This document shows positions 1 to 62,584 of a DNA stretch of 62,584 nucleotides, one piece after another (position 1 is the first letter of the stretch; each line of letters opens with the position of its first letter). The notes under the pieces were generated by a model. The model searched no databases, had not been told where the DNA came from, and saw only the letters and a program-made list of their open reading frames with translations. Position numbers and translations under genes: made by a program. Source of the stretch: Acidobacteriota bacterium (lineage in GTDB: Bacteria; Acidobacteriota; Thermoanaerobaculia; Gp7-AA8); assembly GCA_021781455.1 (NCBI GenBank), contig JAJXWV010000071.1, forward strand, positions 1-62,584, read 5' to 3'.

Positions 1-1
1 C

Positions 2-412
2 CTGATTGAGTCGAAGCCGCGGAGCACGGATCATCCGGTGAGGCAGCGCTACGCGGCGCGGCCACGGCCGGCGAAGATCGTCGATGTCGTCGCCGAAGTG
101 TTCGAGACCACGCCCTGGGAGATCCGGGGCAGTCACGGGACGGAGGAGAGGCGAGTGGCGGCGTATTTGGGCTGCTACGAAGGGCAGGCGCGCCTCGGCG
201 GGATCGGAACTGTGCTGCGGCTGCGGAGCACGAGCCGGGTGTCGCAGCTGATCGCCGAATGCGATCGGGAGGTCGATCGGAAGGAGAACAAATACCTTCG
301 GATCGCGATCGATCGTTGTCTCGAACTACTGCGCCGGGAGATGAAGCCGGTGATGCCGCGGTTCAAGGAGTTCTATCCGTCGGCGTCGCGGTCCGCGGCC
401 TCTCCGCCGTAA
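2..412 (+). CDS. RAYT-like transposase, C-terminal part (5' end outside window)
   Basis: The frame is open from the left edge, so this is the 3' part of a longer gene. The visible part resembles the DnaA-domain-4-like helix-turn-helix tail found on many REP-associated tyrosine (Y1) transposases: an opening helix (IVDVVAEVFETTPWEIRG), a block containing RRVAAYLGCYEGQA, then a recognition-helix-like LRLRSTSRVSQLI and a basic C-terminal helix. The catalytic HUH domain would lie upstream and cannot be checked. Short GC-rich palindromes later in the window are candidate substrates. An intact DnaA or HTH regulator is the alternative, but the order of motifs fits the transposase tail better. Confidence 0.55.
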   Translation: MIESKPRSTDHPVRQRYAARPRPAKIVDVVAEVFETTPWEIRGSHGTEERRVAAYLGCYEGQARLGGIGTVLRLRSTSRVSQLIAECDREVDRKENKYLRIAIDRCLELLRREMKPVMPRFKEFYPSASRSAASPP

Positions 413-899
413 GGGCACCCTCCGCCCGCCACACACCTGCATTTCAGTGATGAACGCCGGGCAGCGCTCCACGGTGCGCTTCGAACCGCGACGCAACGCA
501 CGCGGAAGCAAGTGTGTCGCCGCCACGAACGAACGTTGACGAGCGGCGGAGCCACCCAAAATCGAAAAACTTGACGACGGGCGGTTGCTCTGAACCGTCT
601 TTTTAGATCTCTCGAACGCCGGACCGAAGACCCGACCCCGTTCTCCCCCCCCGTTCTCCCCCCCGTTCTCCCCCGTTTTCCCGACCCCGTTCTTCCCCGT
701 TTTCTCCCCACGACCGTTCTCCCCATTCGACCCCCGTTCTCCCCATTCTCCCGATCCCAGTCTCCCGATCTGATGAAGAGGTCCGCGTCGGTCATGGTGG
801 CCATTGATGTGCCCGCTTGATTGTAAAGCTCTTGCTTTCGGCGCAATCCGATCGTGCTACTGTACCGCCCAAATTTTAAAAGGAACGCGTGAGGTCGAT
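413..899. other. Gene-free stretch with C-rich repeat
   Basis: No convincing gene lies between the transposase end and the beta-helix gene. ORFs here translate to low-complexity Gly/Arg peptides. The stretch holds the C-rich repeat (described separately) and, near 868-898, the A/T-rich leader of the next gene with GAGG about 7 bases before its ATG. Confidence 0.6.
631..770. repeat. Degenerate C-rich tandem repeat (CCGTTCTCCCC-like units)
   Basis: About a dozen imperfect copies of an 8-12 base unit, CCGTTCTCCCC or CCATTCTCCCC, interrupted by GACCCC. The other strand carries many G3-G8 runs and could fold into G-quadruplexes. The unit length is irregular, which suggests slippage-driven growth rather than a functional array. 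No coding role is apparent. Confidence 0.8.
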
Positions 900-3476
900 A
901 TGCGCTATGACTTGCATCGCCCGACATCGGGGCGGCCCGATGGAAATCTCTGGTTAAATCGCGGTGCGGTCGCCGCAGCCGTGCTGCTGGCCAGCCTGAC
1001 TCTGTTCATGCCCGCTGCGTCAGCGGCCACCTTCACGGTAACCAATACGCTCGACAGCGGCGCCGGCTCGTTGCGCCAGGCCATCATCGATTCGAATGCG
1101 ACGGCACCGGGACCGAACGTCGTTAATTTCAACCTCGTCGGAGTTCCTCCCTTCACGATCGTGCCGACTTCGCCGCTTCCCGCAATCACTCTGGCGGTCA
1201 CAATCAACGGCTATTCGCAATCGGGCGCGAGCGCCAACACAAACGCCTTCGGCGCGGCCGACAACGCTGTCATCGCCATCGCTCTGGACGGCGCATTGGC
1301 CCCCGCCATCGCGAATGGACTCGATATTGAAAACCACACCGGTACCGTGATTCGCGGGCTCAACATCCGCAACTTCGCGCAAAATGGCGTCCTCCTCGGC
1401 GGCACAGGCGGAGGTCACACCATCGCCGGCTGTTTCATCGGCACCGACAACCTCGGCGCCGCGGCGGCGGGCAACAGTGCCGATGGGGTCCTCGTCAACA
1501 ACGCCAATAACACGATCGGTGGTGTCGCCGCTGCCGATCGCAACATCATTTCCGGCAACGGGCAGCCGAACGTGTTCGCCGGCGTCGAAATCAACGGTCC
1601 CTCAGCGACAGGCAATACGGTGTTGGGCAACTACGTCGGCACATCCGCGTCGGGCACAGTTGCGATCGGCAATTCGGTGACCTTCGGCTACGGTGTGATC
1701 ATCGTCAACGGCGCGAGCAACAATACGATCGGTTCCTCGACGAATGCCGGCAACGTGATCTCAGGCAACGGCGGCGCGCTGACCATCCAGGGCGGGGTGA
1801 ACATTTGTAACGGCAACAGCGTGGTCGGAAACCTGATCGGCACCAATACCGCGGGAACTGCGGCCCTTGGGAACAAGTACGGGCTCGGCGACGTCGCGTA
1901 CACGAGCAACACCGTCATCGGCGGCACGACGGCGGGCGCCCGCAACGTGATCTCCGGCAACGGAAGCTACGGCATCTTGATCGGCGGGTCTAGCAGCGGA
2001 TACGTCGTCGTCGAAGGCAACTTCATCGGCACCGACGTTAGCGGCACGGCGCCCATCCCGAACACGGGAGACGGCATCCTCTACGAAGACTCGGGAGCCG
2101 GAAATACGGGCATGATCGGTGGCACCGCCGCCGGTTCGGCCAACGTGATCGCGTTCAACACCGGCAACGGCGTCAACCTGAAAATGGGATCCGGCACGCC
2201 CCTGGGCGATGCCATCCTCGGCAACTCCATCCACGATAACGGCAAGCTGGGGATTGACCTCAACAACGACGGTGTCACGCCTAACAACTCGGGGCCCACC
2301 GGCCCGAATCACCTTCAGAATTACCCCGTGTTGTCGAGCGTAGCGACAGGCGCGGGCTTTACTCACGTAATCGGCACGCTGAACAGCGCGCCGAGCACAG
2401 CCTACCGGGTGGAGTTCTTCAGCAACACTGCATGCGATGCGTCGGGTTTTGGCGAAGGGCAGACCCTCCTCGGGGTTACCAACGTAACGACCGACGCCAG
2501 CGGCGCCGCGACCATCGACACAATGCTCCCGGTCGCCGTGACGCCCGGCCAATCCATCACGTCGACCGCCACCGATCCGACCAACGATACTTCCGAATTC
2601 TCGGCCTGCGCCGCGGCTATCGTCGCCCCGGCAACCGTCGCGAAGTCGTTCTCGCCGGCCAGCATCGCCGCTAATGGCACTTCATTGATGACTATCACGC
2701 TCACCAACCCGAGCGCGTCGCCGTCTACAAGCGTGGCGATTTCCGATACGTATCCGGCCGGCCTCGTCAACGCGAATCCGACGAACGCCACAACCACCTG
2801 CGGTGGCACGTTGACCTCCGCGGCCGGCGGCAACTCGATGTCACTCACCGGCGGAACGATTCCCGCCGGCGGCAGTTGCACCCTCACAGTCAACGTGACC
2901 AGCGCAAGCGCGGGTTCGTACGTCAACACAACCGGGATTGTCAGCGGATCGCAGGGCAGCAGTGCGTCGGGCGGAACAGCGACTCTAACGGTTGCATCGA
3001 TGACGGCTCCCACGGTGACCAAGACATTCGCTCCGACGATTGTGGGCGTGTCGAGTCCATCGTTGTTGAGGGTCACGCTGACCAACCCGAACGGCACTGC
3101 CGTCACTGGTGTCGCATTCGCCGACGCCTATCCGGCCGGCCTTGTCAACGCTGCGACACCGAACGCAAGTTCGACGTGTGGCGGATCGGCGACCGCTACG
3201 GCGGGCGGCGGATCTTTGGCTCTGTCAGGCGGAACGATCCCAGCAAACGGAAATTGCACCGTCACCGTCTCTGTCCTGGCAGCGGCCGCCGGCACGTACG
3301 TGAATACGCTTGGAGCGGGAACCGTAACATCCTTGAACGCTGCGCCACAGGCGGCTCCTGCCGCTGCCACACTCCAGGTATCCAACTCGATTCCCGCACT
3401 TTCTGAGGCCGTACTTGCACTGTTGATGCTCGCGCTGGCCGGTGTCGGCGTGATGATGCTGCGCAAGATCGTGTAA
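900..3476 (+). CDS. Secreted parallel beta-helix protein with IPTL-CTERM-like tail
   Basis: 858 residues. I chose the ATG at 900 (GAGG upstream) over an in-frame start at 804 because it places a signal peptide at residues ~18-42 (AVAAAVLLASLTLFMPAASA). Residues ~45-500 hold right-handed beta-helix repeats: G-N-x-(I/V)-G-T with x-x-x-G-(T/A) occurs four times, alternating with N-T-I-G-G and N-V-I-S-G-N. Two tandem beta-sandwich domains (~580-700 and ~700-820) each start with TVAKSFSP or TVTKTFAP and carry the YPAGLVNA block seen in DUF11-type surface proteins. The C-terminus (IPALSEAVLALLMLALAG then RK) looks like an IPTL-CTERM sorting signal, processed by an exosortase/rhombosortase-like enzyme in other bacteria. 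Probably a surface or exported protein; its ligand is unknown. Confidence 0.8.
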   Translation: MRYDLHRPTSGRPDGNLWLNRGAVAAAVLLASLTLFMPAASAATFTVTNTLDSGAGSLRQAIIDSNATAPGPNVVNFNLVGVPPFTIVPTSPLPAITLAVTINGYSQSGASANTNAFGAADNAVIAIALDGALAPAIANGLDIENHTGTVIRGLNIRNFAQNGVLLGGTGGGHTIAGCFIGTDNLGAAAAGNSADGVLVNNANNTIGGVAAADRNIISGNGQPNVFAGVEINGPSATGNTVLGNYVGTSASGTVAIGNSVTFGYGVIIVNGASNNTIGSSTNAGNVISGNGGALTIQGGVNICNGNSVVGNLIGTNTAGTAALGNKYGLGDVAYTSNTVIGGTTAGARNVISGNGSYGILIGGSSSGYVVVEGNFIGTDVSGTAPIPNTGDGILYEDSGAGNTGMIGGTAAGSANVIAFNTGNGVNLKMGSGTPLGDAILGNSIHDNGKLGIDLNNDGVTPNNSGPTGPNHLQNYPVLSSVATGAGFTHVIGTLNSAPSTAYRVEFFSNTACDASGFGEGQTLLGVTNVTTDASGAATIDTMLPVAVTPGQSITSTATDPTNDTSEFSACAAAIVAPATVAKSFSPASIAANGTSLMTITLTNPSASPSTSVAISDTYPAGLVNANPTNATTTCGGTLTSAAGGNSMSLTGGTIPAGGSCTLTVNVTSASAGSYVNTTGIVSGSQGSSASGGTATLTVASMTAPTVTKTFAPTIVGVSSPSLLRVTLTNPNGTAVTGVAFADAYPAGLVNAATPNASSTCGGSATATAGGGSLALSGGTIPANGNCTVTVSVLAAAAGTYVNTLGAGTVTSLNAAPQAAPAAATLQVSNSIPALSEAVLALLMLALAGVGVMMLRKIV

Positions 3477-3483
3477 CGACAAC

Positions 3484-3514
3484 CAGCCGAACGGGTTTGC
3501 CCCGTTCGGCTGGC
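3484..3514 (+). terminator. Hairpin after beta-helix gene
   Basis: A perfect 13-bp stem (CCAGCCGAACGGG and its complement) with a 5-base loop starts 8 bases after the stop codon. There is no T run. It sits between convergent genes and may serve both. Confidence 0.65.
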
Positions 3515-3553
3515 TCGCCGACGAGCGCCAGGTAGTCGGGAATGAACGCGGGC

Positions 3554-3579
3554 GGCACACCGACAAGAATGTCTGTGCC
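3554..3579. repeat. REP-like imperfect palindrome
   Basis: GGCACA, two bulged C, GACA, loop AGAA, then TGTC-TGTGCC: a bulged hairpin of the kind produced by REP/RAYT families. It lies just downstream of the permease stop on the opposite strand. Confidence 0.5.
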
Positions 3580-3586
3580 ACACCGG

Positions 3587-5467
3587 TCAGCTCGATTCCT
3601 CATCGAAGTACCACGGCACGCTCACGACAACGACTTTGTCGAGGCCGCGCAGGAGCAGCAGCGTTCGCAGAACGTCGCCGCGATGATTGTGAAGCATGTA
3701 CTCGAACCAGCGGCGTTCGACGAGATCCGGGACGATGACCGCAACCATTCGGTCGGACTGACGCCTCAGGCCGTCGACGAAATCGATGATCGGCTTGAGC
3801 AGCCGCCGGTAAGGGGAATCGAGCACGACCAGCCGCGGAACCGGAAAGCCACGCGCCTGCAACGGCTGCTCGACGAACTTCTTCCAGTCTTCCTCGAGAT
3901 GTTTCCGCTTGGCCTCGTCAACGGCAACGTGCAGAGCGACGATGTCCTTCGTGATCGTGAGCGCAAACCGCAGCGCCTTCTCGGTCACCGTATTCCACGA
4001 AACGACCGGGAGGACCACCACGGGAGGTCCCGTGAGCGCGGCCGCATCGAACGGACGGTCTTCGTGGATTTTCGAGGCCACGGTGAGGTAGTGCCTGTGC
4101 ACGGACATGAAGACCGCGAGGCTCCCCGGGATCAGCAGGATCGAGATCCACGCTCCCTCGGTGAACTTGGCGATCACGATGATCGCCAGCGCGGCACCGG
4201 TGGCCACGGCTCCCACGGCGTTGATGGTCAGGGAAGTGCGGTGGCCGGCTCCCCGCAGGCGATGCCAGTGCACCACCATCCCGGCCTGGGAGAGCGTGAA
4301 GGCGGCGAAGGCGCCGACGGCGAACAGCGGGATCAACCGGTCGGTAATACCGCCGAAGACGATCAGCAGCAGGGCGGACAGGATGGTCAGGACGATGATG
4401 CCCGACGAGTACACGAGCCGCCGACCAACATTGGCGAAACTCTTCGGCAGGTACCCGTCTTCCGCAACCAGCCTGCAGAGTCGCGGAAAGCCCGCGAAGC
4501 TCGTGTTGGCGGAAAACGACAGGACCGCCAGGACGCTGCCGATGGTGACGTAGTAGAAGAGACCGCGGCCGGCCACTGCGGCGACCAGGCTGGAAAGAAT
4601 GCTTTGATATCCAGGCTTCGTCTGGTCAACGGCCATGATCCCGTAGGCGCGGGCCAGGAAGACAATCCCGGCCAGCAGGCCCGCAAGGATGACCACGATG
4701 GCGGTCAGGGTCCGCTGTGCGTTCCGCACCCGCGGCTCCGTGAACGCAGGAACGGCGTTGCTGACCGCCTCCACACCGGTCATGGCCGTGCAACCGCTGG
4801 CGAACGAGCGGAGCAGCAGCCAGGCGCTCATCGCCGCCGTGGCAGCCATCGGATGAGGCGGCGCAATCACCGCGGTCGGATGGCCATGGCCGATTATTGT
4901 CTTGACGACACCGATGACGATCACCACGGCCAGCGTGGCCACGAACGCGAATGTGGGAACGCCGAAGGCGAAGCCGGACTCGCGCATGCCGCGCAGATTC
5001 AGCAGTGCCAGCACGACAAGGATGAGAAGGCACAGGGTGAGAACGTGTGCGTGTAAGGCCGGGACTGCGGAGACGAGCGCACCCACTCCCGCCGAGATCC
5101 CCACGGCCACGTTGAGCACGTAGTCGATCAGGAGCGCGGCGGCGGCGATCAGCCCCGGCATCGTGCCGAGGTTCACCTTCGCCACCACGTAGGAACCGCC
5201 GCCGTTTGGATACGCCTCGATCGTCTGCCGGTAGGAAAAGTAAAGAATGGCCAGCAGCACCAGAATGGCCAGCGTGATCGGCCCAACGTAGAGAAGCCCC
5301 GCCAGGCCCACGGGAATCAGGACGCTGAGACCCGCCTCGGGTCCATACGCGGCCGACGAGAGGCCGTCCAGCCCGAGGATCGGAACGCCCGCGGCCGGCC
5401 CGATCTGCTCGCGCTCCGCCTCCCATGTCGCCAGCCGGCGACCGAAGATTCGATCGATGAACGACAC
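3587..5467 (-). CDS. KimA-like APC-family cation/amino-acid permease
   Basis: About 626 residues from the GTG at 5467; a TTG at 5491 is also possible and neither has a clear Shine-Dalgarno. About 12 membrane segments fill residues ~30-460. The first has the unwound-helix signature of APC carriers (LGLDGLSSAAYGPEA), followed by PNGGGSYVVAKVNLG and DQTKPGYQSILSSLV, which recall the KimA/YdaO potassium importers. The C-terminal ~160 residues are a soluble USP-like alpha/beta domain (VVVLPVVSW, VALHVAVDE, VPRLVVLDSPYR). In the KimA family this half binds the second messenger c-di-AMP; whether it does so here is unknown. No riboswitch is visible in the 44 bases before the divergent neighbour. Potassium is the best substrate guess; amino acids are possible. 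Confidence 0.75.
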   Translation of the reverse strand: MSFIDRIFGRRLATWEAEREQIGPAAGVPILGLDGLSSAAYGPEAGLSVLIPVGLAGLLYVGPITLAILVLLAILYFSYRQTIEAYPNGGGSYVVAKVNLGTMPGLIAAAALLIDYVLNVAVGISAGVGALVSAVPALHAHVLTLCLLILVVLALLNLRGMRESGFAFGVPTFAFVATLAVVIVIGVVKTIIGHGHPTAVIAPPHPMAATAAMSAWLLLRSFASGCTAMTGVEAVSNAVPAFTEPRVRNAQRTLTAIVVILAGLLAGIVFLARAYGIMAVDQTKPGYQSILSSLVAAVAGRGLFYYVTIGSVLAVLSFSANTSFAGFPRLCRLVAEDGYLPKSFANVGRRLVYSSGIIVLTILSALLLIVFGGITDRLIPLFAVGAFAAFTLSQAGMVVHWHRLRGAGHRTSLTINAVGAVATGAALAIIVIAKFTEGAWISILLIPGSLAVFMSVHRHYLTVASKIHEDRPFDAAALTGPPVVVLPVVSWNTVTEKALRFALTITKDIVALHVAVDEAKRKHLEEDWKKFVEQPLQARGFPVPRLVVLDSPYRRLLKPIIDFVDGLRRQSDRMVAVIVPDLVERRWFEYMLHNHRGDVLRTLLLLRGLDKVVVVSVPWYFDEESS

Positions 5468-5534
5468 GCCGTGAGCATACCGCGACCCCAAGCGACAGAG
5501 GCACTCGCACTTCTGCCTTAAAATCGACGGCAGC

Positions 5535-6596
5535 GTGATCTGTCCAAAGTGCGGGTTCGATCAGCCGGCGGGAGCGCTCGATTGCGCGCGCTGTGGAATC
5601 GTCTTTGCGAAGTTTCAGCGGGAGCAAACCACGCTGGCAGATCCGCAGGAGACGGCGACGCGACGCCCGCGTCTCGACCCGACAGCCGGCCAATCCGCCG
5701 CGAACCGCGCCGGCATCCGAGAGAGCACCTCCACAGCAGCTCCGGCCGCACTTCCCGAGGTGTACGACGAAACGGCGCTCGCGCAGTTCGGCAGCGCAAC
5801 GGCGAGCCTTGAAGACGCGCCCGTCACGAACGGCCGCATCGGCCGCAGCGAGCTCCTCGTCCTCGGCAGCGGGCTGGCCGCGGCGATCGTCGTCTACGCC
5901 GTCCCCTTCACGCGAATGGTTTTTTCGCTGATGGTGACGCTGTTCCACGAGTTCGGCCACGCGGTCATGGGATGGCTCTTCGGGATTCCTTCCCTCCCCG
6001 CCTTCGACTTCGTCTACGGCGGCGGCTGGACGCACTACGGCAACTTCCGTCCGTCGATCGCGCTCCTCATCGCGGGCGCATTCGTCTACGCACTGTGGCT
6101 GTTCCGCGCGAACCGGAAGAGCATGGCCCTCATCGCAGCGCTGTTCCTCATGTGGCTGCTCATCGTCAGCCGGGAGTGGCGCCGCGAGCTGGTCATCGCC
6201 AGCGCCGGGCATGCCGCGGAGTTCGTCCTGGCCGGCATTTTCTTCTACATGGCCCTGGCCGGCGTGGGTTGGAAGATCCCCGAAATCGAGAGGCCGCTGG
6301 GCGCTTTCGTCGCCTTCTTCGTGCAGATCCACAGCATGGCCTTCGCTTGGCGCCTCGGCCATGACGCCGATTTCCTGGCCTGGTACAGGGAGGGAAAAGG
6401 TGGCGCGGCCATGAACGATCTCGAGATCGTCTCGCTCGATCTCAACATCTACGCCGGAAGACACACCACGATCGAGAGCGTGGCCACACTGCTTCTGCTG
6501 TTCTCGTTCGTTCCCATCGCCGTGGCGCTCCTGTGGTACTTCCAGCGTGCCCGGTGGCACCGCCTGCTCCGCCGGCTGGTCACTGCGGACGCGTGA
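5535..6596 (+). CDS. Zinc-ribbon membrane protein with HEFGH metalloprotease-like motif
   Basis: 353 residues from a GTG. The N-terminus is a zinc ribbon (CPKCG, then CARCG ~12 residues on), followed by a disordered Ala/Thr-rich linker to ~100. Six or so hydrophobic segments follow. The second contains LFHEFGHAVMGWLFGIP, an HExxH motif in a membrane helix as in M50 (site-2) proteases and their relatives. A second zinc ligand motif such as NxxPxxxxDG is not obvious, so activity is uncertain; FDFVYGGGWTHYGNF follows instead. It may be an M50B-like peptidase or a non-proteolytic relative. It diverges from the permease gene with only ~67 bases between starts. Confidence 0.65.
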   Translation: MICPKCGFDQPAGALDCARCGIVFAKFQREQTTLADPQETATRRPRLDPTAGQSAANRAGIRESTSTAAPAALPEVYDETALAQFGSATASLEDAPVTNGRIGRSELLVLGSGLAAAIVVYAVPFTRMVFSLMVTLFHEFGHAVMGWLFGIPSLPAFDFVYGGGWTHYGNFRPSIALLIAGAFVYALWLFRANRKSMALIAALFLMWLLIVSREWRRELVIASAGHAAEFVLAGIFFYMALAGVGWKIPEIERPLGAFVAFFVQIHSMAFAWRLGHDADFLAWYREGKGGAAMNDLEIVSLDLNIYAGRHTTIESVATLLLLFSFVPIAVALLWYFQRARWHRLLRRLVTADA

Positions 6597-6641
6597 TGGC
6601 CTCCCCGCCACACTCCGCTCCACTCGATCGATATTGAGAGC

Positions 6642-7139
6642 GTGGTCACGGCAGCGGCGCAAGTCGCATACACGCTTCGCGACGAGCGAGTCGAGGACGA
6701 ACCTCTGATGGTGGAGCTCTACCGCTCGCTGCGCGAGGACGAGGACTTCAGGAGTTGCTCGGTCGACCAGCAGAGAAGAGTCATCGCTTTCGGACGGGAC
6801 ATCGAACGACAAACCATCGAGGCGGTCTGCCCGACGGCGAAGTCCAGCGTCATCGTCGTCGACGGCGAGCCGGCCGGCGAGATCATCGTGGAGCGCACGC
6901 CCGCGTCGGTTCGCCTGATCGAGATCGCGATCGCGCCGCACCTCCAGGGCTGCGGCATCGGCACCTCCCTCGTGCGGCAACTCTGCGATGAGGCTGCGGA
7001 TCGCGCCGTGCCGATCCGCCTCAGGGTGGCGGTCGGGAACGTCCGGGCGAGACAGTTCTATCAGCGCCACGGCTTCATCGAATCGGACGCGGACGACAAG
7101 TACGTCGACCTGACCTGGTCTTCGCGTCAGCGGCTGTAA
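6642..7139 (+). CDS. GNAT-family N-acetyltransferase
   Basis: 165 residues from a GTG 45 bases after the preceding stop. The acetyl-CoA binding motif A is clear (IEIAIAPHLQGCGIGTSLV, matching the Q/RxxGxG/A rule with QGCGIG), preceded by the beta strand SSVIVVDGEPAGEIIV and followed by RLRVAVGNVRARQFYQRHGF, the usual motif B region. The substrate cannot be read from sequence. It lies too far from the acetate genes (11 kb) to be claimed as the AcuA acetyltransferase. Confidence 0.85.
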   Translation: MVTAAAQVAYTLRDERVEDEPLMVELYRSLREDEDFRSCSVDQQRRVIAFGRDIERQTIEAVCPTAKSSVIVVDGEPAGEIIVERTPASVRLIEIAIAPHLQGCGIGTSLVRQLCDEAADRAVPIRLRVAVGNVRARQFYQRHGFIESDADDKYVDLTWSSRQRL

Positions 7140-7251
7140 TCCTCATCCACCTGTCCGGAATCCGGACGGCTGTCGAAGTGCCGCACGGCACCATCCGCAC
7201 AATCCGCCCCGCAAGTATCTGTAAACACTTGGCTTCCAGCCAATCAACGCG

Positions 7252-7266
7252 TGGCGTCCCGGTTGC
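7252..7266 (+). promoter_or_regulatory. Candidate sigma-54 promoter (-24/-12)
   Basis: TGGC-N7-TTGC gives the invariant GG-N10-GC spacing. It would start transcription near 7277, just before the ATG at 7281, implying a leaderless or nearly leaderless message. A sigma-54 activator gene lies 2.5 kb downstream. The tight fit against the start codon leaves doubt. Confidence 0.4.
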
Positions 7267-7280
7267 CCTCTGTTACGGCG

Positions 7281-7733
7281 ATGATTCGACATCGGCGGGA
7301 TCGGAATCGCCCGGAACTCTACACGCTGCTCGCGATCCTTTTCCTTTTTTCAACGGAATGCGCATCGGCCGCGATGGCGATCCGCCGATCCTCTGCATCC
7401 GCGAGCGGCAGCGTTTCCGTGATCATTCCGAGGATCTCTGCCATCGACGTCACTGCAACGGCCCATTCGACGGCTGCAAATCGGCCTGCTGGTGTCGATG
7501 TGATCGTCTTTCAAAGCGGCGGAGGCGCGATCCTCGTCAGGACGGCACCTGAGGTCTCTCGCAATCCGCTTCAGAGGGCGAGCTTCAGGAAGGCCGCTCC
7601 CAGTCTGGCGATGACCACGGCGACGCGCCAGGGATGGCAGCAGCTCCACGACACGCCGCCGGAGCCCCGGGCGTCCCGCACGTCGACCGTCTCGCCGCGC
7701 CTGGAGACTACCTATGAGCTCTGGCAATTCTGA
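7281..7733 (+). CDS. Secreted beta-rich protein of unknown function
   Basis: 150 residues from the ATG at 7281 (a GTG at 7251 is in frame but overlaps the candidate promoter). A basic N-terminus and hydrophobic core (LYTLLAILFLFSTECASA) form a signal peptide. The mature part alternates short strands (SGSVSVIIPRISAIDVTA, VDVIVFQSGGGAILVRTA) and ends in TTYELWQF, like the closing strand of pilin-type beta sandwiches. Its stop overlaps the start of the chaperone-like gene by 20 bases, so the two are co-translated. The opening strand pattern resembles that of the 11810 product. I do not recognise a named family. Confidence 0.55.
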   Translation: MIRHRRDRNRPELYTLLAILFLFSTECASAAMAIRRSSASASGSVSVIIPRISAIDVTATAHSTAANRPAGVDVIVFQSGGGAILVRTAPEVSRNPLQRASFRKAAPSLAMTTATRQGWQQLHDTPPEPRASRTSTVSPRLETTYELWQF

Positions 7734-8529
7734 CTTCGTTCGCATTGCTACGGCCGTGTTCGCGTGCCTTCTTCCCGTGTCGATGCTCCAGGCCGCCGGT
7801 GTGATGGCACAGCCTGCGAATCTCTATCTCAGCGCAGAACGCGGATCGATCGTGCGGAGTGAGATCACGCTTTCGCCGACGAGTGGCGACACCGCCGTCT
7901 CGATCGCCCTGGCGCCGTTCACCATCGACGAGCGCGGACAGCCGCGGAGCTGCCAGTGCCGGATGGATCGCACCCTGGCGGGGTGGGGTGACGTCAGCAC
8001 GCATGGAGTGAGTCTAACCGCGGGCCGGCGCCAGTCCGTCACTCTCGAGCTGACCGTGCCGGCATCGGCGGAAGGGAGTTACTGGGGCGTCGTCCTGGTG
8101 GAGATCGAGCAGACGGAAGTCCGGTCGCGGCTGGCCATTCCAGTGTTCCTGACCGTTCGCGGGACCGAAGCGCCGGCTGTACGCCTCAGGGAGCTGAAGG
8201 CGTTCAGGACGAAGCCGAACGAGATCGTCGTCACCGGCACGGTGTTCGACGAAGGGAACACGATCGTGCACTCGGCGCCCTTGTTCGTGGTCGAGGAAGG
8301 ATCGGCCTCCGCCCCTGTCGAGCTGGCGTCACGCGAGGACGGAGTCCTGACGATCCTGCCGGACGGACGGCGCGCGTTCCGTCTGACGATCAACGGCGAT
8401 TTCCCCGATCCGGACGTGCTGCGCGTTACCGCGTGGCTGCGCTCCGGCGGAAAGGGCGGGGGCACGGAAGCGGCCTGCCGCGTCTCGGCCTCACCTGGAT
8501 GTGACGGAGCGGGATGTCATGGCGCATGA
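7714..8529 (+). CDS. Periplasmic chaperone-like (PapD-like fold) protein
   Basis: 271 residues. A signal peptide (residues ~8-32) ends near VMAQPAN. The mature protein reads as two Ig-like domains: strands SEITLSPTSGDTAVSIALAP, then SVTLELTVPASAEGSYWGVV and RLAIPVFLTVRGTE in the first; NEIVVTGTVFDEGNTIVHS and GVLTILPDGRRAFRLTING in the second. This layout matches the fimbrial-chaperone-like proteins found beside secreted pilin-like subunits. A CQC motif (SCQCRMDR) and a Cys-rich tail (ACRVSASPGCDGAGCHG) are unusual. No usher gene is visible nearby. It overlaps both neighbours and is probably co-transcribed with them. Confidence 0.6.
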   Translation: MSSGNSDFVRIATAVFACLLPVSMLQAAGVMAQPANLYLSAERGSIVRSEITLSPTSGDTAVSIALAPFTIDERGQPRSCQCRMDRTLAGWGDVSTHGVSLTAGRRQSVTLELTVPASAEGSYWGVVLVEIEQTEVRSRLAIPVFLTVRGTEAPAVRLRELKAFRTKPNEIVVTGTVFDEGNTIVHSAPLFVVEEGSASAPVELASREDGVLTILPDGRRAFRLTINGDFPDPDVLRVTAWLRSGGKGGGTEAACRVSASPGCDGAGCHGA

Positions 8530-9733
8530 TTCGATGTTCAGGCGGTTGAACTCTCCCGAAATGACAGGTTCCAGCAACGACCAGCTCGTTCTCCTTCTCG
8601 ATGACGACGCCATGATCACCGAGGCGCTGGGCATGGGACTGGAGCGGGAGGGCCGCACGGTGATCACCTGCAACGACATCGAATCGGCAGAGTTGATCGT
8701 CGGGCGGATGCGGCCATCGCACGTGGTCACGGACATCCGCCTCTCGGGGCCGTTCGCGTTCGAGGGTCTCGACTTCGTCCGCTTCATCAAACACCACGCA
8801 CCGGAGAGCCACATCATTCTGATCAGCGGCGACGGCTCGACAGCGCTGCAGCGTGAAGCGACCAGCCGGGGAGCGGCGGCGTTCCTCCAGAAACCGTTCG
8901 AAATCGGCGCTCTCGATGCCCTGCTGGACGCGCACAGCGTGGCGACGCCAGCGGATACGCGCGCTCTCGGATCGCTGCTCCGCATTCCTCAACTCGACGA
9001 CATTCTCACCAGCGTCTTCCTGCGGCCTCATTTCCAGCCCATCGTCAGCCTCGACGGAAAGAGGACGATCGTCGGCTGCGAGTCGCTAGCCCGTTTCCGG
9101 TCGGAATCGCCGATGCGGAATCCGGGGCTGCTCTTCGAGTACGCCGAGCGCAAGCGGCGCGTCAGCGACCTCGAGATGGCCTGCATCGGCAGGACCATGG
9201 AAAGCGGTGCCGCCATCGCTGCCACGACCACCCTGTTCATCAACGTCCATCCCGGTGCACTCAACGCGGGCGCGTCGCTTCGAAGCAGGCTTCTCTCCGC
9301 GGCGAAAGCGGCAGGCGTGCCCCTCGGCCGCATCGTCGTCGAGATCACCGAACAGGGCTCGCTCACTGACAAGCCCATGGCCCTGGAAGTGATCGACGAG
9401 CTGCGGGGGCTGGGCGTCCGGTTCGCGTTCGACGACTTCGGCATGGCCTACTCGCACCTGCCGCTCATCGGCAGGATTCAGCCGGCGTACCTGAAGATCA
9501 GCCAGCACTTCGGAACGGATTTCGAGACCGACCCGACGAGGATCAAGATCATCAACAACATCCTGGCACTGGCCCGCGACTTCGATAGCACCCTGATCCT
9601 GGAGGGCATCGAACAGCCGAGCACCGCCGCGGCCGCAGTCGATCTCGGCATCCCGCTGGGCCAGGGTTATCTCTTCGGCATTCCCGCGGACGCGTCGATC
9701 TTCCTGAACCCGGTGAGTGGGAACGGCAGGTGA
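8519..9733 (+). CDS. Response regulator with REC and EAL domains
   Basis: 404 residues from the ATG at 8519 (GGAG ~9 bases upstream; a GTG at 8501 is also in frame). Residues ~18-130 form a receiver domain: the acidic triad LLLDDDAM, phospho-acceptor Asp in VVTDIRLSG and Lys in LQKPFE. Residues ~160-395 form an EAL-type c-di-GMP phosphodiesterase domain with the signature changed to ESL (GCESLARF) but other catalytic motifs kept: FINVHP, VVEITEQ, FAFDDFGMAYS, LKIS, LEGIEQP and QGYLFG. It probably degrades c-di-GMP on phosphorylation, although the altered signature could lower activity. It overlaps the chaperone-like gene by 11 bases, linking c-di-GMP to the secreted proteins. Confidence 0.85.
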   Translation: MAHDSMFRRLNSPEMTGSSNDQLVLLLDDDAMITEALGMGLEREGRTVITCNDIESAELIVGRMRPSHVVTDIRLSGPFAFEGLDFVRFIKHHAPESHIILISGDGSTALQREATSRGAAAFLQKPFEIGALDALLDAHSVATPADTRALGSLLRIPQLDDILTSVFLRPHFQPIVSLDGKRTIVGCESLARFRSESPMRNPGLLFEYAERKRRVSDLEMACIGRTMESGAAIAATTTLFINVHPGALNAGASLRSRLLSAAKAAGVPLGRIVVEITEQGSLTDKPMALEVIDELRGLGVRFAFDDFGMAYSHLPLIGRIQPAYLKISQHFGTDFETDPTRIKIINNILALARDFDSTLILEGIEQPSTAAAAVDLGIPLGQGYLFGIPADASIFLNPVSGNGR

Positions 9734-9764
9734 CGCCCGGTCCTCGGCGCGCCGGCACCCCTGG

Positions 9765-11144
9765 TCATTCCTTCGGCGCGTCGCCCCCCATCCGCAATCG
9801 TGCGTAGAGCGTGGAGGGACTGATGTGGAGCAGCCGGGCGGCCTTGCGCATGTTGCCGTCGGTGGCCTTCACCGCGGCGGCAACGTACTGGCCGATGATG
9901 CTGTCGAGCGGCTGGACTTCCCATTCCGCGGATGGCAGCGCGTCGTTCCGGCCCAATGCTGCCGACACGGCGGAACGCGACACTTCCAGCGTCAGGTCTT
10001 CGGTGCGGATCTCCTCTCCGCGGAGCGTCAGCAGTGCGCGCTCGAGCACATTGCGCAATTCACGGACGTTGCCGGGCCACGGATACGACGCCAGCTTCTG
10101 CATCGCTCGCGCACTCACCGGCGGCATGGCCCGCCCCATCTCCTTGCAGAGAGGACGAAGGATCGCCTCGACCAGGATCGGCAGGTCCTCGATGCGTTCG
10201 CGCAGCGGCGGCATGTGCAGGCGGACGACGTTCAGGCGGTAATAGAGATCGCCGCGAAAGCGATTCGCCGCCACCTCCGCCGCGAGATCGCGGTTGGTCG
10301 CTGCGACCAGGCGGAACTCGGCACGCAGATCGCGGACACCACCCACCCTGCGAAACCGTTTTTCCTCCAGAGCCTTCAACAGCCGGGCCTGTACGGTCAG
10401 CTCCATCTCCCCGATCTCGTCGAGAAACAGCGTCCCCTCCCCGGCGATCTCGAAGAGCCCCGGCTTGGTATTCATCGCGTTGGTGAAGGCGCCGCGCTCG
10501 TGGCCGAACAGCTCCGACTCCAGGAGCTCCTTGGAAAGACCCGCACAGTTCAGGTCGACGAAAGACGCCCGCACGCGCGGCGAGCGGTTGTGGAGCAGCC
10601 GCGCCAGAATACCCTTGCCGGTTCCCGACTCGCCTTCGATCAGCACCGGCGACGGCGCACCGGCGATCTGCCCGAGGATCTCGTTCAGGCGCTGGATGGC
10701 CGGAGAGATTCCCTCCAGGCGCTCGCCGGCTTTGATATCCGAGCGCCGCAGGGCCATGAGCTCTCGCTGCCTGGCCGCGATCCGTGCGGTCTGCTCGAGC
10801 GTCAGCACCAGCGTGTCGTATTCGAACGGCTTCTGAAGGAATGTCTCCGCGCCGAGCTTCATCGACTCGATGACGCGCTCGAGATTGCCGACGCCCGACA
10901 TCATGATCACCGCCGCGGTCTCGGAATACATCTTGAACTGCCGCAGCAGTTCGATCCCCGAGTAGTCCGGCAGCTGCACGTCGAGCAGCACCACGTCCGG
11001 CGAAAACTCGGCAAAGGCGGGGATGGCCTCGCGTCCCGTCTCTGCAGTTTTCACTTCCCATTCGTCGGCCAGCAGGGCCTCGAGTCCGGCAAGGATCTGA
11101 GGATCATCATCGATGATGAGAATGCGCCTGCGAATATCTGCCAT
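9765..11144 (-). CDS. NtrC-family sigma-54-dependent response regulator
   Basis: 459 residues from the ATG at 11144, preferred to an upstream TTG at 11189 because it starts right before the receiver strand. The receiver (~7-120) has DDD at 12-14, phospho-Asp near 55 (LLDVQLPD) and Lys near 105 (LQKPFE). The AAA+ domain (~135-370) has Walker A GESGTGKG, Walker B TLFLDEIGE and an arginine-rich sensor region. The sigma-54 contact loop reads GAFTNA instead of GAFTGA. A Fis-type helix-turn-helix (~410-450, DGNMRKAARLLHISPSTLYARL) closes it. The sensor kinase is not in the window. Flanking candidate -24/-12 promoters suggest it controls the secreted-protein genes on both sides. Confidence 0.9.
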   Translation of the reverse strand: MADIRRRILIIDDDPQILAGLEALLADEWEVKTAETGREAIPAFAEFSPDVVLLDVQLPDYSGIELLRQFKMYSETAAVIMMSGVGNLERVIESMKLGAETFLQKPFEYDTLVLTLEQTARIAARQRELMALRRSDIKAGERLEGISPAIQRLNEILGQIAGAPSPVLIEGESGTGKGILARLLHNRSPRVRASFVDLNCAGLSKELLESELFGHERGAFTNAMNTKPGLFEIAGEGTLFLDEIGEMELTVQARLLKALEEKRFRRVGGVRDLRAEFRLVAATNRDLAAEVAANRFRGDLYYRLNVVRLHMPPLRERIEDLPILVEAILRPLCKEMGRAMPPVSARAMQKLASYPWPGNVRELRNVLERALLTLRGEEIRTEDLTLEVSRSAVSAALGRNDALPSAEWEVQPLDSIIGQYVAAAVKATDGNMRKAARLLHISPSTLYARLRMGGDAPKE

Positions 11145-11246
11145 CTGCACGGAAATCCTACTACTGTTTGATTTCCGAACGCACGGCAAACGGCGCTGGC
11201 AAAGCTAAAGATCTGATAATCCGTGAGTTATACATAACCGCGCAGC

Positions 11247-11262
11247 TGGCTCGTCCCTTGGA
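11247..11262 (+). promoter_or_regulatory. Candidate sigma-54-like promoter
   Basis: TGGCTCG-TCCC-TTGGA matches the consensus TGGCACG-N4-TTGCA except that the -12 GC is GG. The predicted start would be near 11272, leaving a ~26-base leader with AGGAGA before the ATG at 11299. It is divergent from the sigma-54 activator gene. Confidence 0.4.
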
Positions 11263-11298
11263 CTACTCCGTCGGCAGCAAACGGACAGGAGACCAAAG

Positions 11299-11745
11299 AT
11301 GAGCACATTTCCGTATCTCGTGCCGACACAGCCGGAAATCCCGGGGGAAACCGCAATCAACGAGTCCGAACCGCGGCGATTGACGTTGATCGCCCGCTCT
11401 CCCGCGGTCGGCCACTCGGTCAATACCAGATCGACGCGGGTCGTGGCCATCGATGCGCTGGCAGTCCTGCTGCGCGCTTCGATCGACGGCATCGTCCACC
11501 TCGACGTCGAGCGCGTGATCCTCGACCGCTCGGCGAGCGCCACCGACTTTCTCGGCTTCCTGGCCTCGCTTCCTCCGGAGTTCAGCGGCGATGTCCTGCT
11601 GATCACCGAGGACGACGGTGCTTATCTGAGCACCTCGGGACGCGCCGGCGGACGGATCCTTTACTCGCTCACGGCCGACGACGTCACCTTCTACCTGCGC
11701 ACGCACGATCTGGCTGCGGAATCGCGGCTGATCGGACATTCGTAG
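11299..11745 (+). CDS. Conserved-looking protein, possible degenerate receiver fold
   Basis: 148 residues, ATG preceded by AGGAGA. No known family recognised. After a Pro-rich N-terminus the chain alternates strands and helices (LTLIARSP, RVVAIDALAVLL, IVHLDVERVILDRSA, DVLLITEDD, RILYSLTADDVTFYL), compatible with a response-regulator-like or STAS-like alpha/beta fold; VILDRSASATDFLGFL sits where a phospho-acceptor strand might be. It lies head-to-head with the NtrC-type regulator and 64 bases before the pilin-like gene. Confidence 0.5.
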   Translation: MSTFPYLVPTQPEIPGETAINESEPRRLTLIARSPAVGHSVNTRSTRVVAIDALAVLLRASIDGIVHLDVERVILDRSASATDFLGFLASLPPEFSGDVLLITEDDGAYLSTSGRAGGRILYSLTADDVTFYLRTHDLAAESRLIGHS

Positions 11746-11809
11746 TCGCGGCACACATACGATCGAACGATGAGGAACCTCGAACCCGAAACGGCTCTGC
11801 GAGCGTCTC

Positions 11810-12268
11810 ATGCGCACATCTCTTCTCTCACTCGTCATCGCGTTGCTGGTGATCCTCACCGCGGGCGCGCTCTTCGCAGGCTCCGCTTCTGCGCCGATGC
11901 GCGTCTCTGTCAATGTGATCGGGCGCGCCATCCTGACCGTGGATAGCCGCCCTGACGCGATCGAAGTGACCGAAGCGGACGTGACGCGGGGCTTCGTCGA
12001 CGTCAGCGCGCCCATCATCGTTCGCATCCGGACCAACAGCCGCGCCGGCTACCTTCTGCAGGCGGATCAGCAGGACGCCACTTTCAAGGCCGTGGAGCTG
12101 ACCTTCGGCGACGCCACCATGACCGTCGCCGGGAGCGAGAGCTGGATCAGCCGTCCCTATGTTCCGGGTGGCGAAGTGCTGGCCATGCACATGCGTGTGC
12201 GGCTCGACCCGGAAGTGCAGCCCGGCACCTACCCGCTGCCGATCTCGCTGAGCACGCGGCCGCTGTAA
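11810..12268 (+). CDS. Secreted pilin-like beta-sandwich protein
   Basis: 152 residues with a signal peptide (LLSLVIALLVILTAGALFAGSASA). The mature chain has seven or eight predicted strands with no cysteines: MRVSVNVIGRAILTV, IIVRIRTNSRAGYLLQAD, AVELTFGDATMTVAG, LAMHMRVRLDPEVQPGTYP and a last strand LPISLSTRPL. This is the pattern of small surface beta-sandwich subunits. It probably belongs with the secreted protein and chaperone-like protein at 7.3-8.5 kb. Family assignment is inference. Confidence 0.6.
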   Translation: MRTSLLSLVIALLVILTAGALFAGSASAPMRVSVNVIGRAILTVDSRPDAIEVTEADVTRGFVDVSAPIIVRIRTNSRAGYLLQADQQDATFKAVELTFGDATMTVAGSESWISRPYVPGGEVLAMHMRVRLDPEVQPGTYPLPISLSTRPL

Positions 12269-12436
12269 CGCGGTTGCGCGGTCCGCCATCCGCGGTCGCA
12301 GGAGTTGATCGTTGCACCGCGCGAGCGGAGCGATCGCTCGATCCACCTTCATCGTGGCATACGAGGGCGCTCCGGGTGATGCCACTCACGGCCCGCACCC
12401 CGAGCAAGCCCCATCTAACTTGCAGGAGGTTCGGCG

Positions 12437-12634
12437 ATGTTGAGAAAGGTCCTCTTCTGGGGCGGTTGGGTCCTGCTGCTGGTCTATGCCGTCGTCTACG
12501 CAGTTCAGGCCGTCGCACTCCAGGACATCCCACCGGTGTCGTATCTGAAGTGGGGCATTCTCGCGGCAACGGCAATCCTCATCTATGCCGCGCGGAACCG
12601 GGAGCAGGTGGTCGAGCATCATCTTCCGCACTGA
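12437..12634 (+). CDS. Small two-helix membrane protein
   Basis: 65 residues, ATG preceded by a strong AGGAGG 8 bases away. Two membrane helices (KVLFWGGWVLLLVYAVVYAV and LKWGILAATAILIYAA) with a basic C-terminal tail. Function unknown. Confidence 0.6.
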   Translation: MLRKVLFWGGWVLLLVYAVVYAVQAVALQDIPPVSYLKWGILAATAILIYAARNREQVVEHHLPH

Positions 12635-12851
12635 TCCTTGATCGTCGCGTTTGAACAGCGAGGTTGCGAGCGCCACTGAAGGCCGGCACGCACCTCGCTG
12701 GCCCCGGATGTCCGGTGTCCAGGCCGTGAGTTCCGCGTCAAACGCAATTCCCTGTTCCGCAGGACGGTCCCGGACTTCCGGGCCCGCTTTTTTCCAATTT
12801 CTCACGCCACGGCGCGCGCCGGCTTCCCGTCGCCGGTCGTAGCGTAGGAGC

Positions 12852-13505
12852 ATGCGGAGTTCCAACGAGCGCCGGCGCGTGCAGCGCGTGCGGTTGATCC
12901 AGCCGCTGCGTGGCACGACAGGAGAGCAGAAGATCTTCGTGCTGGACGTATCGCTGCTCGGCCTGAGAATCGCCCACCAGGAGCCGCTGGGGAACCTCCG
13001 CGACGAGTGTCTCGTGGTCTTCGAATGGCAGGGAGGAAGGATCGAGCTCCGCTGCCGCATCGTTCGCTCCGAGCTGCAGCGCCCGGTGAGCGGTCCAGCA
13101 CGAACCGTGTACCACTCAGGGCTGGAGATCGTGTTCGCGCCGCCGCTTTCGCGAGAGCACCTGGCCGCGCTCATTCACGACCACGTGGCACGCGCCATCG
13201 ACGAGCAGAAAGCGAACGCCCGCGGCGTTCCGGCGGCCGCCGCCCAGCACACGCAGACCGGCGCGGCGAACTGCTTCGTGCGTCACGACTACATCCGCGG
13301 ACAGTGGCAGACGATGCAGACCAACGATCCCACCCAGCCGATGAGCGGGTTCACCATCGCCTCCGACGAGACGGCAGACAACATCACCATGCTTCGCGAT
13401 GCCTTCGTAGCCGCGGATCCCTCGCTCCGGCACGTCATTCGAAAGATGGCCGACCTGAGCATCTCAAACCCCGCCGGCATCCCGGCCCGCCGCTATGCTC
13501 CGTGA
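12852..13505 (+). CDS. PilZ-domain protein (c-di-GMP receptor)
   Basis: 217 residues. The first ~110 form a PilZ domain: the Arg switch in NERRRVQRVRL and the D-x-S-x-x-G motif in LDVSLLGLRI, with strands ECLVVFEWQGGRIELRCRIVR and YHSGLEIVFAPP. Both c-di-GMP-binding motifs look intact. The C-terminal ~100 residues are not recognised. It sits between an EAL regulator and an HD-GYP-like gene, consistent with a local c-di-GMP circuit. Confidence 0.8.
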   Translation: MRSSNERRRVQRVRLIQPLRGTTGEQKIFVLDVSLLGLRIAHQEPLGNLRDECLVVFEWQGGRIELRCRIVRSELQRPVSGPARTVYHSGLEIVFAPPLSREHLAALIHDHVARAIDEQKANARGVPAAAAQHTQTGAANCFVRHDYIRGQWQTMQTNDPTQPMSGFTIASDETADNITMLRDAFVAADPSLRHVIRKMADLSISNPAGIPARRYAP

Positions 13506-13709
13506 CGCCGGCGCCGGCGGCGGCGAGCCGCTGGCGAATCGCGCGGCGACTCGTTAAGCTGTGACTTCGAGGGAGAACGAACGGCTCGTTGCCGCGTCCA
13601 GGCGGTGCGATGCTTCTGCCCTGTGCTCTGTGGTTGCGGGCTCGAAGAACATGTTCCCGGTTGCACGAACAGCCGCGGCACTGCCGCGAATTCGAACGAC
13701 GACGACATC

Positions 13710-15914
13710 ATGAGCTCATCGACAGGCAGCAGCTCGTCGGTCGCGGAGTTCGTCCGGGCCCTCGCGCTGGGATGGAAGAACCTGGCCGCCTATCCGCCGG
13801 GCCATCCGACTCTCGGTCGCTCGCTTGGAGCCATCGAGCAACGCCTGAACGAGCTGCGCGGCCCCGCTCCGGAGATCGTTTTCGGAGTCGCGGCCGATGG
13901 GCTCATGTACGCGAACGAGAAGATCGAATCGGTCTACGCGCAGAAGTTCGCCTACGCTCTGTACACGCGGGGGGTGGCACTGTTGCGGCTGGAGAAGCCC
14001 ACCGCCGAGGAGATCGAGACCTTCCTGCGCATTCTCGGCGTCGGAAGCACGGACCAGCGCGCGCCGATCTGGGAAGAGCTGACCGGCGCCGCGGTGATGA
14101 GCATCCACCTGCAGCCGGTCGACTATTCGACGGTGCAGATGACCAGCAGCCTCGACGAAACGGTGAAGAAGAAGGAGCCGGCTTCGTTGTGGGAGGAGAT
14201 CCTGCGGGCGTTGCTGGCGGGCCATGAGCTCGCGCCGGAGTCGCAAAAGCTGCTCACCGAGGGAGTGAAGTCGGTCGACGAGCTGTCGGCCCTGATTCTC
14301 CGCTACGTCGACGAGAAGGGGCCGGAACGCACGTTCGACCCCGAGGCCACGTTCGGCGTGCGCATGATGGCCCGCCTGCCCGATTCGGTACAGTCGCCCA
14401 GGGCTGTGGCCAGGCGCCTCGCCGACACGGTGTCCCTCTATCTGGCGGGATGCACGGGCCTGAAAAAGCAATTCGCAGTCCAGCAGGTCATGCAGCTCCT
14501 GAAGAGTCTTCCGGACACGATCGCCAGCGTGGTGATGCGCGCAGTCATGCGCACGCTGGCCACCGACGATGCCTCGGCCGCGCTGCTTCGCGATTTCGTC
14601 GCGTCCGTGCCGCACGATCAGGCCCTCGACGCGTTGCGCTACCTCTCCACCGTGTCGAAACTCTCCGATCACGCCCTCAATCTTCTGCAGTCGCTGGCGG
14701 TGATCGAAAAGCCGGCCGAGCTCCCGGCGGTGCCCGACAGCATCCTGGCCGACCTCGTCGATCTCTTCGGCGACGACGATCCGGACCGCTTCAACCCGCC
14801 GGACCACCAAGCTCTTCTGCAGGAAGTCACGGTGCACATCCCCAATCTGCCGCCTCGGCTGAAGGGCGAGGTCCAGACTCTCGGCGATCGCGTGGAGAGC
14901 GTCTCGGACGATGAGCTGACCAGGCAACTCTCGCGCACGATGCTGGAACTGCTGACCGGCCTCGGCTCATCGCACGAGGCAGAGCCGATCCTGCGCCGGC
15001 TGGAAGGCTACTTTCGCTCGTTCCTCAGGAGCGGCCAGTACGACGACGCGCTGGAATGCATCGAGCGTTTGCAGGAAATCGCCATCACCACCGAGGATGC
15101 CGGATTGCGCCGGGCGATGGACGACGCCTTCGCACGCCTCGCCGATGCAGAGACGACCGAGACGGTGATCGAGTCGATGATCACGGCCGGGCCGGAGATG
15201 GCGCCGACCATTCAGCGCCTGATCGAGGCCATGGGCGCCGCGGCCACGCGCAGCCTGCTGATGGCCCTGGCTGAGGAGAGCAAGCTCTCGCGCCGTCGCA
15301 AGCTCTTCGACGTCGTGGCTTCGCTCGGGCCGGTGATTGTTCCCGAAGTGACCCGCTTCCTGAGCGACTCCCGCTGGTACGTGGTCAGGAACATGATCGT
15401 GCTGCTGCGCACGGTGAACGACCGCACATCCCTTCCGGAGATCCGGCGTCTGGCGCACCATCGCGACCTGCGCGTGCGCCTGGAAGCCATCAAGACGCTG
15501 CTGACCCTGGAGCAGAACGTTCCCGAGTCTCTGCTGGCCAATGCCATCAACGATCCCGACCCGAAGATGGCGGAGACGGCCATCACGCTCGTGGGAAACT
15601 ACGGCATTCGCGAAGGTGTGGGACCGCTTCTGAGAATCGTCGCCGGCCGCGGCGTCTTCGGATTCCGCAAGCCGCTGCGCATCCGAGCTCTGAAGGCCCT
15701 CGGCGAGCTCGCCGAGCCGTCCGCCCTCACTCATCTCGACCGCTTCTTCAGGGACTCGTTCCTTCCCTGGCCGCGAAGCGAGGAACGGAGGGCCGCCTTC
15801 GAATCGCTGGCCGGCTATCCGGAGGACGTCCGCAAACCGTTCGTCGAGATCGGCCTCCGCTCGCGCGACGCCGGGATCCGCGAGATCTGCCGCCGCATGA
15901 GCTCTGCGAGTTGA
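13710..15914 (+). CDS. HEAT-repeat protein with a YPxxHP N-terminal domain
   Basis: 734 residues from the ATG at 13710, chosen over an upstream in-frame start because the preceding translation is Cys-rich and unlike protein. Residues ~10-115 (AYPPGHPTLGRSL, EIVFGVAADGLMYANEKIE, LLRLEKPTAEEIETFLRIL) match the N-terminus of the next gene product. The middle is helical. The C-terminal ~230 residues are HEAT-like repeats (VVRNMIVLLRTVNDRTSLPE, RVRLEAIKTLLTLEQ, RIRALKALGELAEPSAL). No enzyme motif is seen. Probably a scaffold in a signalling pathway. The HD-GYP gene starts 2 bases after its stop. Confidence 0.7.
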   Translation: MSSSTGSSSSVAEFVRALALGWKNLAAYPPGHPTLGRSLGAIEQRLNELRGPAPEIVFGVAADGLMYANEKIESVYAQKFAYALYTRGVALLRLEKPTAEEIETFLRILGVGSTDQRAPIWEELTGAAVMSIHLQPVDYSTVQMTSSLDETVKKKEPASLWEEILRALLAGHELAPESQKLLTEGVKSVDELSALILRYVDEKGPERTFDPEATFGVRMMARLPDSVQSPRAVARRLADTVSLYLAGCTGLKKQFAVQQVMQLLKSLPDTIASVVMRAVMRTLATDDASAALLRDFVASVPHDQALDALRYLSTVSKLSDHALNLLQSLAVIEKPAELPAVPDSILADLVDLFGDDDPDRFNPPDHQALLQEVTVHIPNLPPRLKGEVQTLGDRVESVSDDELTRQLSRTMLELLTGLGSSHEAEPILRRLEGYFRSFLRSGQYDDALECIERLQEIAITTEDAGLRRAMDDAFARLADAETTETVIESMITAGPEMAPTIQRLIEAMGAAATRSLLMALAEESKLSRRRKLFDVVASLGPVIVPEVTRFLSDSRWYVVRNMIVLLRTVNDRTSLPEIRRLAHHRDLRVRLEAIKTLLTLEQNVPESLLANAINDPDPKMAETAITLVGNYGIREGVGPLLRIVAGRGVFGFRKPLRIRALKALGELAEPSALTHLDRFFRDSFLPWPRSEERRAAFESLAGYPEDVRKPFVEIGLRSRDAGIREICRRMSSAS

Positions 15915-15916
15915 CC

Positions 15917-17032
15917 ATGGAACAGCTCATCGTCCAGATCGCTGCCGCCACGAATACGGCCACTCTGTACCCGGCGAAGCATCCGCGCGTGCTGCAGTCG
16001 ATCGATCACATCCTGTCGACTCTGGGCAGCGTGCTCCAGGAGCGCCACGACGACTCCATCACCTTTCTCGTCCTCGGCGACGAGCTCGTCGTGGATCAGG
16101 AGGTCGTCCGCAAGAGCACTCTCTCGCAGCGCCAGTTCGTCGAGCTGCTGAAGCAGCGCGGCATCGAGCGCCTGACACTCGCGGCCGGACTGGACGTCGA
16201 AGAGGCGCAGCAACTGATCAGCGCCCTGGCCACCGGCGAGACCCTCGAGTCGACGCCTCACGTCGTCCTCGGAAAAGTGCAGGTCAACCTGGATCAGGAA
16301 CACGACGACGAGGCGCCGCGCGAGCTCAAGAGCGACCTGCTCGAGCCGGTTCGAGACGCCTTCGCGAAGTTCCGCATCGACAAGAACCTGCCCCTCGGCC
16401 CCATGGAACAGCTGGTGTGGGGATTCATCGACTCCCTTTCGAAAACGACACAGTCGATCCTGCCCCTTTCGAGACTCAAAGAGCACGACGAGTACACCTT
16501 CGTACATTCGGTCAACGTATCGATGCTCGTCCTCGCGCAGGCCCGCTCCTTCGGCATCCAGGGAACCATGCTCCACGCCTTCGGCATGGCCGGCCTGCTT
16601 CATGACATCGGCAAGCTCATGGTGCCGCTCAGTGTGCTGACCAAACCGGGCAAGCTCGAGGGTCAGGAGTGGGCCCAGATGCAGAGCCACACGGTTCAGG
16701 GCGCCTGGTACCTGGCGGAGATGGAAGGCGCTCTGCCGTTGTCGATCGCCGTCGCCTACGAGCACCACCTCAGATACGACGGCCAGCCCAATTACCCGGT
16801 CCTCAAGATTTCGCGCGTGCCGAACCTCGCCAGTCGCATGACTTCGATCGGCGATGCCTACGATGCGATGTCGACGGTCAGGCCCTACCAGCAGCCGCTG
16901 ATGCGCTCCGCGGCCTTCGAGATCCTGAAGAAGCGCGCCGAGACTTTTTACGACCCGCTGCTGGTCGCGAATTTCGTGCGCATCGTCGGCCTGGGCGCCC
17001 CGAGCGATCCGACACCCTCAGAGCGGCTCTGA
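15917..17032 (+). CDS. HD-GYP-like phosphohydrolase with a YPxxHP N-terminal domain
   Basis: 371 residues from the ATG at 15917, 2 bases after the previous stop. Residues ~1-110 share the domain of the preceding gene (LYPAKHPRVLQSIDHIL, ITFLVLGDELVVDQEVV). The HD domain spans ~180-345: H in FVHSVNVSMLVLA, the HD pair in GLLHDIGKLMVP, and AYEHHLRYDGQPNYP in place of the canonical HHExxDGxGYP. The GYP Gly is Asn and the Glu is Leu, so this is a divergent member. It may cleave c-di-GMP or another phosphoester. Co-transcription with the HEAT gene is very likely. Confidence 0.8.
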   Translation: MEQLIVQIAAATNTATLYPAKHPRVLQSIDHILSTLGSVLQERHDDSITFLVLGDELVVDQEVVRKSTLSQRQFVELLKQRGIERLTLAAGLDVEEAQQLISALATGETLESTPHVVLGKVQVNLDQEHDDEAPRELKSDLLEPVRDAFAKFRIDKNLPLGPMEQLVWGFIDSLSKTTQSILPLSRLKEHDEYTFVHSVNVSMLVLAQARSFGIQGTMLHAFGMAGLLHDIGKLMVPLSVLTKPGKLEGQEWAQMQSHTVQGAWYLAEMEGALPLSIAVAYEHHLRYDGQPNYPVLKISRVPNLASRMTSIGDAYDAMSTVRPYQQPLMRSAAFEILKKRAETFYDPLLVANFVRIVGLGAPSDPTPSERL

Positions 17033-17467
17033 GGCTCGCGGTCGACCGGCGAGACTCCCTCCGTCCTCGAGTAAATCGCCACCACACCGAGCGCGGCCAT
17101 ATCGCGAGCCGCTCACGTCGCCGAAGCTGGCCATGATGTCGGTGATCCTGGTGCACACCTGGCACATGCTTCCGCCCACCCTGCCAACGGGAGGGCTCGC
17201 CTAGCGCGAAATTTGCATATCAATTCATCCCTCCGGTATGGCTGGATTTTGTGGTGTGACTCTGCTAATGAGTGCAGCACAACCTTTCTCTATAAACGTT
17301 CGGCGGACACGGATGAATCGGATCGGGGTCGTTCCTCGATTGGGTGCGGTGTGTCACCAATCCCATCCGTCCCCGCCCGCCTGATCCACCAACTCCGGCC
17401 CCGGGTCGATTGCCGGCTGACGCTTGTACCTCAACATCCAACAACGCAAGAGAAGGAGGCTGAACCC
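17033..17467. other. Intergenic region upstream of satP
   Basis: 435 bases with no convincing gene. The last part holds a strong ribosome-binding site (AAGGAGG, ~17453-17459) for the transporter. An open frame from 17213 joins satP but precedes its conserved start and is probably leader. I see no clear promoter motif. Confidence 0.5.
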
Positions 17468-18106
17468 ATGGCAGACGTAATGGCAGACAAGGCACACATC
17501 AACATCACCGATACCACCGCCAACCCCGCTCCACTCGGCCTGCTCGCCTTCGGCATGACCACCGTGCTCCTGAACATGCACAACGCCGGCTGGTTCGGGA
17601 TGTCCAGCATGATCCTGTCGATGGGGATCTTTTACGGGGGAATGGCGCAGGTCTTCGCAGGCTGGATGGAGTGGAAGAAGGGCAACACGTTCGGCACCGT
17701 CGCTTTCATGTCATATGGCTCGTTCTGGTTGACGCTGGTATTCCTGATCCTCGCCCCGAAGTGGGGATGGACCGATGCCCCCGCCGGGATGGTCGCGTAC
17801 CTCTTCATGTGGGGCCTTTTCACGTTTGCTCTCTGGATCGCCACGCTGAAGCACAACCGGGCGCTGCAGGTGGTCTTCTTCACGCTGTTCATCCTGTTCT
17901 GGCTGCTCGCGCTCGGCGACTACACGGGCATCAAGGCCCTGGCGACGTTCACCGGGTACGAGGGGCTGGTCTGCGGTTTCTCGGCGATCTATCTCGGCGT
18001 CGCCCAGGTGCTCAACGAGACCTACGGCCGCACGGTTCTTCCCATCGGTGACAGCAAGCCAGTGGCCGTCGCTGCACCGCCTGCACCTGCCGGCGCGAGA
18101 GCGTGA
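17468..18106 (+). CDS. satP: SatP/YaaH (GPR1/FUN34) acetate transporter
   Basis: 212 residues. The family opening [23 protein letters not shown] (residues ~18 on) matches the conserved NPAPLGL signature. Six membrane helices follow, with [25 protein letters not shown] and [12 protein letters not shown] typical of the family. Members are acetate/succinate-proton symporters or acetate channels. The Ala/Pro tail is variable. It faces the porin-like gene and the acs-acuBC cluster, which supports acetate uptake. Confidence 0.92.
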
Positions 18107-18191
18107 TCAGCACGCACAGCGCCTTCGAGCACCCGGCAGCGACCGGAGAACCTCGAGCAGTTCGGTGCCGAGGCCGGACCTCCACAAACGC

Positions 18192-18222
18192 AGGAATCCG
18201 GGCGCATCGCGCCCGGATTCCT
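18192..18222 (+). terminator. Hairpin between satP and porin gene
   Basis: A perfect 14-bp stem (AGGAATCCGGGCGC and its complement) with a 3-base loop. No T run. It separates two convergent genes and could end both transcripts. Confidence 0.65.
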
Positions 18223-18298
18223 CGGTGCCAGCCCGACAGCGATCAACTCGGCGGCCGCCCGGCGCTCCGGCGGTCCGCACGAGTGATCCGCTGTAAAC

Positions 18299-19492
18299 CT
18301 AGAACTTGAAGATCACGCTCGCGGCGAGCTGATCGCCCTTCGTCTTGGCTTCGGTGCCGCTCGCCGCAGCTGTGGTGAGCTGGTCGTGGAGCCATTCCAC
18401 GTTGAACCCATACGGCCCCTGGTTGTACTGAAGCGACGGCACGAGCATCTGGTTCTTGATGCGCGCTCCCTTCGCCGCGATGACCTGAGCCTTGTCGGCA
18501 CGTTCCATTCCGGCGAACAGATAGCCGGTCCACCGCTTCGTGAAGTTGTAGCCGCCCTGCGCCCAGACTCCCGTGCTCCGGATGTCGCCGAACTGCGCCA
18601 TCTGGCCGAACTGCTGCCCGATGGCCTTTCCGGTGTAGATGTTCCCCTGGATCATGAACGGTCCCTGGGTGACCTTCGCGCCGAATTCGCCGGCCCAGCC
18701 GGTCAGCGAGTCGTTGTTCGCCGCCTTGGCGCCCGCGCCGGAGAGATCCTTCTTGTCGATGTGGCCGACGACGTACGTGCTCCAGTTCTTCGCCCCCCAG
18801 TCGAAGCGGGCTTCGACCTGGGGAAGCGTCGAGGCCGGCCCCGCGCTCTGCGCATCGGTGAGGTTGGCCCCCGGGCCGTTCCAGACGTTGCGGAATACGC
18901 CCAGGCTGAACTTCGTGCTCACCGCGGCTCCAGCCGGGGTCATGTCGTGGTAGATGAAGAGTCCGGGGAACCTCCAGCCGACATCACCCGCCGCGCCGTA
19001 GCCGAGCGGAAAGGCGATGTGCGAGTACGAATTCGCCACGTTGCCGAAAAGAGGCGACCAGGCCTGACCGATCCGGTAGGTCGTTCTTCCCGAAACAACG
19101 TCGATGTAGGCGAGGCGCAGGCGAGGCGTCGCCTGCGCGTTGCTGTAGGCGCCGGCGCCATTGAAGCCGCCGAAGAAATCGGCCTCGATCGTGCCGCCGA
19201 TCTTCAGGTTGTTGTCCAGTTTCGGACCGTTGAACCCGAGAGTCAGCCGGGTGTTGCGGACATCCCCGTCGAGGAACCACCGGTCCGTGTTCGTCTCCGG
19301 AGGATTCGGGAACTCGGCATTCTGCCCGTTGCCGAACGTGAAGTTCTGGTTCTGCAGAAACGCCGTAGCATCGATGAAGCCGTGAATGGTCATCCCTTCC
19401 CCGCCCGATTGCACGTTCTGAGCTGAAGCGATGCCTCCACAAACCAGGAAAAATGCAACCAACATTGTCGCCGGAATACGCATGCGCGCCAT
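18299..19492 (-). CDS. Outer-membrane porin-like beta-barrel
   Basis: 397 residues from the ATG at 19492 (AAGGAG 7 bases upstream); an upstream in-frame start would spoil the signal peptide (RIPATMLVAFFLVCGGIASA). The mature chain alternates amphipathic strands (MTIHGFIDATAFLQN, NTRLTLGFNGP, LKIGGTIEADFFGG, STYVVGHID) and ends in ASVIFKF with the C-terminal Phe expected for BAM-inserted barrels. Being last in a row with acetate genes suggests solute entry for acetate growth, but the substrate is not readable. Confidence 0.75.
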   Translation of the reverse strand: MARMRIPATMLVAFFLVCGGIASAQNVQSGGEGMTIHGFIDATAFLQNQNFTFGNGQNAEFPNPPETNTDRWFLDGDVRNTRLTLGFNGPKLDNNLKIGGTIEADFFGGFNGAGAYSNAQATPRLRLAYIDVVSGRTTYRIGQAWSPLFGNVANSYSHIAFPLGYGAAGDVGWRFPGLFIYHDMTPAGAAVSTKFSLGVFRNVWNGPGANLTDAQSAGPASTLPQVEARFDWGAKNWSTYVVGHIDKKDLSGAGAKAANNDSLTGWAGEFGAKVTQGPFMIQGNIYTGKAIGQQFGQMAQFGDIRSTGVWAQGGYNFTKRWTGYLFAGMERADKAQVIAAKGARIKNQMLVPSLQYNQGPYGFNVEWLHDQLTTAAASGTEAKTKGDQLAASVIFKF

Positions 19493-19995
19493 CACGCAAC
19501 TCCTTTCTCTACTCTGCACTTCAATTTCGTTTGCCAAACTTCGCTGATTGGTTGTCGCCGTTTACGAGGGGAATCCACGGATCGCTTTCACGACCGATTT
19601 CAAACGACCTTTTTCGGGAAACCTGCGAACGGACTTTGGGGGGGAGGACAGGCGGCCGCCGGCAGCCGGAGATCCGTTGCTCGCACCAGGGATAATCATG
19701 TGATTTTCCCTCACGACCGTGAACAACTTGATGGAATGGTTTCGCATACATTATTCGAGAGTCGCCGCAAAATCCAGCGCTGAAGCGCGTATCAGCGTGT
19801 TTCGAAGGGCTGTCGACCTTCACAAAGTCATCTTGCGAAATTCGTTTGCGCGCTTGTAACGAGGTTGTTCGCGAAGAGCTGTTTCTCCTCCTTTCCGCCA
19901 ATCCAATCCGGCCTTTCCTGACTTCGGCATCGCTGCCGGGATCCAGAGTCATGCGTTCTTCCTGGCAGCGACGTCGCTCAAATCAGCCGTCCCGA
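19493..19995. other. Porin upstream region
   Basis: 503 bases without a credible gene. It holds a palindrome TCACG-AC-CGTGA at 19711-19722 and the partly overlapping GTGA-N7-TCAC, one base longer than the CRP-type box seen elsewhere in the window. Either could be an operator for the porin gene, which reads leftward from here. Confidence 0.4.
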
Positions 19996-21129
19996 TCAGA
20001 ACCAGTAGTGCCTCGCCGTCTCCAACAGGTGTTGCGCCACCTGCCGGTTACGGCGCGCGATCTCCTCCCGATTCGGACGTTCGGCTTGTCCGGGATTCGG
20101 GTCATGGAGGGTCATCGGCGGCCCGTGCTCGAACGTGCTGCTCCACCGGTTCCGCCAGGCTTCGGGGAGCTCCTCAGGCACCGGCAGGCCGTGGATCAGC
20201 AGATAGAGGAGCGCCCACACCCGGGCGGCGGCATCGAGGGAGTAGCCGCCGCCGAGGGTGAACAGGACGCGACCGGACGTGAACTCGTCCGCCCATCCGA
20301 GGACCCGCCGGAAAATGGCGTCGTAGTCGCGCGTTGTCAGCATCAGGTCGGCCAGCGGATCGGCGAAATGAGCGTCAGCGCCCGACTGAACCACGAGAAC
20401 GGCCGGTCGAAACTGGCGCAGTGCGGGCGGTACGACCGCGTCAAGCACCTCGAGGTAGCTCTCGCCGTCGGTGAAGGGCTCGAGCGGCACATTGAGCTTC
20501 AGTCCGCGGGCCGCGCCTAACCCCAGCTCGTGGATCTCCCCCGTGCCTGGAAACAGGTAGCGACCCGACTCGTGAAGGCTGATCGTCAGCACACGCCGGT
20601 CGTCGTAGAGGATCTGTTGAACGCCGTCGCCGTGATGCACGTCGATGTCGAGGTACGCGACCCAGAACCCATGCCGCGCCAGGGCGCTGATGGCGATAGC
20701 CAGGTCGTTGTAGATGCAGAAGCCCGACGCCACATTGCGCCGGGCGTGATGCAGCCCGCCGCCGAGCTGGAGAACGCGCTTCTCTCCCTTTTCGCAGATC
20801 AGGCGAACGCCGTGGAGTGCGCCACCGACGAGCCAGCGCGCCGCTTCGTCCATTCCCAGAAAGACCGGATTGTCGGGCGTGCCCAGGCCGTAGTCCTGGC
20901 AGTCCGGGACGTCCTCTCCTGCGCTGAGCGCCTCGACGCGGCGGACGTAGTAATCCTCGTGCACGCCGAGGATTTCGTTGCGCGTGGCGGGTTGCGGCTC
21001 GACGGTCTCCACGCGGTGGCCTAACGCCTCCAGGAGGTCGAGCATCATCTCGACCCGCTTGGGGCTGAACGAGTGGTGCTCGCCGAACGAGTAGTTCCGG
21101 TACGCCGGATGGTAGATCACCGAGGGCAT
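19996..21129 (-). CDS. acuC: AcuC-type class I histone-deacetylase-fold lysine deacetylase
   Basis: 377 residues, typical length. Zinc and catalytic motifs are present: GGGLHHARR (His pair), YLDIDVHHGDGVQ (zinc Asp and His), SGADAHFADPLA (second zinc Asp) and LGGGYSLDA in place of the usual GGGGY. The opening HPAYRNYSFGEHHSFSPKR is typical. In Bacillus, AcuC removes acetyl groups from the catalytic Lys of acetyl-CoA synthetase and so reactivates it. Its start overlaps the end of acuB by 13 bases, and acs lies just upstream, which strongly supports this role. Confidence 0.9.
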   Translation of the reverse strand: MPSVIYHPAYRNYSFGEHHSFSPKRVEMMLDLLEALGHRVETVEPQPATRNEILGVHEDYYVRRVEALSAGEDVPDCQDYGLGTPDNPVFLGMDEAARWLVGGALHGVRLICEKGEKRVLQLGGGLHHARRNVASGFCIYNDLAIAISALARHGFWVAYLDIDVHHGDGVQQILYDDRRVLTISLHESGRYLFPGTGEIHELGLGAARGLKLNVPLEPFTDGESYLEVLDAVVPPALRQFRPAVLVVQSGADAHFADPLADLMLTTRDYDAIFRRVLGWADEFTSGRVLFTLGGGYSLDAAARVWALLYLLIHGLPVPEELPEAWRNRWSSTFEHGPPMTLHDPNPGQAERPNREEIARRNRQVAQHLLETARHYWF

Positions 21130-21746
21130 GGTTTCGCGGGCGGCCAGAGAACCTCGAAATCGTCGTTGCGAAGGTCGTGTGCCAGCGCTCGGATCTCGAT
21201 CGAGCCGATGCGCAGCACGGCTCGCGTCGAGTCACCGCCTTCCGGATACGTCAGGATCGAGTGGACATTCAGGTCGCGGTGGCTCAGGAACGCGGTCAGC
21301 CGGGACAGCTCGCCCGGATGATCCGGAAGACGCACCTCCAGACGGCCGGAAGGCTTATCCACACCGGTCATGCGAAGCAGGGCATCGAGCAGATCCAGGC
21401 CGGTGACGATTCCGATCAGCTGCCCCTCGTCCATGACTGGAAGACAACCGATCTTGCGCTCCCTCATCCGGAAGGCGACATCCTCGATCGGATCGCAGAC
21501 ATCCGCCGTCATCGGCAGACGGGACATCACTTTCGAGACTGGGCTGGTCGGAGGCAGCTGTGACAGCGCCAGCACGCTGGTGGCGAGCCGCAGATCCCGG
21601 TCGGACACAACTCCGACCAGCCGTCCCTCTTCCACCACCGGAAGGTGACGGATGCCTTCATCACACAAGATGCGAAAGGCGCCCTCGAGCGTAACGTCCG
21701 GACCGATGGAGACGGCCGGACTGCTCATGATGTCGCGGACCAGCAT
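21117..21746 (-). CDS. acuB: AcuB-like protein: two CBS domains plus ACT domain
   Basis: 209 residues. Two CBS motifs: MLVRDIMSSPAVSIGPDVTL to LVGVVSDRDLR (~1-55) and KVMSRLPMTADVCDPIED to LIGIVTGLDLLDAL (~70-125). The ACT domain (~135-200) begins LEVRLPDHPGELSRLTAFL. CBS pairs bind adenosine nucleotides, so it may sense energy charge or the acetyl-AMP/CoA state; its exact role is unsettled even in Bacillus. It lies between acs and acuC on the same strand. Confidence 0.88.
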   Translation of the reverse strand: MLVRDIMSSPAVSIGPDVTLEGAFRILCDEGIRHLPVVEEGRLVGVVSDRDLRLATSVLALSQLPPTSPVSKVMSRLPMTADVCDPIEDVAFRMRERKIGCLPVMDEGQLIGIVTGLDLLDALLRMTGVDKPSGRLEVRLPDHPGELSRLTAFLSHRDLNVHSILTYPEGGDSTRAVLRIGSIEIRALAHDLRNDDFEVLWPPAKPCPR

Positions 21747-21775
21747 TTCTCGGCCTCACTTCAACGAACTGCATG

Positions 21776-21837
21776 AAAAAGCGGAACCCGAGCCGTACGC
21801 CAGCGCATCTCGCATGTCGCCACGGCCCGGATTCCGC
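21776..21837 (-). terminator. Terminator after acs
   Basis: On the minus strand, GCGGAATCCGGGCC pairs with GGCTCGGGTTCCGC (two mismatches) across a ~29-base loop, then TTTTT. It may make acuBC transcription partly independent of acs. Confidence 0.6.
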
Positions 21838-21857
21838 GGATCGGAACACCGCTTTGA

Positions 21858-23963
21858 CTACTCTTCCTTACCGAACTGCTTGAGGTCTTCCGGACCTTCC
21901 TTGACGGCTACCTTCTCCTTGCCCTGCACGTGCTGACGAATCTGCTCGACGATGTCGGGATTGGCCAGCGTGGTGATGTCGCCGGTGTCCAGGGTGTTGG
22001 AGATTGCGGCCAGGACGCGGCGCATGATCTTTCCGGAACGCGTCTTCGGCATGTCCGGAACGATGTGCACCTGCCTCGGCCGGGCAATCTTGCCGATCAT
22101 CGTCTCGATGGTGGCGATGACCCTGTCGGTGATCTCCTTGGTCGGCGCGTAGCCCGGCTTGAGGGCGATGTAGATCTCCGGCACGCGTCCCTTGACCTCG
22201 TCCACGACCGGCACCACGGCCGCCTCCGCGACCTCCGCCACCGTCAGGCAGGCCGACTCCAGCTCCTTGGTGCCGAGGCGATGGCCGGCCACGTTGATGA
22301 CGTCGTCCACGCGACCGAGGATGCGGAAATATCCGTCCTTGGCCAGCACCGCTCCATCGGCCGCGAAGTACGGCCAGTCGCGCCAGTCCTTGCTCTGCTT
22401 GTTCTTCGTGTATTTCGAGTAGTACTGGCGGACGAAGCGCTCACGATCACCCCAGATCGTCTGGAAGATCCCGGGCCAGGGGTTCCTGATGCAGATGTTG
22501 CCTGCCCGCCCACTGCCTGCGGGAACTTCTTTTCCTTCCTCGTCGTAGATGACCGGGTAGATGCCGGGCACTCCCGGTCCGGCGCTTCCGGGCTTCATCT
22601 GATCGATGGCCGGTTTCGTGCTGCAGAGGAATCCGCCGTTCTCCGTCTGCCACCACGTGTCGACGATGACGGCCTCGCCCTTGCCAACCTCGTGGTAGTA
22701 CCACTGCCAGACGGCGGGCTCGATCGGTTCACCGACCGTCGTCATGTGCTTGAAGTGATAGTGGTACTTCTTCGGCTCCTCGGGACCCGCCTTCCGCAGC
22801 ATGCGAATGGCCGTCGGTGAGGTGTGGAAAATGTTGACGTCCAGGCGCTCGGCGATGCGCCAGACACGGCCCGCGTCAGGGTAAGTCGGAACCCCTTCGT
22901 AGATCACCGACGTCGCCGCCAGCGCCAGCGGCCCGTAGACGATGTAGGAATGGCCGGTGATCCAGCCGATGTCCGCCATGCACCAGTAGACGTCGGTGGG
23001 ATGGATGTCCTGGATGTACTTCGACGTCCCGGTGACATAGGCGAGGTAGCCGCCGGTGCGATGCTGGCAGCCTTTGGGTTTGCCGGTGGTGCCGCTCGTG
23101 TACATCAGGAAGAGCGGAGCTTCGGCATCCATCGGCACGGGGTCGACCCGCTTGCCGCGATAGTTTCCCAGGATCTCATCGACGAAGAAGTCGCGGCCCT
23201 TGACCATGGGTGTGGCGGAACAATACTTGCCCGGGTGCCGCCTCCACACCAGGATCTTGTCGATCGTTTGACCTTCCTTCTCCGAGGCCGCCACGGCGAG
23301 CTCCGCAGCAGCCTTGTGATCGATCATCTTGCCGCTGCGATAGTAGCCGTCCATGTAGATGAGCACGTTGCTGCCCGAATCGGCTGCGCGCAATCCGCAG
23401 GCCTCGCCGCTGAAGCCGCCGAAGACCACCGAGTGAATGACACCGAGCCGCGCGCAGGCGAGCATCGTGATCGGCAGCTCCGCCACCATCGGCATGTGGA
23501 TCGTGACGCGGTCTCCGGCCTTCAGCCCCGCAAAGTCGCGCAGCAGCGCTGCGAACTCGTTCACCCGAACGTAGAGTTCCTGGTAGGTGATGGTCACCGG
23601 ATCCTCATCCTCCGGCTCCCCAACGCAGATCAACGCAGCCTTGTTCTTGTATTTCTCGAGGTTGCGATCCACGCAGTTGTAAGAAGCATTGATCTTGCCT
23701 CCGACGAACCACTTCCAGAACGGGGGATCGTTCGTGTCCAGGACCTTGTCCCAGCGTTTGTACCAGGTGAGCATGTCCGCGTACTCCTCGAAGCACTGCG
23801 GAAAGTTCTTCTCGGCGAAGCGCTCATTGACGGAGGGATCCGTGAGATTCGCCTGTGCGACGAACTTCGCGGACGGTTTGTAGGTTGCCTCCTCCTTCCA
23901 GTGAACTGCAATCTGGCTCTCGTTGGTATCGGCAACCGCGGTCGTCGTTTTCGAATCAGCCAT
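21858..23963 (-). CDS. acs: Acetyl-CoA synthetase (AMP-forming)
   Basis: 701 residues, slightly longer than the usual ~650 because of both ends. It converts acetate, ATP and CoA to acetyl-CoA via acetyl-AMP. ANL motifs in order: MYTSGTTGKPKG (P-loop), WWQTENGG, YFAADGAVLAKDGYFRILGR and PKTRSGKIMRR, whose Lys is the known acetylation site. The early WFVGGKINASYNCVDR block is Acs-specific. GGGGAG precedes the ATG. With AcuC downstream, activity is probably set by reversible acetylation; no dedicated acetyltransferase gene is adjacent. Confidence 0.97.
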   Translation of the reverse strand: MADSKTTTAVADTNESQIAVHWKEEATYKPSAKFVAQANLTDPSVNERFAEKNFPQCFEEYADMLTWYKRWDKVLDTNDPPFWKWFVGGKINASYNCVDRNLEKYKNKAALICVGEPEDEDPVTITYQELYVRVNEFAALLRDFAGLKAGDRVTIHMPMVAELPITMLACARLGVIHSVVFGGFSGEACGLRAADSGSNVLIYMDGYYRSGKMIDHKAAAELAVAASEKEGQTIDKILVWRRHPGKYCSATPMVKGRDFFVDEILGNYRGKRVDPVPMDAEAPLFLMYTSGTTGKPKGCQHRTGGYLAYVTGTSKYIQDIHPTDVYWCMADIGWITGHSYIVYGPLALAATSVIYEGVPTYPDAGRVWRIAERLDVNIFHTSPTAIRMLRKAGPEEPKKYHYHFKHMTTVGEPIEPAVWQWYYHEVGKGEAVIVDTWWQTENGGFLCSTKPAIDQMKPGSAGPGVPGIYPVIYDEEGKEVPAGSGRAGNICIRNPWPGIFQTIWGDRERFVRQYYSKYTKNKQSKDWRDWPYFAADGAVLAKDGYFRILGRVDDVINVAGHRLGTKELESACLTVAEVAEAAVVPVVDEVKGRVPEIYIALKPGYAPTKEITDRVIATIETMIGKIARPRQVHIVPDMPKTRSGKIMRRVLAAISNTLDTGDITTLANPDIVEQIRQHVQGKEKVAVKEGPEDLKQFGKEE

Positions 23964-24003
23964 GCTTATCTCCCCTAATGACTTCGGTTCATTTTGATGA
24001 ATC

Positions 24004-24027
24004 GGATGCCCACCCCAGCGGGCATCC
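24004..24027. terminator. Hairpin between MFS gene and acs
   Basis: GGATGCCC, 8-base loop, GGGCATCC. It lies 40 bases upstream of acs and ~200 bases after the MFS stop on the minus strand. It could end the MFS transcript or sit in the acs leader. No T run. Confidence 0.4.
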
Positions 24028-24226
24028 TCAGACGTTCTGGAATCAAGAAGCGGGACCTGTAACTCCGCCTGACGTCTGCCGCATCAGGCACCCCAGCGAC
24101 CCGGGTTTCGCTGCGGTGCGGAGCTGCCGGCGTCAGGCAGTCGGACCCTCCTCCTGCGAGTTGGAAGTAATCTCCGTTTCATCCCTTCGACAATGCTGGA
24201 AACCCAGCGGCCACCCGTATTCTCCT

Positions 24227-25495
24227 TCAAGCGCGCGGTGTGGCCGGAACGGCGCTCGCGGCGACGTTTCCCTGCTCGGAAATGGGCTGAGGTTTGGTCG
24301 CGAGAAGTATGCACACAAACGCGATCAGAGCCAGCACACCGGCCGTGTAGAACGCGACCGTGTAATTGCTGTACGTCTTGAACATGTAGCCGCCGATCAT
24401 CGGTCCGACGATTCCGGCGACGGCATAGGCGGTGAACAGCGAGCCGTAGTTGACCCCCAGATTCTTCGTGCCGAAAAAGTCGGCCGTGGTCGAAGGCATG
24501 ACCGAAAGGATCGTGCCGAAGCAGTAGTAGACGACGATGATCATCGCGTAGACGTACGTCAGGTTCGTGACGTTCGCGATGAATGGCATCGCGATGGCGG
24601 AAATCAGGATCATCAGGCGCAGCGTCTGCAGCCGACCGATTCCATCCGAGAGCCAGCCCGAGAAAATGCGTCCGGAAGCGTTGCCGACTGCGCCGATGAG
24701 GAGCGCGAGCGAAGCCGCCGCTGCCGGCAGGCCGACGCTCTTCGCGAACGGAATCAGCTGGCTGATCGTCATCAGGCCGGCCGAGGCACCGAGGCAGTAC
24801 GCGACCCAGAGCAGCGGGAACTGCTTCGTCTTCATCATTTCGCTGGGAGCGTAGTCGTAGGTGCTCGCGGTAACCTTCGAAGCGGGCGCAGGAGCCCATC
24901 CTTCTGGCTTCCAGCCGACCGGCGGGTTCTTGAGCAGGAACGAAGCGATCGCGGTTGCGACGAAGTAGGCGATGCCCAGCGCCATGAACGTCCCGCGCCA
25001 GCCGAGGTTCTTCAGCATGGCCGGGCCGACGAACGGCAGGCCGATGATCGCCGAGCCCGCACCGTAGCCGGCCACGGCGAGACCGACCGCCAGCCCGCGT
25101 TTGTCCGGGAACCATTTCGACAGAACAGGGATCGGGGTGGCGTAGCCGAAGCCGTTGCCGAATCCGAGGACGACGCCGAGCGTCACGTACGCCCAGGTCA
25201 GGCTGTGCGTGAAGCTCGCCAGCACAAAGGCCAGTCCGAGTGCGACCGATCCGATCAGGGATACGCGGAACGGGCCGACCTTGTCCTGCATTCGACCGGC
25301 GATGACGAACGCCACGCCGAACACGAAGATCGCGATCGTAAACGTCCACGACGTCTGGGCGCGGTTCCAGCCGAACTCCTTCTCCAGCGGCGCGACGAAT
25401 ATGCTCCACGCGTAGAGCGAGCCGAGCGAGAGGTTCATCAGCAGGGCGCCGACGACCCGGTACCAGCGATTGAGAGTGGTCTGGTCACTTGCCAT
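24227..25495 (-). CDS. MFS transporter, oxalate/formate antiporter (OFA) family
   Basis: 422 residues from the ATG at 25495 (GGAGGAAA upstream; an upstream in-frame extension is not protein-like). Twelve membrane helices. Family hallmarks: LGSLYAWSIFVAPLEKEFGW at helix 1, FVIAGRMQDKVGPFRV at loop 2-3, GFGNGFGYATPIPVLSKWFP at helix 4 and FSGWLSDGIGRLQTL at loop 8-9. OFA carriers move monocarboxylates; the position directly before acs suggests acetate, pyruvate or lactate. A central loop with DYAPSEMMKTKQFPLLW separates the two halves. Confidence 0.88.
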   Translation of the reverse strand: MASDQTTLNRWYRVVGALLMNLSLGSLYAWSIFVAPLEKEFGWNRAQTSWTFTIAIFVFGVAFVIAGRMQDKVGPFRVSLIGSVALGLAFVLASFTHSLTWAYVTLGVVLGFGNGFGYATPIPVLSKWFPDKRGLAVGLAVAGYGAGSAIIGLPFVGPAMLKNLGWRGTFMALGIAYFVATAIASFLLKNPPVGWKPEGWAPAPASKVTASTYDYAPSEMMKTKQFPLLWVAYCLGASAGLMTISQLIPFAKSVGLPAAAASLALLIGAVGNASGRIFSGWLSDGIGRLQTLRLMILISAIAMPFIANVTNLTYVYAMIIVVYYCFGTILSVMPSTTADFFGTKNLGVNYGSLFTAYAVAGIVGPMIGGYMFKTYSNYTVAFYTAGVLALIAFVCILLATKPQPISEQGNVAASAVPATPRA

Positions 25496-25981
25496 ACATT
25501 TCCTCCGTTGCGTAGTTGCGTTAATCGAAGAACTGCATCTGCACGGTGAACTGGTCGTTGGGGTTCCTGGAGTCTTCGGGCTTGCTCTGAACCAGGCGCG
25601 AAGCCGGCCATCAGAGCTCAAGCCGATGAGGGGAATCGGTTCGGCATGCCGAGCGTGGGGTTGAAGCGACCCCAACCACGTGGCACACGTGGTTCTGCAT
25701 GTGACTCGCCTTTCGCCACGCTGTCTGCCTCTTCAAACGCTCTATTCGTGATCGGCGTCAACTTAGCAGCGTGCTTAGCAGCACGAATATCCGTGAGTTA
25801 CACTATTGTCCATAGTGAAAATGCACTAGATACTCCGTTTTGGAGTGGTATGCGGTCTTATTCCCTCTTCTTGCCTTGAGTGACTCCGCTTGCCTCTCTC
25901 GAGACCCAGCACCCGATTCTTCCCAGAGCGTCGTTCGGACCGTCCGGTACAACCATTCCTGATTCTGGCGGGGGGGCGTTC
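25496..25981. other. Divergent promoter region, MFS and PAS-LuxR genes
   Basis: 486 bases separating two divergent genes. An open frame from 25880 leads into the regulator but I read it as leader. The region contains the operator-like repeats listed separately and a GGGGGG ribosome-binding site before 25982. Confidence 0.5.
25762..25817. promoter_or_regulatory. Operator-like repeats
   Basis: Direct repeats CTTAGCAGC at 25762-25770 and 25774-25782 (12-base period), a palindrome CGTGCT-TAGC-AGCACG at 25770-25785, and a second inverted repeat CACTAT-N5-ATAGTG at 25801-25817. They lie between the divergent MFS and regulator genes and suggest cooperative binding of a dimeric regulator, perhaps the LuxR-type protein itself. 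Confidence 0.5.
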
Positions 25982-26644
25982 ATGACAGTCACCGCAACGA
26001 TCGACGAAGAGCTCCGTCCTCTTCTCGAAGCCTTTGACCTCTCCCCCGACGCCGTCGTCGTGACGGACCGCCGCAACCGCATCGTCCTCTGGAACAAGGC
26101 CAGCGAGCGGCTTCTCGGATACACCGCCCGGGAAGTGGTCGGATACACGTGCGGCGGCGTGCTCCTCGGCCTCGACCAGTGGGGCAACCGCTACTGCTCG
26201 GATCCTTGTCCCGTCGTCCAGATTGCCACGCGCGGAGACTCCATCCGCCGCTTCGAGCTGCAGATGACGGCGAAGAACAAGAGACTTCTCCACGTGGAGG
26301 TCACCATCCTCAACGTCACGGGCCCGCAGCAGCGCCAGATGCTCTTGACGCACATCATCCGCCCGGTCGAAAAGCACGCAGAGCTCGCGATGCCGCCCGC
26401 GGCAGTCAACCCGAGAGCGGTCGGCGTCACGACTGCCGATACGCGCGCACGCAAGCTCACGCCGCGGGAGCTCGAGGTGCTGACGATGCTCGCCTCGGGA
26501 CTGACGTGCGCGCAGATCGCCGAGCGCCTGGTGATCGCCGGGCTCACCGCCCGGAATCACATTCAGAACGTCCTGGAGAAGCTCGAAGTGCACTCCAAGG
26601 CCGAGGCGGTGGCCTTCGCGTACAGGCACGGGTTGCTCTCGTAG
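25982..26644 (+). CDS. PAS-domain LuxR/FixJ-type regulator with Cys cluster
   Basis: 220 residues from the ATG at 25982. Residues ~10-120 form a PAS domain (FDLSPDAVVVTDRRNRIVLWNKASERLLG) with a C-x14-C-x3-C cluster (TCGGVLLG to YCSDPC), suggesting a redox, metal or Fe-S input. After a linker, residues ~155-215 are a LuxR HTH: LTPRELEVLTMLASGLT, IAERLVIAGLTARNHIQNVLEKL. The signal is sensed in the same chain, so no partner kinase is needed. Divergent from the MFS-acs genes, it is the best candidate for their regulator. Confidence 0.85.
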   Translation: MTVTATIDEELRPLLEAFDLSPDAVVVTDRRNRIVLWNKASERLLGYTAREVVGYTCGGVLLGLDQWGNRYCSDPCPVVQIATRGDSIRRFELQMTAKNKRLLHVEVTILNVTGPQQRQMLLTHIIRPVEKHAELAMPPAAVNPRAVGVTTADTRARKLTPRELEVLTMLASGLTCAQIAERLVIAGLTARNHIQNVLEKLEVHSKAEAVAFAYRHGLLS

Positions 26645-26669
26645 GGACGCGCAGCAGCGCGCCCGCAAC
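26642..26669 (+). repeat. REP-like element, copy 1
   Basis: TAGGGACGCGCAGCAGCGCG followed by CCCGCAAC; its first three bases are the stop codon of the regulator gene. Near-identical copies occur at 46404-46431 (same strand) and 46453-46480 (inverted). The core GCGC-AGCA-GCGC is palindromic. Confidence 0.7.
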
Positions 26670-26741
26670 TCGGGCCGGGGAGGACTGAAGCCGAGGAGGC
26701 GCTGATGCGCGCCCCTGCGCCCCGCGGACGAAGCAAAAAAA

Positions 26742-26760
26742 GGCCGGCATGAAGCCGGCC
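26742..26760. terminator. Bidirectional terminator
   Basis: GGCCGGC-ATGAA-GCCGGCC with A7 on the left and TTTT on the right, between two convergent genes. It fits Rho-independent termination in both directions. Confidence 0.8.
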
Positions 26761-26782
26761 CTTTTCCCCTCTGCTCAGCGGG

Positions 26783-27652
26783 TCAGAAGTTCGGGGTGAA
26801 CTGCCTGAGGATGTCGGATCTGTTAGGCGGCTGTTTATCGCCCTGGGCTTTCCAGCGCACTTCCAGCATTTCGTCGACGAGCGTGGGCAGCTTGTTTTCG
26901 TAGAGCACGCCGACGGTGAGCCCGTCCTTCTCGTTGGTGAGGCGCATCGCTGCCTCGCGGCTGTCGACCAGGTGATCGCCGGGGACGGGCCGCAACTTGG
27001 CGCGGATTTCCTTGTGCTGTTCCTCTCCGCGCCAGGTCACGCAGGGAGAAATGATGTTGAGGAATGCGAAGCCGCGGTGGCTGATGGCCTTTTTCATCAG
27101 CTCGGACGAGCCCTTCACGTCGCCGGAGAAGGTGCGCCCCACCCACGAAGCGCCGAACGAGATGGCCAGGGCGCAAGGATCCACGGCCGCTTCCGGGTTG
27201 CCGTAGGCCGTCGATTTGGTCTTGTCCCCGATGGGCGTCGTCGGCGCAGCCTGGCCCTTGGTCAGGCCGTAAATCTCGTTGTCCATCATGATGAAGCAGA
27301 TGTCCGCATTGCGGCGGGCGGCATGCAGAAAGTGATTGCCGCCGATGGCCACACCGTCGCCGTCGCCGCCCACCACCACGACCTTCATGGCCGGAGCAGT
27401 CAGCTTGACGCCGGTGGCGATCGGGATGGCGCGTCCGTGCAGGGTGTTGAATCCGAAGGTCTCCACGTATCCGGGAAGGCGTGACGAGCATCCGATGCCG
27501 GAGACCACGACGGTGTCGTGCGGCTCGCACTTCAGATCAGCCAGCGCGCGGTAGAGAGAATTGAGAACGCCGAAATCACCGCAACCGGGACACCACACCG
27601 GCTTGAGGTTGGTTTTGTACGTGTTCGGAGTGTAGACCACGTCGGCCGTCAT
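26783..27652 (-). CDS. korB: 2-oxoacid:ferredoxin oxidoreductase, beta subunit
   Basis: 289 residues from the ATG at 27652, which overlaps the alpha-subunit stop (ATGA). It binds thiamine diphosphate: WCPGCGDFGVLNSLYRAL at the start, GIGCSSRLPGY, LHGRAIPIATGVKL, and the metal/ThDP block VVGGDGDGVAIGGNHFLHAARRN with MMDNEIYGLTKGQ. Cys in CPGCG and GIGCSS are the expected Fe-S ligands. It oxidises 2-oxoacids (2-oxoglutarate most likely, pyruvate possible) to acyl-CoA with ferredoxin reduction. Confidence 0.92.
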   Translation of the reverse strand: MTADVVYTPNTYKTNLKPVWCPGCGDFGVLNSLYRALADLKCEPHDTVVVSGIGCSSRLPGYVETFGFNTLHGRAIPIATGVKLTAPAMKVVVVGGDGDGVAIGGNHFLHAARRNADICFIMMDNEIYGLTKGQAAPTTPIGDKTKSTAYGNPEAAVDPCALAISFGASWVGRTFSGDVKGSSELMKKAISHRGFAFLNIISPCVTWRGEEQHKEIRAKLRPVPGDHLVDSREAAMRLTNEKDGLTVGVLYENKLPTLVDEMLEVRWKAQGDKQPPNRSDILRQFTPNF

Positions 27653-29406
27653 GCCAGCACCTCCTCGACTTCCTGGGTCCGAACGAGCGTGCGCATGGCC
27701 TGCTCGATGACTTCGTTGACTCCGAGCGAACGGCCTCCGGAGCGCGCGAATACGCGAGTTTTTCCGCGGGGCAGGTCCACCTGCGTTCGCAGGTAATGGT
27801 AGAGCTGCGCCGAGTATGTGAGCTCCGCGACCAGGATGTGGTCGCACTGGGCAACGAACTTCTCGATGTCCTGAACTGGAAGCGGCACGAGCAATCGCGG
27901 GACGAACGCCGCCACGCGCTGGCCGCTGGCGTTCAGCTTATCCACCGCCTCGCGCACCGGGCCCATCGAAGAGCCGTAGCAGATGATGCCGAGGTCCGCC
28001 TTCTCGGGACCGTAGCGGCGGAACAGCCGGTACTTCCGGGCGATGCTGTCGAGCTTCCGATAGCGCTTGGCGTTCATCTCCTCGTGCATGACGAACATCG
28101 ATGACGGACGGCCGGACTCGTCGTGCTCGAGCCCGTTGGTCTGGTACATGCCGCCGACCATGCCGGGAACGCTCATGGGCGAGATGCCATCGGGGGTGAT
28201 CCTGTAGCGCTTGAACTCCTTCAAGTCCTCGGGGCTGGCCAGGCGTCGCTCGACCACTTCATGCACCAGCGAATCCGCCGCCAGAGTCTCACGGCGCTGC
28301 GCGATCGACTGGTCCGTCAGGACGATGACCGGCAGCTGAAACTCCTCGGCGATGTTGAACGCCTCCACAGTGGCGTGGTACGAGTCCTCGACGTCGACGG
28401 GTGCGATGACCACCCGCGGCATGTCGCCGTGGCCGCCATAGACCGCGTGCATCAGGTCGGACTGTTCGCTCTTGGTCGGAAGGCCGGTCGACGGCCCGCC
28501 GCGCTGCACGTTGACGATGACGGCTGGAATCTCGGCCATCGAAGCCAGGCCCATCATCTCCGACATCAGCGACAGGCCGGGGCCGGAGGTGGCCGTCATC
28601 GACTTCACGCCGGCGAACGAGCCTCCCACCACGGCGCCCATGGCTGCGAGCTCGTCTTCGGTCTGCAGGCAGTTGCCTCCCAGTTTCGGGAGCCACTCGG
28701 CCATGAAGTGCAGGATCTCGGAAGAGGGGGTGATCGGGTAACCGGCGAAAAACCGGCAGCCGGCATCGACGGCCGCCACGGCGCTCGCCTCGTTGCCGGA
28801 CATCAGGAGTTTCAACGTCGAAGCCTTGTACTGAAGGCCCTCGTTCTTGATGCCGAGAGCGGCACCGGCAGCGACACCGGCCTCGAACGCCTTCAAGTTG
28901 GCCTCGACGACGGCGGCCGTCTTTTTCTTGAAGCGTCCCTTGATTGCGGAGCGAAGTGCCTCAGCGGGCAGTCCGAAGATCGCCGAGACCGCGCCGAGCG
29001 CCAGGATGTTCTTCCCATTGGGAGCGCCGACTTCGCGCGCCATTTTGGTGAACGGTATGGCGAACACCTTGCGTCCGGGGCTGGACGCGATCTCGTCGGG
29101 TGCCGGATCGTCGCTGTCGTGGAGGACGACCGCGTCGTCGCCGAGAACGAGCTCGGTGCGGAAGCGCCCGAAGTCCGACCAGCTGAAAACGACCAGGGCG
29201 TCGAGAGTGTCGGCCTGTGCGAAGATGGGAGTGGAGCTGAGTCGGACCGTGCAGGAGGACTCGCCGCCACGGATCTGGGGGCCATAGGCTTCGGTCTTGA
29301 TGACGTGGAGGCCCTCGCGGGCGCAGGTCATCGAAAGGATGTCGCCGGCCGCAACGGCGCCATCGCCACCGGATCCGACGATCGACAAAGTGAGCTGTTG
29401 TTTCAT
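27649..29406 (-). CDS. korA: 2-oxoacid:acceptor oxidoreductase, fused gamma-alpha subunit
   Basis: 585 residues. Residues ~1-190 are the gamma domain (VGSGGDGAVAAGDILSMTCA, TEAYGPQIRGGESSCTVRLS); ~205-580 are the alpha pyrimidine-binding and swivel domains (GCRFFAGYPITPSSEILHFM, DELAAMGAVVGGSFAGVKS, TATSGPGLSLMSEMMGLA). The fused order is standard for the two-subunit Kor type. It is co-transcribed with korB. A CRP-type box lies ~145 bases upstream. It needs low-potential ferredoxin, so it points to anaerobic or microaerobic carbon flow. Confidence 0.93.
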   Translation of the reverse strand: MKQQLTLSIVGSGGDGAVAAGDILSMTCAREGLHVIKTEAYGPQIRGGESSCTVRLSSTPIFAQADTLDALVVFSWSDFGRFRTELVLGDDAVVLHDSDDPAPDEIASSPGRKVFAIPFTKMAREVGAPNGKNILALGAVSAIFGLPAEALRSAIKGRFKKKTAAVVEANLKAFEAGVAAGAALGIKNEGLQYKASTLKLLMSGNEASAVAAVDAGCRFFAGYPITPSSEILHFMAEWLPKLGGNCLQTEDELAAMGAVVGGSFAGVKSMTATSGPGLSLMSEMMGLASMAEIPAVIVNVQRGGPSTGLPTKSEQSDLMHAVYGGHGDMPRVVIAPVDVEDSYHATVEAFNIAEEFQLPVIVLTDQSIAQRRETLAADSLVHEVVERRLASPEDLKEFKRYRITPDGISPMSVPGMVGGMYQTNGLEHDESGRPSSMFVMHEEMNAKRYRKLDSIARKYRLFRRYGPEKADLGIICYGSSMGPVREAVDKLNASGQRVAAFVPRLLVPLPVQDIEKFVAQCDHILVAELTYSAQLYHYLRTQVDLPRGKTRVFARSGGRSLGVNEVIEQAMRTLVRTQEVEEVLA

Positions 29407-29517
29407 AGCGCCGCCACTCTGCCGCCGGGCCGATACGAGGGGCGATGGCTCGCGTCACGAGATCTTGTGCGCGCCATCACTTCGTGGCGATCACGTGTGA
29501 CGAGTGAAGTTGCGGCG

Positions 29518-29563
29518 AACGATGGCGTTCGGGCGCCATCGTTCGTGAGGTGACACGAATCAC
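29518..29563. promoter_or_regulatory. Hairpin and CRP-type box between korA and feoB
   Basis: A perfect 10-bp stem (AACGATGGCG, loop TTCGGG, complement) at 29518-29543 is followed by GTGA-CACGAA-TCAC at 29550-29563. The box lies 60 bases before feoB and ~145 before korA, so it could serve either divergent promoter. Confidence 0.55.
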
Positions 29564-29623
29564 TTGTCGATATGACAAAAATCATGACGAGAGGTGTAGT
29601 CTTCCGGTAGTCTAATTGCGACT

Positions 29624-31681
29624 ATGTCTCAACTCGCTGCCAGCTGCCACCGCCCTGCCACCCTCCCGGGCGCTGAGCCCCGTCTCCTCCTGATCGGCAA
29701 CCCCAACGTCGGCAAGTCGCTCCTCTTCGGCTGCCTGACCAAACGCTACGTCACCGTTTCCAACTACCCCGGCACCACCGTCGAGATCACCTCCGCCCGC
29801 GCCACCATCGCCGGCGAGTCGCGCCTGGTCATCGACACTCCCGGAACGAACGGCCTCGTGCCCCAGTCCGATGACGAGCGCGTGGCCCGAGACATCCTTC
29901 TCTCCTCCCCTGGCGCGGACGTCATGCAGGTCGGCGACATGAGCAACATCCGGCGCACTCTGCTGCTGTCGCTGCAGATCGCCGAGCACGAGATGCCGTT
30001 CACGCTCTGCCTGAACATGAGCGACGAAGCAAAGCAGCGCGATGCCGAGGTCGATCCCGTGGCCCTGGCGGCGGCCATCGGCATTCCCGTGGTCGCCACT
30101 TCGGCGCTCCGCCGCTGGAACCTGGAGCGGCTGAAGCGGGAGGCCATTCGCCCCGCGCGGTCTCGCATCAGCGCCGAATATCCGGCCGCCATCGAAGAGG
30201 CGATCGCCGAGATCCTGGAAGTGCTGGACGGCTCGCCCGACCTGGCCACGCGCGGCATCGCGCTGTCGATCCTCTCCGGCGACGAGACTCTGAAGCGCTT
30301 TCTGCCCGAGGAATCGCTCGACGAATTCGACGCGATCCGTGAACGGGCGCAGGCACGCGTGACCCAGCCGCTCAGCTGGACGATCGTCAACGCCCGACTG
30401 AACGCCGTCGACCGCATCCTCGGCCGCGCCGCGGTCGTGCAGTCGCTGCCGCGCAGCAGCTTCCGGGAATGGTTCGGCGCCCTGACCATGCACCCCGTCT
30501 GGGGCTGGCCGTTTCTCCTCGGCGTCCTCTACATCGCCTGGCTGTTCGTCGGGAAGTTCGGCGCCGGGATCGTGGTCAACTTCGTCGAGAACACGATCTT
30601 CCAGCAGCACGTGAACGTCTGGACGATCAAGCTCGTCGACTTCGTTGCCCGTTTCCCGCATCAACATCCGGCCGTTGGCGGAGTCATCGGCGCGGCCTAT
30701 GTGGGCGCTGCACACCTGAGCACGGCCCAGCAGTTCGCTCGCTTCTTCCACGATCTCCTGGTCGGGCCGTACGGCGTCGTGACGATGGCTCTGACGTATG
30801 CCATCGCCATCGTCCTGCCGGTCGTGATCACGTTCTTCACGTTCTTCGGCGTGCTCGAGGACTCCGGTTATTTGCCCCGACTGGCTGTCATGCTCAATCG
30901 GCTGTTCCGGCGGATGGGGCTCAACGGGAAGGCGGTTCTTCCGATGGTGCTCGGCCTCGGCTGCGACACCATGGCCACGCTGACCACGCGCATCCTCGAG
31001 ACGAAGAAGGAGATGGTGATCGTGACGCTGCTTCTCGCCCTCGGCGTCCCGTGCTCGGCGCAGCTGGGCGTCATCATGGCCATGCTCGGGCCTCTCGGAA
31101 TCGGGCTGGCCAGCGTCTGGGTGGGCGTGACGGTGGGGACGATCTTCCTGGTCGGCTGGCTCGCCGCGAAGCTCGTCCCCGGCAAAGCCGGCGATTTCAT
31201 CCTCGAGATTCCGCCGATCCGCACGCCGAAACTGTCGAACATCCTGATCAAAGTCCTCGCTCGAACGGAGTGGTACCTGAAGGAAGCGGTGCCGCTGTTC
31301 GTCGTCGGCACTCTGCTGCTGTACCTCCTCGATTTCCTCCATCTGCTCACAAAACTTCAGCGGCTGCTTGCGCCCATCGTGGTCGGCGGGCTGGGGCTGC
31401 CGGCACAGGCCTCGAACGCGTTCCTCATCGGCTTCCTGCGGCGCGACTACGGCGCTGCGGGACTGTATGCAATGCAGAAGGCCGGCGCGCTCAATCCGGT
31501 GCAAACCGTGGTGGCCCTCACGGTGATCACGCTCTTCATCCCGTGCGTGGCGAACTTCCTGGTGATGCTCAAGGAGCGCGGGACGAAGACCGGACTGGCC
31601 ATCGCCGGATTCATCTTCGTGTATTCGTTTGGAATCGGCTGGCTGATGAACTTCGCCTTCCATCTGGTGCACATGGCATGA
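29624..31681 (+). CDS. feoB: FeoB ferrous-iron transporter
   Basis: 685 residues. The N-terminal GTPase-like domain has G1 GNPNVGKS, a switch-I-like YVTVSNYPGTTVE, G3 DTPGTNGL and G4-like NMSD. The following VGDMSNIRRTLLL replaces the usual D-A/T-N-L block. A helical spacer leads to the membrane domain (~285-680), with Gate motifs carrying Cys (LGLGCDTMAT and GVPCSAQLG) and a later IPCVANFLV. It imports Fe(II) across the inner membrane. It is first in an operon with ATGA overlaps to the next two genes and probably supplies iron for the haem genes downstream. Confidence 0.93.
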   Translation: MSQLAASCHRPATLPGAEPRLLLIGNPNVGKSLLFGCLTKRYVTVSNYPGTTVEITSARATIAGESRLVIDTPGTNGLVPQSDDERVARDILLSSPGADVMQVGDMSNIRRTLLLSLQIAEHEMPFTLCLNMSDEAKQRDAEVDPVALAAAIGIPVVATSALRRWNLERLKREAIRPARSRISAEYPAAIEEAIAEILEVLDGSPDLATRGIALSILSGDETLKRFLPEESLDEFDAIRERAQARVTQPLSWTIVNARLNAVDRILGRAAVVQSLPRSSFREWFGALTMHPVWGWPFLLGVLYIAWLFVGKFGAGIVVNFVENTIFQQHVNVWTIKLVDFVARFPHQHPAVGGVIGAAYVGAAHLSTAQQFARFFHDLLVGPYGVVTMALTYAIAIVLPVVITFFTFFGVLEDSGYLPRLAVMLNRLFRRMGLNGKAVLPMVLGLGCDTMATLTTRILETKKEMVIVTLLLALGVPCSAQLGVIMAMLGPLGIGLASVWVGVTVGTIFLVGWLAAKLVPGKAGDFILEIPPIRTPKLSNILIKVLARTEWYLKEAVPLFVVGTLLLYLLDFLHLLTKLQRLLAPIVVGGLGLPAQASNAFLIGFLRRDYGAAGLYAMQKAGALNPVQTVVALTVITLFIPCVANFLVMLKERGTKTGLAIAGFIFVYSFGIGWLMNFAFHLVHMA

Positions 31682-31878
31682 GCGATTTCGATCTGCACGT
31701 CTGTCCCCTCTGCAGCCTCGACTTCAACGGTGCGGTCTGCCATTCGACCTGCCCGTTCGCCAAAGGCTGCCGGATGATCCGCTGCCCCCGCTGCGGATTC
31801 GAGTTCGTCGATGAAGGCATGATGGTCTCCCTGGTTCGGCGCCTCTTCCGCTCCTCGCACGAAAGGACCTCCGCATGA
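31678..31878 (+). CDS. Small Cys-rich zinc-ribbon-like protein in feo operon
   Basis: 66 residues with seven Cys: CPLC at 9-12, CHSTC at 21-25, C31 and CPRC at 36-39. It starts inside the feoB stop (ATGA) and its stop overlaps the next start, so it is translationally coupled on both sides. It may bind Zn(II), Fe(II) or an Fe-S cluster and act as a FeoC-like accessory factor, but it lacks the FeoC winged helix. Confidence 0.75.
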   Translation: MSDFDLHVCPLCSLDFNGAVCHSTCPFAKGCRMIRCPRCGFEFVDEGMMVSLVRRLFRSSHERTSA

Positions 31879-32519
31879 TTCACCCGCCGGGTGACGAAAT
31901 CCTCGAACAGCTCTGGTATGCCAAGGAGGAAGGGCGCAAGGTCACGGCCATCGCCTCGCTCCGGCTCAACGGGGAATCAGAGCACGCTGCCGGCGATCTC
32001 ATCACCCAGAAACTGATCCACACCGGCGAGACGATCGAGCTCCTGCCCGAGGGCGAGGAACGGGCGCGCGGCATCGTCCGCCGGCACAGGCTCGCCGAGA
32101 TTCTCTTTGCTCAGGTGCTGGAGGTCGACGCTCACGAAGCGGAGCGCTCCGCCTGCGAGCTCGAGCACATGCTGAGCGAGCGCGTGGTCGACCGCGTCTG
32201 CACATTCCTCGGCCACCCGCCGAACTGTCCTCATGGCAAGCCGATTCCTCCGGGCAGCTGCTGCCGCATCTACACCCGCCAGGTCGAGCCGCTGATCACG
32301 CGGCTCGTCGACCTGCCCCTTGGCGCAACCGGAACGGTCGTCTTCATCGCACCGCGCTCGGTCCAGCGGCTCAATCGCCTGGCGGCGTTCGGCGTCGTCC
32401 CCGGATCCGAAGTGAGGCTCATCGAACGGCGCCCCAGCGTCGTGCTCGCCTGTGGCCAGACCTCGATTGCCATCGAGGATGAGATCGGTCGCGAGATCTA
32501 CGTGCGCCCGGTGGCCTGA
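31875..32519 (+). CDS. DtxR-family metal-dependent repressor fused to FeoA domain
   Basis: 214 residues. Residues ~1-65 form a winged helix (DEILEQLWYAKEEGRKV). Residues ~75-135 are the DtxR dimer/metal domain with EHMLSERVV and LGHPPNCPHGKPIP. A FeoA-like SH3 domain fills ~140-214 (LVDLPLGATGTVVFI, GVVPGSEVRLIERRPSVVL). The whole reads as an iron sensor that probably represses this operon when Fe(II) is high. The DNA-binding helix is less well conserved than the metal domain. Confidence 0.88.
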   Translation: MIHPPGDEILEQLWYAKEEGRKVTAIASLRLNGESEHAAGDLITQKLIHTGETIELLPEGEERARGIVRRHRLAEILFAQVLEVDAHEAERSACELEHMLSERVVDRVCTFLGHPPNCPHGKPIPPGSCCRIYTRQVEPLITRLVDLPLGATGTVVFIAPRSVQRLNRLAAFGVVPGSEVRLIERRPSVVLACGQTSIAIEDEIGREIYVRPVA

Positions 32520-32539
32520 CCCCTGCTACTCTCCTCCCC

Positions 32540-32821
32540 GTGCTTTTTCTCGTTTCGGGCGGGCGATTCGCCCCGCGGCGACGACCTCAGCCGGCGCGCG
32601 AGGAGATGCCTCTGCGGCCGCTCCTGGAGGTGCTGGTTCTCTGGATGCTCCTCGGCATGGGCGGCCTCTTCGTGACGATGGACGCCATGCAGCTCTACGC
32701 CGCCTTCGCGCTGGGCATCGCGCTCGATTCGGCAAGAATTGCGGTTCTGACGGTCATGGGATTGCTGGCCCCGGTCTGCTTCTGGGCGGCGGTGGTCCTC
32801 TGGTTTCGCCTCAAGCGCTGA
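32540..32821 (+). CDS. Small membrane protein after feo operon
   Basis: 93 residues from a GTG (no clear ribosome-binding site; an ATG at 32606 would give 71). Two membrane helices (PLLEVLVLWMLLGMGGLFV and ARIAVLTVMGLLAPVCFWAA). It follows the repressor gene by 20 bases and may be the operon's last gene. Function unknown. Confidence 0.45.
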   Translation: MLFLVSGGRFAPRRRPQPAREEMPLRPLLEVLVLWMLLGMGGLFVTMDAMQLYAAFALGIALDSARIAVLTVMGLLAPVCFWAAVVLWFRLKR

Positions 32822-33089
32822 CCTGCCGCCTGTCGAGCGCGTGCCGTCGAATTCCGCCGGCGAGCACCGCAGCCGCAAACACCGGCGCGGCGATGGAAAC
32901 GGCGATGATCGCGAAATCGAAGATTCTGCGTGCGCGGCGGATGTTGAACGCACTCGCTTCGATTGCCGTGACAACGGCATCGCCGGCAATCGCGGTGCAG
33001 ACTGTCGTGGCCAGCGGTTGACGCCACCGTCCGGCCAGCGCGAACAACGCACCGCAGATGACGCTGTCGAAGGTGAGCCACGCCAGCAA
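32811..33089 (-). CDS. Small hydrophobic membrane protein
   Basis: About 92 residues on the minus strand with three hydrophobic segments (LLAWLTFDSVICGALFALAG, PLATTVCTAIAGDAVVTAI, FDFAIIAVSIAAPVFAAAV) separated by basic loops. No ATG is available (TTG start), which lowers confidence. It overlaps the preceding gene tail by 11 bases, convergently. Function unknown. Confidence 0.4.
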   Translation of the reverse strand: MLAWLTFDSVICGALFALAGRWRQPLATTVCTAIAGDAVVTAIEASAFNIRRARRIFDFAIIAVSIAAPVFAAAVLAGGIRRHALDRRQVSA

Positions 33090-33120
33090 GGAAATGGCAC
33101 GCTGCGGGAAGCTCCCCCGG

Positions 33121-33152
33121 GGATCAGCCCACGCCTGAGCGTGGGCTGATCC
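33121..33152 (-). terminator. Hairpin after 21-haem cytochrome gene
   Basis: A perfect 14-bp stem (GGATCAGCCCACGC and complement) with loop CTGA starts 18 bases after the stop on the minus strand. No T run. Confidence 0.7.
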
Positions 33153-33170
33153 ATCTTCGGGGTGCGGTCG

Positions 33171-36080
33171 CTATATGTACGCGAAGATCATCGCGTACAG
33201 GATCAGGAAGATCAGGGTCAATCCGATCGCCAGCGCGATGAAGCCGAAGGTCTTGAACACCTTCTCCAGCTGCGCCGGAATCGGCCCCACAAGATGCTCA
33301 TCGAGCTGGTGCTTCTTGACGAGCTCTTCGTACTCGGCCGGCTTGTCGAACTTGAACTCCTCGATCGGCACGCGACCGGTGAAGATGACCGGATCCATCG
33401 GGAACTTGTCCGGGCGGAAGTGCGTGTTGAAGAAGTGAATCGTGAAGATGAACGCCACCGCCAGGAGCGCTTCGTCGCTGTGGACGATGGTGGCCACGTT
33501 GATCATGGCGCCCGGGATGACGCGGGTGAAGAACTCCGGGAACCAGAGGAACAGCCCCGTCGATCCGATCACCATCACGCCCCAGAACACGGCGAAGTAG
33601 TCGAACTTCTCCCAGTAGGTGTAGCGGCCGTACTTGGGCCGTTCGCCCCATCCGAAGAACCACATGAACGACTGCCAGATCTGCTTGATGTCCGTCGGTG
33701 TGAACATCAAAGTATCCGGGCCGGTCACCATCTGCTTCCAGGAGAGCTTCTCCGCGGCTTTCCGCTTGACGAGCGTGACGAGGTGATAGGCGAAGAGCGA
33801 GAGCAGAGCGACCGCCGCCACGCGGTGGATGTATCCCATGCTCTGACCGCCGCCGAGAATCCAGGAGATGGCGTGAGCCCATCCGGCGTAGGAGAACTTC
33901 AGCGCCATGCCGGTCAAGGCCAGCGTGAAGAACGTAATCATCATCACGAAGTGCTGCCAGCGCTGAAAACGTGCGAAGCGTTTGTAGAAGACCTCTCCGC
34001 GGTCGGCTTCCTTGTGCCCGATCCAGGACCGGCGTGTGCGCACCAGGCGGAAGAGCCAGAGCAGCGTGTGCAGGAGGAAAAACGCCAGCGTGCCGACGAG
34101 CAGCATCACCATGAAGCGGAACGACCAGTAGAGCCAGGGGTACTTCTTCGGGTCGTGGTGTGTGGCGTGGGTGAGGTAGCCGGCGAAGCGGCGGTTCGAG
34201 CCCTGGTGGCATTGGCCGCAGGTCTTCACCACGTTGGCGTGCGAGAGCGTCGAGCGCGGGTCGTCGGGCGGCAGGATGTTGTGCTGGCCGTGGCAGTCGG
34301 AGCATTTCGCGGCTCCCTCCGTGCCGAGGCGCGAGACCTTGCCGTGGAAGGTGTCGAAGAACGTCGCGGCCTCTTCGCGATGGCAGCGGCCGCACTGATT
34401 CATCATCTTCGTGCGGAAGCCGACCACATCGGTCCGGCCGATGGCGTGCGAGGTATGACAGTCGTTGCAGGTGGGCAGTTTCATCCCCGGTTTCGGCTTG
34501 CCGGTCGCGTGGATGCTGCGCTCGAACTGTTCCTCGATGCCCCTGTGGCATGTGCCGCATGTACTGGCCAGGTTCTTCGGGTTCACCGTCGATCGAGGAT
34601 CGCTCGGCGCCAGCTCGCGGTGGGAGGAGTGGCAGTTGACGCAGGTGGCCGTGACCACGAGGCCGCTCTCGGTGAGTGCCTTGCCGTGAATCGAGTCGGC
34701 GTACGTCTGCACGATGTCGGTGACTTCACTCTTGATGCGCACCGCGGCTTTGTGGCCGCGCTGATGGCATCGGGCGCAGAGCAACGGCACATTGCGCGCA
34801 TACGTCGGGGAGCTCGGCGTTCGCTTGCTCTGCGTCTCGTGATACGAGTGGCAGTCGAGGCAGTGCGGCGCGTCGGGATCGCCCTTCGCGGCCAGCTGGC
34901 CGTGCAGGCTCACGCGGTAGTCGGCGACCTGCGCCGCGTGGCAGATGCTGCAATCGACTTTCGATTTGATCGTCTCGCAGGCCCGTGTGCGCGAGGGAGT
35001 GACTTCCGTGTGGCACTGGGCGCAGGCCTTCTGGCCGTGGCGCGAAGCTGCGAACTTGACCGGGTCGACGAAGATCGAGATCTTCTGCCCGTTGCGAGTC
35101 ATGGTCAGGCCTCGTTTGCCGTGACAGGACAGGCAATCCTTGTTGGCCATGCCGGCGTCATAGAAGACGCGCCGGATCTCGTGCGGCTGGTGGCAGTCGG
35201 GGCAGGCCGGGATCTTGTGCGGCTCCGTCTCCCACAACCTTCCATTGATGACTTTGCGATGCACGGCCTCGATGCGGGCATGACACTGCGTGCACGTGCG
35301 GGCGATGTTCACCTTGGCGATGCTGGAGCGCGGATCGGTGTGCGGAAGAATGAAGTGCGACGTGTGGCAGGAGGTGCAGACCGCGGTCACGGTGAGCCCC
35401 TTTTGAAAGAGGCCTGCTCCGTGGATGGAGTCGCGGTAGTTCTCGAGGATTCGATCCTGTGGGATGTTGTGCGAGAGCGAGACCTGCGATCCCTCGCGAT
35501 GGCAGCCGCCGCAGAGCAGCGGAATGTTCATCACCGCGGTGCGCGACGCCGGATCGAGATGCGACTGGATCGAGTGCGCCCCGTGACAGGTCAGGCAGGT
35601 CGGTGCGAGCTTGTCCCCACGCGTTGCGGCACGGCCATGAAGGCTCTGGTGCTGCTCGGTCACGATCTTGGCGTGGCACTTCACGCAGTTCGTGATGGCA
35701 TCGCTCCCCTTCCGGATCTCGTGATTGCCATGGCAGTCGTAGCAGCGGACAGCCGCTTTCCCTTCGACCTTCTTTCCATGAACGCTCTTCGCGAGTGCGG
35801 TGGCTTCCGCGTCATGGCAGGTCGTGCAATCGACGGGCGTCACCTTCTCGTGGGGATAATCGGTGATGCTCTGGTGGCAATCGGTGCACTCGAAGGCGCC
35901 GTGGCGCGAGGCCTTGAAACGGGCGGGATCGACGTGGACGCTGATCTTCTTGCCGCCGACCTCTTTCACAGCCTCGGGATCCTGGTGGCAGCCGAGACAA
36001 TCGTCAGTCTTCAGCTGCGCGAACGCGGAGCCGGCGACGAGCAGGAGGGCTGCCGCCACCAGAGTGCGGGACCAGGACAT
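33171..36080 (-). CDS. 21-haem cytochrome c fused to membrane cytochrome b
   Basis: 969 residues from the ATG at 36080 (GGAGGT upstream) with a signal peptide (TLVAAALLLVAGSAFA). I count 21 CXXCH motifs between residues ~28 and ~690. A repeat is plain: CLGCH with ISVHVDPARFKASRHG, and again CLSCH with ISIFVDPVKFAASRHG ~320 residues later. The first unit has 10 haem sites, the second 11. The C-terminal ~290 residues hold about six membrane helices of the cytochrome b561/FdnI type with His pairs (FQRWQHFVMMITF, YIHRVAAVALLSLFAYHLV, NVATIVHSDEALLA, IFTIHFFNTHF). This would link the quinone pool to periplasmic c-haems, transferring electrons to or from an unidentified partner. Confidence 0.93.
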   Translation of the reverse strand: MSWSRTLVAAALLLVAGSAFAQLKTDDCLGCHQDPEAVKEVGGKKISVHVDPARFKASRHGAFECTDCHQSITDYPHEKVTPVDCTTCHDAEATALAKSVHGKKVEGKAAVRCYDCHGNHEIRKGSDAITNCVKCHAKIVTEQHQSLHGRAATRGDKLAPTCLTCHGAHSIQSHLDPASRTAVMNIPLLCGGCHREGSQVSLSHNIPQDRILENYRDSIHGAGLFQKGLTVTAVCTSCHTSHFILPHTDPRSSIAKVNIARTCTQCHARIEAVHRKVINGRLWETEPHKIPACPDCHQPHEIRRVFYDAGMANKDCLSCHGKRGLTMTRNGQKISIFVDPVKFAASRHGQKACAQCHTEVTPSRTRACETIKSKVDCSICHAAQVADYRVSLHGQLAAKGDPDAPHCLDCHSYHETQSKRTPSSPTYARNVPLLCARCHQRGHKAAVRIKSEVTDIVQTYADSIHGKALTESGLVVTATCVNCHSSHRELAPSDPRSTVNPKNLASTCGTCHRGIEEQFERSIHATGKPKPGMKLPTCNDCHTSHAIGRTDVVGFRTKMMNQCGRCHREEAATFFDTFHGKVSRLGTEGAAKCSDCHGQHNILPPDDPRSTLSHANVVKTCGQCHQGSNRRFAGYLTHATHHDPKKYPWLYWSFRFMVMLLVGTLAFFLLHTLLWLFRLVRTRRSWIGHKEADRGEVFYKRFARFQRWQHFVMMITFFTLALTGMALKFSYAGWAHAISWILGGGQSMGYIHRVAAVALLSLFAYHLVTLVKRKAAEKLSWKQMVTGPDTLMFTPTDIKQIWQSFMWFFGWGERPKYGRYTYWEKFDYFAVFWGVMVIGSTGLFLWFPEFFTRVIPGAMINVATIVHSDEALLAVAFIFTIHFFNTHFRPDKFPMDPVIFTGRVPIEEFKFDKPAEYEELVKKHQLDEHLVGPIPAQLEKVFKTFGFIALAIGLTLIFLILYAMIFAYI

Positions 36081-36470
36081 CCAGACCTCCTGAAACCGCG
36101 CGTCTCGGCGCGGATGTGGACCACGGGTGGGAGGGGCTGCGGGATCGTGTGGGAATGGGCACATAGCCGCCGTGATCCTAGGAGGATGTGCGCTTGGGAC
36201 GCGCCGATGCCGCTCACGTCACGTCGTGTTAGGACGCACCGGAGTCATGCATCACCTCGCACGAACACTCCTCCCGATCCGATCGCCGAAAATCGCCGGC
36301 GCTGCTTCGTCTGCAGCCACTCAACGCGGAGCTGGTTTGTCGTGGCCCGGCGAGCTCCGATCAACATCCGCATCGGTTCGCGATTGCGGCGACGGTCACG
36401 AGCTCGCTCACTGTGCCAGCTGCGACGCGGATCGCCTCTCGACCTCTGCGTTCGACCTTCGTCAGGCCAC

Positions 36471-36484
36471 GTGACCAACATCAC
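36471..36484. promoter_or_regulatory. CRP-type box GTGA-CCAACA-TCAC
   Basis: Exact half-sites with a 6-base spacer, ~390 bases before the 21-haem gene and ~420 before ahbC. It is far from both starts, so a role needs an intervening promoter or small RNA. Confidence 0.45.
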
Positions 36485-36747
36485 TCTTACCGCTGACGCA
36501 GCGCATCGGTCGTGACCGACCACAGCGGTACCTTGCGCGCGTGAACGCGTCGCAGTGCAACGAATCAGTCGCGCAGCCGGGGGAGATCCGTCGATCACCG
36601 AGTTGCACTACTGCGTTCAACCGTGCTTCCTCACCTTTCCGTCGGGACGACAGCTTGCCGGCCTGGCATCACGGGTGGGCACCGTGATACCGGACCTGCT
36701 CGCATCGGTCCGTCGGATCCCCCTCGGCTATTAACCCTCGATTCACC

Positions 36748-36775
36748 GGGCGCCGGCATCTCCGGCGCCCTTTTT
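36748..36775 (+). terminator. Strong terminator upstream of ahbC
   Basis: GGGCGCCGG-CATCT-CCGGCGCCC followed by TTTTT: a 9-bp GC stem and T run on the plus strand. No gene ends before it, so it closes either a leader/attenuator or an independent small RNA from the 36.5-36.75 kb stretch. Confidence 0.8.
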
Positions 36776-36791
36776 CTGTCCAAAATCGAGA

Positions 36792-36807
36792 TGTGTCCGA
36801 CGTCACA
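36792..36807. promoter_or_regulatory. CRP-like box TGTGT-CCGACG-TCACA
   Basis: Nine of the ten half-site bases match TGTGA-N6-TCACA. It lies 95 bases before ahbC, after the terminator, a plausible activator position for the ahb operon. Confidence 0.6.
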
Positions 36808-36901
36808 ACCTCTCGTGATTCGTTGCACGAGCAGCCGCCCGGTCATGCGGGAGGATGCCCCTGCGCACATGACCATGTGACGCGACGAATGGAGGACCTG
36901 G

Positions 36902-38101
36902 ATGATCAGCGTAACCAAGCTTCTCGGCGGGCCATCGTTCTTCGGTGACACGCTCCGCTACGACGCGACCTCGTCGAAGCAGAAGCACGGGACTAAGAGT
37001 GGCTCCGGCCCGGTCGTGGTGTGGAATTCGACCAAGACCTGCAATCTCGAGTGCATCCACTGCTACGCCTCGGCCAAGAAGCTGAAGTTCCCGGGCGAGA
37101 TGACCACCGAAGAAGGAAAGGCGATGATCGACGATCTCGCCGACTTCCACGTACCGGCTCTGCTCATGTCCGGTGGCGAACCGCTGGTGCGTCCCGACAT
37201 CCTCGAGCTGGCCGAGTATGCGACCGGGAAGGGAATCCGGGTGACGTTTTCGACGAACGGCATCCTGATCACCGACGAGAAGGCCAAGCGCCTCAAAGAC
37301 GTCGGCGTCACCTACTGCGGCATCTCCATCGACGGTGCCGAAGAGAGCCACGACCGGATGCGCGCCAAGAAGGGCGCCTACCAGGAGACTCTCAAGGGCA
37401 TTCGCAACTGCCGCAAACACGACATCCGCGTGGGCGCACGCTTCACCGTCACATCGCAGAACCTCGGCGACATCGACTCGATCTTCAAAGTCGTCGAGGA
37501 CGAAGGAATCGGCCGGCTGTGCATCTATCACCTGGTCTACTCCGGACGCGGCGCATATCTGTCCGGCATCGACGTTCCCAACGAGGAGAAGCGCGTCTTC
37601 ATGGACAAGCTGATCCGGCAAGTCGACAAGTGGAATGCCGAAAAGCGCGACATCGAAGTGATGACGGTCGACAACCATGCCGACGGCCCGTTCATCTATC
37701 TCTGGCTGCTCAAGAACGATCCGGCGCGTGCGGCGTACGCGTACGACCTGGTCATGCGCAACGGCGGCAACCGCACCGGCGTGGCCATCGGCGCCATCGA
37801 CAGCTTCGGCTTCGTGCATCCCGATCAGTTCACGCAGCATCACATCGTCGGCAACATCCGCGAACGCAAGTTCTCGGAGATCTGGACCGACCCGCACGTT
37901 TCGCTGCTCGCGGGACTTCGCAACCGCCGAGAGAAACTGCGCGGCCGCTGCGCAACCTGCCGCTGGTTGAGCTGCTGCAACGGCAACTTCCGCGCTCGCG
38001 CCGAGGGTGCCTTCAGCGATTACTGGGAGTCGGATCCGGCCTGTTACCTGTACGACTCCGAGATCGCAAACGCCGCAGACGAAGCCGCCCAGCCGGCGTG
38101 A
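36902..38101 (+). CDS. ahbC: AhbC-like radical SAM protein (didecarboxysiroheme deacetylase)
   Basis: 399 residues; GGAGG precedes the ATG. In the siroheme-dependent haem route AhbC removes two acetate side chains from 12,18-didecarboxysiroheme to give Fe-coproporphyrin III. Radical SAM cluster: CNLECIHC at ~43-50; SAM-binding LLMSGGEPLVRPD. The start MISVTKLLGGPSFFGDTLRY and the C-terminal Cys-rich block (RCATCRWLSCCNGNF, DPACYL) for an auxiliary 4Fe-4S cluster match AhbC. NirJ of haem d1 synthesis is close, but no cd1 nitrite reductase is in the window. It starts a three-gene operon. Confidence 0.85.
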   Translation: MISVTKLLGGPSFFGDTLRYDATSSKQKHGTKSGSGPVVVWNSTKTCNLECIHCYASAKKLKFPGEMTTEEGKAMIDDLADFHVPALLMSGGEPLVRPDILELAEYATGKGIRVTFSTNGILITDEKAKRLKDVGVTYCGISIDGAEESHDRMRAKKGAYQETLKGIRNCRKHDIRVGARFTVTSQNLGDIDSIFKVVEDEGIGRLCIYHLVYSGRGAYLSGIDVPNEEKRVFMDKLIRQVDKWNAEKRDIEVMTVDNHADGPFIYLWLLKNDPARAAYAYDLVMRNGGNRTGVAIGAIDSFGFVHPDQFTQHHIVGNIRERKFSEIWTDPHVSLLAGLRNRREKLRGRCATCRWLSCCNGNFRARAEGAFSDYWESDPACYLYDSEIANAADEAAQPA

Positions 38102-38134
38102 GCATCTGCAGACGAACGAGGAAGACGACCGCCC

Positions 38135-39262
38135 ATGACTTCTCTTGTCCCGAGCACTTCCGCCGAGATTCCAACCTCACCGCGTGACGCGGTGAACCGT
38201 CGCATTCTCGAGGTCTCAGAAGATCAGATCAAAGGCTTTTCACGAAACCCGATGCGCGAGATTGCGAAGCGGTCGGGCCTCGATGTCCAGACCGTCATCG
38301 AGCGCATCCAGGCCATGCTGCGCACCGGCATCATCCGCCGCGTGCGGCAGACGCTGCTGGCGACCAACCTCGCTCAGGGCGCGCTGATCGCCTGGAAGAT
38401 CACGCCCGACAAGCTCGATCACGCTTTCGAGTTCATCTCCAGAGAGGACCCGTTCTCCGGGCACGTGGTCATCCGCAATTCGGAGTTCGGATCGACCGCG
38501 TGGCCACTGTGGACGACCCTCAAAGTGCCTACCGGCTTCTCGGTCGAGAAGCACTGCGATTACATCCGCGACTCGATCGGCGCCGAAAAGTACCGGATCA
38601 TGCCGGCTCTGCGCGCCTTCGTCCTGGGCGTCGGCCACATGCGCCGCAAGCACCTGCACGTCGGTGCGATGGCGGATGCGCCGGCCATGGACATGGTGCC
38701 GGCCATCGTGGACCTCGACGATCGCGACTGGCGTGTGCTCGTGGAGCTGAAGCGCGACTTCAAGGCCGACGAGATCAGCGAAGAGCTGTGGGCTCCTCGT
38801 GCCGCAGCAGCCGGGCTTCCGCTCGAGGAGTTCCTCGCCGTCGCCGAGTCGCTCGACAGCCGCGGCGTCATCGGACGCTTCTCCACGTTTCTCGAGCACA
38901 CCAAACCGGTCGGCGACGCCAGCGAGCGCCTGTCGAGCTTCAACGGCCTATTCCACTGGAGCGTTCCGGCCGGCAAGGAGATCGAAGGGGGCCGCGAGAT
39001 CGGGCGCTTCACCATTCTCACCCACTGCTACTGGCGCGATGCCGGTCCCGAGCTCGACAACGTCAACATCATGGCGGTCGCGCACGGCGAGACGAAGGAC
39101 GAGGTCATGGCTCACAAGGCCGCCATCGACAAGCACCTCATCGACAGCGGGATCGGCCTGAACTACACGAACGTCTACTGGGGTGGCCGCGCGGAGATCA
39201 AGCCGAGCGAGGTCTCGCCGGCCGCCTACCGCGCCTGGGCCGCGCAGCATGGACTGCTCTGA
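38135..39262 (+). CDS. ahbAB: Fused AhbA-AhbB siroheme decarboxylase
   Basis: 375 residues made of two Lrp/AsnC-like halves (~20-185 and ~190-375), each with an HTH-like start (NPMREIAKRSGLDVQTVIER; ISEELWAPRAAAAGLPLEEF) and an RAM-like ferredoxin fold (GALIAWKITPDKLDHAFEFI; GLFHWSVPAGKEIEGGREI). The two subunits are usually separate ~150-190 residue proteins that decarboxylate siroheme. A fused NirDL-like protein of haem d1 synthesis has the same layout. It lies 33 bases after ahbC. Confidence 0.85.
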   Translation: MTSLVPSTSAEIPTSPRDAVNRRILEVSEDQIKGFSRNPMREIAKRSGLDVQTVIERIQAMLRTGIIRRVRQTLLATNLAQGALIAWKITPDKLDHAFEFISREDPFSGHVVIRNSEFGSTAWPLWTTLKVPTGFSVEKHCDYIRDSIGAEKYRIMPALRAFVLGVGHMRRKHLHVGAMADAPAMDMVPAIVDLDDRDWRVLVELKRDFKADEISEELWAPRAAAAGLPLEEFLAVAESLDSRGVIGRFSTFLEHTKPVGDASERLSSFNGLFHWSVPAGKEIEGGREIGRFTILTHCYWRDAGPELDNVNIMAVAHGETKDEVMAHKAAIDKHLIDSGIGLNYTNVYWGGRAEIKPSEVSPAAYRAWAAQHGLL

Positions 39263-39271
39263 GGAACGATC

Positions 39272-40516
39272 ATGAGCGATGAGAAACATGGAAGTGGAAG
39301 CGCGCTGGCCGAGGCCGGCGTGCGCGTTGCGCCGCACGGCCTTCAGCCGGGGGGCGTGGACTTCAACGCCAACCCGTTCGTCGTCATCTGGGAAATGACC
39401 CGGGCCTGCGACCTGGCCTGCGTTCATTGCCGCGCAGCCGCACAGTCGCGCCGCAGCCAGTTCGAGCTGACCACCGAACAGGGACATGCCCTCATCGACC
39501 AGATCGCGCTGCTCAAGCCGCGCGTCTTCGTCATCACCGGCGGCGATCCGCTCAAGCGCGACGACGTCTACGACATGATCACCTACGCCCGCAAAGCCGG
39601 CCTGGAGCCCTCGGTCACGCCGAGCGCCACGCCCCTGCTGACCGAGGAGTCGATCGCCAGGATGAAGCGCCACGGCGTGGCGCGGCTGGCCATCTCCCTC
39701 GACGCCTCGCATGCCGCTGCCCACGACGACTTCCGCCGCGTGCAGGGCTCGTTCGACCTCACCATCCGCGCCATCCGTGCCGCGCAGCGCGAAGGCATTC
39801 CCGTCCAGGTCAACACCTCCATCACCCGCCGCACCGTCGGCGACATCGAACATCTGGCCAACCTGCTGACGCAGTTCGAAAACGTGGTGATGTGGAGCGT
39901 CTTCTTCGTCGTGCCCACCGGCCGCGCCAAGACCGGTGACATGATCGAGCCCGGCGAGGTGGAGAAGCTCTTCGCCCTTCTCTACGACATCAGCAAGCGC
40001 GTCTCCTTCAACATCCGCACGACCGAGGCCATGCACTATCGCCGCTATGTGCTCCAGCGGATGATGCAGGCCCAGGGGAAGAGCACCGACGAGCTGATCG
40101 ACCCGAAGACCGGCGTCGTCGACGCCTCGACTCTGTTCATGGGACAGGCTCCCCGGCACGCACCGCTCGGTGTGCAGATGCAGACCGGCGCCATCACTCG
40201 CGCTCCTCGCGGCGTCAACGAAGCCAAGGGGTTCGTCTTCATCTCGCATATCGGAGACGTGTTCCCGAGTGGTTTCCTCCCGCTCAAGGCCGGCAACGTG
40301 AAGAAAGAATCGCTGGTCGACATCTACCGCTCCAGCGATCTCTTCGTCAGCCTGCGCGACAGCTCGAGGCTGAAAGGCAAATGCGGGATCTGCGAGTTCC
40401 GCGAGCTCTGCGGCGGGTCGCGCTCGCGCGCCTGGTCCGTGACCGGCGACGTATTCGAATCGGATCCGATCTGTACCTACGAACCGCGTGCGCTGACGGC
40501 GCACGCGCAGCAGTAA
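39272..40516 (+). CDS. ahbD: AhbD-like radical SAM/SPASM protein (haem synthase)
   Basis: 414 residues. AhbD oxidatively decarboxylates Fe-coproporphyrin III to haem b. Radical SAM motif CDLACVHC (~47-54) in the context VVIWEMTRACDLACVHCRAA; SAM motif VITGGDPLKRDD. The SPASM-like C-terminus has CGICEFRELCGGSRSRA and a final C in DPICTYEP, ligands for an extra cluster. Related TIGR04053-type radical SAM proteins of unclear function share this architecture, so the enzyme step rests partly on its neighbours. It is 9 bases after ahbAB. Confidence 0.78.
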   Translation: MSDEKHGSGSALAEAGVRVAPHGLQPGGVDFNANPFVVIWEMTRACDLACVHCRAAAQSRRSQFELTTEQGHALIDQIALLKPRVFVITGGDPLKRDDVYDMITYARKAGLEPSVTPSATPLLTEESIARMKRHGVARLAISLDASHAAAHDDFRRVQGSFDLTIRAIRAAQREGIPVQVNTSITRRTVGDIEHLANLLTQFENVVMWSVFFVVPTGRAKTGDMIEPGEVEKLFALLYDISKRVSFNIRTTEAMHYRRYVLQRMMQAQGKSTDELIDPKTGVVDASTLFMGQAPRHAPLGVQMQTGAITRAPRGVNEAKGFVFISHIGDVFPSGFLPLKAGNVKKESLVDIYRSSDLFVSLRDSSRLKGKCGICEFRELCGGSRSRAWSVTGDVFESDPICTYEPRALTAHAQQ

Positions 40517-40882
40517 GCCGTCCTCCCTTCGTCAGACGCCTGGGGCTGGCGCGCGTAGCGCCGGTCCCAGCGTCTTTTTGGGGATGGTTCGAGTGCCGCG
40601 CTCATGATCAGCATCGGACGCCCCTCTCCGTTTCGATGCGAAGGCGTGCGGTCATGGCCATTGCCGGCGGATCGAGAACGGTCGTGGAAGGAAGCTCCGT
40701 CACCAGCATGACCACGCGCGCTTCGGATCCCGGAGCGATCAACTCATCGAATCCGCGAGTTGCCAAGGATGAGGAACGAGGGATGCGCAGCTCGGCCGAT
40801 CATCCCTCATCCCTCATCCCTGAAAAAGTGCGGCGGCCCGTTTCCGGGCCGCCGCGGATCAACATTGAAGTCTGCCCGCCCG
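40517..40882. other. Intergenic region between convergent ahbD and 8-haem gene
   Basis: 366 bases with no gene. It contains tandem copies of CATCCCT near 40801-40819 (with an inverted partner AGGGATG at 40778), then the terminator listed below. Confidence 0.55.
40823..40855 (-). terminator. Terminator of 8-haem cytochrome operon
   Basis: An 11-bp GC stem (GCGGCGGCCCG with loop GGAA on the minus strand) followed by ACTTTTTC. It lies 28 bases after the stop and is a textbook Rho-independent terminator. Confidence 0.88.
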
Positions 40883-42382
40883 CTACATCGGTTTCCCGGT
40901 GTGGCAATCGGCGCAGGTAGCCGAGCGGAGGTCGCCGATATCGACGGGGTGCTGGAACTCGTTCTTCGGCACTTCGAACATGATGTTCCCGGCCTGCTGC
41001 TCGCCTAACACGTCGTGGCAGATGTGGCAGTCCTTGGGAATGATCTTGCCGTTCTTCGCCACGTGCTGGTCATCGTGGCAGCGGAAGCATCCCTTGAAAT
41101 AGAAGTGGCCGATGTTGTCGGGGTGCACGCGCCAGTCGACCTTCATCTCCGGGAAGCGGGTGTTCTGGAAGACGATCTGCACGTTCTTGATCGCTGATTC
41201 GACGGCAGGACGCTTCGTGTTCCAGACTGCAGGCTGCTCGGTGGAGTAGTACGTGCGGAGAGACTTGTCGATGGCCTGCAGGGCCTCGGGCGTGGTCTTG
41301 TAGTCGCCCGAGAGCGCCTCGACGGCCTTGGACTTGATGAACGGCAGCGTGCGATCGATGCGCCCGGCCAGCAGCTCGCGGTCGATGGCCCGATCGGGCG
41401 GTACGTAGATGTGCGTCGGACGGTTGTGGCAGTCGATGCAGTCCATGGTCCGCTTCGGCATCGCAGCCAGCTGGGCGTCGGTGAACTTCGAGTCCTGCGC
41501 CTTGTACTCGGTCGCTTCGTTCGTCTTGCGGTTGCGGATGCGCACCCACTCGATGTTCTGGCGCTGTTCGTCGCTGGCGATGTACTGGATCTCGTTCTGG
41601 TTGAACATGTGCCAGTGAATGCCGGCCACCAGTCCGCCGGTGGGGCTTCCGCCGCCGGTCTTGATGAGCATGCGGATCTCGCGCGGCGTGTTCTGCTCGT
41701 CATATCCGAAGTGCGTGAAGACCTTCAGCTGGGCGCCGAAGAACTTCTCCGGCCAATGGCACCGCTCGCAGGTCTCGCGCGACGGACGGAGGTTCTCGAC
41801 CGGGGACGGAATCGGCTCTGGATACTTGTGGGCGATGACCGAATAGACCTGATACGCGCCGGAGAGCTTCGAGCGGACGTACCACCCTGCGCCCGCACCG
41901 ACATGGCAGCCGACGCAGCCGACCCGCGCGTGCGGCGACTGCAGGTAGGCCGTGTATTCGGGATGCATGACCTTGTGGCAGACCAGACCGCAGAACTGGT
42001 CCGAGTCCGTGTACTCGTACATGCGGTAGCTGCCCAGGAGACTGATGATGATGAAGAAAAAGATGCCGAAGGCCCAGATGATGGCCATCCTGCGCACCCG
42101 CGGCGAGTTGAGGTCCAGTGACGGATAGCGGGCGATCGCGTCGGGAGCCATCTTGTGCCGGCGCCGGCGCTCCACGAGCATTCCGACGAAGAACAGCAGC
42201 AGCCCGCCGACCATGAAGGCCGGGACGACTGCGTACGCCAGAATGCCGACATACGGGTTGTGAACTCCCGTGACGTCGGCAAACACCAGGAAGATGATGT
42301 TGGCGAGACTGACGGCGGCGATCACCAGGCCTGCGGCGCTGATGACGTTGCGGGCCAGGCTCGGCCGGTTCGAATCAGGCAT
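40883..42382 (-). CDS. NapC/NirT-like membrane-anchored octahaem cytochrome c
   Basis: 499 residues. Two N-terminal membrane helices (VISAAGLVIAAVSLANIIFL, ILAYAVVPAFMVGGLLLFF) and a third at ~100-118 anchor it. I count seven CXXCH motifs plus one CX3CH (FCGLVCHKVMHPEY) at the first site; this variant also occurs in related NapC-type proteins. SPHARVGCVGCHVGAGAGW and RETCERCHWPEKF are typical of the family. It would take electrons from menaquinol and pass them outward. It is 39 bases after the 11-haem gene and shares its operon. Confidence 0.9.
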   Translation of the reverse strand: MPDSNRPSLARNVISAAGLVIAAVSLANIIFLVFADVTGVHNPYVGILAYAVVPAFMVGGLLLFFVGMLVERRRRHKMAPDAIARYPSLDLNSPRVRRMAIIWAFGIFFFIIISLLGSYRMYEYTDSDQFCGLVCHKVMHPEYTAYLQSPHARVGCVGCHVGAGAGWYVRSKLSGAYQVYSVIAHKYPEPIPSPVENLRPSRETCERCHWPEKFFGAQLKVFTHFGYDEQNTPREIRMLIKTGGGSPTGGLVAGIHWHMFNQNEIQYIASDEQRQNIEWVRIRNRKTNEATEYKAQDSKFTDAQLAAMPKRTMDCIDCHNRPTHIYVPPDRAIDRELLAGRIDRTLPFIKSKAVEALSGDYKTTPEALQAIDKSLRTYYSTEQPAVWNTKRPAVESAIKNVQIVFQNTRFPEMKVDWRVHPDNIGHFYFKGCFRCHDDQHVAKNGKIIPKDCHICHDVLGEQQAGNIMFEVPKNEFQHPVDIGDLRSATCADCHTGKPM

Positions 42383-42421
42383 GTATGTCCTCCCGATCGG
42401 GCCGGCTCGAGCCGGTCCGGA

Positions 42422-44359
42422 TCACTCGCGATCGCTCTTGAGAATGTTCCCGGTAATGCGATCGCGTTGAATTTTGTCGTATTCGAGTCCGTGCTCGTGC
42501 TCAAACTGCTCTTCATCCATCTTGCCATCGAACCATGCCCAGTTGAGCGGGTAGGAGTCCGGATCGAAGATGACGTTGTAGAGATGCCAGACGATGATGG
42601 CCAGGGTCGCCAGCATCGCTTCGTAGAAATGAATGGTGGTGGCCACGTCGATCCACCAACGCGGCACCCAGTCGGTCGTGGTGACGTTGTACCAGATCAT
42701 CAGTCCGGTCACACCCATCACGACGGTCCCCCAGACCACGGCCCAGTACTCGGCCTTCTCGCCGTACGTGAAGCGGCCCATGCGCGGATGCTTGCTCGAA
42801 AGGCCGGTGTAGTACTTCATGACGTCGACGACGTCGCGAGCATCCTTGAAGTTGAACCAGATGTCCTTGAGCGCCTTACGGCCTTCGCGCGTACCGAGCA
42901 TGTACCCGGCGTGGTAGACGCCCAGGCCGATCATCACGACCGCCGCGATGCGATGGATGATACGGCGCGGTTCCTCGGCCGATCCGAACAGCCAGGCGAA
43001 GGGCGACTCGGGATAAGCGAGGGCGAAGCCCGTCAGCACCAGCGTTGTGAAACTCGTCAGCAGCAGGAAGTGCTGCACGCGCTGCTGCAGGCTCAGGCGC
43101 TCGATCGTCCGTCCAGCCTGGCGGCGCTTTTTCTGGGCCTTGCGGAACCAGATGATCAGGTTGTGAAGCAGCATGCCGCCGATGGTCACGTAGATGGCCA
43201 CGAGGTAGAACTCGCGCACGACCGTAACGACGCGCGACTCGGTGTCGACCATCCCCTTGACCAGATGGATGCGCCCCTGGGTGAACTTCGCGGTCGCGCC
43301 GCGATGGCAGCGCCCGCAGGTCTTCTGCAGGTTGGCCTTGTTGATCCGCGATCGGCGATCGGATGAGGGCAGGATGTCGTGAGTGCCGTGACAGCTGCCG
43401 CAGTTCGCGGCGACCGTTGAGCCGAGCTGCCGCGCCAGACCGTGGTAGCTGGCGTTGTAAGTCGTCACGCGGCCGCCCGGCACCCCGAACTCCTGCGTCA
43501 GTCGAACGCCTTCATGGCACTTCGCGCAGGTTTCATTGGACATGTTGCCAGCAGCGGTGGTTGCCAAAGGATTGTGGATGGACTTGATGGCGTGAATGCC
43601 GTGGCAGTCGGTGCAGACCGGAGCCATCCAGTTGCCTCGCGCGATGGCCGTGCCGTGGACGCTCATGGAGTACCGCGCGGTGATGTTCGCGTGGCACTTA
43701 CCGCAGGTGTGCGGCACGTTGAACTTGAAGATCGACGACTGCGGATTGTTCGCGCCGAGAATGGAGTGATAGTCGTGGCAGTCGGTGCATACGGCCGCCT
43801 TCTGCGAGCCTCTGGCAACGTCCCGCCCGTGCACGCTCTGCTCGTAGGAGACGAACAGCTGGTTCGACAGGCCCGCTCTCTCCATGACGAATTTCTGCCC
43901 GTGGCAGCGGCCGCAGGTCAGCGGGATGTTGGTGTGCGAGGTCGCCGAATTCTTGTCCGAGGACGGAAGGATGGCGTGGGCATTGCCGCCGTGGCAGTCG
44001 AGGCAGTGGGCGGCGAACTTGCCGGCCTTCGCGGCCACGCCGTGCCGGCTGGCCTGCCAGGCATCCTGTGCGTCGGAGTGACAGGTCGCGCAGTTGACGG
44101 CCTTGGGAGCCGGTTCGTGCGGGACAGCCTTGATGTCCGCATGACAATCCGTGCAGTTGAGCGGGCCGTGAATGGAGCCCTCGAACTGCTTGGGATCGAC
44201 GTTGATCGGCACCGCTCGGCCGTTCACGTCCTTGGTCATCGTCGGGTCCTGATGACAGCCGAGACAATCGGCGTTCGCGAGCTGAGCGCTCGCGGCGGGC
44301 GCCAGGGCCAGCAGCAGGAGTGCGGCGATGAAAGTCACGGTCCGTGTTGGATTTCGCAT
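42422..44359 (-). CDS. 11-haem cytochrome c fused to membrane cytochrome b
   Basis: 645 residues with a signal peptide (TFIAALLLLALAPAASA). I count 11 CXXCH motifs (~32-350), laid out like the second half of the 21-haem protein (same opening CLGCHQDP, INVDPKQFEGSIHG). The C-terminal ~270 residues form a b-type membrane module with paired His (LQQRVQHFLLLTSF, RRIIHRIAAVVMIGLGVYHA, TTIHFYEAMLATLAIIVWHL). This is a paralogue of the 21-haem protein with one c-haem unit. A CRP-type box lies ~100 bases upstream. Confidence 0.93.
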   Translation of the reverse strand: MRNPTRTVTFIAALLLLALAPAASAQLANADCLGCHQDPTMTKDVNGRAVPINVDPKQFEGSIHGPLNCTDCHADIKAVPHEPAPKAVNCATCHSDAQDAWQASRHGVAAKAGKFAAHCLDCHGGNAHAILPSSDKNSATSHTNIPLTCGRCHGQKFVMERAGLSNQLFVSYEQSVHGRDVARGSQKAAVCTDCHDYHSILGANNPQSSIFKFNVPHTCGKCHANITARYSMSVHGTAIARGNWMAPVCTDCHGIHAIKSIHNPLATTAAGNMSNETCAKCHEGVRLTQEFGVPGGRVTTYNASYHGLARQLGSTVAANCGSCHGTHDILPSSDRRSRINKANLQKTCGRCHRGATAKFTQGRIHLVKGMVDTESRVVTVVREFYLVAIYVTIGGMLLHNLIIWFRKAQKKRRQAGRTIERLSLQQRVQHFLLLTSFTTLVLTGFALAYPESPFAWLFGSAEEPRRIIHRIAAVVMIGLGVYHAGYMLGTREGRKALKDIWFNFKDARDVVDVMKYYTGLSSKHPRMGRFTYGEKAEYWAVVWGTVVMGVTGLMIWYNVTTTDWVPRWWIDVATTIHFYEAMLATLAIIVWHLYNVIFDPDSYPLNWAWFDGKMDEEQFEHEHGLEYDKIQRDRITGNILKSDRE

Positions 44360-44457
44360 GGAGGCTGTTCCCCTTCACGGCTCACGGTATGCCGCGTGGC
44401 ATCGGTCACCGGATGCGAGCAGTCACGATTGGCGCGTGGCCTGGTTCGCCAGGCTTT

Positions 44458-44473
44458 TGTGACTGCAGTCACG
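44458..44473. promoter_or_regulatory. CRP-type box TGTGA-CTGCAG-TCACG
   Basis: GTGACTGCAGTCAC is a perfect 14-base palindrome, ~100 bases upstream of the 11-haem gene and just beyond the terminator of the small cytochrome gene. Confidence 0.7.
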
Positions 44474-44488
44474 GCGGGCAAATCGCGC

Positions 44489-44514
44489 AAAAAAGGCGGC
44501 CGCGGAGGGCCGCC
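44489..44514 (-). terminator. Terminator of small cytochrome c gene
   Basis: On the minus strand, a GGCGGCC stem (7 bp) is followed by TTTTTT, 28 bases after the stop. It separates the small cytochrome gene from the 11-haem operon. Confidence 0.85.
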
Positions 44515-44541
44515 TCCACCGGGGTCGTGAGGGGACGGAAT

Positions 44542-44856
44542 CTACTTCAGGCTGCGGATGAATTTCAGCACTGAAGTCACTTCTTCGTTCGTCAGCTTGC
44601 CCTTGAACGCCGGCATCTTCCCCTTGCCGTCCGTGATGATCTTGGTCAGCTCGGCGTCGGACTGCTTCTGCACTTCTGCCGAGTGGAAATTCCGGATCTT
44701 CATCGTCTTTCCAACCGCCGTCTGTCCCGTTGCATCCGCACCATGACAGGCAGCGCACTTCGCCTTGAAAACGGCCGGGGCCTCCGCTGCGAAAAGCGAC
44801 GGCATGGCCGCCAGAACCAAGAGAATGCCGAGGGTGAGCACCAGGGTCTTGCGCAT
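44542..44856 (-). CDS. Small soluble cytochrome c (c6/cL-like)
   Basis: 104 residues with a signal peptide (LVLTLGILLVLAAMPSLFAA). One haem site, CAACHG, near residue 34, and the axial Met in GKMPAFKGKLT; the C-terminal helix VTSVLKFIRSL is typical. It is a periplasmic electron shuttle and the likely partner of the adjacent multihaem proteins. It is monocistronic by its own terminator. Confidence 0.93.
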   Translation of the reverse strand: MRKTLVLTLGILLVLAAMPSLFAAEAPAVFKAKCAACHGADATGQTAVGKTMKIRNFHSAEVQKQSDAELTKIITDGKGKMPAFKGKLTNEEVTSVLKFIRSLK

Positions 44857-44962
44857 TGTTTCTTTCTCCTTGAGGAACCGTATGAGCGGCGCGTCGTGTG
44901 ACTGCCGTCGCGAACTCTAAGGACCCCCAGGGAATCGCCGGATGATGGACTGCACGCGCTGG

Positions 44963-44978
44963 CGTGACGATTGTCACT
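44963..44978. promoter_or_regulatory. CRP-type box CGTGA-CGATTG-TCACT
   Basis: An exact GTGA-N6-TCAC core, 107 bases upstream of the small cytochrome c and ~90 bases before the divergent rluB-like gene. A cytochrome role is more likely given the other boxes. Confidence 0.65.
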
Positions 44979-45066
44979 TTTCGTGCTTGCGGGCTCCCCT
45001 GGCCGAGCCTAACTTCCCATTTCCCAATGGCTAAGAGCGGTGAGGCTGTTGTGACACACTTGGCCT

Positions 45067-45819
45067 GTGACTGCCCGAAAACTCCCACCCGGAGACCGCC
45101 CCCTCAAGACCCTCGAGCGCGTCCTCTCGAAGGCCGGTCTCTGCTCCCGGACCGAGGCGCGGTCGTGGATCGCCGCCGGCCGAATCGCGGTCAACGGCAG
45201 AGTCGTCCGGAATCCCGACCACTGGGTCGACCTCGAGCGCGATCTGGTGCAATTCGACGGCAAGCCGCTCGAACGGGAGAAGCGCGTCTACCTGCTCCTG
45301 CACAAGCCGACCGGATATCTGACCACCTACCGCGATCCGCAGGGGCGACCGACCGTTTACGATCTCCTCCCCAGCCGCGACCGCTACCTTTTCCCGGTCG
45401 GCCGGCTCGACCTCGACACCAGCGGTCTGCTGGTCATGACCAACGACGCGCAGTTCGCGGAACGCCTGACAAATCCCGATTACCACGTGCCGAAGACGTA
45501 TCTGGTGAAGGCGTCGGCGCACCTCGACGACGACCAGATCGACCGCTTGCGCAACGGAGTCGAGCTGCGCGATGGCCCCACGCGCCCTGCAGCCGTCAAC
45601 CGGGTCCGCGAATCGGGCGGAAAGAGCGTCTTCGAGATCACGATCAGCGAAGGACGCAATCGCCAGGTGCGCCGCATGGTCGAAGCCCTCGGCGCCAAAG
45701 TCCTGAAGCTCGCGCGCACAGCGATCGGCCCGCTGACCATCGGTGATCTCGCCGCCGGCAACACGCGGCAGCTGACGACCGAAGAAGTCAGAGCGCTCGT
45801 GGGTGCAGAATTGCGCTGA
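45067..45819 (+). CDS. rluB: RsuA/RluB-family rRNA pseudouridine synthase
   Basis: 250 residues from a GTG. An S4 RNA-binding domain (~12-70, ERVLSKAGLCSRTEARSWI and GRIAVNG) precedes the synthase domain with the catalytic Asp in GRLDLDTSGLLVMTND. LLHKPTGYLTTYRDPQGRPT and ISEGRNRQVRRM are family signatures. It modifies a 23S rRNA uridine (RluB is the best match; RluE/F are possible). Confidence 0.88.
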   Translation: MTARKLPPGDRPLKTLERVLSKAGLCSRTEARSWIAAGRIAVNGRVVRNPDHWVDLERDLVQFDGKPLEREKRVYLLLHKPTGYLTTYRDPQGRPTVYDLLPSRDRYLFPVGRLDLDTSGLLVMTNDAQFAERLTNPDYHVPKTYLVKASAHLDDDQIDRLRNGVELRDGPTRPAAVNRVRESGGKSVFEITISEGRNRQVRRMVEALGAKVLKLARTAIGPLTIGDLAAGNTRQLTTEEVRALVGAELR

Positions 45820-45833
45820 GAGCGAGGACTTGG

Positions 45834-46406
45834 ATGAAAAGACTGCTGATCGCGTTTGCATTCGCACTGGTCGCCTGCGGAGGTGGCGAAAAGACACCCA
45901 CCGCTACGGCCGAAAAACCAAAACCGCAGATACCTCCTCCTCCCACGGCGACCGCGGCGAAGGATCTCATCGCCAACTCCTCTGACTTTTCGGAGTACCA
46001 GTTCACGAACGCGGCATACACGCTGCCGATGAAGAGATCGGCGATGAACGAGCCCGCTCGCAGGGCCGCCCGGGAGCTCGCCGCAGCGAAATGGATCCGA
46101 TTCAACGGCGATGACGTCGAGCTGAACCCTAAGGCAGCCGGCGACAAGCGCTTTCTCGTCCGGCCGAATGGCTACGTCGACATCGTTCCGATCGCGAAGA
46201 AGGACTTCGGAAGCGTGACAGCTGTCCGACCCAACCCGGACAGGACAGTCTCCGCAGATTTCGACTGGCGATGGATCCCGAATGAAGTGGGGCAGGCGTT
46301 CAGGAGCGGTCTGGTCAAAGAGCGCTTCGACGCCACGCAGCACGCGACCGCAAGACTGATGTGGGACGGGAAGAGCTGGACGGTGTTGCGGATCGACGAA
46401 GGGTAG
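45834..46406 (+). CDS. Lipoprotein of unknown function
   Basis: 190 residues. The lipobox FALVAC-GGG ends an 18-residue signal, then a Thr/Pro/Ala linker (~20-45). The folded part (~50-190) has no recognised family; it includes SEYQFTNAAYTLPMKRSAMN and NGYVDIVPIAKKDFGSVT. It follows rluB by 14 bases and is probably co-transcribed. A REP-like element overlaps its stop codon. Confidence 0.7.
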   Translation: MKRLLIAFAFALVACGGGEKTPTATAEKPKPQIPPPPTATAAKDLIANSSDFSEYQFTNAAYTLPMKRSAMNEPARRAARELAAAKWIRFNGDDVELNPKAAGDKRFLVRPNGYVDIVPIAKKDFGSVTAVRPNPDRTVSADFDWRWIPNEVGQAFRSGLVKERFDATQHATARLMWDGKSWTVLRIDEG

Positions 46407-46480
46407 GAACGCGCAGCAGCGCGTCCGCAACCCCGGGGCCTTACAGACGAAAGCTGCGGACGCGCTGCTGCGGGTCCCTA
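46404..46480. repeat. REP-like pair in inverted orientation (BIME-like)
   Basis: Two copies of the TAGGRACGCGCAGCAGCGCG-type element face each other (46404-46431 and 46453-46480) with a 21-base spacer. The pair could fold into a long hairpin between the convergent genes. A third copy is at 26642. Confidence 0.75.
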
Positions 46481-46490
46481 CACGGCTCGC

Positions 46491-48110
46491 CTACGCGTTT
46501 CGCGACACGGCCAGCACCGTCACGTCGTCGTTCGCCGGTACGGCACCGAGGTGCGCACGGACGCGGCCGTCGATGGCGTCGAGAAGCCGGGCCGCATCGG
46601 CGCCGTGCTTGTCCGCCAGCAGCCCCACGACAGCCGGCATGCCCAGCTGCTGCTCCTGTTCGTCCTCCGCTTCGGTCACTCCGTCCGTGAAGAGAACGAG
46701 GGAGTCGCCGGGGTGGAGCTGTGTGACCTGTGTGCGGTACGTCGCCGACGGGAAAAGCCCGATGACCATGTCGGTCGTCGTCAGCTGAGTCACGCCGGAC
46801 GTGGAAATGACGAGCGGCGGGACATGGCCGGCGTTGGTGTACTCGATCACTCCGGTGGCTGGATCGAGCACGCCCACGACGACGGTGGCGAACTTCGACG
46901 GAGCGGTCTTCGGTGCCAGGATGGAGTTCATCTCGCGCATCAGGTCCGACGGCGCGGGATTGGTGCGGCTGAGGATGTTGAAGGCGGTGGCCAGGGCGCT
47001 CATGATCAGCGCCGCCGTGATGCCCTTCCCGCTGACGTCGGCGACGACGAAGTAGATCTTGCCGTCGGGCCGGTCGATGACGTCGTAGTAGTCGCCGCTG
47101 ACGGTCTTGCACGGTTTGTTCGCCGCCGCGAAGGAGTATCCCTCGACCGCAGGAAGTGCCGAGGGCAGCAGCCGGCTCTGGATGCGATACGCCGTGCGCA
47201 GTTCCTCGTCGAGCAGCGCCTTGGCGATCGACTCTTCGCGAAGGCGGGTGGTCTCCAGCTTGGCCGCCGCGAACCGGGCGATCTGCGCGATCAGGCGCAC
47301 GTCCTCGTGAGTGACCGCGCCGCGGGCGGAACGGAAGTCGAGGTAGAGCACGCCCAGGACCGTGTCTCCGACCATCAGCGGGGCGCAGACCGCCGAGCGG
47401 ATGTCCTGCAGCACGATCGACTGGGCGTGAGCGAGCTTCTCGTTGAGGGACGTGTCGACGTACGAGATGACGTTGCGCTCCTCGACGACTTCGCCCAGCA
47501 GCGTCCGGCTGATGACGAGATCGACCGAATCGGACTGATCGCGGCGGCGCACGCGGACGTTCGTGAAGGTCTTCCCGTCCGCGCCGAGCAGGGCCAGCGC
47601 CGTGCGCGAGGGAAGCATGGTCTCCATGACCCGGTCGAGGATGAACTCGAACAGCTCGTTCATGGGACGGTCCTCGATGAACTGCACGGCCAGCGAGGCC
47701 AGCACGTTGGTGCGCTCGCGATCGCCGATGGCTTCGCGGATGGGGATGGCGATGTTCTTGGCGTGGGAGGAGCTGTCGATGGCGATCAGCTGGGAAGGCG
47801 CCTCCGAGGACGGCACGTAGACGACTTCGCTGTCGCCCAGTCCGATGCGGTCGCCCGGATTGAGGGGCGTCGGGGCGGCGAGACGCGAGCCATTGAGCAG
47901 GGTGCCGTTGACGCTCCCACAGTCGCGCAGGATCCACTGACCGGAGTTGAAGATGATCTCGGCGTGATGGCGGGAGAGGAACCGGTCGCGGATCGGAATC
48001 GTGCAGTCTGACGCCCGGCCTAACGTGATCGTCTGCACGGGAAACGACATGTGCAGAGGCGCGAGGTTGGGCTGATACACCGTAAAGTGAATGATTTCAG
48101 CTTCCGACAT
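46491..48110 (-). CDS. FHA-GAF-PP2C (SpoIIE/RsbU) signalling phosphatase
   Basis: 539 residues. FHA domain ~20-100 (ITLGRASDCTIPIRDRFLSR, NGTLLNGSRL) binds phospho-Thr. GAF domain ~140-290 (AVCAPLMVGDTVLGVLYLD). A coiled linker leads to a SpoIIE-type PP2C domain (~320-535): VSGDYYDVI, VVADVSGKGITAALIM, YTNAGHVPPLVI, LFTDGVTEAED, DDVTVLAV. Metal-binding Asp residues are all present. It probably dephosphorylates an anti-anti-sigma factor or similar partner; no kinase or STAS gene is adjacent. Confidence 0.92.
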   Translation of the reverse strand: MSEAEIIHFTVYQPNLAPLHMSFPVQTITLGRASDCTIPIRDRFLSRHHAEIIFNSGQWILRDCGSVNGTLLNGSRLAAPTPLNPGDRIGLGDSEVVYVPSSEAPSQLIAIDSSSHAKNIAIPIREAIGDRERTNVLASLAVQFIEDRPMNELFEFILDRVMETMLPSRTALALLGADGKTFTNVRVRRRDQSDSVDLVISRTLLGEVVEERNVISYVDTSLNEKLAHAQSIVLQDIRSAVCAPLMVGDTVLGVLYLDFRSARGAVTHEDVRLIAQIARFAAAKLETTRLREESIAKALLDEELRTAYRIQSRLLPSALPAVEGYSFAAANKPCKTVSGDYYDVIDRPDGKIYFVVADVSGKGITAALIMSALATAFNILSRTNPAPSDLMREMNSILAPKTAPSKFATVVVGVLDPATGVIEYTNAGHVPPLVISTSGVTQLTTTDMVIGLFPSATYRTQVTQLHPGDSLVLFTDGVTEAEDEQEQQLGMPAVVGLLADKHGADAARLLDAIDGRVRAHLGAVPANDDVTVLAVSRNA

Positions 48111-48281
48111 ACGAGATCCGGACCCGCATCTGCGGCGCTCCGAGGCAGTTCGGAGTTGCTTTTTTCGGTGGCCGAATTATAGGTCGGAACGACGGCTTCC
48201 AAGCGAATGGGGCGGTGCGCGACGCCTTACGGGTCCGCGGCTTCGCGCAGCGAGCCCGCTTCCGGTACAGTTCGCCACACC

Positions 48282-48671
48282 ATGGACAAATCCGACCAGC
48301 TGCGGATCCTGTCGACCTTCCACTACGTCGTCGGAGGGATCGCCGGCATCTTCTCGCTGTTCCCACTGATCCACGTCGGCTTCGGAGTGGCGATGGTTCG
48401 GGGAGTGCTCGACCACGGCAACCCTCCCCCTCCGTTCATCGGCTGGATCCTGATCGGCATCGGCTCGCTGTTCATCGCCGCCGGCCTGACGTACGCGATT
48501 CTGGTGATTCTGGCCGGCCGTTACCTGGCCGCGCGGCAGCACTACTTCTTCTGCCTCGTCATCGCCGGGATCGAGACCATCTTCATGCCGTTCGGCACGG
48601 TCCTCGGCGTCTTCACGATCATCGCTCTGATTCAGGAGCCGGTGAAAGCGCTCTTCGCGACGGAACCTTGA
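48282..48671 (+). CDS. Small polytopic membrane protein
   Basis: 129 residues from the ATG at 48282, preferred over an upstream GC-rich extension. Three hydrophobic segments (VVGGIAGIFSLFPLIHVGFG, GWILIGIGSLFIAAGLTYAI, YFFCLVIAGIETIFMPFG). No family is recognised. Its stop overlaps the start of the VanZ-like gene. Confidence 0.65.
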   Translation: MDKSDQLRILSTFHYVVGGIAGIFSLFPLIHVGFGVAMVRGVLDHGNPPPPFIGWILIGIGSLFIAAGLTYAILVILAGRYLAARQHYFFCLVIAGIETIFMPFGTVLGVFTIIALIQEPVKALFATEP

Positions 48672-49099
48672 GCCGAACCTTCTTCCGCTACTGGCTGCCG
48701 CTCGTCGTCTGGATCGCCGTGATCTTCACGGCGTCGACCGATCTGTTTTCAGCCCAGCACACGGGCTCAGTCATCGAGTCGATCCTCGCCGCGATCTTCG
48801 GGCATCCGCTCCCGCAGAAACAGTTCGACCCGATGCACTTCGTGATCCGCAAGCTCGCTCACATCACGGAATACGCGATCCTGGGCGCCCTCGCCTTCCG
48901 CGCGCTGCGCAGCGACGAACGAGGCTGGAGACCGCGCTGGGCGATCGCGGCGATCGCGATCGCGCTCGTGGTAGCCGCGACCGACGAGGTTCACCAGAGC
49001 TTCGTGCCCTCGCGCGGTCCGTCGCCGGTGGACGTCGGCATCGACACCGTCGGAGCGGCGATGGCGCAGGTGGTGATCCGCTTTCGGGTGAAGCGCTGA
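48668..49099 (+). CDS. VanZ-like membrane protein
   Basis: 143 residues from a TTG that overlaps the preceding stop (TTGA). VanZ-family motifs: LPLVVWIAVIFTASTD at the first helix, FVIRKLAHITEYAILGALAF and TDEVHQSFVPSRGPSPVDVG. VanZ confers low-level teicoplanin resistance in Enterococcus, but most members are of unknown function. Probably an inner-membrane protein with four helices. Confidence 0.85.
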   Translation: MSRTFFRYWLPLVVWIAVIFTASTDLFSAQHTGSVIESILAAIFGHPLPQKQFDPMHFVIRKLAHITEYAILGALAFRALRSDERGWRPRWAIAAIAIALVVAATDEVHQSFVPSRGPSPVDVGIDTVGAAMAQVVIRFRVKR

Positions 49100-49105
49100 A
49101 GAGAC

Positions 49106-50905
49106 CTAACCGGGACCCCACGAGAGCATGCGGACCAGCAGCCCGAGGTCGCGGGAATCGTCGCCGAGGTGCCGTTGGGCTGGGTTGAGAACGCGATCGA
49201 CCGACAGCTCCAGCACGTTCGGCACGCCGTTCGCCGCAGGCGTGACGCGATATTCGCGCGCCAGGTGAGGCTCCGTCGGGCGGAAGCGGGCGACGCTCGT
49301 GCCATTGACGGCGATCGTGACTCTGGGGTGTTCCGGCATGATCTCGTCGGGAACGTCGAACGCGAGCCGCAAAACGGTCTCGCCGGTGGCGGGCGGCAGC
49401 CGGGTCACGGAATGCGCCCCCATCCAGCGCCACTCGTCGGTGTCGCTGCGCTCGGCCGCATACCAGCCGGAGACGAACTGCGGAAGCTCGCGGACGGGCG
49501 CCAGCGCGACATCGAAATAGTGACGGCGGCTGATGTCCCAGAGATGCCCGTGATCGCGGGTGAAGACGAATCCGCGGTCGGGTGTGGTGTCGAGCTCCAT
49601 GAGCAGCCACGGCCGGCGGCTGCCTGACGAGAGCGGCAGGGCGCAGTCGTCCATCGCGCGGAGGAACGGATAGGTCGGCTCGAAGTACTGCACGAACGGC
49701 GTCATGGCGAAGGCCACGAAGAGCTGATCGCGCTTCGGGTCCAGATGCCTGCGGATCGATTGCACAGCGGCAACGGACGGCGCGATCTGGTTGCGGACCG
49801 ATGTGAGCGCAGGAAGCGTCCAGAGGAAGAACGACGCCACCAGGGCCGAGCCGATCACTCCTTCGACGACCGGCCTGCGAAACGAAAGGCGCTCGATGCC
49901 ATCGGCGATCAGGACCGCGAACAGCGGGCAATATCCGATCGAAAAGCGGTTGATCGAGAAGCGGTCGAGCATCAGCCACGCCGAGATCGCAAACGGCGCA
50001 AACGCCAGGGCGATGTACCCGATGCGACGGTCGCGCGAGCGCGTCGCTCCGATCGTGGAAATGACCACGAAGATCGAGGCGATGATGCTCAGGGCCGGCG
50101 ACTGGTATTGCTTGATGAAGAACCGGTCGAAGATGCGCCAGAGCGGCGGCCGGCCGGGGCTGCGGAACGAGTCGATCTTCGTGATGTACTCGCCATGCGC
50201 GCGCACTGTCGTCATGTAGCCGCTGAAAGTCCCGGTGGCGTAGATCGCTGCACCATACGCAATCGCGCAAACGGCAATTCCCATCAGCGCCGCCAGGACC
50301 ACCGAGCGTCTCGACGCCTTGAACCGGTACCACGTCGCCAGCAGGCCGGGGAACAAGCCCACCAGCAGGTTCTGCGGCCGGATCCCGATCGCCAGGGCCA
50401 GAGTCAGTGTCCCGATCTGGTAGGCCTTGCCGTCGCGTACGCCGCGAAAGAGCATGGCAATCGCGAACACGACGAGCACGATGGACGGCACATCGCTGAA
50501 GGCCGAGCCTCCGAAGAACCAGACGTTCGGAAAGAAGGCACAGAGCGCCGCGGCGATGAGACCGGTCTCGAATCTCAGCCGCAGCTCGCGCGCCAGAATA
50601 AACATGGCCGGAAAGAGCAGCACGCCGGCGATCAGATTGACGGCCTGCAGCGCTCGGAAATCGCTGTCGGTGAAGAGCCGCAGGAGCTTCGCCGCGCCGA
50701 TATAGACGGGGAATCCCGGCGGATGCGGATGATGGCTGGTGACATCGAAGGACCGCATGCCGAGGCAGAAGAGCGCCTCGTCCCAGTCCCAGATCGAGCG
50801 GGCCATCGCCAGAAAACGAGTGGCGGCGGAGACGAGCGCGACGGCCCAGTAGATGGCCCGTTGTCTTCCGGTTAGCGCAGCGGGCGGTTGGGTGAGGTCC
50901 AGCAT
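49106..50905 (-). CDS. GT-C-fold (PMT/ArnT-like) membrane glycosyltransferase
   Basis: 599 residues. About eleven membrane helices occupy ~20-390, with the catalytic-loop acidic motif WDWDEALFCLGMRSFD (~40-55) and HHPHPPGFPVYIG right after it, as in polyprenyl-phosphate-sugar-dependent GT-C enzymes. The C-terminal ~200 residues are periplasmic and beta-rich. It likely transfers a sugar to a lipid or protein outside the inner membrane. It ends 7 bases from the VanZ-like stop, convergently. Confidence 0.8.
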   Translation of the reverse strand: MLDLTQPPAALTGRQRAIYWAVALVSAATRFLAMARSIWDWDEALFCLGMRSFDVTSHHPHPPGFPVYIGAAKLLRLFTDSDFRALQAVNLIAGVLLFPAMFILARELRLRFETGLIAAALCAFFPNVWFFGGSAFSDVPSIVLVVFAIAMLFRGVRDGKAYQIGTLTLALAIGIRPQNLLVGLFPGLLATWYRFKASRRSVVLAALMGIAVCAIAYGAAIYATGTFSGYMTTVRAHGEYITKIDSFRSPGRPPLWRIFDRFFIKQYQSPALSIIASIFVVISTIGATRSRDRRIGYIALAFAPFAISAWLMLDRFSINRFSIGYCPLFAVLIADGIERLSFRRPVVEGVIGSALVASFFLWTLPALTSVRNQIAPSVAAVQSIRRHLDPKRDQLFVAFAMTPFVQYFEPTYPFLRAMDDCALPLSSGSRRPWLLMELDTTPDRGFVFTRDHGHLWDISRRHYFDVALAPVRELPQFVSGWYAAERSDTDEWRWMGAHSVTRLPPATGETVLRLAFDVPDEIMPEHPRVTIAVNGTSVARFRPTEPHLAREYRVTPAANGVPNVLELSVDRVLNPAQRHLGDDSRDLGLLVRMLSWGPG

Positions 50906-51296
50906 GCCGGAGACGCGAAGGATCTCACATTCCCGGCAGGCAGCGGGTAGGAACGCCTGTCGTTCCGAGCATACGAATCGCGCCGGCGCGACACCAGAGG
51001 GTGGAAACTTTCGATTGTTCCCCCTCTCCCCGCCGCAGCGGGGAGAGGGCCGGGGTGCGGGGTCTCATTCTCGTTCAAAATGGAGCCCCTCATCCGCCTT
51101 CGGCACCTTCTCCCCGCTGCGGCGGGGAGAAGGGCAACAAGCACGAGAACCCGCATAAACACCAGGAGTCTCGGAAGCGCCAGTGAGGAATTAGGGCGAC
51201 TGGCGGCGCGCCATCGCTACTGCAACTTCCCGAAATCCATCAGCCACCCACCCGCTCGGATGCCTCGCTGACACTAGGATTCCCGGCTCACTGGGG
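50906..51296. other. Intergenic region with palindromic repeats
   Basis: 391 bases, no credible gene. It contains the two CTCCCCGC palindromes listed separately. The GT-C gene reads away from it and the monooxygenase gene ends at its right side. Confidence 0.55.
51022..51133. repeat. Two copies of a CTCCCCGC-centred palindrome
   Basis: CCCTCTCCCCGC-CGCA-complement at 51022-51049 and CCTTCTCCCCGC-TGCG-complement at 51106-51133; both are perfect 12-bp stems with 4-base loops. They are typical intergenic palindromic repeats of GC-rich genomes and distinct from the TAGGGACGCG family. Confidence 0.75.
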
Positions 51297-51581
51297 TCAG
51301 AGCGGCTCGTATAGATTTCCCTCGATGCGATCGGCCAGCTGCGGGAGATCGCTCTTCACGATTTGCTGGAAGTACGGTGTAGACCGATGCGCGTCGAGCG
51401 CCGCCTCGTCGTCGTACTGCTCGTAGATGAAGAATCGGCGCGGCTCGCTCATGTGCCGGTGCACGAGGAACATCCGGCATCCAGGCTCCACCAGCGTCTG
51501 CTCGGTGAGGTGCCTGAAGAGCCCGGCCACTTCGGCTTCATGCCCTCCCCTGGCGATCCATGTAACGGCGAGGACGATCAT
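51297..51581 (-). CDS. ABM-superfamily (antibiotic biosynthesis monooxygenase-like) protein
   Basis: 94 residues, typical length for one dimeric alpha-beta barrel half. Core motifs: MIVLAVTWIARGGHEAEVAG, EPGCRMFLVHRHMSEPRRFF and YEQYDDEAALDAHRSTPYFQ. Members are quinol or polyketide oxygenases or haem-handling enzymes; the substrate is unknown. Confidence 0.85.
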   Translation of the reverse strand: MIVLAVTWIARGGHEAEVAGLFRHLTEQTLVEPGCRMFLVHRHMSEPRRFFIYEQYDDEAALDAHRSTPYFQQIVKSDLPQLADRIEGNLYEPL

Positions 51582-51632
51582 GGCGAATTCCGGTCTGCGG
51601 TCTGCCGTCTGCGGTCTGCTGCCGGTCTGCGC

Positions 51633-53774
51633 TCAGCGGGCGAACGCGTCGTAGAACTTCCCGTTCTTTTCGGCCACGCGCTCGAGCGGCGCGCTCGGCT
51701 TGAAGCGCGGGCCCGACTTTTCCGCGAGCTCGCTGAGGCGCGCCACGATGTACGCAGCCCCGATCGTGTCGGCGTACCGCATCAGGCCGCCCCTGAACGG
51801 CGGAAAACCGGTGCCCATGATCATGGCCAGGTCGAGCTCGCCGGCCGTGGCGACGATCTTCTCGTCCAGAATCCGCGCCGCCTCGTTGATCATCGAGAGA
51901 ATCATCCGCTCGACCACGATCTGCGGCGTCGCCGGATGAGGAGAGTCGATGCCGAGAAGCTTGTACACGGCCGGATCGGGGCCTCGCCGTTTGCCGTTTT
52001 CGTAGAGGTATACGCCTTTGCCGTTTTTCTTCCCGTAGCGGTGGTCCGCGTACAGGACCTCGACTACGCGCGATTTGCCGCTCATGCGATCGGCAAATGC
52101 CGCTGACAGAATCCCGGACACTTTCGATGCCACGTCGATGCCCACCTCGTCGAGCAGCGCCAGCGGTCCCATGGGCAGGCCGAAATCGACCATGGCGGTA
52201 TCGATCGACTCGATCGTGTGTCCCTCTTCGAGGATGGTTCCCGCCTCGTTCATGTAGGGCCCGAGGATGCGGTTGACGACGAAGCCTGGCCCATCGTTGC
52301 AGTAGACGACGGTCTTTCCGAGCTTGCGGGCCAGGGCCGCGGTGGTCACGGCCGCCACGTCCGAGGTCTTCGCGCCGCGGATGACCTCGACCAGCGGCAT
52401 GCGATCGACCGGATTGAAGAAGTGCATCCCCACCACGTTCTCCGGCCGCTTCGCGTTCGCGGCGATGTCGGTGATCGGAATCGTGGAGGTGTTGCTGGCG
52501 AAGATGGCGTTCTCGCCGGTGATGCCTTCGTACTCGGCGAGGACGGCGCGCTTGATGTCGAGATTCTCGACGACGGCCTCGATCACGAAATCGGTCCGCG
52601 GGAATCCCGTCCAATCCGTGGTGGTGGTGATTCGAGCCAGCTTGCGCTGCATCTCGCCGCGCGAGATCCGGCGCCGCTCCACTTTCCTCTTCCATACCCT
52701 GGCCGCCGCCCGAAGCCCTCCGGCCAGCGCGTTCCAGTTGATGTCGCGCATACGCACGCCGGCGTCGGTCTTGTCAGCCACGATCTGGGCGATGCCGCCA
52801 CCCATGACCCCCGCGCCGAGAACGCCGATGTTCTCCACGGGCAGGGGCTTCGCGCCGATGTTGTCCTTCTTCGCCTCTTCCATGAGGAAAAACAGCCGCA
52901 CCAGGTTCTGCGCGACGTCGCCCAGGATCAGAGGCGCCACCTCGTTCGCTTCGCGCTCGAGCCCGCGATCGACGCCGGCGGACATGCCGTACTCCATGAC
53001 GTCGATGGCCTTCAGCGGGGCTGGGTAGTGTCCGTGCGTCTTCGCGAGCACCGTCTTGCGGGCCTTGTTGAAGATGAACTTCCGCATCGCCGGGTTGCCA
53101 TCGATGTAGAACTTCGTCTTCGTTTCGCCCTGCCGTTTTCCGCGGCCGGTGAACTGCTTCGCGACGGCGAGGAGGATGCCCGGGTCGACGACCTCGTCGA
53201 CGAGTCCCACCCGGCTGGCACGTCTCCCTTCGAGCTGCTTGCCGTTGAGGATGATGTCCAGCGCCGCCGGCAGGCCGACCAGGCGCGGGAGCTTCGTCAC
53301 GCCGCCCCACGCCGGGAAGATGCCGAGGTTCACCTCCGGCAGGCCGATGCGGGCCTTGGGATCGGTGGACATGACGCGCCAGTCGCAGGAGATGGCGATC
53401 TCACAGCCGCCGCCGAGGCACGCGCCGTTGATCGCGGCCACGGTGACCTGCGGAAGTCTCGACCAGCGCTGGAAGGTCAGCTGACCGAGTCGGACGTACT
53501 CCTTGGCCTGCTCGACGGAGGTGGCCCTGGAGAATTCCGTGACGTCCGCGCCGGCGATGAACACCGACGGCTTGGCCGAGGCCAGGACGATTCTGCGGAT
53601 GTCGCCGGCCCGCTCCATCTCGCCGACCACCTCGGCGAACTCCAGCATGACCGACGAGGAGAACTTGTTCACCTTCTCGCCGGGAAGATCGAACCAGATG
53701 ACGGCCAGGTCGCCTTCACGCTCGATGCGAAAGGCCTGGAAAGTACGCACAGGACCTTCGGCAACGCTGCTCAC
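51633..53774 (-). CDS. fadJ: Fatty-acid oxidation complex alpha subunit (FadJ-like)
   Basis: 713 residues from a GTG whose first bases overlap the upstream stop (GTGA). Residues ~10-215 are an enoyl-CoA hydratase with both catalytic Glu (NGACLGGGCEIAISCD and IGLPEVNLGIFP). Residues ~315-500 are the NAD-binding hydroxyacyl-CoA dehydrogenase (GVLGAGVMGGGIAQI, FASNTSTIPITDI, GMHFFNPVDRMPLVEVI); two C-terminal helical domains follow. It performs steps 2 and 3 of beta-oxidation. The thiolase is not in the window; the acyl-CoA ligase is directly upstream. Confidence 0.94.
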   Translation of the reverse strand: MSSVAEGPVRTFQAFRIEREGDLAVIWFDLPGEKVNKFSSSVMLEFAEVVGEMERAGDIRRIVLASAKPSVFIAGADVTEFSRATSVEQAKEYVRLGQLTFQRWSRLPQVTVAAINGACLGGGCEIAISCDWRVMSTDPKARIGLPEVNLGIFPAWGGVTKLPRLVGLPAALDIILNGKQLEGRRASRVGLVDEVVDPGILLAVAKQFTGRGKRQGETKTKFYIDGNPAMRKFIFNKARKTVLAKTHGHYPAPLKAIDVMEYGMSAGVDRGLEREANEVAPLILGDVAQNLVRLFFLMEEAKKDNIGAKPLPVENIGVLGAGVMGGGIAQIVADKTDAGVRMRDINWNALAGGLRAAARVWKRKVERRRISRGEMQRKLARITTTTDWTGFPRTDFVIEAVVENLDIKRAVLAEYEGITGENAIFASNTSTIPITDIAANAKRPENVVGMHFFNPVDRMPLVEVIRGAKTSDVAAVTTAALARKLGKTVVYCNDGPGFVVNRILGPYMNEAGTILEEGHTIESIDTAMVDFGLPMGPLALLDEVGIDVASKVSGILSAAFADRMSGKSRVVEVLYADHRYGKKNGKGVYLYENGKRRGPDPAVYKLLGIDSPHPATPQIVVERMILSMINEAARILDEKIVATAGELDLAMIMGTGFPPFRGGLMRYADTIGAAYIVARLSELAEKSGPRFKPSAPLERVAEKNGKFYDAFAR

Positions 53775-55594
53775 GTTCGGGCTCTTTCGTCGTCGTAGGC
53801 GTTCTCGTCGCTGTACATGGCGTCGATGAGCGGCTTGTACTTCTTGTCGATGTTCTTCCGCTTCACCTTCATGGTCGGGGTCATCTCGTCTTCTTCCTGG
53901 GTGAAGTCGCGCGGCAGGAGCGTGAAGCGGCGAATCTTCTCCTGCCGGTCGAGATTGCGGTTGAAGCGGTCGATCTCGTTCTGGAAAAGCTGCATGACGC
54001 GCGGATCGGCGATCAGCTCTTCATGCGAGTTGAACGTCACTCCCAGCGCCCTGGCCTCGTTCTCGAGGCGATCGAAATTGGGCGCGATGAGCGCGGAGAG
54101 GTACTTGCGCCGGTCGCCGAGGAGCACCGGCGTCGCCACGAGCGGCGAACTCTTGAGCAGCGCTTCCAACGGCTGGGGGGCGATGTTCTTGCCGTAGGCG
54201 TTGATGATGATGTCCTTCTTGCGGTCGGTGATCTTGAGGAATCCGTCCGGATCGATCTCGCCGATGTCGCCGGTGTGGAACCATCCCTCGCTGTCGATGC
54301 AATCGGCGGTGGCCTCCGGATTATTGAAATATCCCTTCATGATGTTCGGACCGCGTGCCAGGATCTCGCCGTCCTGCGCGATGCGCACCTCCACCCCGGG
54401 AATCGGCGGGCCCACCGTGCCGAGGCGGCGCTTGTCGGGGCGGTTGACGGAGATGACCGGCGAAGTTTCCGTGAGGCCGTAGCCTTCGAGGATGTCGAGT
54501 CCGGCACCGACGAAGAAGGCGGCCAGGTCCTGCGACAGAGGAGCGGCGCCGGAAACGAGAAAACGAACGTGGCCTCCCAGCCGCTCGAGAATCTTGCCGA
54601 AGACGAGCTTGTCGGCGATCTTCGATTTCACTTTCAGGGCCAGCGGCAGCGGCTTTCGGTCGATCAGGTAGGGGACGCGCTGCGCGCCCACTTTCAGCGC
54701 CCAGCTGAAGATCTTCTGCTTCGAAGCCGGTTGCATGGCGACGTTGTCGAGAATGCGCGCACGAACCTTCTCGAAGACGCGTGGCGCAGCGGCGAAGCAT
54801 TCCGGCTTGATCTCGGGCAGGTACTGGCCGATCTTCAGCGCGTCATCGACGTAGGCGACCACCGCTCCTCTGTAAAAATAGGAATAGTCGACCGTGCGCT
54901 CGAAGCTGTGGGACAGCGGAAGGAACGAGACTCCGACCCATCCCCGTTCGATGGGAAGCACTGACATCGTCGCCACCACGTTCGAGGCGATGTTGCGGTG
55001 CGTGAGCATCGCTCCCTTCGGATTTCCCGTCGTTCCCGAGGTGTAGATGATCGTGGCCAGATCCTCGGGCCTGGCGAGTTTTCGCAGCTCGTCGAACTTC
55101 GCCCGCCCGTGCTCCTTCTCTTCGCCCTTTCCGAGCTCGAGAATCTCCGCGAATGTGGTGACTCCCTCGGGAACATCGCCGGGGGCGTCGAAAACGATGA
55201 TCGTTCGCAGGCACGGACAATGGCTGCGGATGTCGAGGAGCTTCGAGAGCTGCTCGTGGGTCGAGGCCAGCGCAGCCACGCATCCGGCGTCGTTGACGAT
55301 GTACTCGATCTGCCAGCTGAGCAGGGTCGGATACACCGGCACCGAGACGCCGCCCCCGCAGAGGATCGCGAAATCGGAGATGGCCCATTCCGGCCGGTTC
55401 TCCGAGAGGATGGCCACCCGGTCGCCGGACTTGATGCCGAGTGTGCGAAGCCCGGTGGAGATCCAGCGTACCCGGTCACAGAATTCCGCAACCGTAATGT
55501 CGACCCATTTCCCGTTGTCGCGGTACCGCATCGCCGCGGGGCGGTCGATTTCGCACGTCGCGGCAAAGATGTCGGTAATGGTCTTGACTTCCAT
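53771..55594 (-). CDS. fadD: Long-chain acyl-CoA synthetase (AMP-binding)
   Basis: 607 residues from the ATG at 55594 (an in-frame start at 55630 is poorer). AMP-binding P-loop IIYTSGTTGNPKGAMLTHRN, EGYGLTETSPVISVN, the hinge ITDRKKDIIINAYGKNI and the final Lys region TMKVKRKNIDKKY. The length and insertions match the eukaryote-like FAA/Acsl class common in many bacteria. It activates fatty acids for the overlapping FadJ gene downstream. Confidence 0.92.
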   Translation of the reverse strand: MEVKTITDIFAATCEIDRPAAMRYRDNGKWVDITVAEFCDRVRWISTGLRTLGIKSGDRVAILSENRPEWAISDFAILCGGGVSVPVYPTLLSWQIEYIVNDAGCVAALASTHEQLSKLLDIRSHCPCLRTIIVFDAPGDVPEGVTTFAEILELGKGEEKEHGRAKFDELRKLARPEDLATIIYTSGTTGNPKGAMLTHRNIASNVVATMSVLPIERGWVGVSFLPLSHSFERTVDYSYFYRGAVVAYVDDALKIGQYLPEIKPECFAAAPRVFEKVRARILDNVAMQPASKQKIFSWALKVGAQRVPYLIDRKPLPLALKVKSKIADKLVFGKILERLGGHVRFLVSGAAPLSQDLAAFFVGAGLDILEGYGLTETSPVISVNRPDKRRLGTVGPPIPGVEVRIAQDGEILARGPNIMKGYFNNPEATADCIDSEGWFHTGDIGEIDPDGFLKITDRKKDIIINAYGKNIAPQPLEALLKSSPLVATPVLLGDRRKYLSALIAPNFDRLENEARALGVTFNSHEELIADPRVMQLFQNEIDRFNRNLDRQEKIRRFTLLPRDFTQEEDEMTPTMKVKRKNIDKKYKPLIDAMYSDENAYDDERART

Positions 55595-55635
55595 CCGGCC
55601 CCCTATTGCTATCGCTGAGGGGCTGATCATAACGA

Positions 55636-55728
55636 AGCGGGTAGCGGGTAGCGAGCGGGTAGCGGGTAGCGGGTAGCGGGTAGCGGGTGGCGGGTAGCGG
55701 GTAGCGGGTAGCGGGTAGCGGGTAGCGG
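55636..55728. repeat. GCGGGTA heptanucleotide tandem repeat
   Basis: About twelve copies of GCGGGTA with a few single-base variants (GCGGGTG, GCGA). It starts 42 bases upstream of the acyl-CoA synthetase gene and could vary in copy number by slippage. Confidence 0.9.
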
Positions 55729-55967
55729 CAGAGGCGGCGTAGCCGCCGTCAGAACTTAGCGGCGGCCGTCAGGCCGCCGGAGCATGCGATTCATCAGCGT
55801 ACGAGGGCACGAAGTGTCCGACAGCAGGCTGCTGGAATCGACACACGGATCTGTCGCGCGCTTCGCGCGCTCGGACGCTCAGTCGGGTCGAACAGACGGC
55901 GGCCTGACGGCCGCCGCTAGATTCTTGCGGCGGCTCCGCCGCCTCTGTCCGCTACCGCTACCTGCCC
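55710..55967. mobile_element. MITE-like long inverted repeat
   Basis: Two 50-base arms (55730-55779 and 55897-55946) are inverted copies with ~5 mismatches; the inner 23 bases are identical. Similarity continues outward ~20 bases into GGTAGCGG-type sequence on both sides. A ~117-base centre has no gene. Each arm contains smaller GC palindromes. It looks like a non-autonomous element or a mobilised REP cluster. It lies between the ABC permease stop and the acyl-CoA synthetase start. Confidence 0.7.
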
Positions 55968-55971
55968 GCCC

Positions 55972-57275
55972 CTACGCCACCTTCACCCAGCGCCAGAGCT
56001 CGGGGATCGTCGGGCGCTTTCCGTAGGAGAGGATGCCCACGCGGAAGATCTTCGAGGTGACCCACAACAGGGCCGCGATGGTGGCGAGGGAAACGAGGAT
56101 CGAGGTCAGGACGTGCGTCATCGGCGGGTCGCCGACCAGCGTGCGCACGAACATCGTCAGCGGCCCGAATACCGGCGCCAGCGAGAAGCCCACGGCCAGC
56201 GGCGAGTCCGGGTTGGTGATGATGGCCGCCATCAGGAACCAGGGCAGCATCATGATCATGGTGATTGGCATGATGAGCTGCTGCGCTTCCTTCTCGGAAT
56301 TGCAGGCCGCACCGCCAATGGCGTACGCGCAGACGTAGGTCAGGTAGGCCAGGATGAAGAACACCACGAAGTAGACGAAGAACGAGGGGTGAAGGAACTG
56401 CAGGATGTCGATTCCGGCAAAGCTCGCCGTCGTGGCAGCAAAGGTTCCCGCCAGGGCGGCCATGATCAGCCACACGCCGATCTGAGTCAGACCGACCGCA
56501 GCCACGCCGAGGATCTTGCCGACCAGGAGCTGCGAAGGAGTCATGGAGGAGACCAGCACCTCGACCACCCGGTCGGTCTTCTCCTGGATGATGCCTCGCA
56601 TGATCTCGAGCCCGTATACGAAGGACGGGATCAGGAGCAGCGCGGTCAACATGAAGCCGACGATGAAAGAGGCCGCGCCCCCCGTCTTCTGCTGGCCGGT
56701 CTTGGACAGCTGGACGGCGTCGACTTTCACGGACGTCAGCAACTGGTCGATGTCGTCGGGCGCCAGGCCGCGCGCCGATAAACGGAGCCGCTGCAACCCG
56801 CGGTTGGCCATCGAGGCCAGCCGTTCCTGGGTCACGAAATCCGTCGCCGAGCGGCTGTAGAAGGTCAGTTTCGCCTTCGGATTCACGAGCGCTTCGCCGG
56901 GGATGAGCAGCACGCCGTCGAGCCGTTGTTCCTTCTCAGCCTGCAGTCTTTCGAGGTAAGGACGCGCGGTCACGGGCAGAGCCGTGTCGCCACGGTCGTC
57001 GATGTACTTGATCGTGAGCTGTCCGGGCATCTGGCCGGTGCCGCCCATCTCCCGGCGCCGGGCTGACGACTGAGTGGCCGTGCTGAACGCCTGCTTCAGC
57101 GATCCGGTCCCGTCGAGAACGGCGATTTTCTTCTCACCCAATCCGCGCATCATCAGCAGGCTGGGGAGGAAGAACAATGCCGCCATGAACAACGGCATCA
57201 GGAAGGTCATGATGATGAACATCTTCCTTCTGATGGCCTGGAGGTACTCGCGCTTCAGAACCGCCCACATCTTGT

Positions 57276-57279
<4 letters not shown>
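55972..57279 (-). CDS. ABC-2-type exporter permease (NatB-like)
   Basis: 435 residues. N-terminal helix after WAVLKREYLQAIRRKMFIIM, a large periplasmic domain (~45-225, KIAVLDGTGSLKQAFS, GVLLIPGEALVNPKAKLTFY) and five or six C-terminal helices (FIVGFMLTALLLIPSFVYGL, EVLVSSMTPSQLLVGKILG, IMPITMIMMLPWFLMAAI). This matches NatB/YhaP-type permeases of sodium or drug exporters. Its start overlaps the ATPase stop (ATGA). Confidence 0.88.
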
Positions 57280-58205
<926 letters not shown>

Positions 58206-58258
58206 ACGCCGCTGGCTCCTGATTCCGGACTAGCGGCGTATTGTACGGGTTCGCGGAC

Positions 58259-58453
58259 TCAGGGTTTGGGCACGGTCAGCTCATCGAGCACATGGGCGAT
58301 CGGCCTGGTGAGGTGCCGGATCACGCGAATGATGCGGTCGACCGGCCCTTCATCGCCGGGGCCGCGCTGCTGGCGTTCCATCGCGAACGACGGAACGGAC
58401 GAACAGACGAACAACAGCAACGCAAACACTGCGGCGGTTCTGGCTCTCTGCAT
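58259..58453 (-). CDS. Small secreted protein
   Basis: 64 residues from the ATG at 58453 (AGGAGG upstream). Signal peptide TAAVFALLLFVCSSVPSFA; the mature ~40 residues are charged, with an amphipathic helix (VDRIIRVIRHLTRPIAHVLD). Function unknown. Confidence 0.6.
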   Translation of the reverse strand: MQRARTAAVFALLLFVCSSVPSFAMERQQRGPGDEGPVDRIIRVIRHLTRPIAHVLDELTVPKP

Positions 58454-58578
58454 ATACCCTCCTGGCAACCCCGAGCGGCGGTACCGCGCAGGGCCTCTCG
58501 GAGGAGGAGTGACGGGGCTCACGAGATCCCTACCCGCAGATCAACGGAGAGAGGTCCCGGCCGCAGAGTGCGAAGGCC

Positions 58579-59928
58579 CTACAGGGGAGGAGGGGCGAAG
58601 AGGAGCGCCGGTTGCGTGCCGACGTCGTGAACGAAATCGCGGACGCGACGGGCCAGGGCGGCGGTCGCCTTGCCGGCCACGGTGGCTTCCGTGAGATAGC
58701 TGACTGCAGTCAGAGCGCGTACCGTGTGCTCAAGGCCTGCACGCTTCAACTCCTCGACAGCGGCCCTGCACGTCGCCGCGGCGTCATCGAATCGCTGCTG
58801 GAGAATCAGCAGTTCGGCGCGATCGAGCCGCGCCAGTACGACGTCCTCACGCATCTGCAGGCGCTCGAAGTCCGTGATCACGTTACCGAGAATGGCATCG
58901 GCTTCTTCCCAGCGATTCTCCTGAACGAGGATCTTCGCCACCACCCAGCGGGTCTTGGCGAGGTTGACCGTCTCGCCTGCGTCGGCGTGAGCATCCATGG
59001 CCCGCTTCAGACAATCGATCGCCGCCTCGAGATCGCCGGCGTCGCGGTAGGCGACGGACATGTTGTGAAGAACGCTGCCGCGCATGGGATCACTATTCCG
59101 GGACAGATCATTCTCGAGGGCGCACCACAGCTGAAGCGCCTTCTTCACATCGCCGGCACGGTAAACGAGGTAAGCCTCGATCGACCGCGCCAGGCGCAAC
59201 CGGCGCACGTCCCCGTTGGCCGCGAAGATTCCGCTGGCTGTCCGCACGGCCCGCAAGCCTTCGCCGAAGCGGTCCAGCCCGCGCAGCACGAGGGCCCGGG
59301 TCAACTCCAGCCGGCCGAGATCGTGATCCGCAGCCGGAAGTGCGGCGTAGTGCCGCTCGGCGAGAGTCACCGCATCGAGCGCCGCAGCGGTGTCGCCCGC
59401 AGAATTGAGCGCGTAGGCGCGGTCGCGCCACGCAGAGCCGCGCAGCCGGGCGACCACGCCGGCCGGATGCTCCGCGGGATCGAGGTGATCGGCGATCTCG
59501 GTCGACAGCCGTGTCAGCTCGAGATCGTCGCCGGGAGACTTCAGCGCCACGGCATCGCTGGCTGCGAACAACCCTCGCACGACGCCGGCCGTCCGGTACT
59601 TCGCATCGGCCAGCAACCGCGGCAGCCATTCATCGCGCGACCCGGCCGTCAGTTCCGACACCAGCGCTTCGGCCAGCTGGTCCTCCCGACGCATCGCCTC
59701 CGCAGCCGTGCGCAGAGCCGAGATCGTCTGCGGGACCGGCTCCTCGGACAACGGCGCGGTGTTCCAGACCGCTTCATCGCTGAGGCAGGCGGCCATGGAA
59801 CGGTACGCGTCGAGCAGCTCCGCGCATTCGGCACACGAGGCTACGTGCTCGTCCCTCGAACCGTCGTTCGAACCGCGGTCGAGAAGCGCGATCAGTGCTT
59901 CGGGTTCGTAGTGTTGCGACACGCTCAT
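58579..59928 (-). CDS. Zinc-finger anti-sigma-like protein with TPR repeats
   Basis: 449 residues. The N-terminus has the HxxxCxxC zinc motif of ZAS anti-sigma factors (DEHVASCAECAELL, ~27-40). No membrane helix follows; instead residues ~165-420 are TPR-like helix pairs (RDRAYALNSAGDTAAALDAV, LHNMSVAYRDAGDLEAAIDC). Its start overlaps the sigma-factor stop (ATGA), strongly suggesting it binds that sigma. A cytoplasmic TPR sensor in place of a membrane anchor is less common. Confidence 0.8.
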   Translation of the reverse strand: MSVSQHYEPEALIALLDRGSNDGSRDEHVASCAECAELLDAYRSMAACLSDEAVWNTAPLSEEPVPQTISALRTAAEAMRREDQLAEALVSELTAGSRDEWLPRLLADAKYRTAGVVRGLFAASDAVALKSPGDDLELTRLSTEIADHLDPAEHPAGVVARLRGSAWRDRAYALNSAGDTAAALDAVTLAERHYAALPAADHDLGRLELTRALVLRGLDRFGEGLRAVRTASGIFAANGDVRRLRLARSIEAYLVYRAGDVKKALQLWCALENDLSRNSDPMRGSVLHNMSVAYRDAGDLEAAIDCLKRAMDAHADAGETVNLAKTRWVVAKILVQENRWEEADAILGNVITDFERLQMREDVVLARLDRAELLILQQRFDDAAATCRAAVEELKRAGLEHTVRALTAVSYLTEATVAGKATAALARRVRDFVHDVGTQPALLFAPPPL

Positions 59929-60521
59929 CGCTGGACCGTAGTAATGCTGCGGTAAATTTCCCGGGCGCGGCGGAGGCAGTTGTGGATCAGTTTTTCGGCG
60001 TAACGGTTCGTGGTGTCGAGCTCGCGTGCCACGTCCGGCGCGGAACGCCCTTCGAAGTAATGAAGGCGCAGAGTCTCACGGCAGCGCGGCTGCAGATAGG
60101 CGAGCACCTTCTGCATCGTCATCTGCATGGCGAAGCGCTCAGGCAGGCCATTCGAATCGGGATCGCTCAGCTCGCCGAAATCTTCCGGAAGCTGCTCGGT
60201 CCGTCCCTGCACTCGCCAGTAGTAGCGGCTGGCATTGCACATCGCCGCGACGAGCCAGGCCCTGACGTTCTCGATTCGAGCGCAGGTCTGCAGAAGCGAG
60301 AGAAACACCTCCTGGATGAGGTTCTCCGCATCAGCCTCGACCACGCGGAACTTCCGGCAGGCGATGAAAAGCAGCAGATGGCGGTGCTCGATGTAGAGCG
60401 CCTCGACCTGGTCCGGCGTGATCGAACGCGGATCGACTGCCCCGGAGGGCGCAGCCACCGGCGCCGCGGCCGGGACGGCAGCCGCGTTGGTCGAAACGTC
60501 GAACGACTCGTGTTCGAGCAC
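59925..60521 (-). CDS. ECF-family RNA polymerase sigma factor
   Basis: 198 residues from a GTG; the Ala/Pro-rich first ~35 residues are atypical. Region 2 reads YIEHRHLLLFIACRKFRVV with ADAENLIQEVFLSLLQ; region 4 reads PRCRETLRLHYFEGRSAPDV with RELDTTNRYAEKLIHNCLRR. The region 4 recognition helix is divergent. Autoregulated transcription with the overlapping anti-sigma gene is likely. Confidence 0.88.
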   Translation of the reverse strand: MLEHESFDVSTNAAAVPAAAPVAAPSGAVDPRSITPDQVEALYIEHRHLLLFIACRKFRVVEADAENLIQEVFLSLLQTCARIENVRAWLVAAMCNASRYYWRVQGRTEQLPEDFGELSDPDSNGLPERFAMQMTMQKVLAYLQPRCRETLRLHYFEGRSAPDVARELDTTNRYAEKLIHNCLRRAREIYRSITTVQR

Positions 60522-60738
60522 CGGTGCGTTTCCTTCGAGCGGTCCGGAGAAGGTTCCTCAAGCTCCGGACATCAGCAGAGCCATGAATACCTAAGAATCT
60601 CGAGAATGGAAGCGAGGCCGACCGTTCACACCGCGGTATTTACGTAGCCGTTTCCGTCTGTATGGACATCATCGCACGATCGCGTGTTCGATGCTATCCT
60701 CCGCCGCGTTTGTCGCAGCGTTTACAGGGGGTCAGTTC

Positions 60739-62148
60739 ATGAATTCGTCCGCCATTCGCGCGTCGCTCGGCGCGCTGTGGGATTCCTCGGTCGTTCCTAC
60801 TCTCCAGAAGTACATCCGCATCCCCAACCAGTCTCCCCTCTTCGATCCGGAATGGGAGAAAAACGGCCACATGATGCAGGCCGTCGACCTGGCAGCCAAC
60901 TGGGTCAAACAGCAGAACATCCCCGGCCTCACGCTCGAAGTGAAGACGGAACCGGGCCGCACTCCTCTGATTTTCATCGAGATCGACGGCGACAAGTCGT
61001 CCACTGTGCTGATGTACGGTCACCTCGACAAGCAGCCCGCCATGGTCGGCTGGGAGGAAGGGCTCGGCGCCTGGACCCCTGTCCTCCGCGACGGGAAGCT
61101 CTACGGCCGCGGCGGCGCCGATGACGGGTACGCGGTCTTCGCCGCGATTTCCGCCGTGAAGATGCTGAAGGAGCAGAAGGCGGCGCATTCGCGCATCGTG
61201 GTCCTCATCGAATGCTGCGAGGAGAGCGGATCCGTCGATCTGCCCGCCTACATCGAGCTGCTGTCCGATCGGATCGGCACACCGCGTCTGATCGTCTGCC
61301 TCGACAGCGGCTGCGGCAACTACGAACAGCTCTGGATGACGACGTCGCTCCGTGGCTCGATCGTCGGCAACCTGACCGTCGAGGTGCTGAACGAGGGCGT
61401 TCACTCCGGCGACGCCAGCGGCATCGTGGCCTCGAGCTTTCGAATCCTGCGCATCCTCCTCGACCGGATCGAGGACGCCAAAACGGGAAGAATCATCCCG
61501 GAGTGGCTGTGGGTCGACATTCCAAAGAACCGGCTCGACGAAGCAAAAGAGTCCGCTCGCATCCTCGGCAACGAGGTGTGGGACAAGTTTCCCTGGATCG
61601 GCAACATGCAGCCGCTGTCGAAGGACAACCTGGAACTGCTGCTGAACCGCACCTGGCGGCCGGCTCTGGCGTACACGGGCCAGGAAGGAATGCCCGACCT
61701 CGTTCAGGGCGGGAACGTCCTGCGGCCGAAGACCTCGCTGAAGCTCTCCCTGCGAATCCCGCCGACGCTCGACGCCACCGGTCTGGAACAGAAGCTCACG
61801 ACCCTGCTGACGAGCGATCCTCCGTACGGCGCCAAGATCACGTTCGACGCGGAGAAGGGCGGCGCCGGATGGAGCGCGCCGAAGACGGCGCCCTGGCTGG
61901 CCAGCTCGATCGAGCGCTCGTCGAAGGCGTACTACGGCAAGGCACCCGCTACGACGGGAGAAGGCGGCTCAATTCCGTTCATGGGCATGCTCGGCGAGAA
62001 GTACCCGCAGGCGCAGTTCCTGATCACGGGCGTTCTCGGTCCGCGCAGCAACGCCCATGGCCCGAACGAGTTCCTCGACATCGAGTACGCGAAGAACCTG
62101 ACGGCCTGCGTGGCCGAGGTTCTCGCGGACGAGCACAACGCCAAATAA
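60739..62148 (+). CDS. M20-family zinc metallopeptidase
   Basis: 469 residues from the ATG at 60739 (AGGGGGT upstream). Zinc-binding motifs: VLMYGHLDKQP (His and catalytic Asp), YGRGGADDGYA (bridging Asp), IECCEESGS (catalytic Glu pair) and a C-terminal GPRSNAHGPNEFLDI with the last His. A lid domain lies at ~185-370 (NLTVEVLNEGVHSGDASG). M20 members are di- or aminopeptidases and deacylases; peptides are the best substrate guess. Confidence 0.93.
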   Translation: MNSSAIRASLGALWDSSVVPTLQKYIRIPNQSPLFDPEWEKNGHMMQAVDLAANWVKQQNIPGLTLEVKTEPGRTPLIFIEIDGDKSSTVLMYGHLDKQPAMVGWEEGLGAWTPVLRDGKLYGRGGADDGYAVFAAISAVKMLKEQKAAHSRIVVLIECCEESGSVDLPAYIELLSDRIGTPRLIVCLDSGCGNYEQLWMTTSLRGSIVGNLTVEVLNEGVHSGDASGIVASSFRILRILLDRIEDAKTGRIIPEWLWVDIPKNRLDEAKESARILGNEVWDKFPWIGNMQPLSKDNLELLLNRTWRPALAYTGQEGMPDLVQGGNVLRPKTSLKLSLRIPPTLDATGLEQKLTTLLTSDPPYGAKITFDAEKGGAGWSAPKTAPWLASSIERSSKAYYGKAPATTGEGGSIPFMGMLGEKYPQAQFLITGVLGPRSNAHGPNEFLDIEYAKNLTACVAEVLADEHNAK

Positions 62149-62584
62149 ACGCGGCCGGCAATTCTCGTGTGGCGCAGGCTTTCCAGCCTGTTTTTGACGA
62201 CAATGCGCAGATTTCCCCGGCTCGTACCGGGCTGCTTTTTTCCGCAGCTCCGCGGCTTCGAATTCACCACAGAGAACGCAGAGAACACTGCGCAGGCTCG
62301 CTCCGCTCGCCCGCAACTGAAGATCGCCTCATAGGTCCCCCGCCACGCGGCGCGATGCATCAACCATTCGGATCGAAGGTCCGCGGGGCGAGGGGACCGG
62401 TCGCCCTGCCGGTGTGCAAGAAAATCTTCGCCTGGTGCGCAGAAACTTCGAGCTAGTCCTTAAACAAGCGATCCCCCGTGACGCGAACGTTAGGCTGGGC
62501 TGACACTTTGGTCGTGTTCGTTGGGGGACGCTTCGCCATTCGGCCCCGTGCCGCCAGATCTAGTCGCGTTGTGGTGATCGATTG
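62149..62584. other. Right-edge stretch without a recognised gene
   Basis: 436 bases after the peptidase. It holds the hairpin at 62175, a CACAGAGAACGCAGAGAACAC repeat-like motif near 62269 and short unconvincing ORFs. A gene may begin beyond the edge. Confidence 0.5.
62175..62195 (+). terminator. Hairpin plus T run after peptidase gene
   Basis: CAGGCT-TTCC-AGCCTG followed by TTTTT, 27 bases after the stop: a short Rho-independent-like terminator. The flanking GTGTGGCGCAGGCTTTCCAG also resembles a dispersed palindromic repeat. Confidence 0.65.

Follow-up and report, generated by a model that had tools for sequence, protein, structure and literature searches.

A common N-terminal domain in adjacent HEAT-repeat and HD-GYP-type proteins of Acidobacteriota

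A shared N-terminal domain in two neighboring genes

P0001 and P0002, two adjacent genes of an Acidobacteriota bacterium (Thermoanaerobaculia; Gp7-AA8), encode a HEAT-repeat protein and an HD-GYP-type protein whose N-termini carry one common homologous domain, as confirmed by comparison of sequence profiles. The window, which is the whole stretch of DNA analyzed here, covers 62,584 nucleotides (assembly GCA_021781455.1, contig JAJXWV010000071.1, positions 1-62,584, forward strand). Both genes were found on the plus strand where the sequence-only reading of this DNA had placed them: P0001 (734 aa) is an open frame at 13710-15914 and P0002 (371 aa) an open frame from the ATG at 15917 to the stop at 17032, with two bases between the P0001 stop and the P0002 ATG. 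The C-terminal part of P0001 consists of HEAT repeats according to Pfam (HEAT_2, 44.8 bits versus a cut-off of 27.7; top-scoring stretch at residues 549-600, positions 15354-15509, plus strand), and PDB entries of alphaRep solenoids align with segments within residues 398-698. Comparisons of residues 144 to ~400 with Pfam, NCBIfam and PDB revealed nothing of note.

The shared domain is ~125-135 residues long and corresponds to residues 11-143 of P0001 (HEAT type; 13740-14138, plus strand; profile match 2e-30) and residues 1-124 of P0002 (HD type; 15917-16288, plus strand; profile match 6e-30). The sequence-only reading had aligned the first ~110 residues of both proteins; the similarity is real and its extent somewhat longer. 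The quoted motifs are present (AYPPGHPTLGRSLGAI and LYPAKHPRVLQSIDHI, then FGVAADGLMY and FLVLGDELVV) and follow the described pattern, except that P0002 has V at a position given as L. BLASTP aligned the two N-termini with 31 of 115 residues identical (27%, E 1e-5), and profile-profile comparison built with seven and six relatives gave a probability of 94.9 and an E value of 4.7e-8. For 76 HEAT-type and 81 HD-type copies, collected by a joint HEAT/HD profile, the probability reached 99.8 (E 2.5e-28, score 156.9, 135 columns).

Such a similarity might in principle reflect chance or convergence on a short motif around YPxxHP: the motif is short, and its exact form occurs in only 28 of the 81 HD-type copies. 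Nevertheless, the alignment extends over 135 columns, and its score of 156.9 compares with at most 16.0 for 60 column-shuffled profiles, 17.3 for the reversed profile, and 15.1 (HEAT) and 11.9 (HD) for control profiles of the C-terminal parts. Moreover, profiles of either type retrieve the other type with E values down to 3e-9, and single-sequence queries do so weakly (E 0.002 and 0.036). The shuffled, reversed and C-terminal controls rule out chance similarity, and chance and motif convergence together are extremely improbable. The profile comparison proposed as a check by the sequence-only reading thus returned significant similarity rather than its absence.

The domain was also described there as uncharacterized, and this holds for the collections searched. 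No Pfam or NCBIfam model scored above its cut-off on either N-domain, and when 25 diverse members were scanned singly at E 0.1, no family was matched by more than one of them (best E values for single members: 0.0042 in Pfam and 0.0011 in NCBIfam). DUF4404 (PF14357) was rejected as the parent family, its match to P0002 residues 13-38 being too weak (14.6 bits versus 27) and too short. The domain profile matched three PDB sequences (E 0.0023-0.65, 37-43 residues, one of them a designed protein), none convincing. AlphaFold2 modeled the HEAT-type N-domain as a single chain (pLDDT 74.2, pTM 0.67) with two helices, three short strands, a helix, a strand and a helix in this order, and the single-chain model of the HD-type N-domain was poor (pLDDT 50.5). 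Low-scoring mixed entries were all that the HEAT-type model retrieved, with nothing at E 0.001 or better in Foldseek searches of PDB and BFVD and a best Z of 3.8 in VIA; FusB, at the top of the VIA list with this low score, was not accepted as a relative. We regard it as an undescribed alpha/beta domain, named here the YxxxHP domain.

Distribution, gene pairing and subtypes

The YxxxHP domain is conserved far more widely than in the two adjacent genes where it was first noticed: it is present in at least 150 of 396 sampled Acidobacteriota genomes, a lower bound because the profile scans scored at most ten candidates per genome. The motif may not be confined to this phylum. A contig scan of genomes with one close query gave two loci, both from Acidobacteriota; two scans of viral sequences for the domain and plasmid searches with N-domain queries yielded none. 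A plasmid search with the whole of P0002 returned 530 records; the matches listed rest mainly on the HD-GYP part. Among the records is one from Deinococcus, with the annotation tetratricopeptide repeat protein, which aligns with 94% of the P0002 query at 27% identity.

Pairing was counted at 87 loci picked for holding the domain, so the rates are valid for domain-bearing loci only. Of the 81 HD-GYP proteins with the domain, 79 have a second domain-bearing gene immediately upstream, co-oriented and no more than 4 kb away; the median distance between the stop of that gene and the N-domain of the HD protein is 24 nt. The other two are preceded by a HEAT remnant, its remainder cut off by a contig end (L152) or adjoining a stretch of unread bases (L096). 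The HEAT profile of the family was matched by 62 of the 79 upstream partners; among the 17 partners without a match, four adjoin a HEAT frame, L161 is a HEAT protein by Pfam and L127 weakly so, L134 and L149 are without a Pfam match, and the remaining nine lay outside the scans. Four gaps are long (704-1219 nt: L090, L110, L124 and L130), with the partner's domain and HEAT part in different frames. HEAT-type proteins also occur without an HD-GYP partner (nine of 20 loci in one set, plus others), which makes this partner dispensable for the HEAT subunit, and at L175 an HD-type protein lacks a domain-bearing neighbor, with a pair present elsewhere in its genome. A tandem HEAT-HD-HEAT-HD module was found at nine loci. 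The genome of the window has a second, unlinked pair on another contig, and a total of four domain copies. The recurrence of the matched gene pair across the phylum suggests that P0001 and P0002 work together. Gene pairing as such is also compatible with two proteins of the same pathway that never touch.

Phylogenetic trees separated HEAT-type from HD-type copies. The fasttree topology required three changes of type over 172 labeled rows, compared with 51-65 in 20 label shuffles; 177 of 179 rows were kept (sequences shorter than 105 residues or containing X were excluded), five unlabeled rows were uncounted, and the HEAT label also covered upstream partners that the HEAT profile did not match. 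The branch between the two types had a support of 98 in this tree, with one locus swapped. A quick tree required one change, with a support of 21 for the perfect split and 81 for the split with one row astray. This separation implies that the domain was probably duplicated once, early, each copy then staying with its partner.

Among the frames flanking 107 loci, the widest cluster occurs in 26 loci, and its representative, perhaps a shadow frame, matches no Pfam family. Nine representatives of neighbor clusters were scanned, with matches to a nucleoside transporter, a PAS histidine kinase, a pyrimidine phosphorylase, an aromatic lyase and an HD protein, and one representative had a weak match to an outer-membrane barrel; these conserved neighbors are read as local synteny. 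The window also harbors a PilZ-like gene (12852-13505), no relative of which adjoins other modules, and a REC-EAL gene with weak relatives at best in that position.

Single chains with the layout GGDEF-AAA_16-domain-domain-HEAT occur in one genus, assigned by Pfam at L154 (DGDEF at the GGDEF motif) and L181, by layout and GGDEF motif at L184, and by layout alone at L180. To judge from their predicted domains, these chains point to cyclic dinucleotides and form the link of the module to c-di-GMP.

A variant catalytic domain and a possible two-subunit enzyme

Enzymes of the HD-GYP kind destroy bacterial signal molecules. The catalytic domain of P0002 (residues 187-355; 16475-16981, plus strand) is homologous to that of PmGH (PDB 4mcw, E 1.6e-22) and matches Pfam HD_5 with 52.0 bits versus a cut-off of 27.2. 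All seven metal ligands are present (H197, H229, D230, H258, H283, H284 and D313), and the full set H-HD-H-HH-D is kept in 70 of 81 relatives, P0002 included; the residue counts given here come from automatic alignments. The signature of P0002, HHLRYDGQPNYP, departs at two places (HHL and NYP) from HHExxDGxGYP, and P0002 is therefore called an HD-GYP-type variant rather than a standard member. The glutamate found four residues before the first histidine in trinuclear, PmGH-type sites is Tyr193 in P0002 and is present in one of 81 relatives.

These departures bear on the possibility that the HD-type subunit acts chiefly as a receptor, binding a cyclic dinucleotide at a degenerate site and relaying its state to the HEAT subunit. 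None of the 81 relatives has Glu at the third position of HHE (L 57, R 10, M 6, I 6, V 2), P0002 has NYP in place of GYP, and one or more ligands are missing in 11 relatives, including the paralogous HD protein of the same genome, which has lost the first (H to N). However, the seven ligands persist in most copies, GYP itself is mostly kept (G 64, Y 68 and P 74 of 81), and alanine mutants of GYP in PmGH remained active according to PMC4159591. A receptor role is the least likely of the three functional readings given here.

The reading that we favor, at about even chances, is that P0001 and P0002 are the two subunits of a cyclic-dinucleotide phosphodiesterase whose N-domains would pair, allowing the HEAT subunit to anchor or regulate the enzyme. 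Each protein would start with one paralogous copy of the YxxxHP domain; P0002, with a predicted two-metal site, may hydrolyze c-di-GMP or 3'3'-cGAMP; the P0001 solenoid may bind a cellular partner; and pairing of the HEAT-type and HD-type domains would let the solenoid place or switch the phosphodiesterase. The sequence-only reading had proposed a partner-binding or oligomerization module in a signaling complex. The shared uncharacterized domain stands, and the role ascribed to it is indicated indirectly, by gene order, short spacing, co-duplication, subtypes that follow their partners, and the two copies in single chains.

Alternatively, the domain could be a sensor of the same ligand or third protein in both subunits, which would then respond in parallel with no need of contact. 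Consistent with this, the domain precedes an output part in the loci inspected, HEAT-type copies stand alone in many genomes, and the most conserved positions, which form a short Y..HP turn or are glycines, might contribute to a binding site just as they might to the fold. Nevertheless, two subtypes traveling together, one per gene, are expected of a heteromer, and a sensor would be expected to serve more varied outputs: the contexts in the loci examined were HEAT, HD-GYP, unlabeled partners in the HEAT position and GGDEF-AAA chains, and no others, with longer frames such as L097 and L108 outside the Pfam scans for further domains. We consider a sensor unlikely, if slightly less so than a receptor.

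Extended to the whole phylum, the two-subunit phosphodiesterase would become a heteromeric system built on a new pairing domain, with HEAT and HD-GYP-type subunits and, in one genus, a diguanylate cyclase counterpart (cyclase, ATPase, two N-domains and solenoid in one chain); this broader proposal is tentative. If true, it would assign a probable function to proteins whose names in family models reflect nothing beyond the HEAT or HD part. The literature searched contained no paper naming both HD-GYP and Acidobacteriota and two naming both "Acidobacteria" and "HD-GYP"; the N-domain is ready to be made into a profile.

Comparison with known HD-GYP and HEAT-repeat proteins

The P0002 catalytic domain aligns over 140-169 residues with PmGH (4mcw), PA4781 (4r8z) and the 3'3'-cGAMP-specific phosphodiesterase 3 (5z7c), with E values of 1.6e-22 to 4.1e-15. 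As in PmGH, the seven metal ligands and the positions of the catalytic Asp and Lys are kept: by PMC4159591, the catalytic K225 of PmGH corresponds to K233 of P0002, and D183, six residues before H189, to D191, six before H197. P0002 differs in having HHL for HHE and NYP for GYP and in being encoded beside a HEAT protein; in addition, Tyr193 takes the place of PmGH Glu185, a ligand of the third metal, and the new N-domain that of the PmGH GAF domain. The dinuclear Bd1817 of Bdellovibrio (3tm8) resembles P0002 in its departure from the signature and in a two-metal site, predicted for P0002, that lacks the extra Glu. However, the match is weak (E 0.0044), and Bd1817 has no GYP tyrosine and an Asn for the last Asp, as given in PMC8177086, whereas P0002 keeps the Tyr and Asp313. 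P0001 is similar to HEAT-repeat scaffold proteins in its C-terminal HEAT_2 part, but adds the new N-domain and the linkage to an HD-GYP-type gene. HD-GYP enzymes are described, again in PMC8177086, as stand-alone domains or as fused to others with regulatory, sensory or catalytic roles; the conserved two-gene version with a solenoid partner, if the proposed complex is true, would be another way to place or switch second-messenger turnover.

A domain common to two adjoining genes

The two genes lie on the forward strand: P0001 (13710-15914; 734 aa) matches Pfam HEAT_2 above its cut-off, and P0002 (15917-17032; 371 aa) matches Pfam HD_5 and HD above theirs, with residues 187-355 also matching the solved HD-GYP phosphodiesterase PmGH (4mcw; E 1.6e-22). 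For the N-terminal region of each protein, no curated model scored above its cut-off. The N-terminal similarity, taken in the sequence-only reading for a domain duplicated in back-to-back genes, is real and was confirmed by profile comparison: the E value was 1e-5 for the two single sequences, 4.7e-8 for small profiles of the HEAT and HD types, and 2.5e-28 for larger ones (135 columns), whose score of 156.9 stood far above those of 60 column shuffles and a reversal (all ≤17.3). Searches of the window's genome with either N-domain retrieved the query's own gene, its paralogous copy and, at weak E values (0.002 and 0.036), the opposite type; the HD-type query gave a further row on contig C58 (E 0.5), which was not confirmed by the larger profile.

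Conservation peaks in the Y(P)xxHP turn, where Y, H and P are present in 97, 93 and 92% of the 81 HD-type copies and in 96, 90 and 93% of the 76 HEAT-type copies; exact YPxxHP occurs in 28 and 56 of these, respectively. Structures were predicted from three sequences of each type. The HEAT-type model (pLDDT 74.2, pTM 0.67) comprises two helices, three short strands, a helix, a strand and a helix, followed by a less certain end; the HD-type model is poor (50.5), and its first six elements follow the same order. A fold search with the HEAT-type model gave no match, which is no proof of a new fold.

Distribution, origin and gene order

A diverse 25-member profile matched at least 150 of 396 genomes sampled from the phylum Acidobacteriota (91 of 210 genera), and the HD-type and HEAT-type profiles alone at least 82 and 56, with up to ten candidates scored per genome. 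The domain was matched in 11 of 18 genomes of the window's family. In the window's genome, where all 84 first-look candidates were scored with the 25-member profile, four copies were found: the window pair and a second, paralogous HEAT/HD-GYP pair on contig C64 (locus L004, 5391-8648). A fasttree phylogeny built on 177 copies has a branch with support 98 that divides HD-type from HEAT-type copies; two copies, an HD-type and a HEAT-type one, both at locus L159, lie on the wrong side. Parsimony on 172 labelled rows required 3 changes, against 51-65 in 20 label shuffles. A quick IQ-TREE run required 1 change, its perfect-split branch having low support (21) and the split with one row astray 81. 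The simplest account of these sequences is a single duplication that predates the split of these lineages, each copy having kept its own C-terminal part. In the fasttree phylogeny each N-domain of the L159 pair (2408-5706) is grouped with the other type, which is not the case in the quick tree; this placement is probably a tree error, and otherwise a domain swap.

The census covered 87 domain-bearing loci: the window itself, 80 loci fetched for the domain, and six drawn from the window's genome and family. Their 177 domain-encoding open frames hold 179 copies, of which 81 belong to HD-GYP proteins, 76 to frames with a match to the HEAT profile and 22 to frames with a match to neither type. A domain-bearing gene lies upstream, on the same strand and within 4 kb, of 79 of the 81 HD-GYP proteins, and the stop of that gene precedes the domain of the HD protein by a median of 24 nt. 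The family's HEAT profile matches 62 of these 79 partners. Among the other 17, those at L090, L110, L124 and L130 have an adjoining HEAT frame, those at L161 and L127 are HEAT and weakly HEAT by Pfam, and those at L134 and L149 have no Pfam match. For the two HD proteins without a neighbouring copy of the domain, a HEAT remnant was seen upstream: in one case a contig end truncates it, in the other it adjoins a run of unread bases. Nine loci carry a HEAT-HD-HEAT-HD tandem. Twenty further loci comprise five pairs, one HD protein alone, nine HEAT proteins alone, one with two HEAT proteins and four chains with two domain copies. HD-type proteins nearly always adjoin a partner gene and HEAT-type proteins are frequently alone, which fits a scaffold able to serve other outputs.

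Loci L185-L188 of the window's family represent a more divergent branch of the pair with the order kept. At L187 the two parts of the HD protein fall in different frames, locus L188 starts within the upstream gene, and two additional loci, L189 and L190, encode a HEAT protein without an HD partner. The divergent HD-type proteins of L185 (2983-4977), L186 (3542-5101) and L188 (1051-3066) have HHR at the HHE position, retain GYP and extend about 80-90 residues beyond the HD-profile match at the C-terminus. The HEAT-type proteins fetched from family f35 have no HD-GYP partner. In 14 of 14 f35 loci (L140, L141, L147, L148, L153, L156, L157, L162, L168-L171, L182 and L183), the gene immediately upstream, in the same orientation, encodes a small HD-domain phosphohydrolase, a placement that may be simple synteny.

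Cyclic dinucleotide links and a possible heteromeric enzyme

In genus g152, GGDEF, AAA_16, two copies of the domain and HEAT follow one another in one open frame some 1430 codons long. Pfam identifies GGDEF and AAA_16 in L154 (582-4859; motif DGDEF) and L181 (3222-7514; motif present); L184 (3933-8219) has the GGDEF motif, two domain copies and HEAT, and L180 (4862-9139) the same layout of two copies with HEAT repeats. L173 has two copies of the domain followed by HEAT, and the Pfam scan found no GGDEF in it. In the fasttree phylogeny, the two copies of L154 and the two of L146 all group with the HEAT type, so these chains are not a fusion of one HEAT-type and one HD-type copy. Two copies per chain would fit, though not demonstrate, a pairing domain, in line with the partner-binding or oligomerisation role suggested earlier; that the domain is instead a sensor shared by two proteins that make no contact is a less favoured possibility, to which we give about half the weight of the reading that follows. 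Near the window pair lie a response regulator with an EAL domain (8501-9733), a further c-di-GMP protein, and, just upstream, a PilZ-like protein (12852-13505; 18.3 bits, below the Pfam cut-off of 22.5), no relative of which was found beside other HEAT/HD-GYP modules.

Our favoured reading, about as likely as not, is that the pair forms a heteromeric phosphodiesterase, in which (i) the HEAT-type and HD-type N-domains would pair with each other; (ii) the HD-GYP-type domain of P0002 would hydrolyse a cyclic dinucleotide; and (iii) the HEAT solenoid would anchor or switch the enzyme. In full-text literature largely without subscription journals, nothing on this gene pair turned up among the matches listed for HD-GYP together with HEAT repeats or with Acidobacteria/Acidobacteriota, or for the two annotation names combined.

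The catalytic part compared with PmGH

P0002 residues H197, H229, D230, H258, H283, H284 and D313 are the counterparts of PmGH metal ligands as listed in PMC4159591. The P0002 signature reads HHLRYDGQPNYP versus HHExxDGxGYP, and the third position of HHE is Glu in none of the 81 relatives; both observations count against standard HD-GYP membership. A non-catalytic receptor is an unlikely role for the HD-type protein, one that draws on the paralogue at L004, where Asn replaces the first metal-binding His (FVNAIN) and which may only bind, without catalysis; against it, all seven ligands are kept in 70 of the 81 relatives, and GYP alanine mutants of PmGH retained activity (PMC4159591). By analogy with these mutants, P0002 is expected to be an active enzyme. 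In PmGH an extra Glu makes the site trinuclear, whereas P0002 has Tyr193 there and Glu occurs in 1 of 81 relatives, so a two-metal site is expected. Other features are shared: K233 corresponds to PmGH K225 (Lys in 74 of 81 relatives), and D191 lies six residues ahead of H197, as PmGH D183 does ahead of H189 (Asp in 55 of 81).
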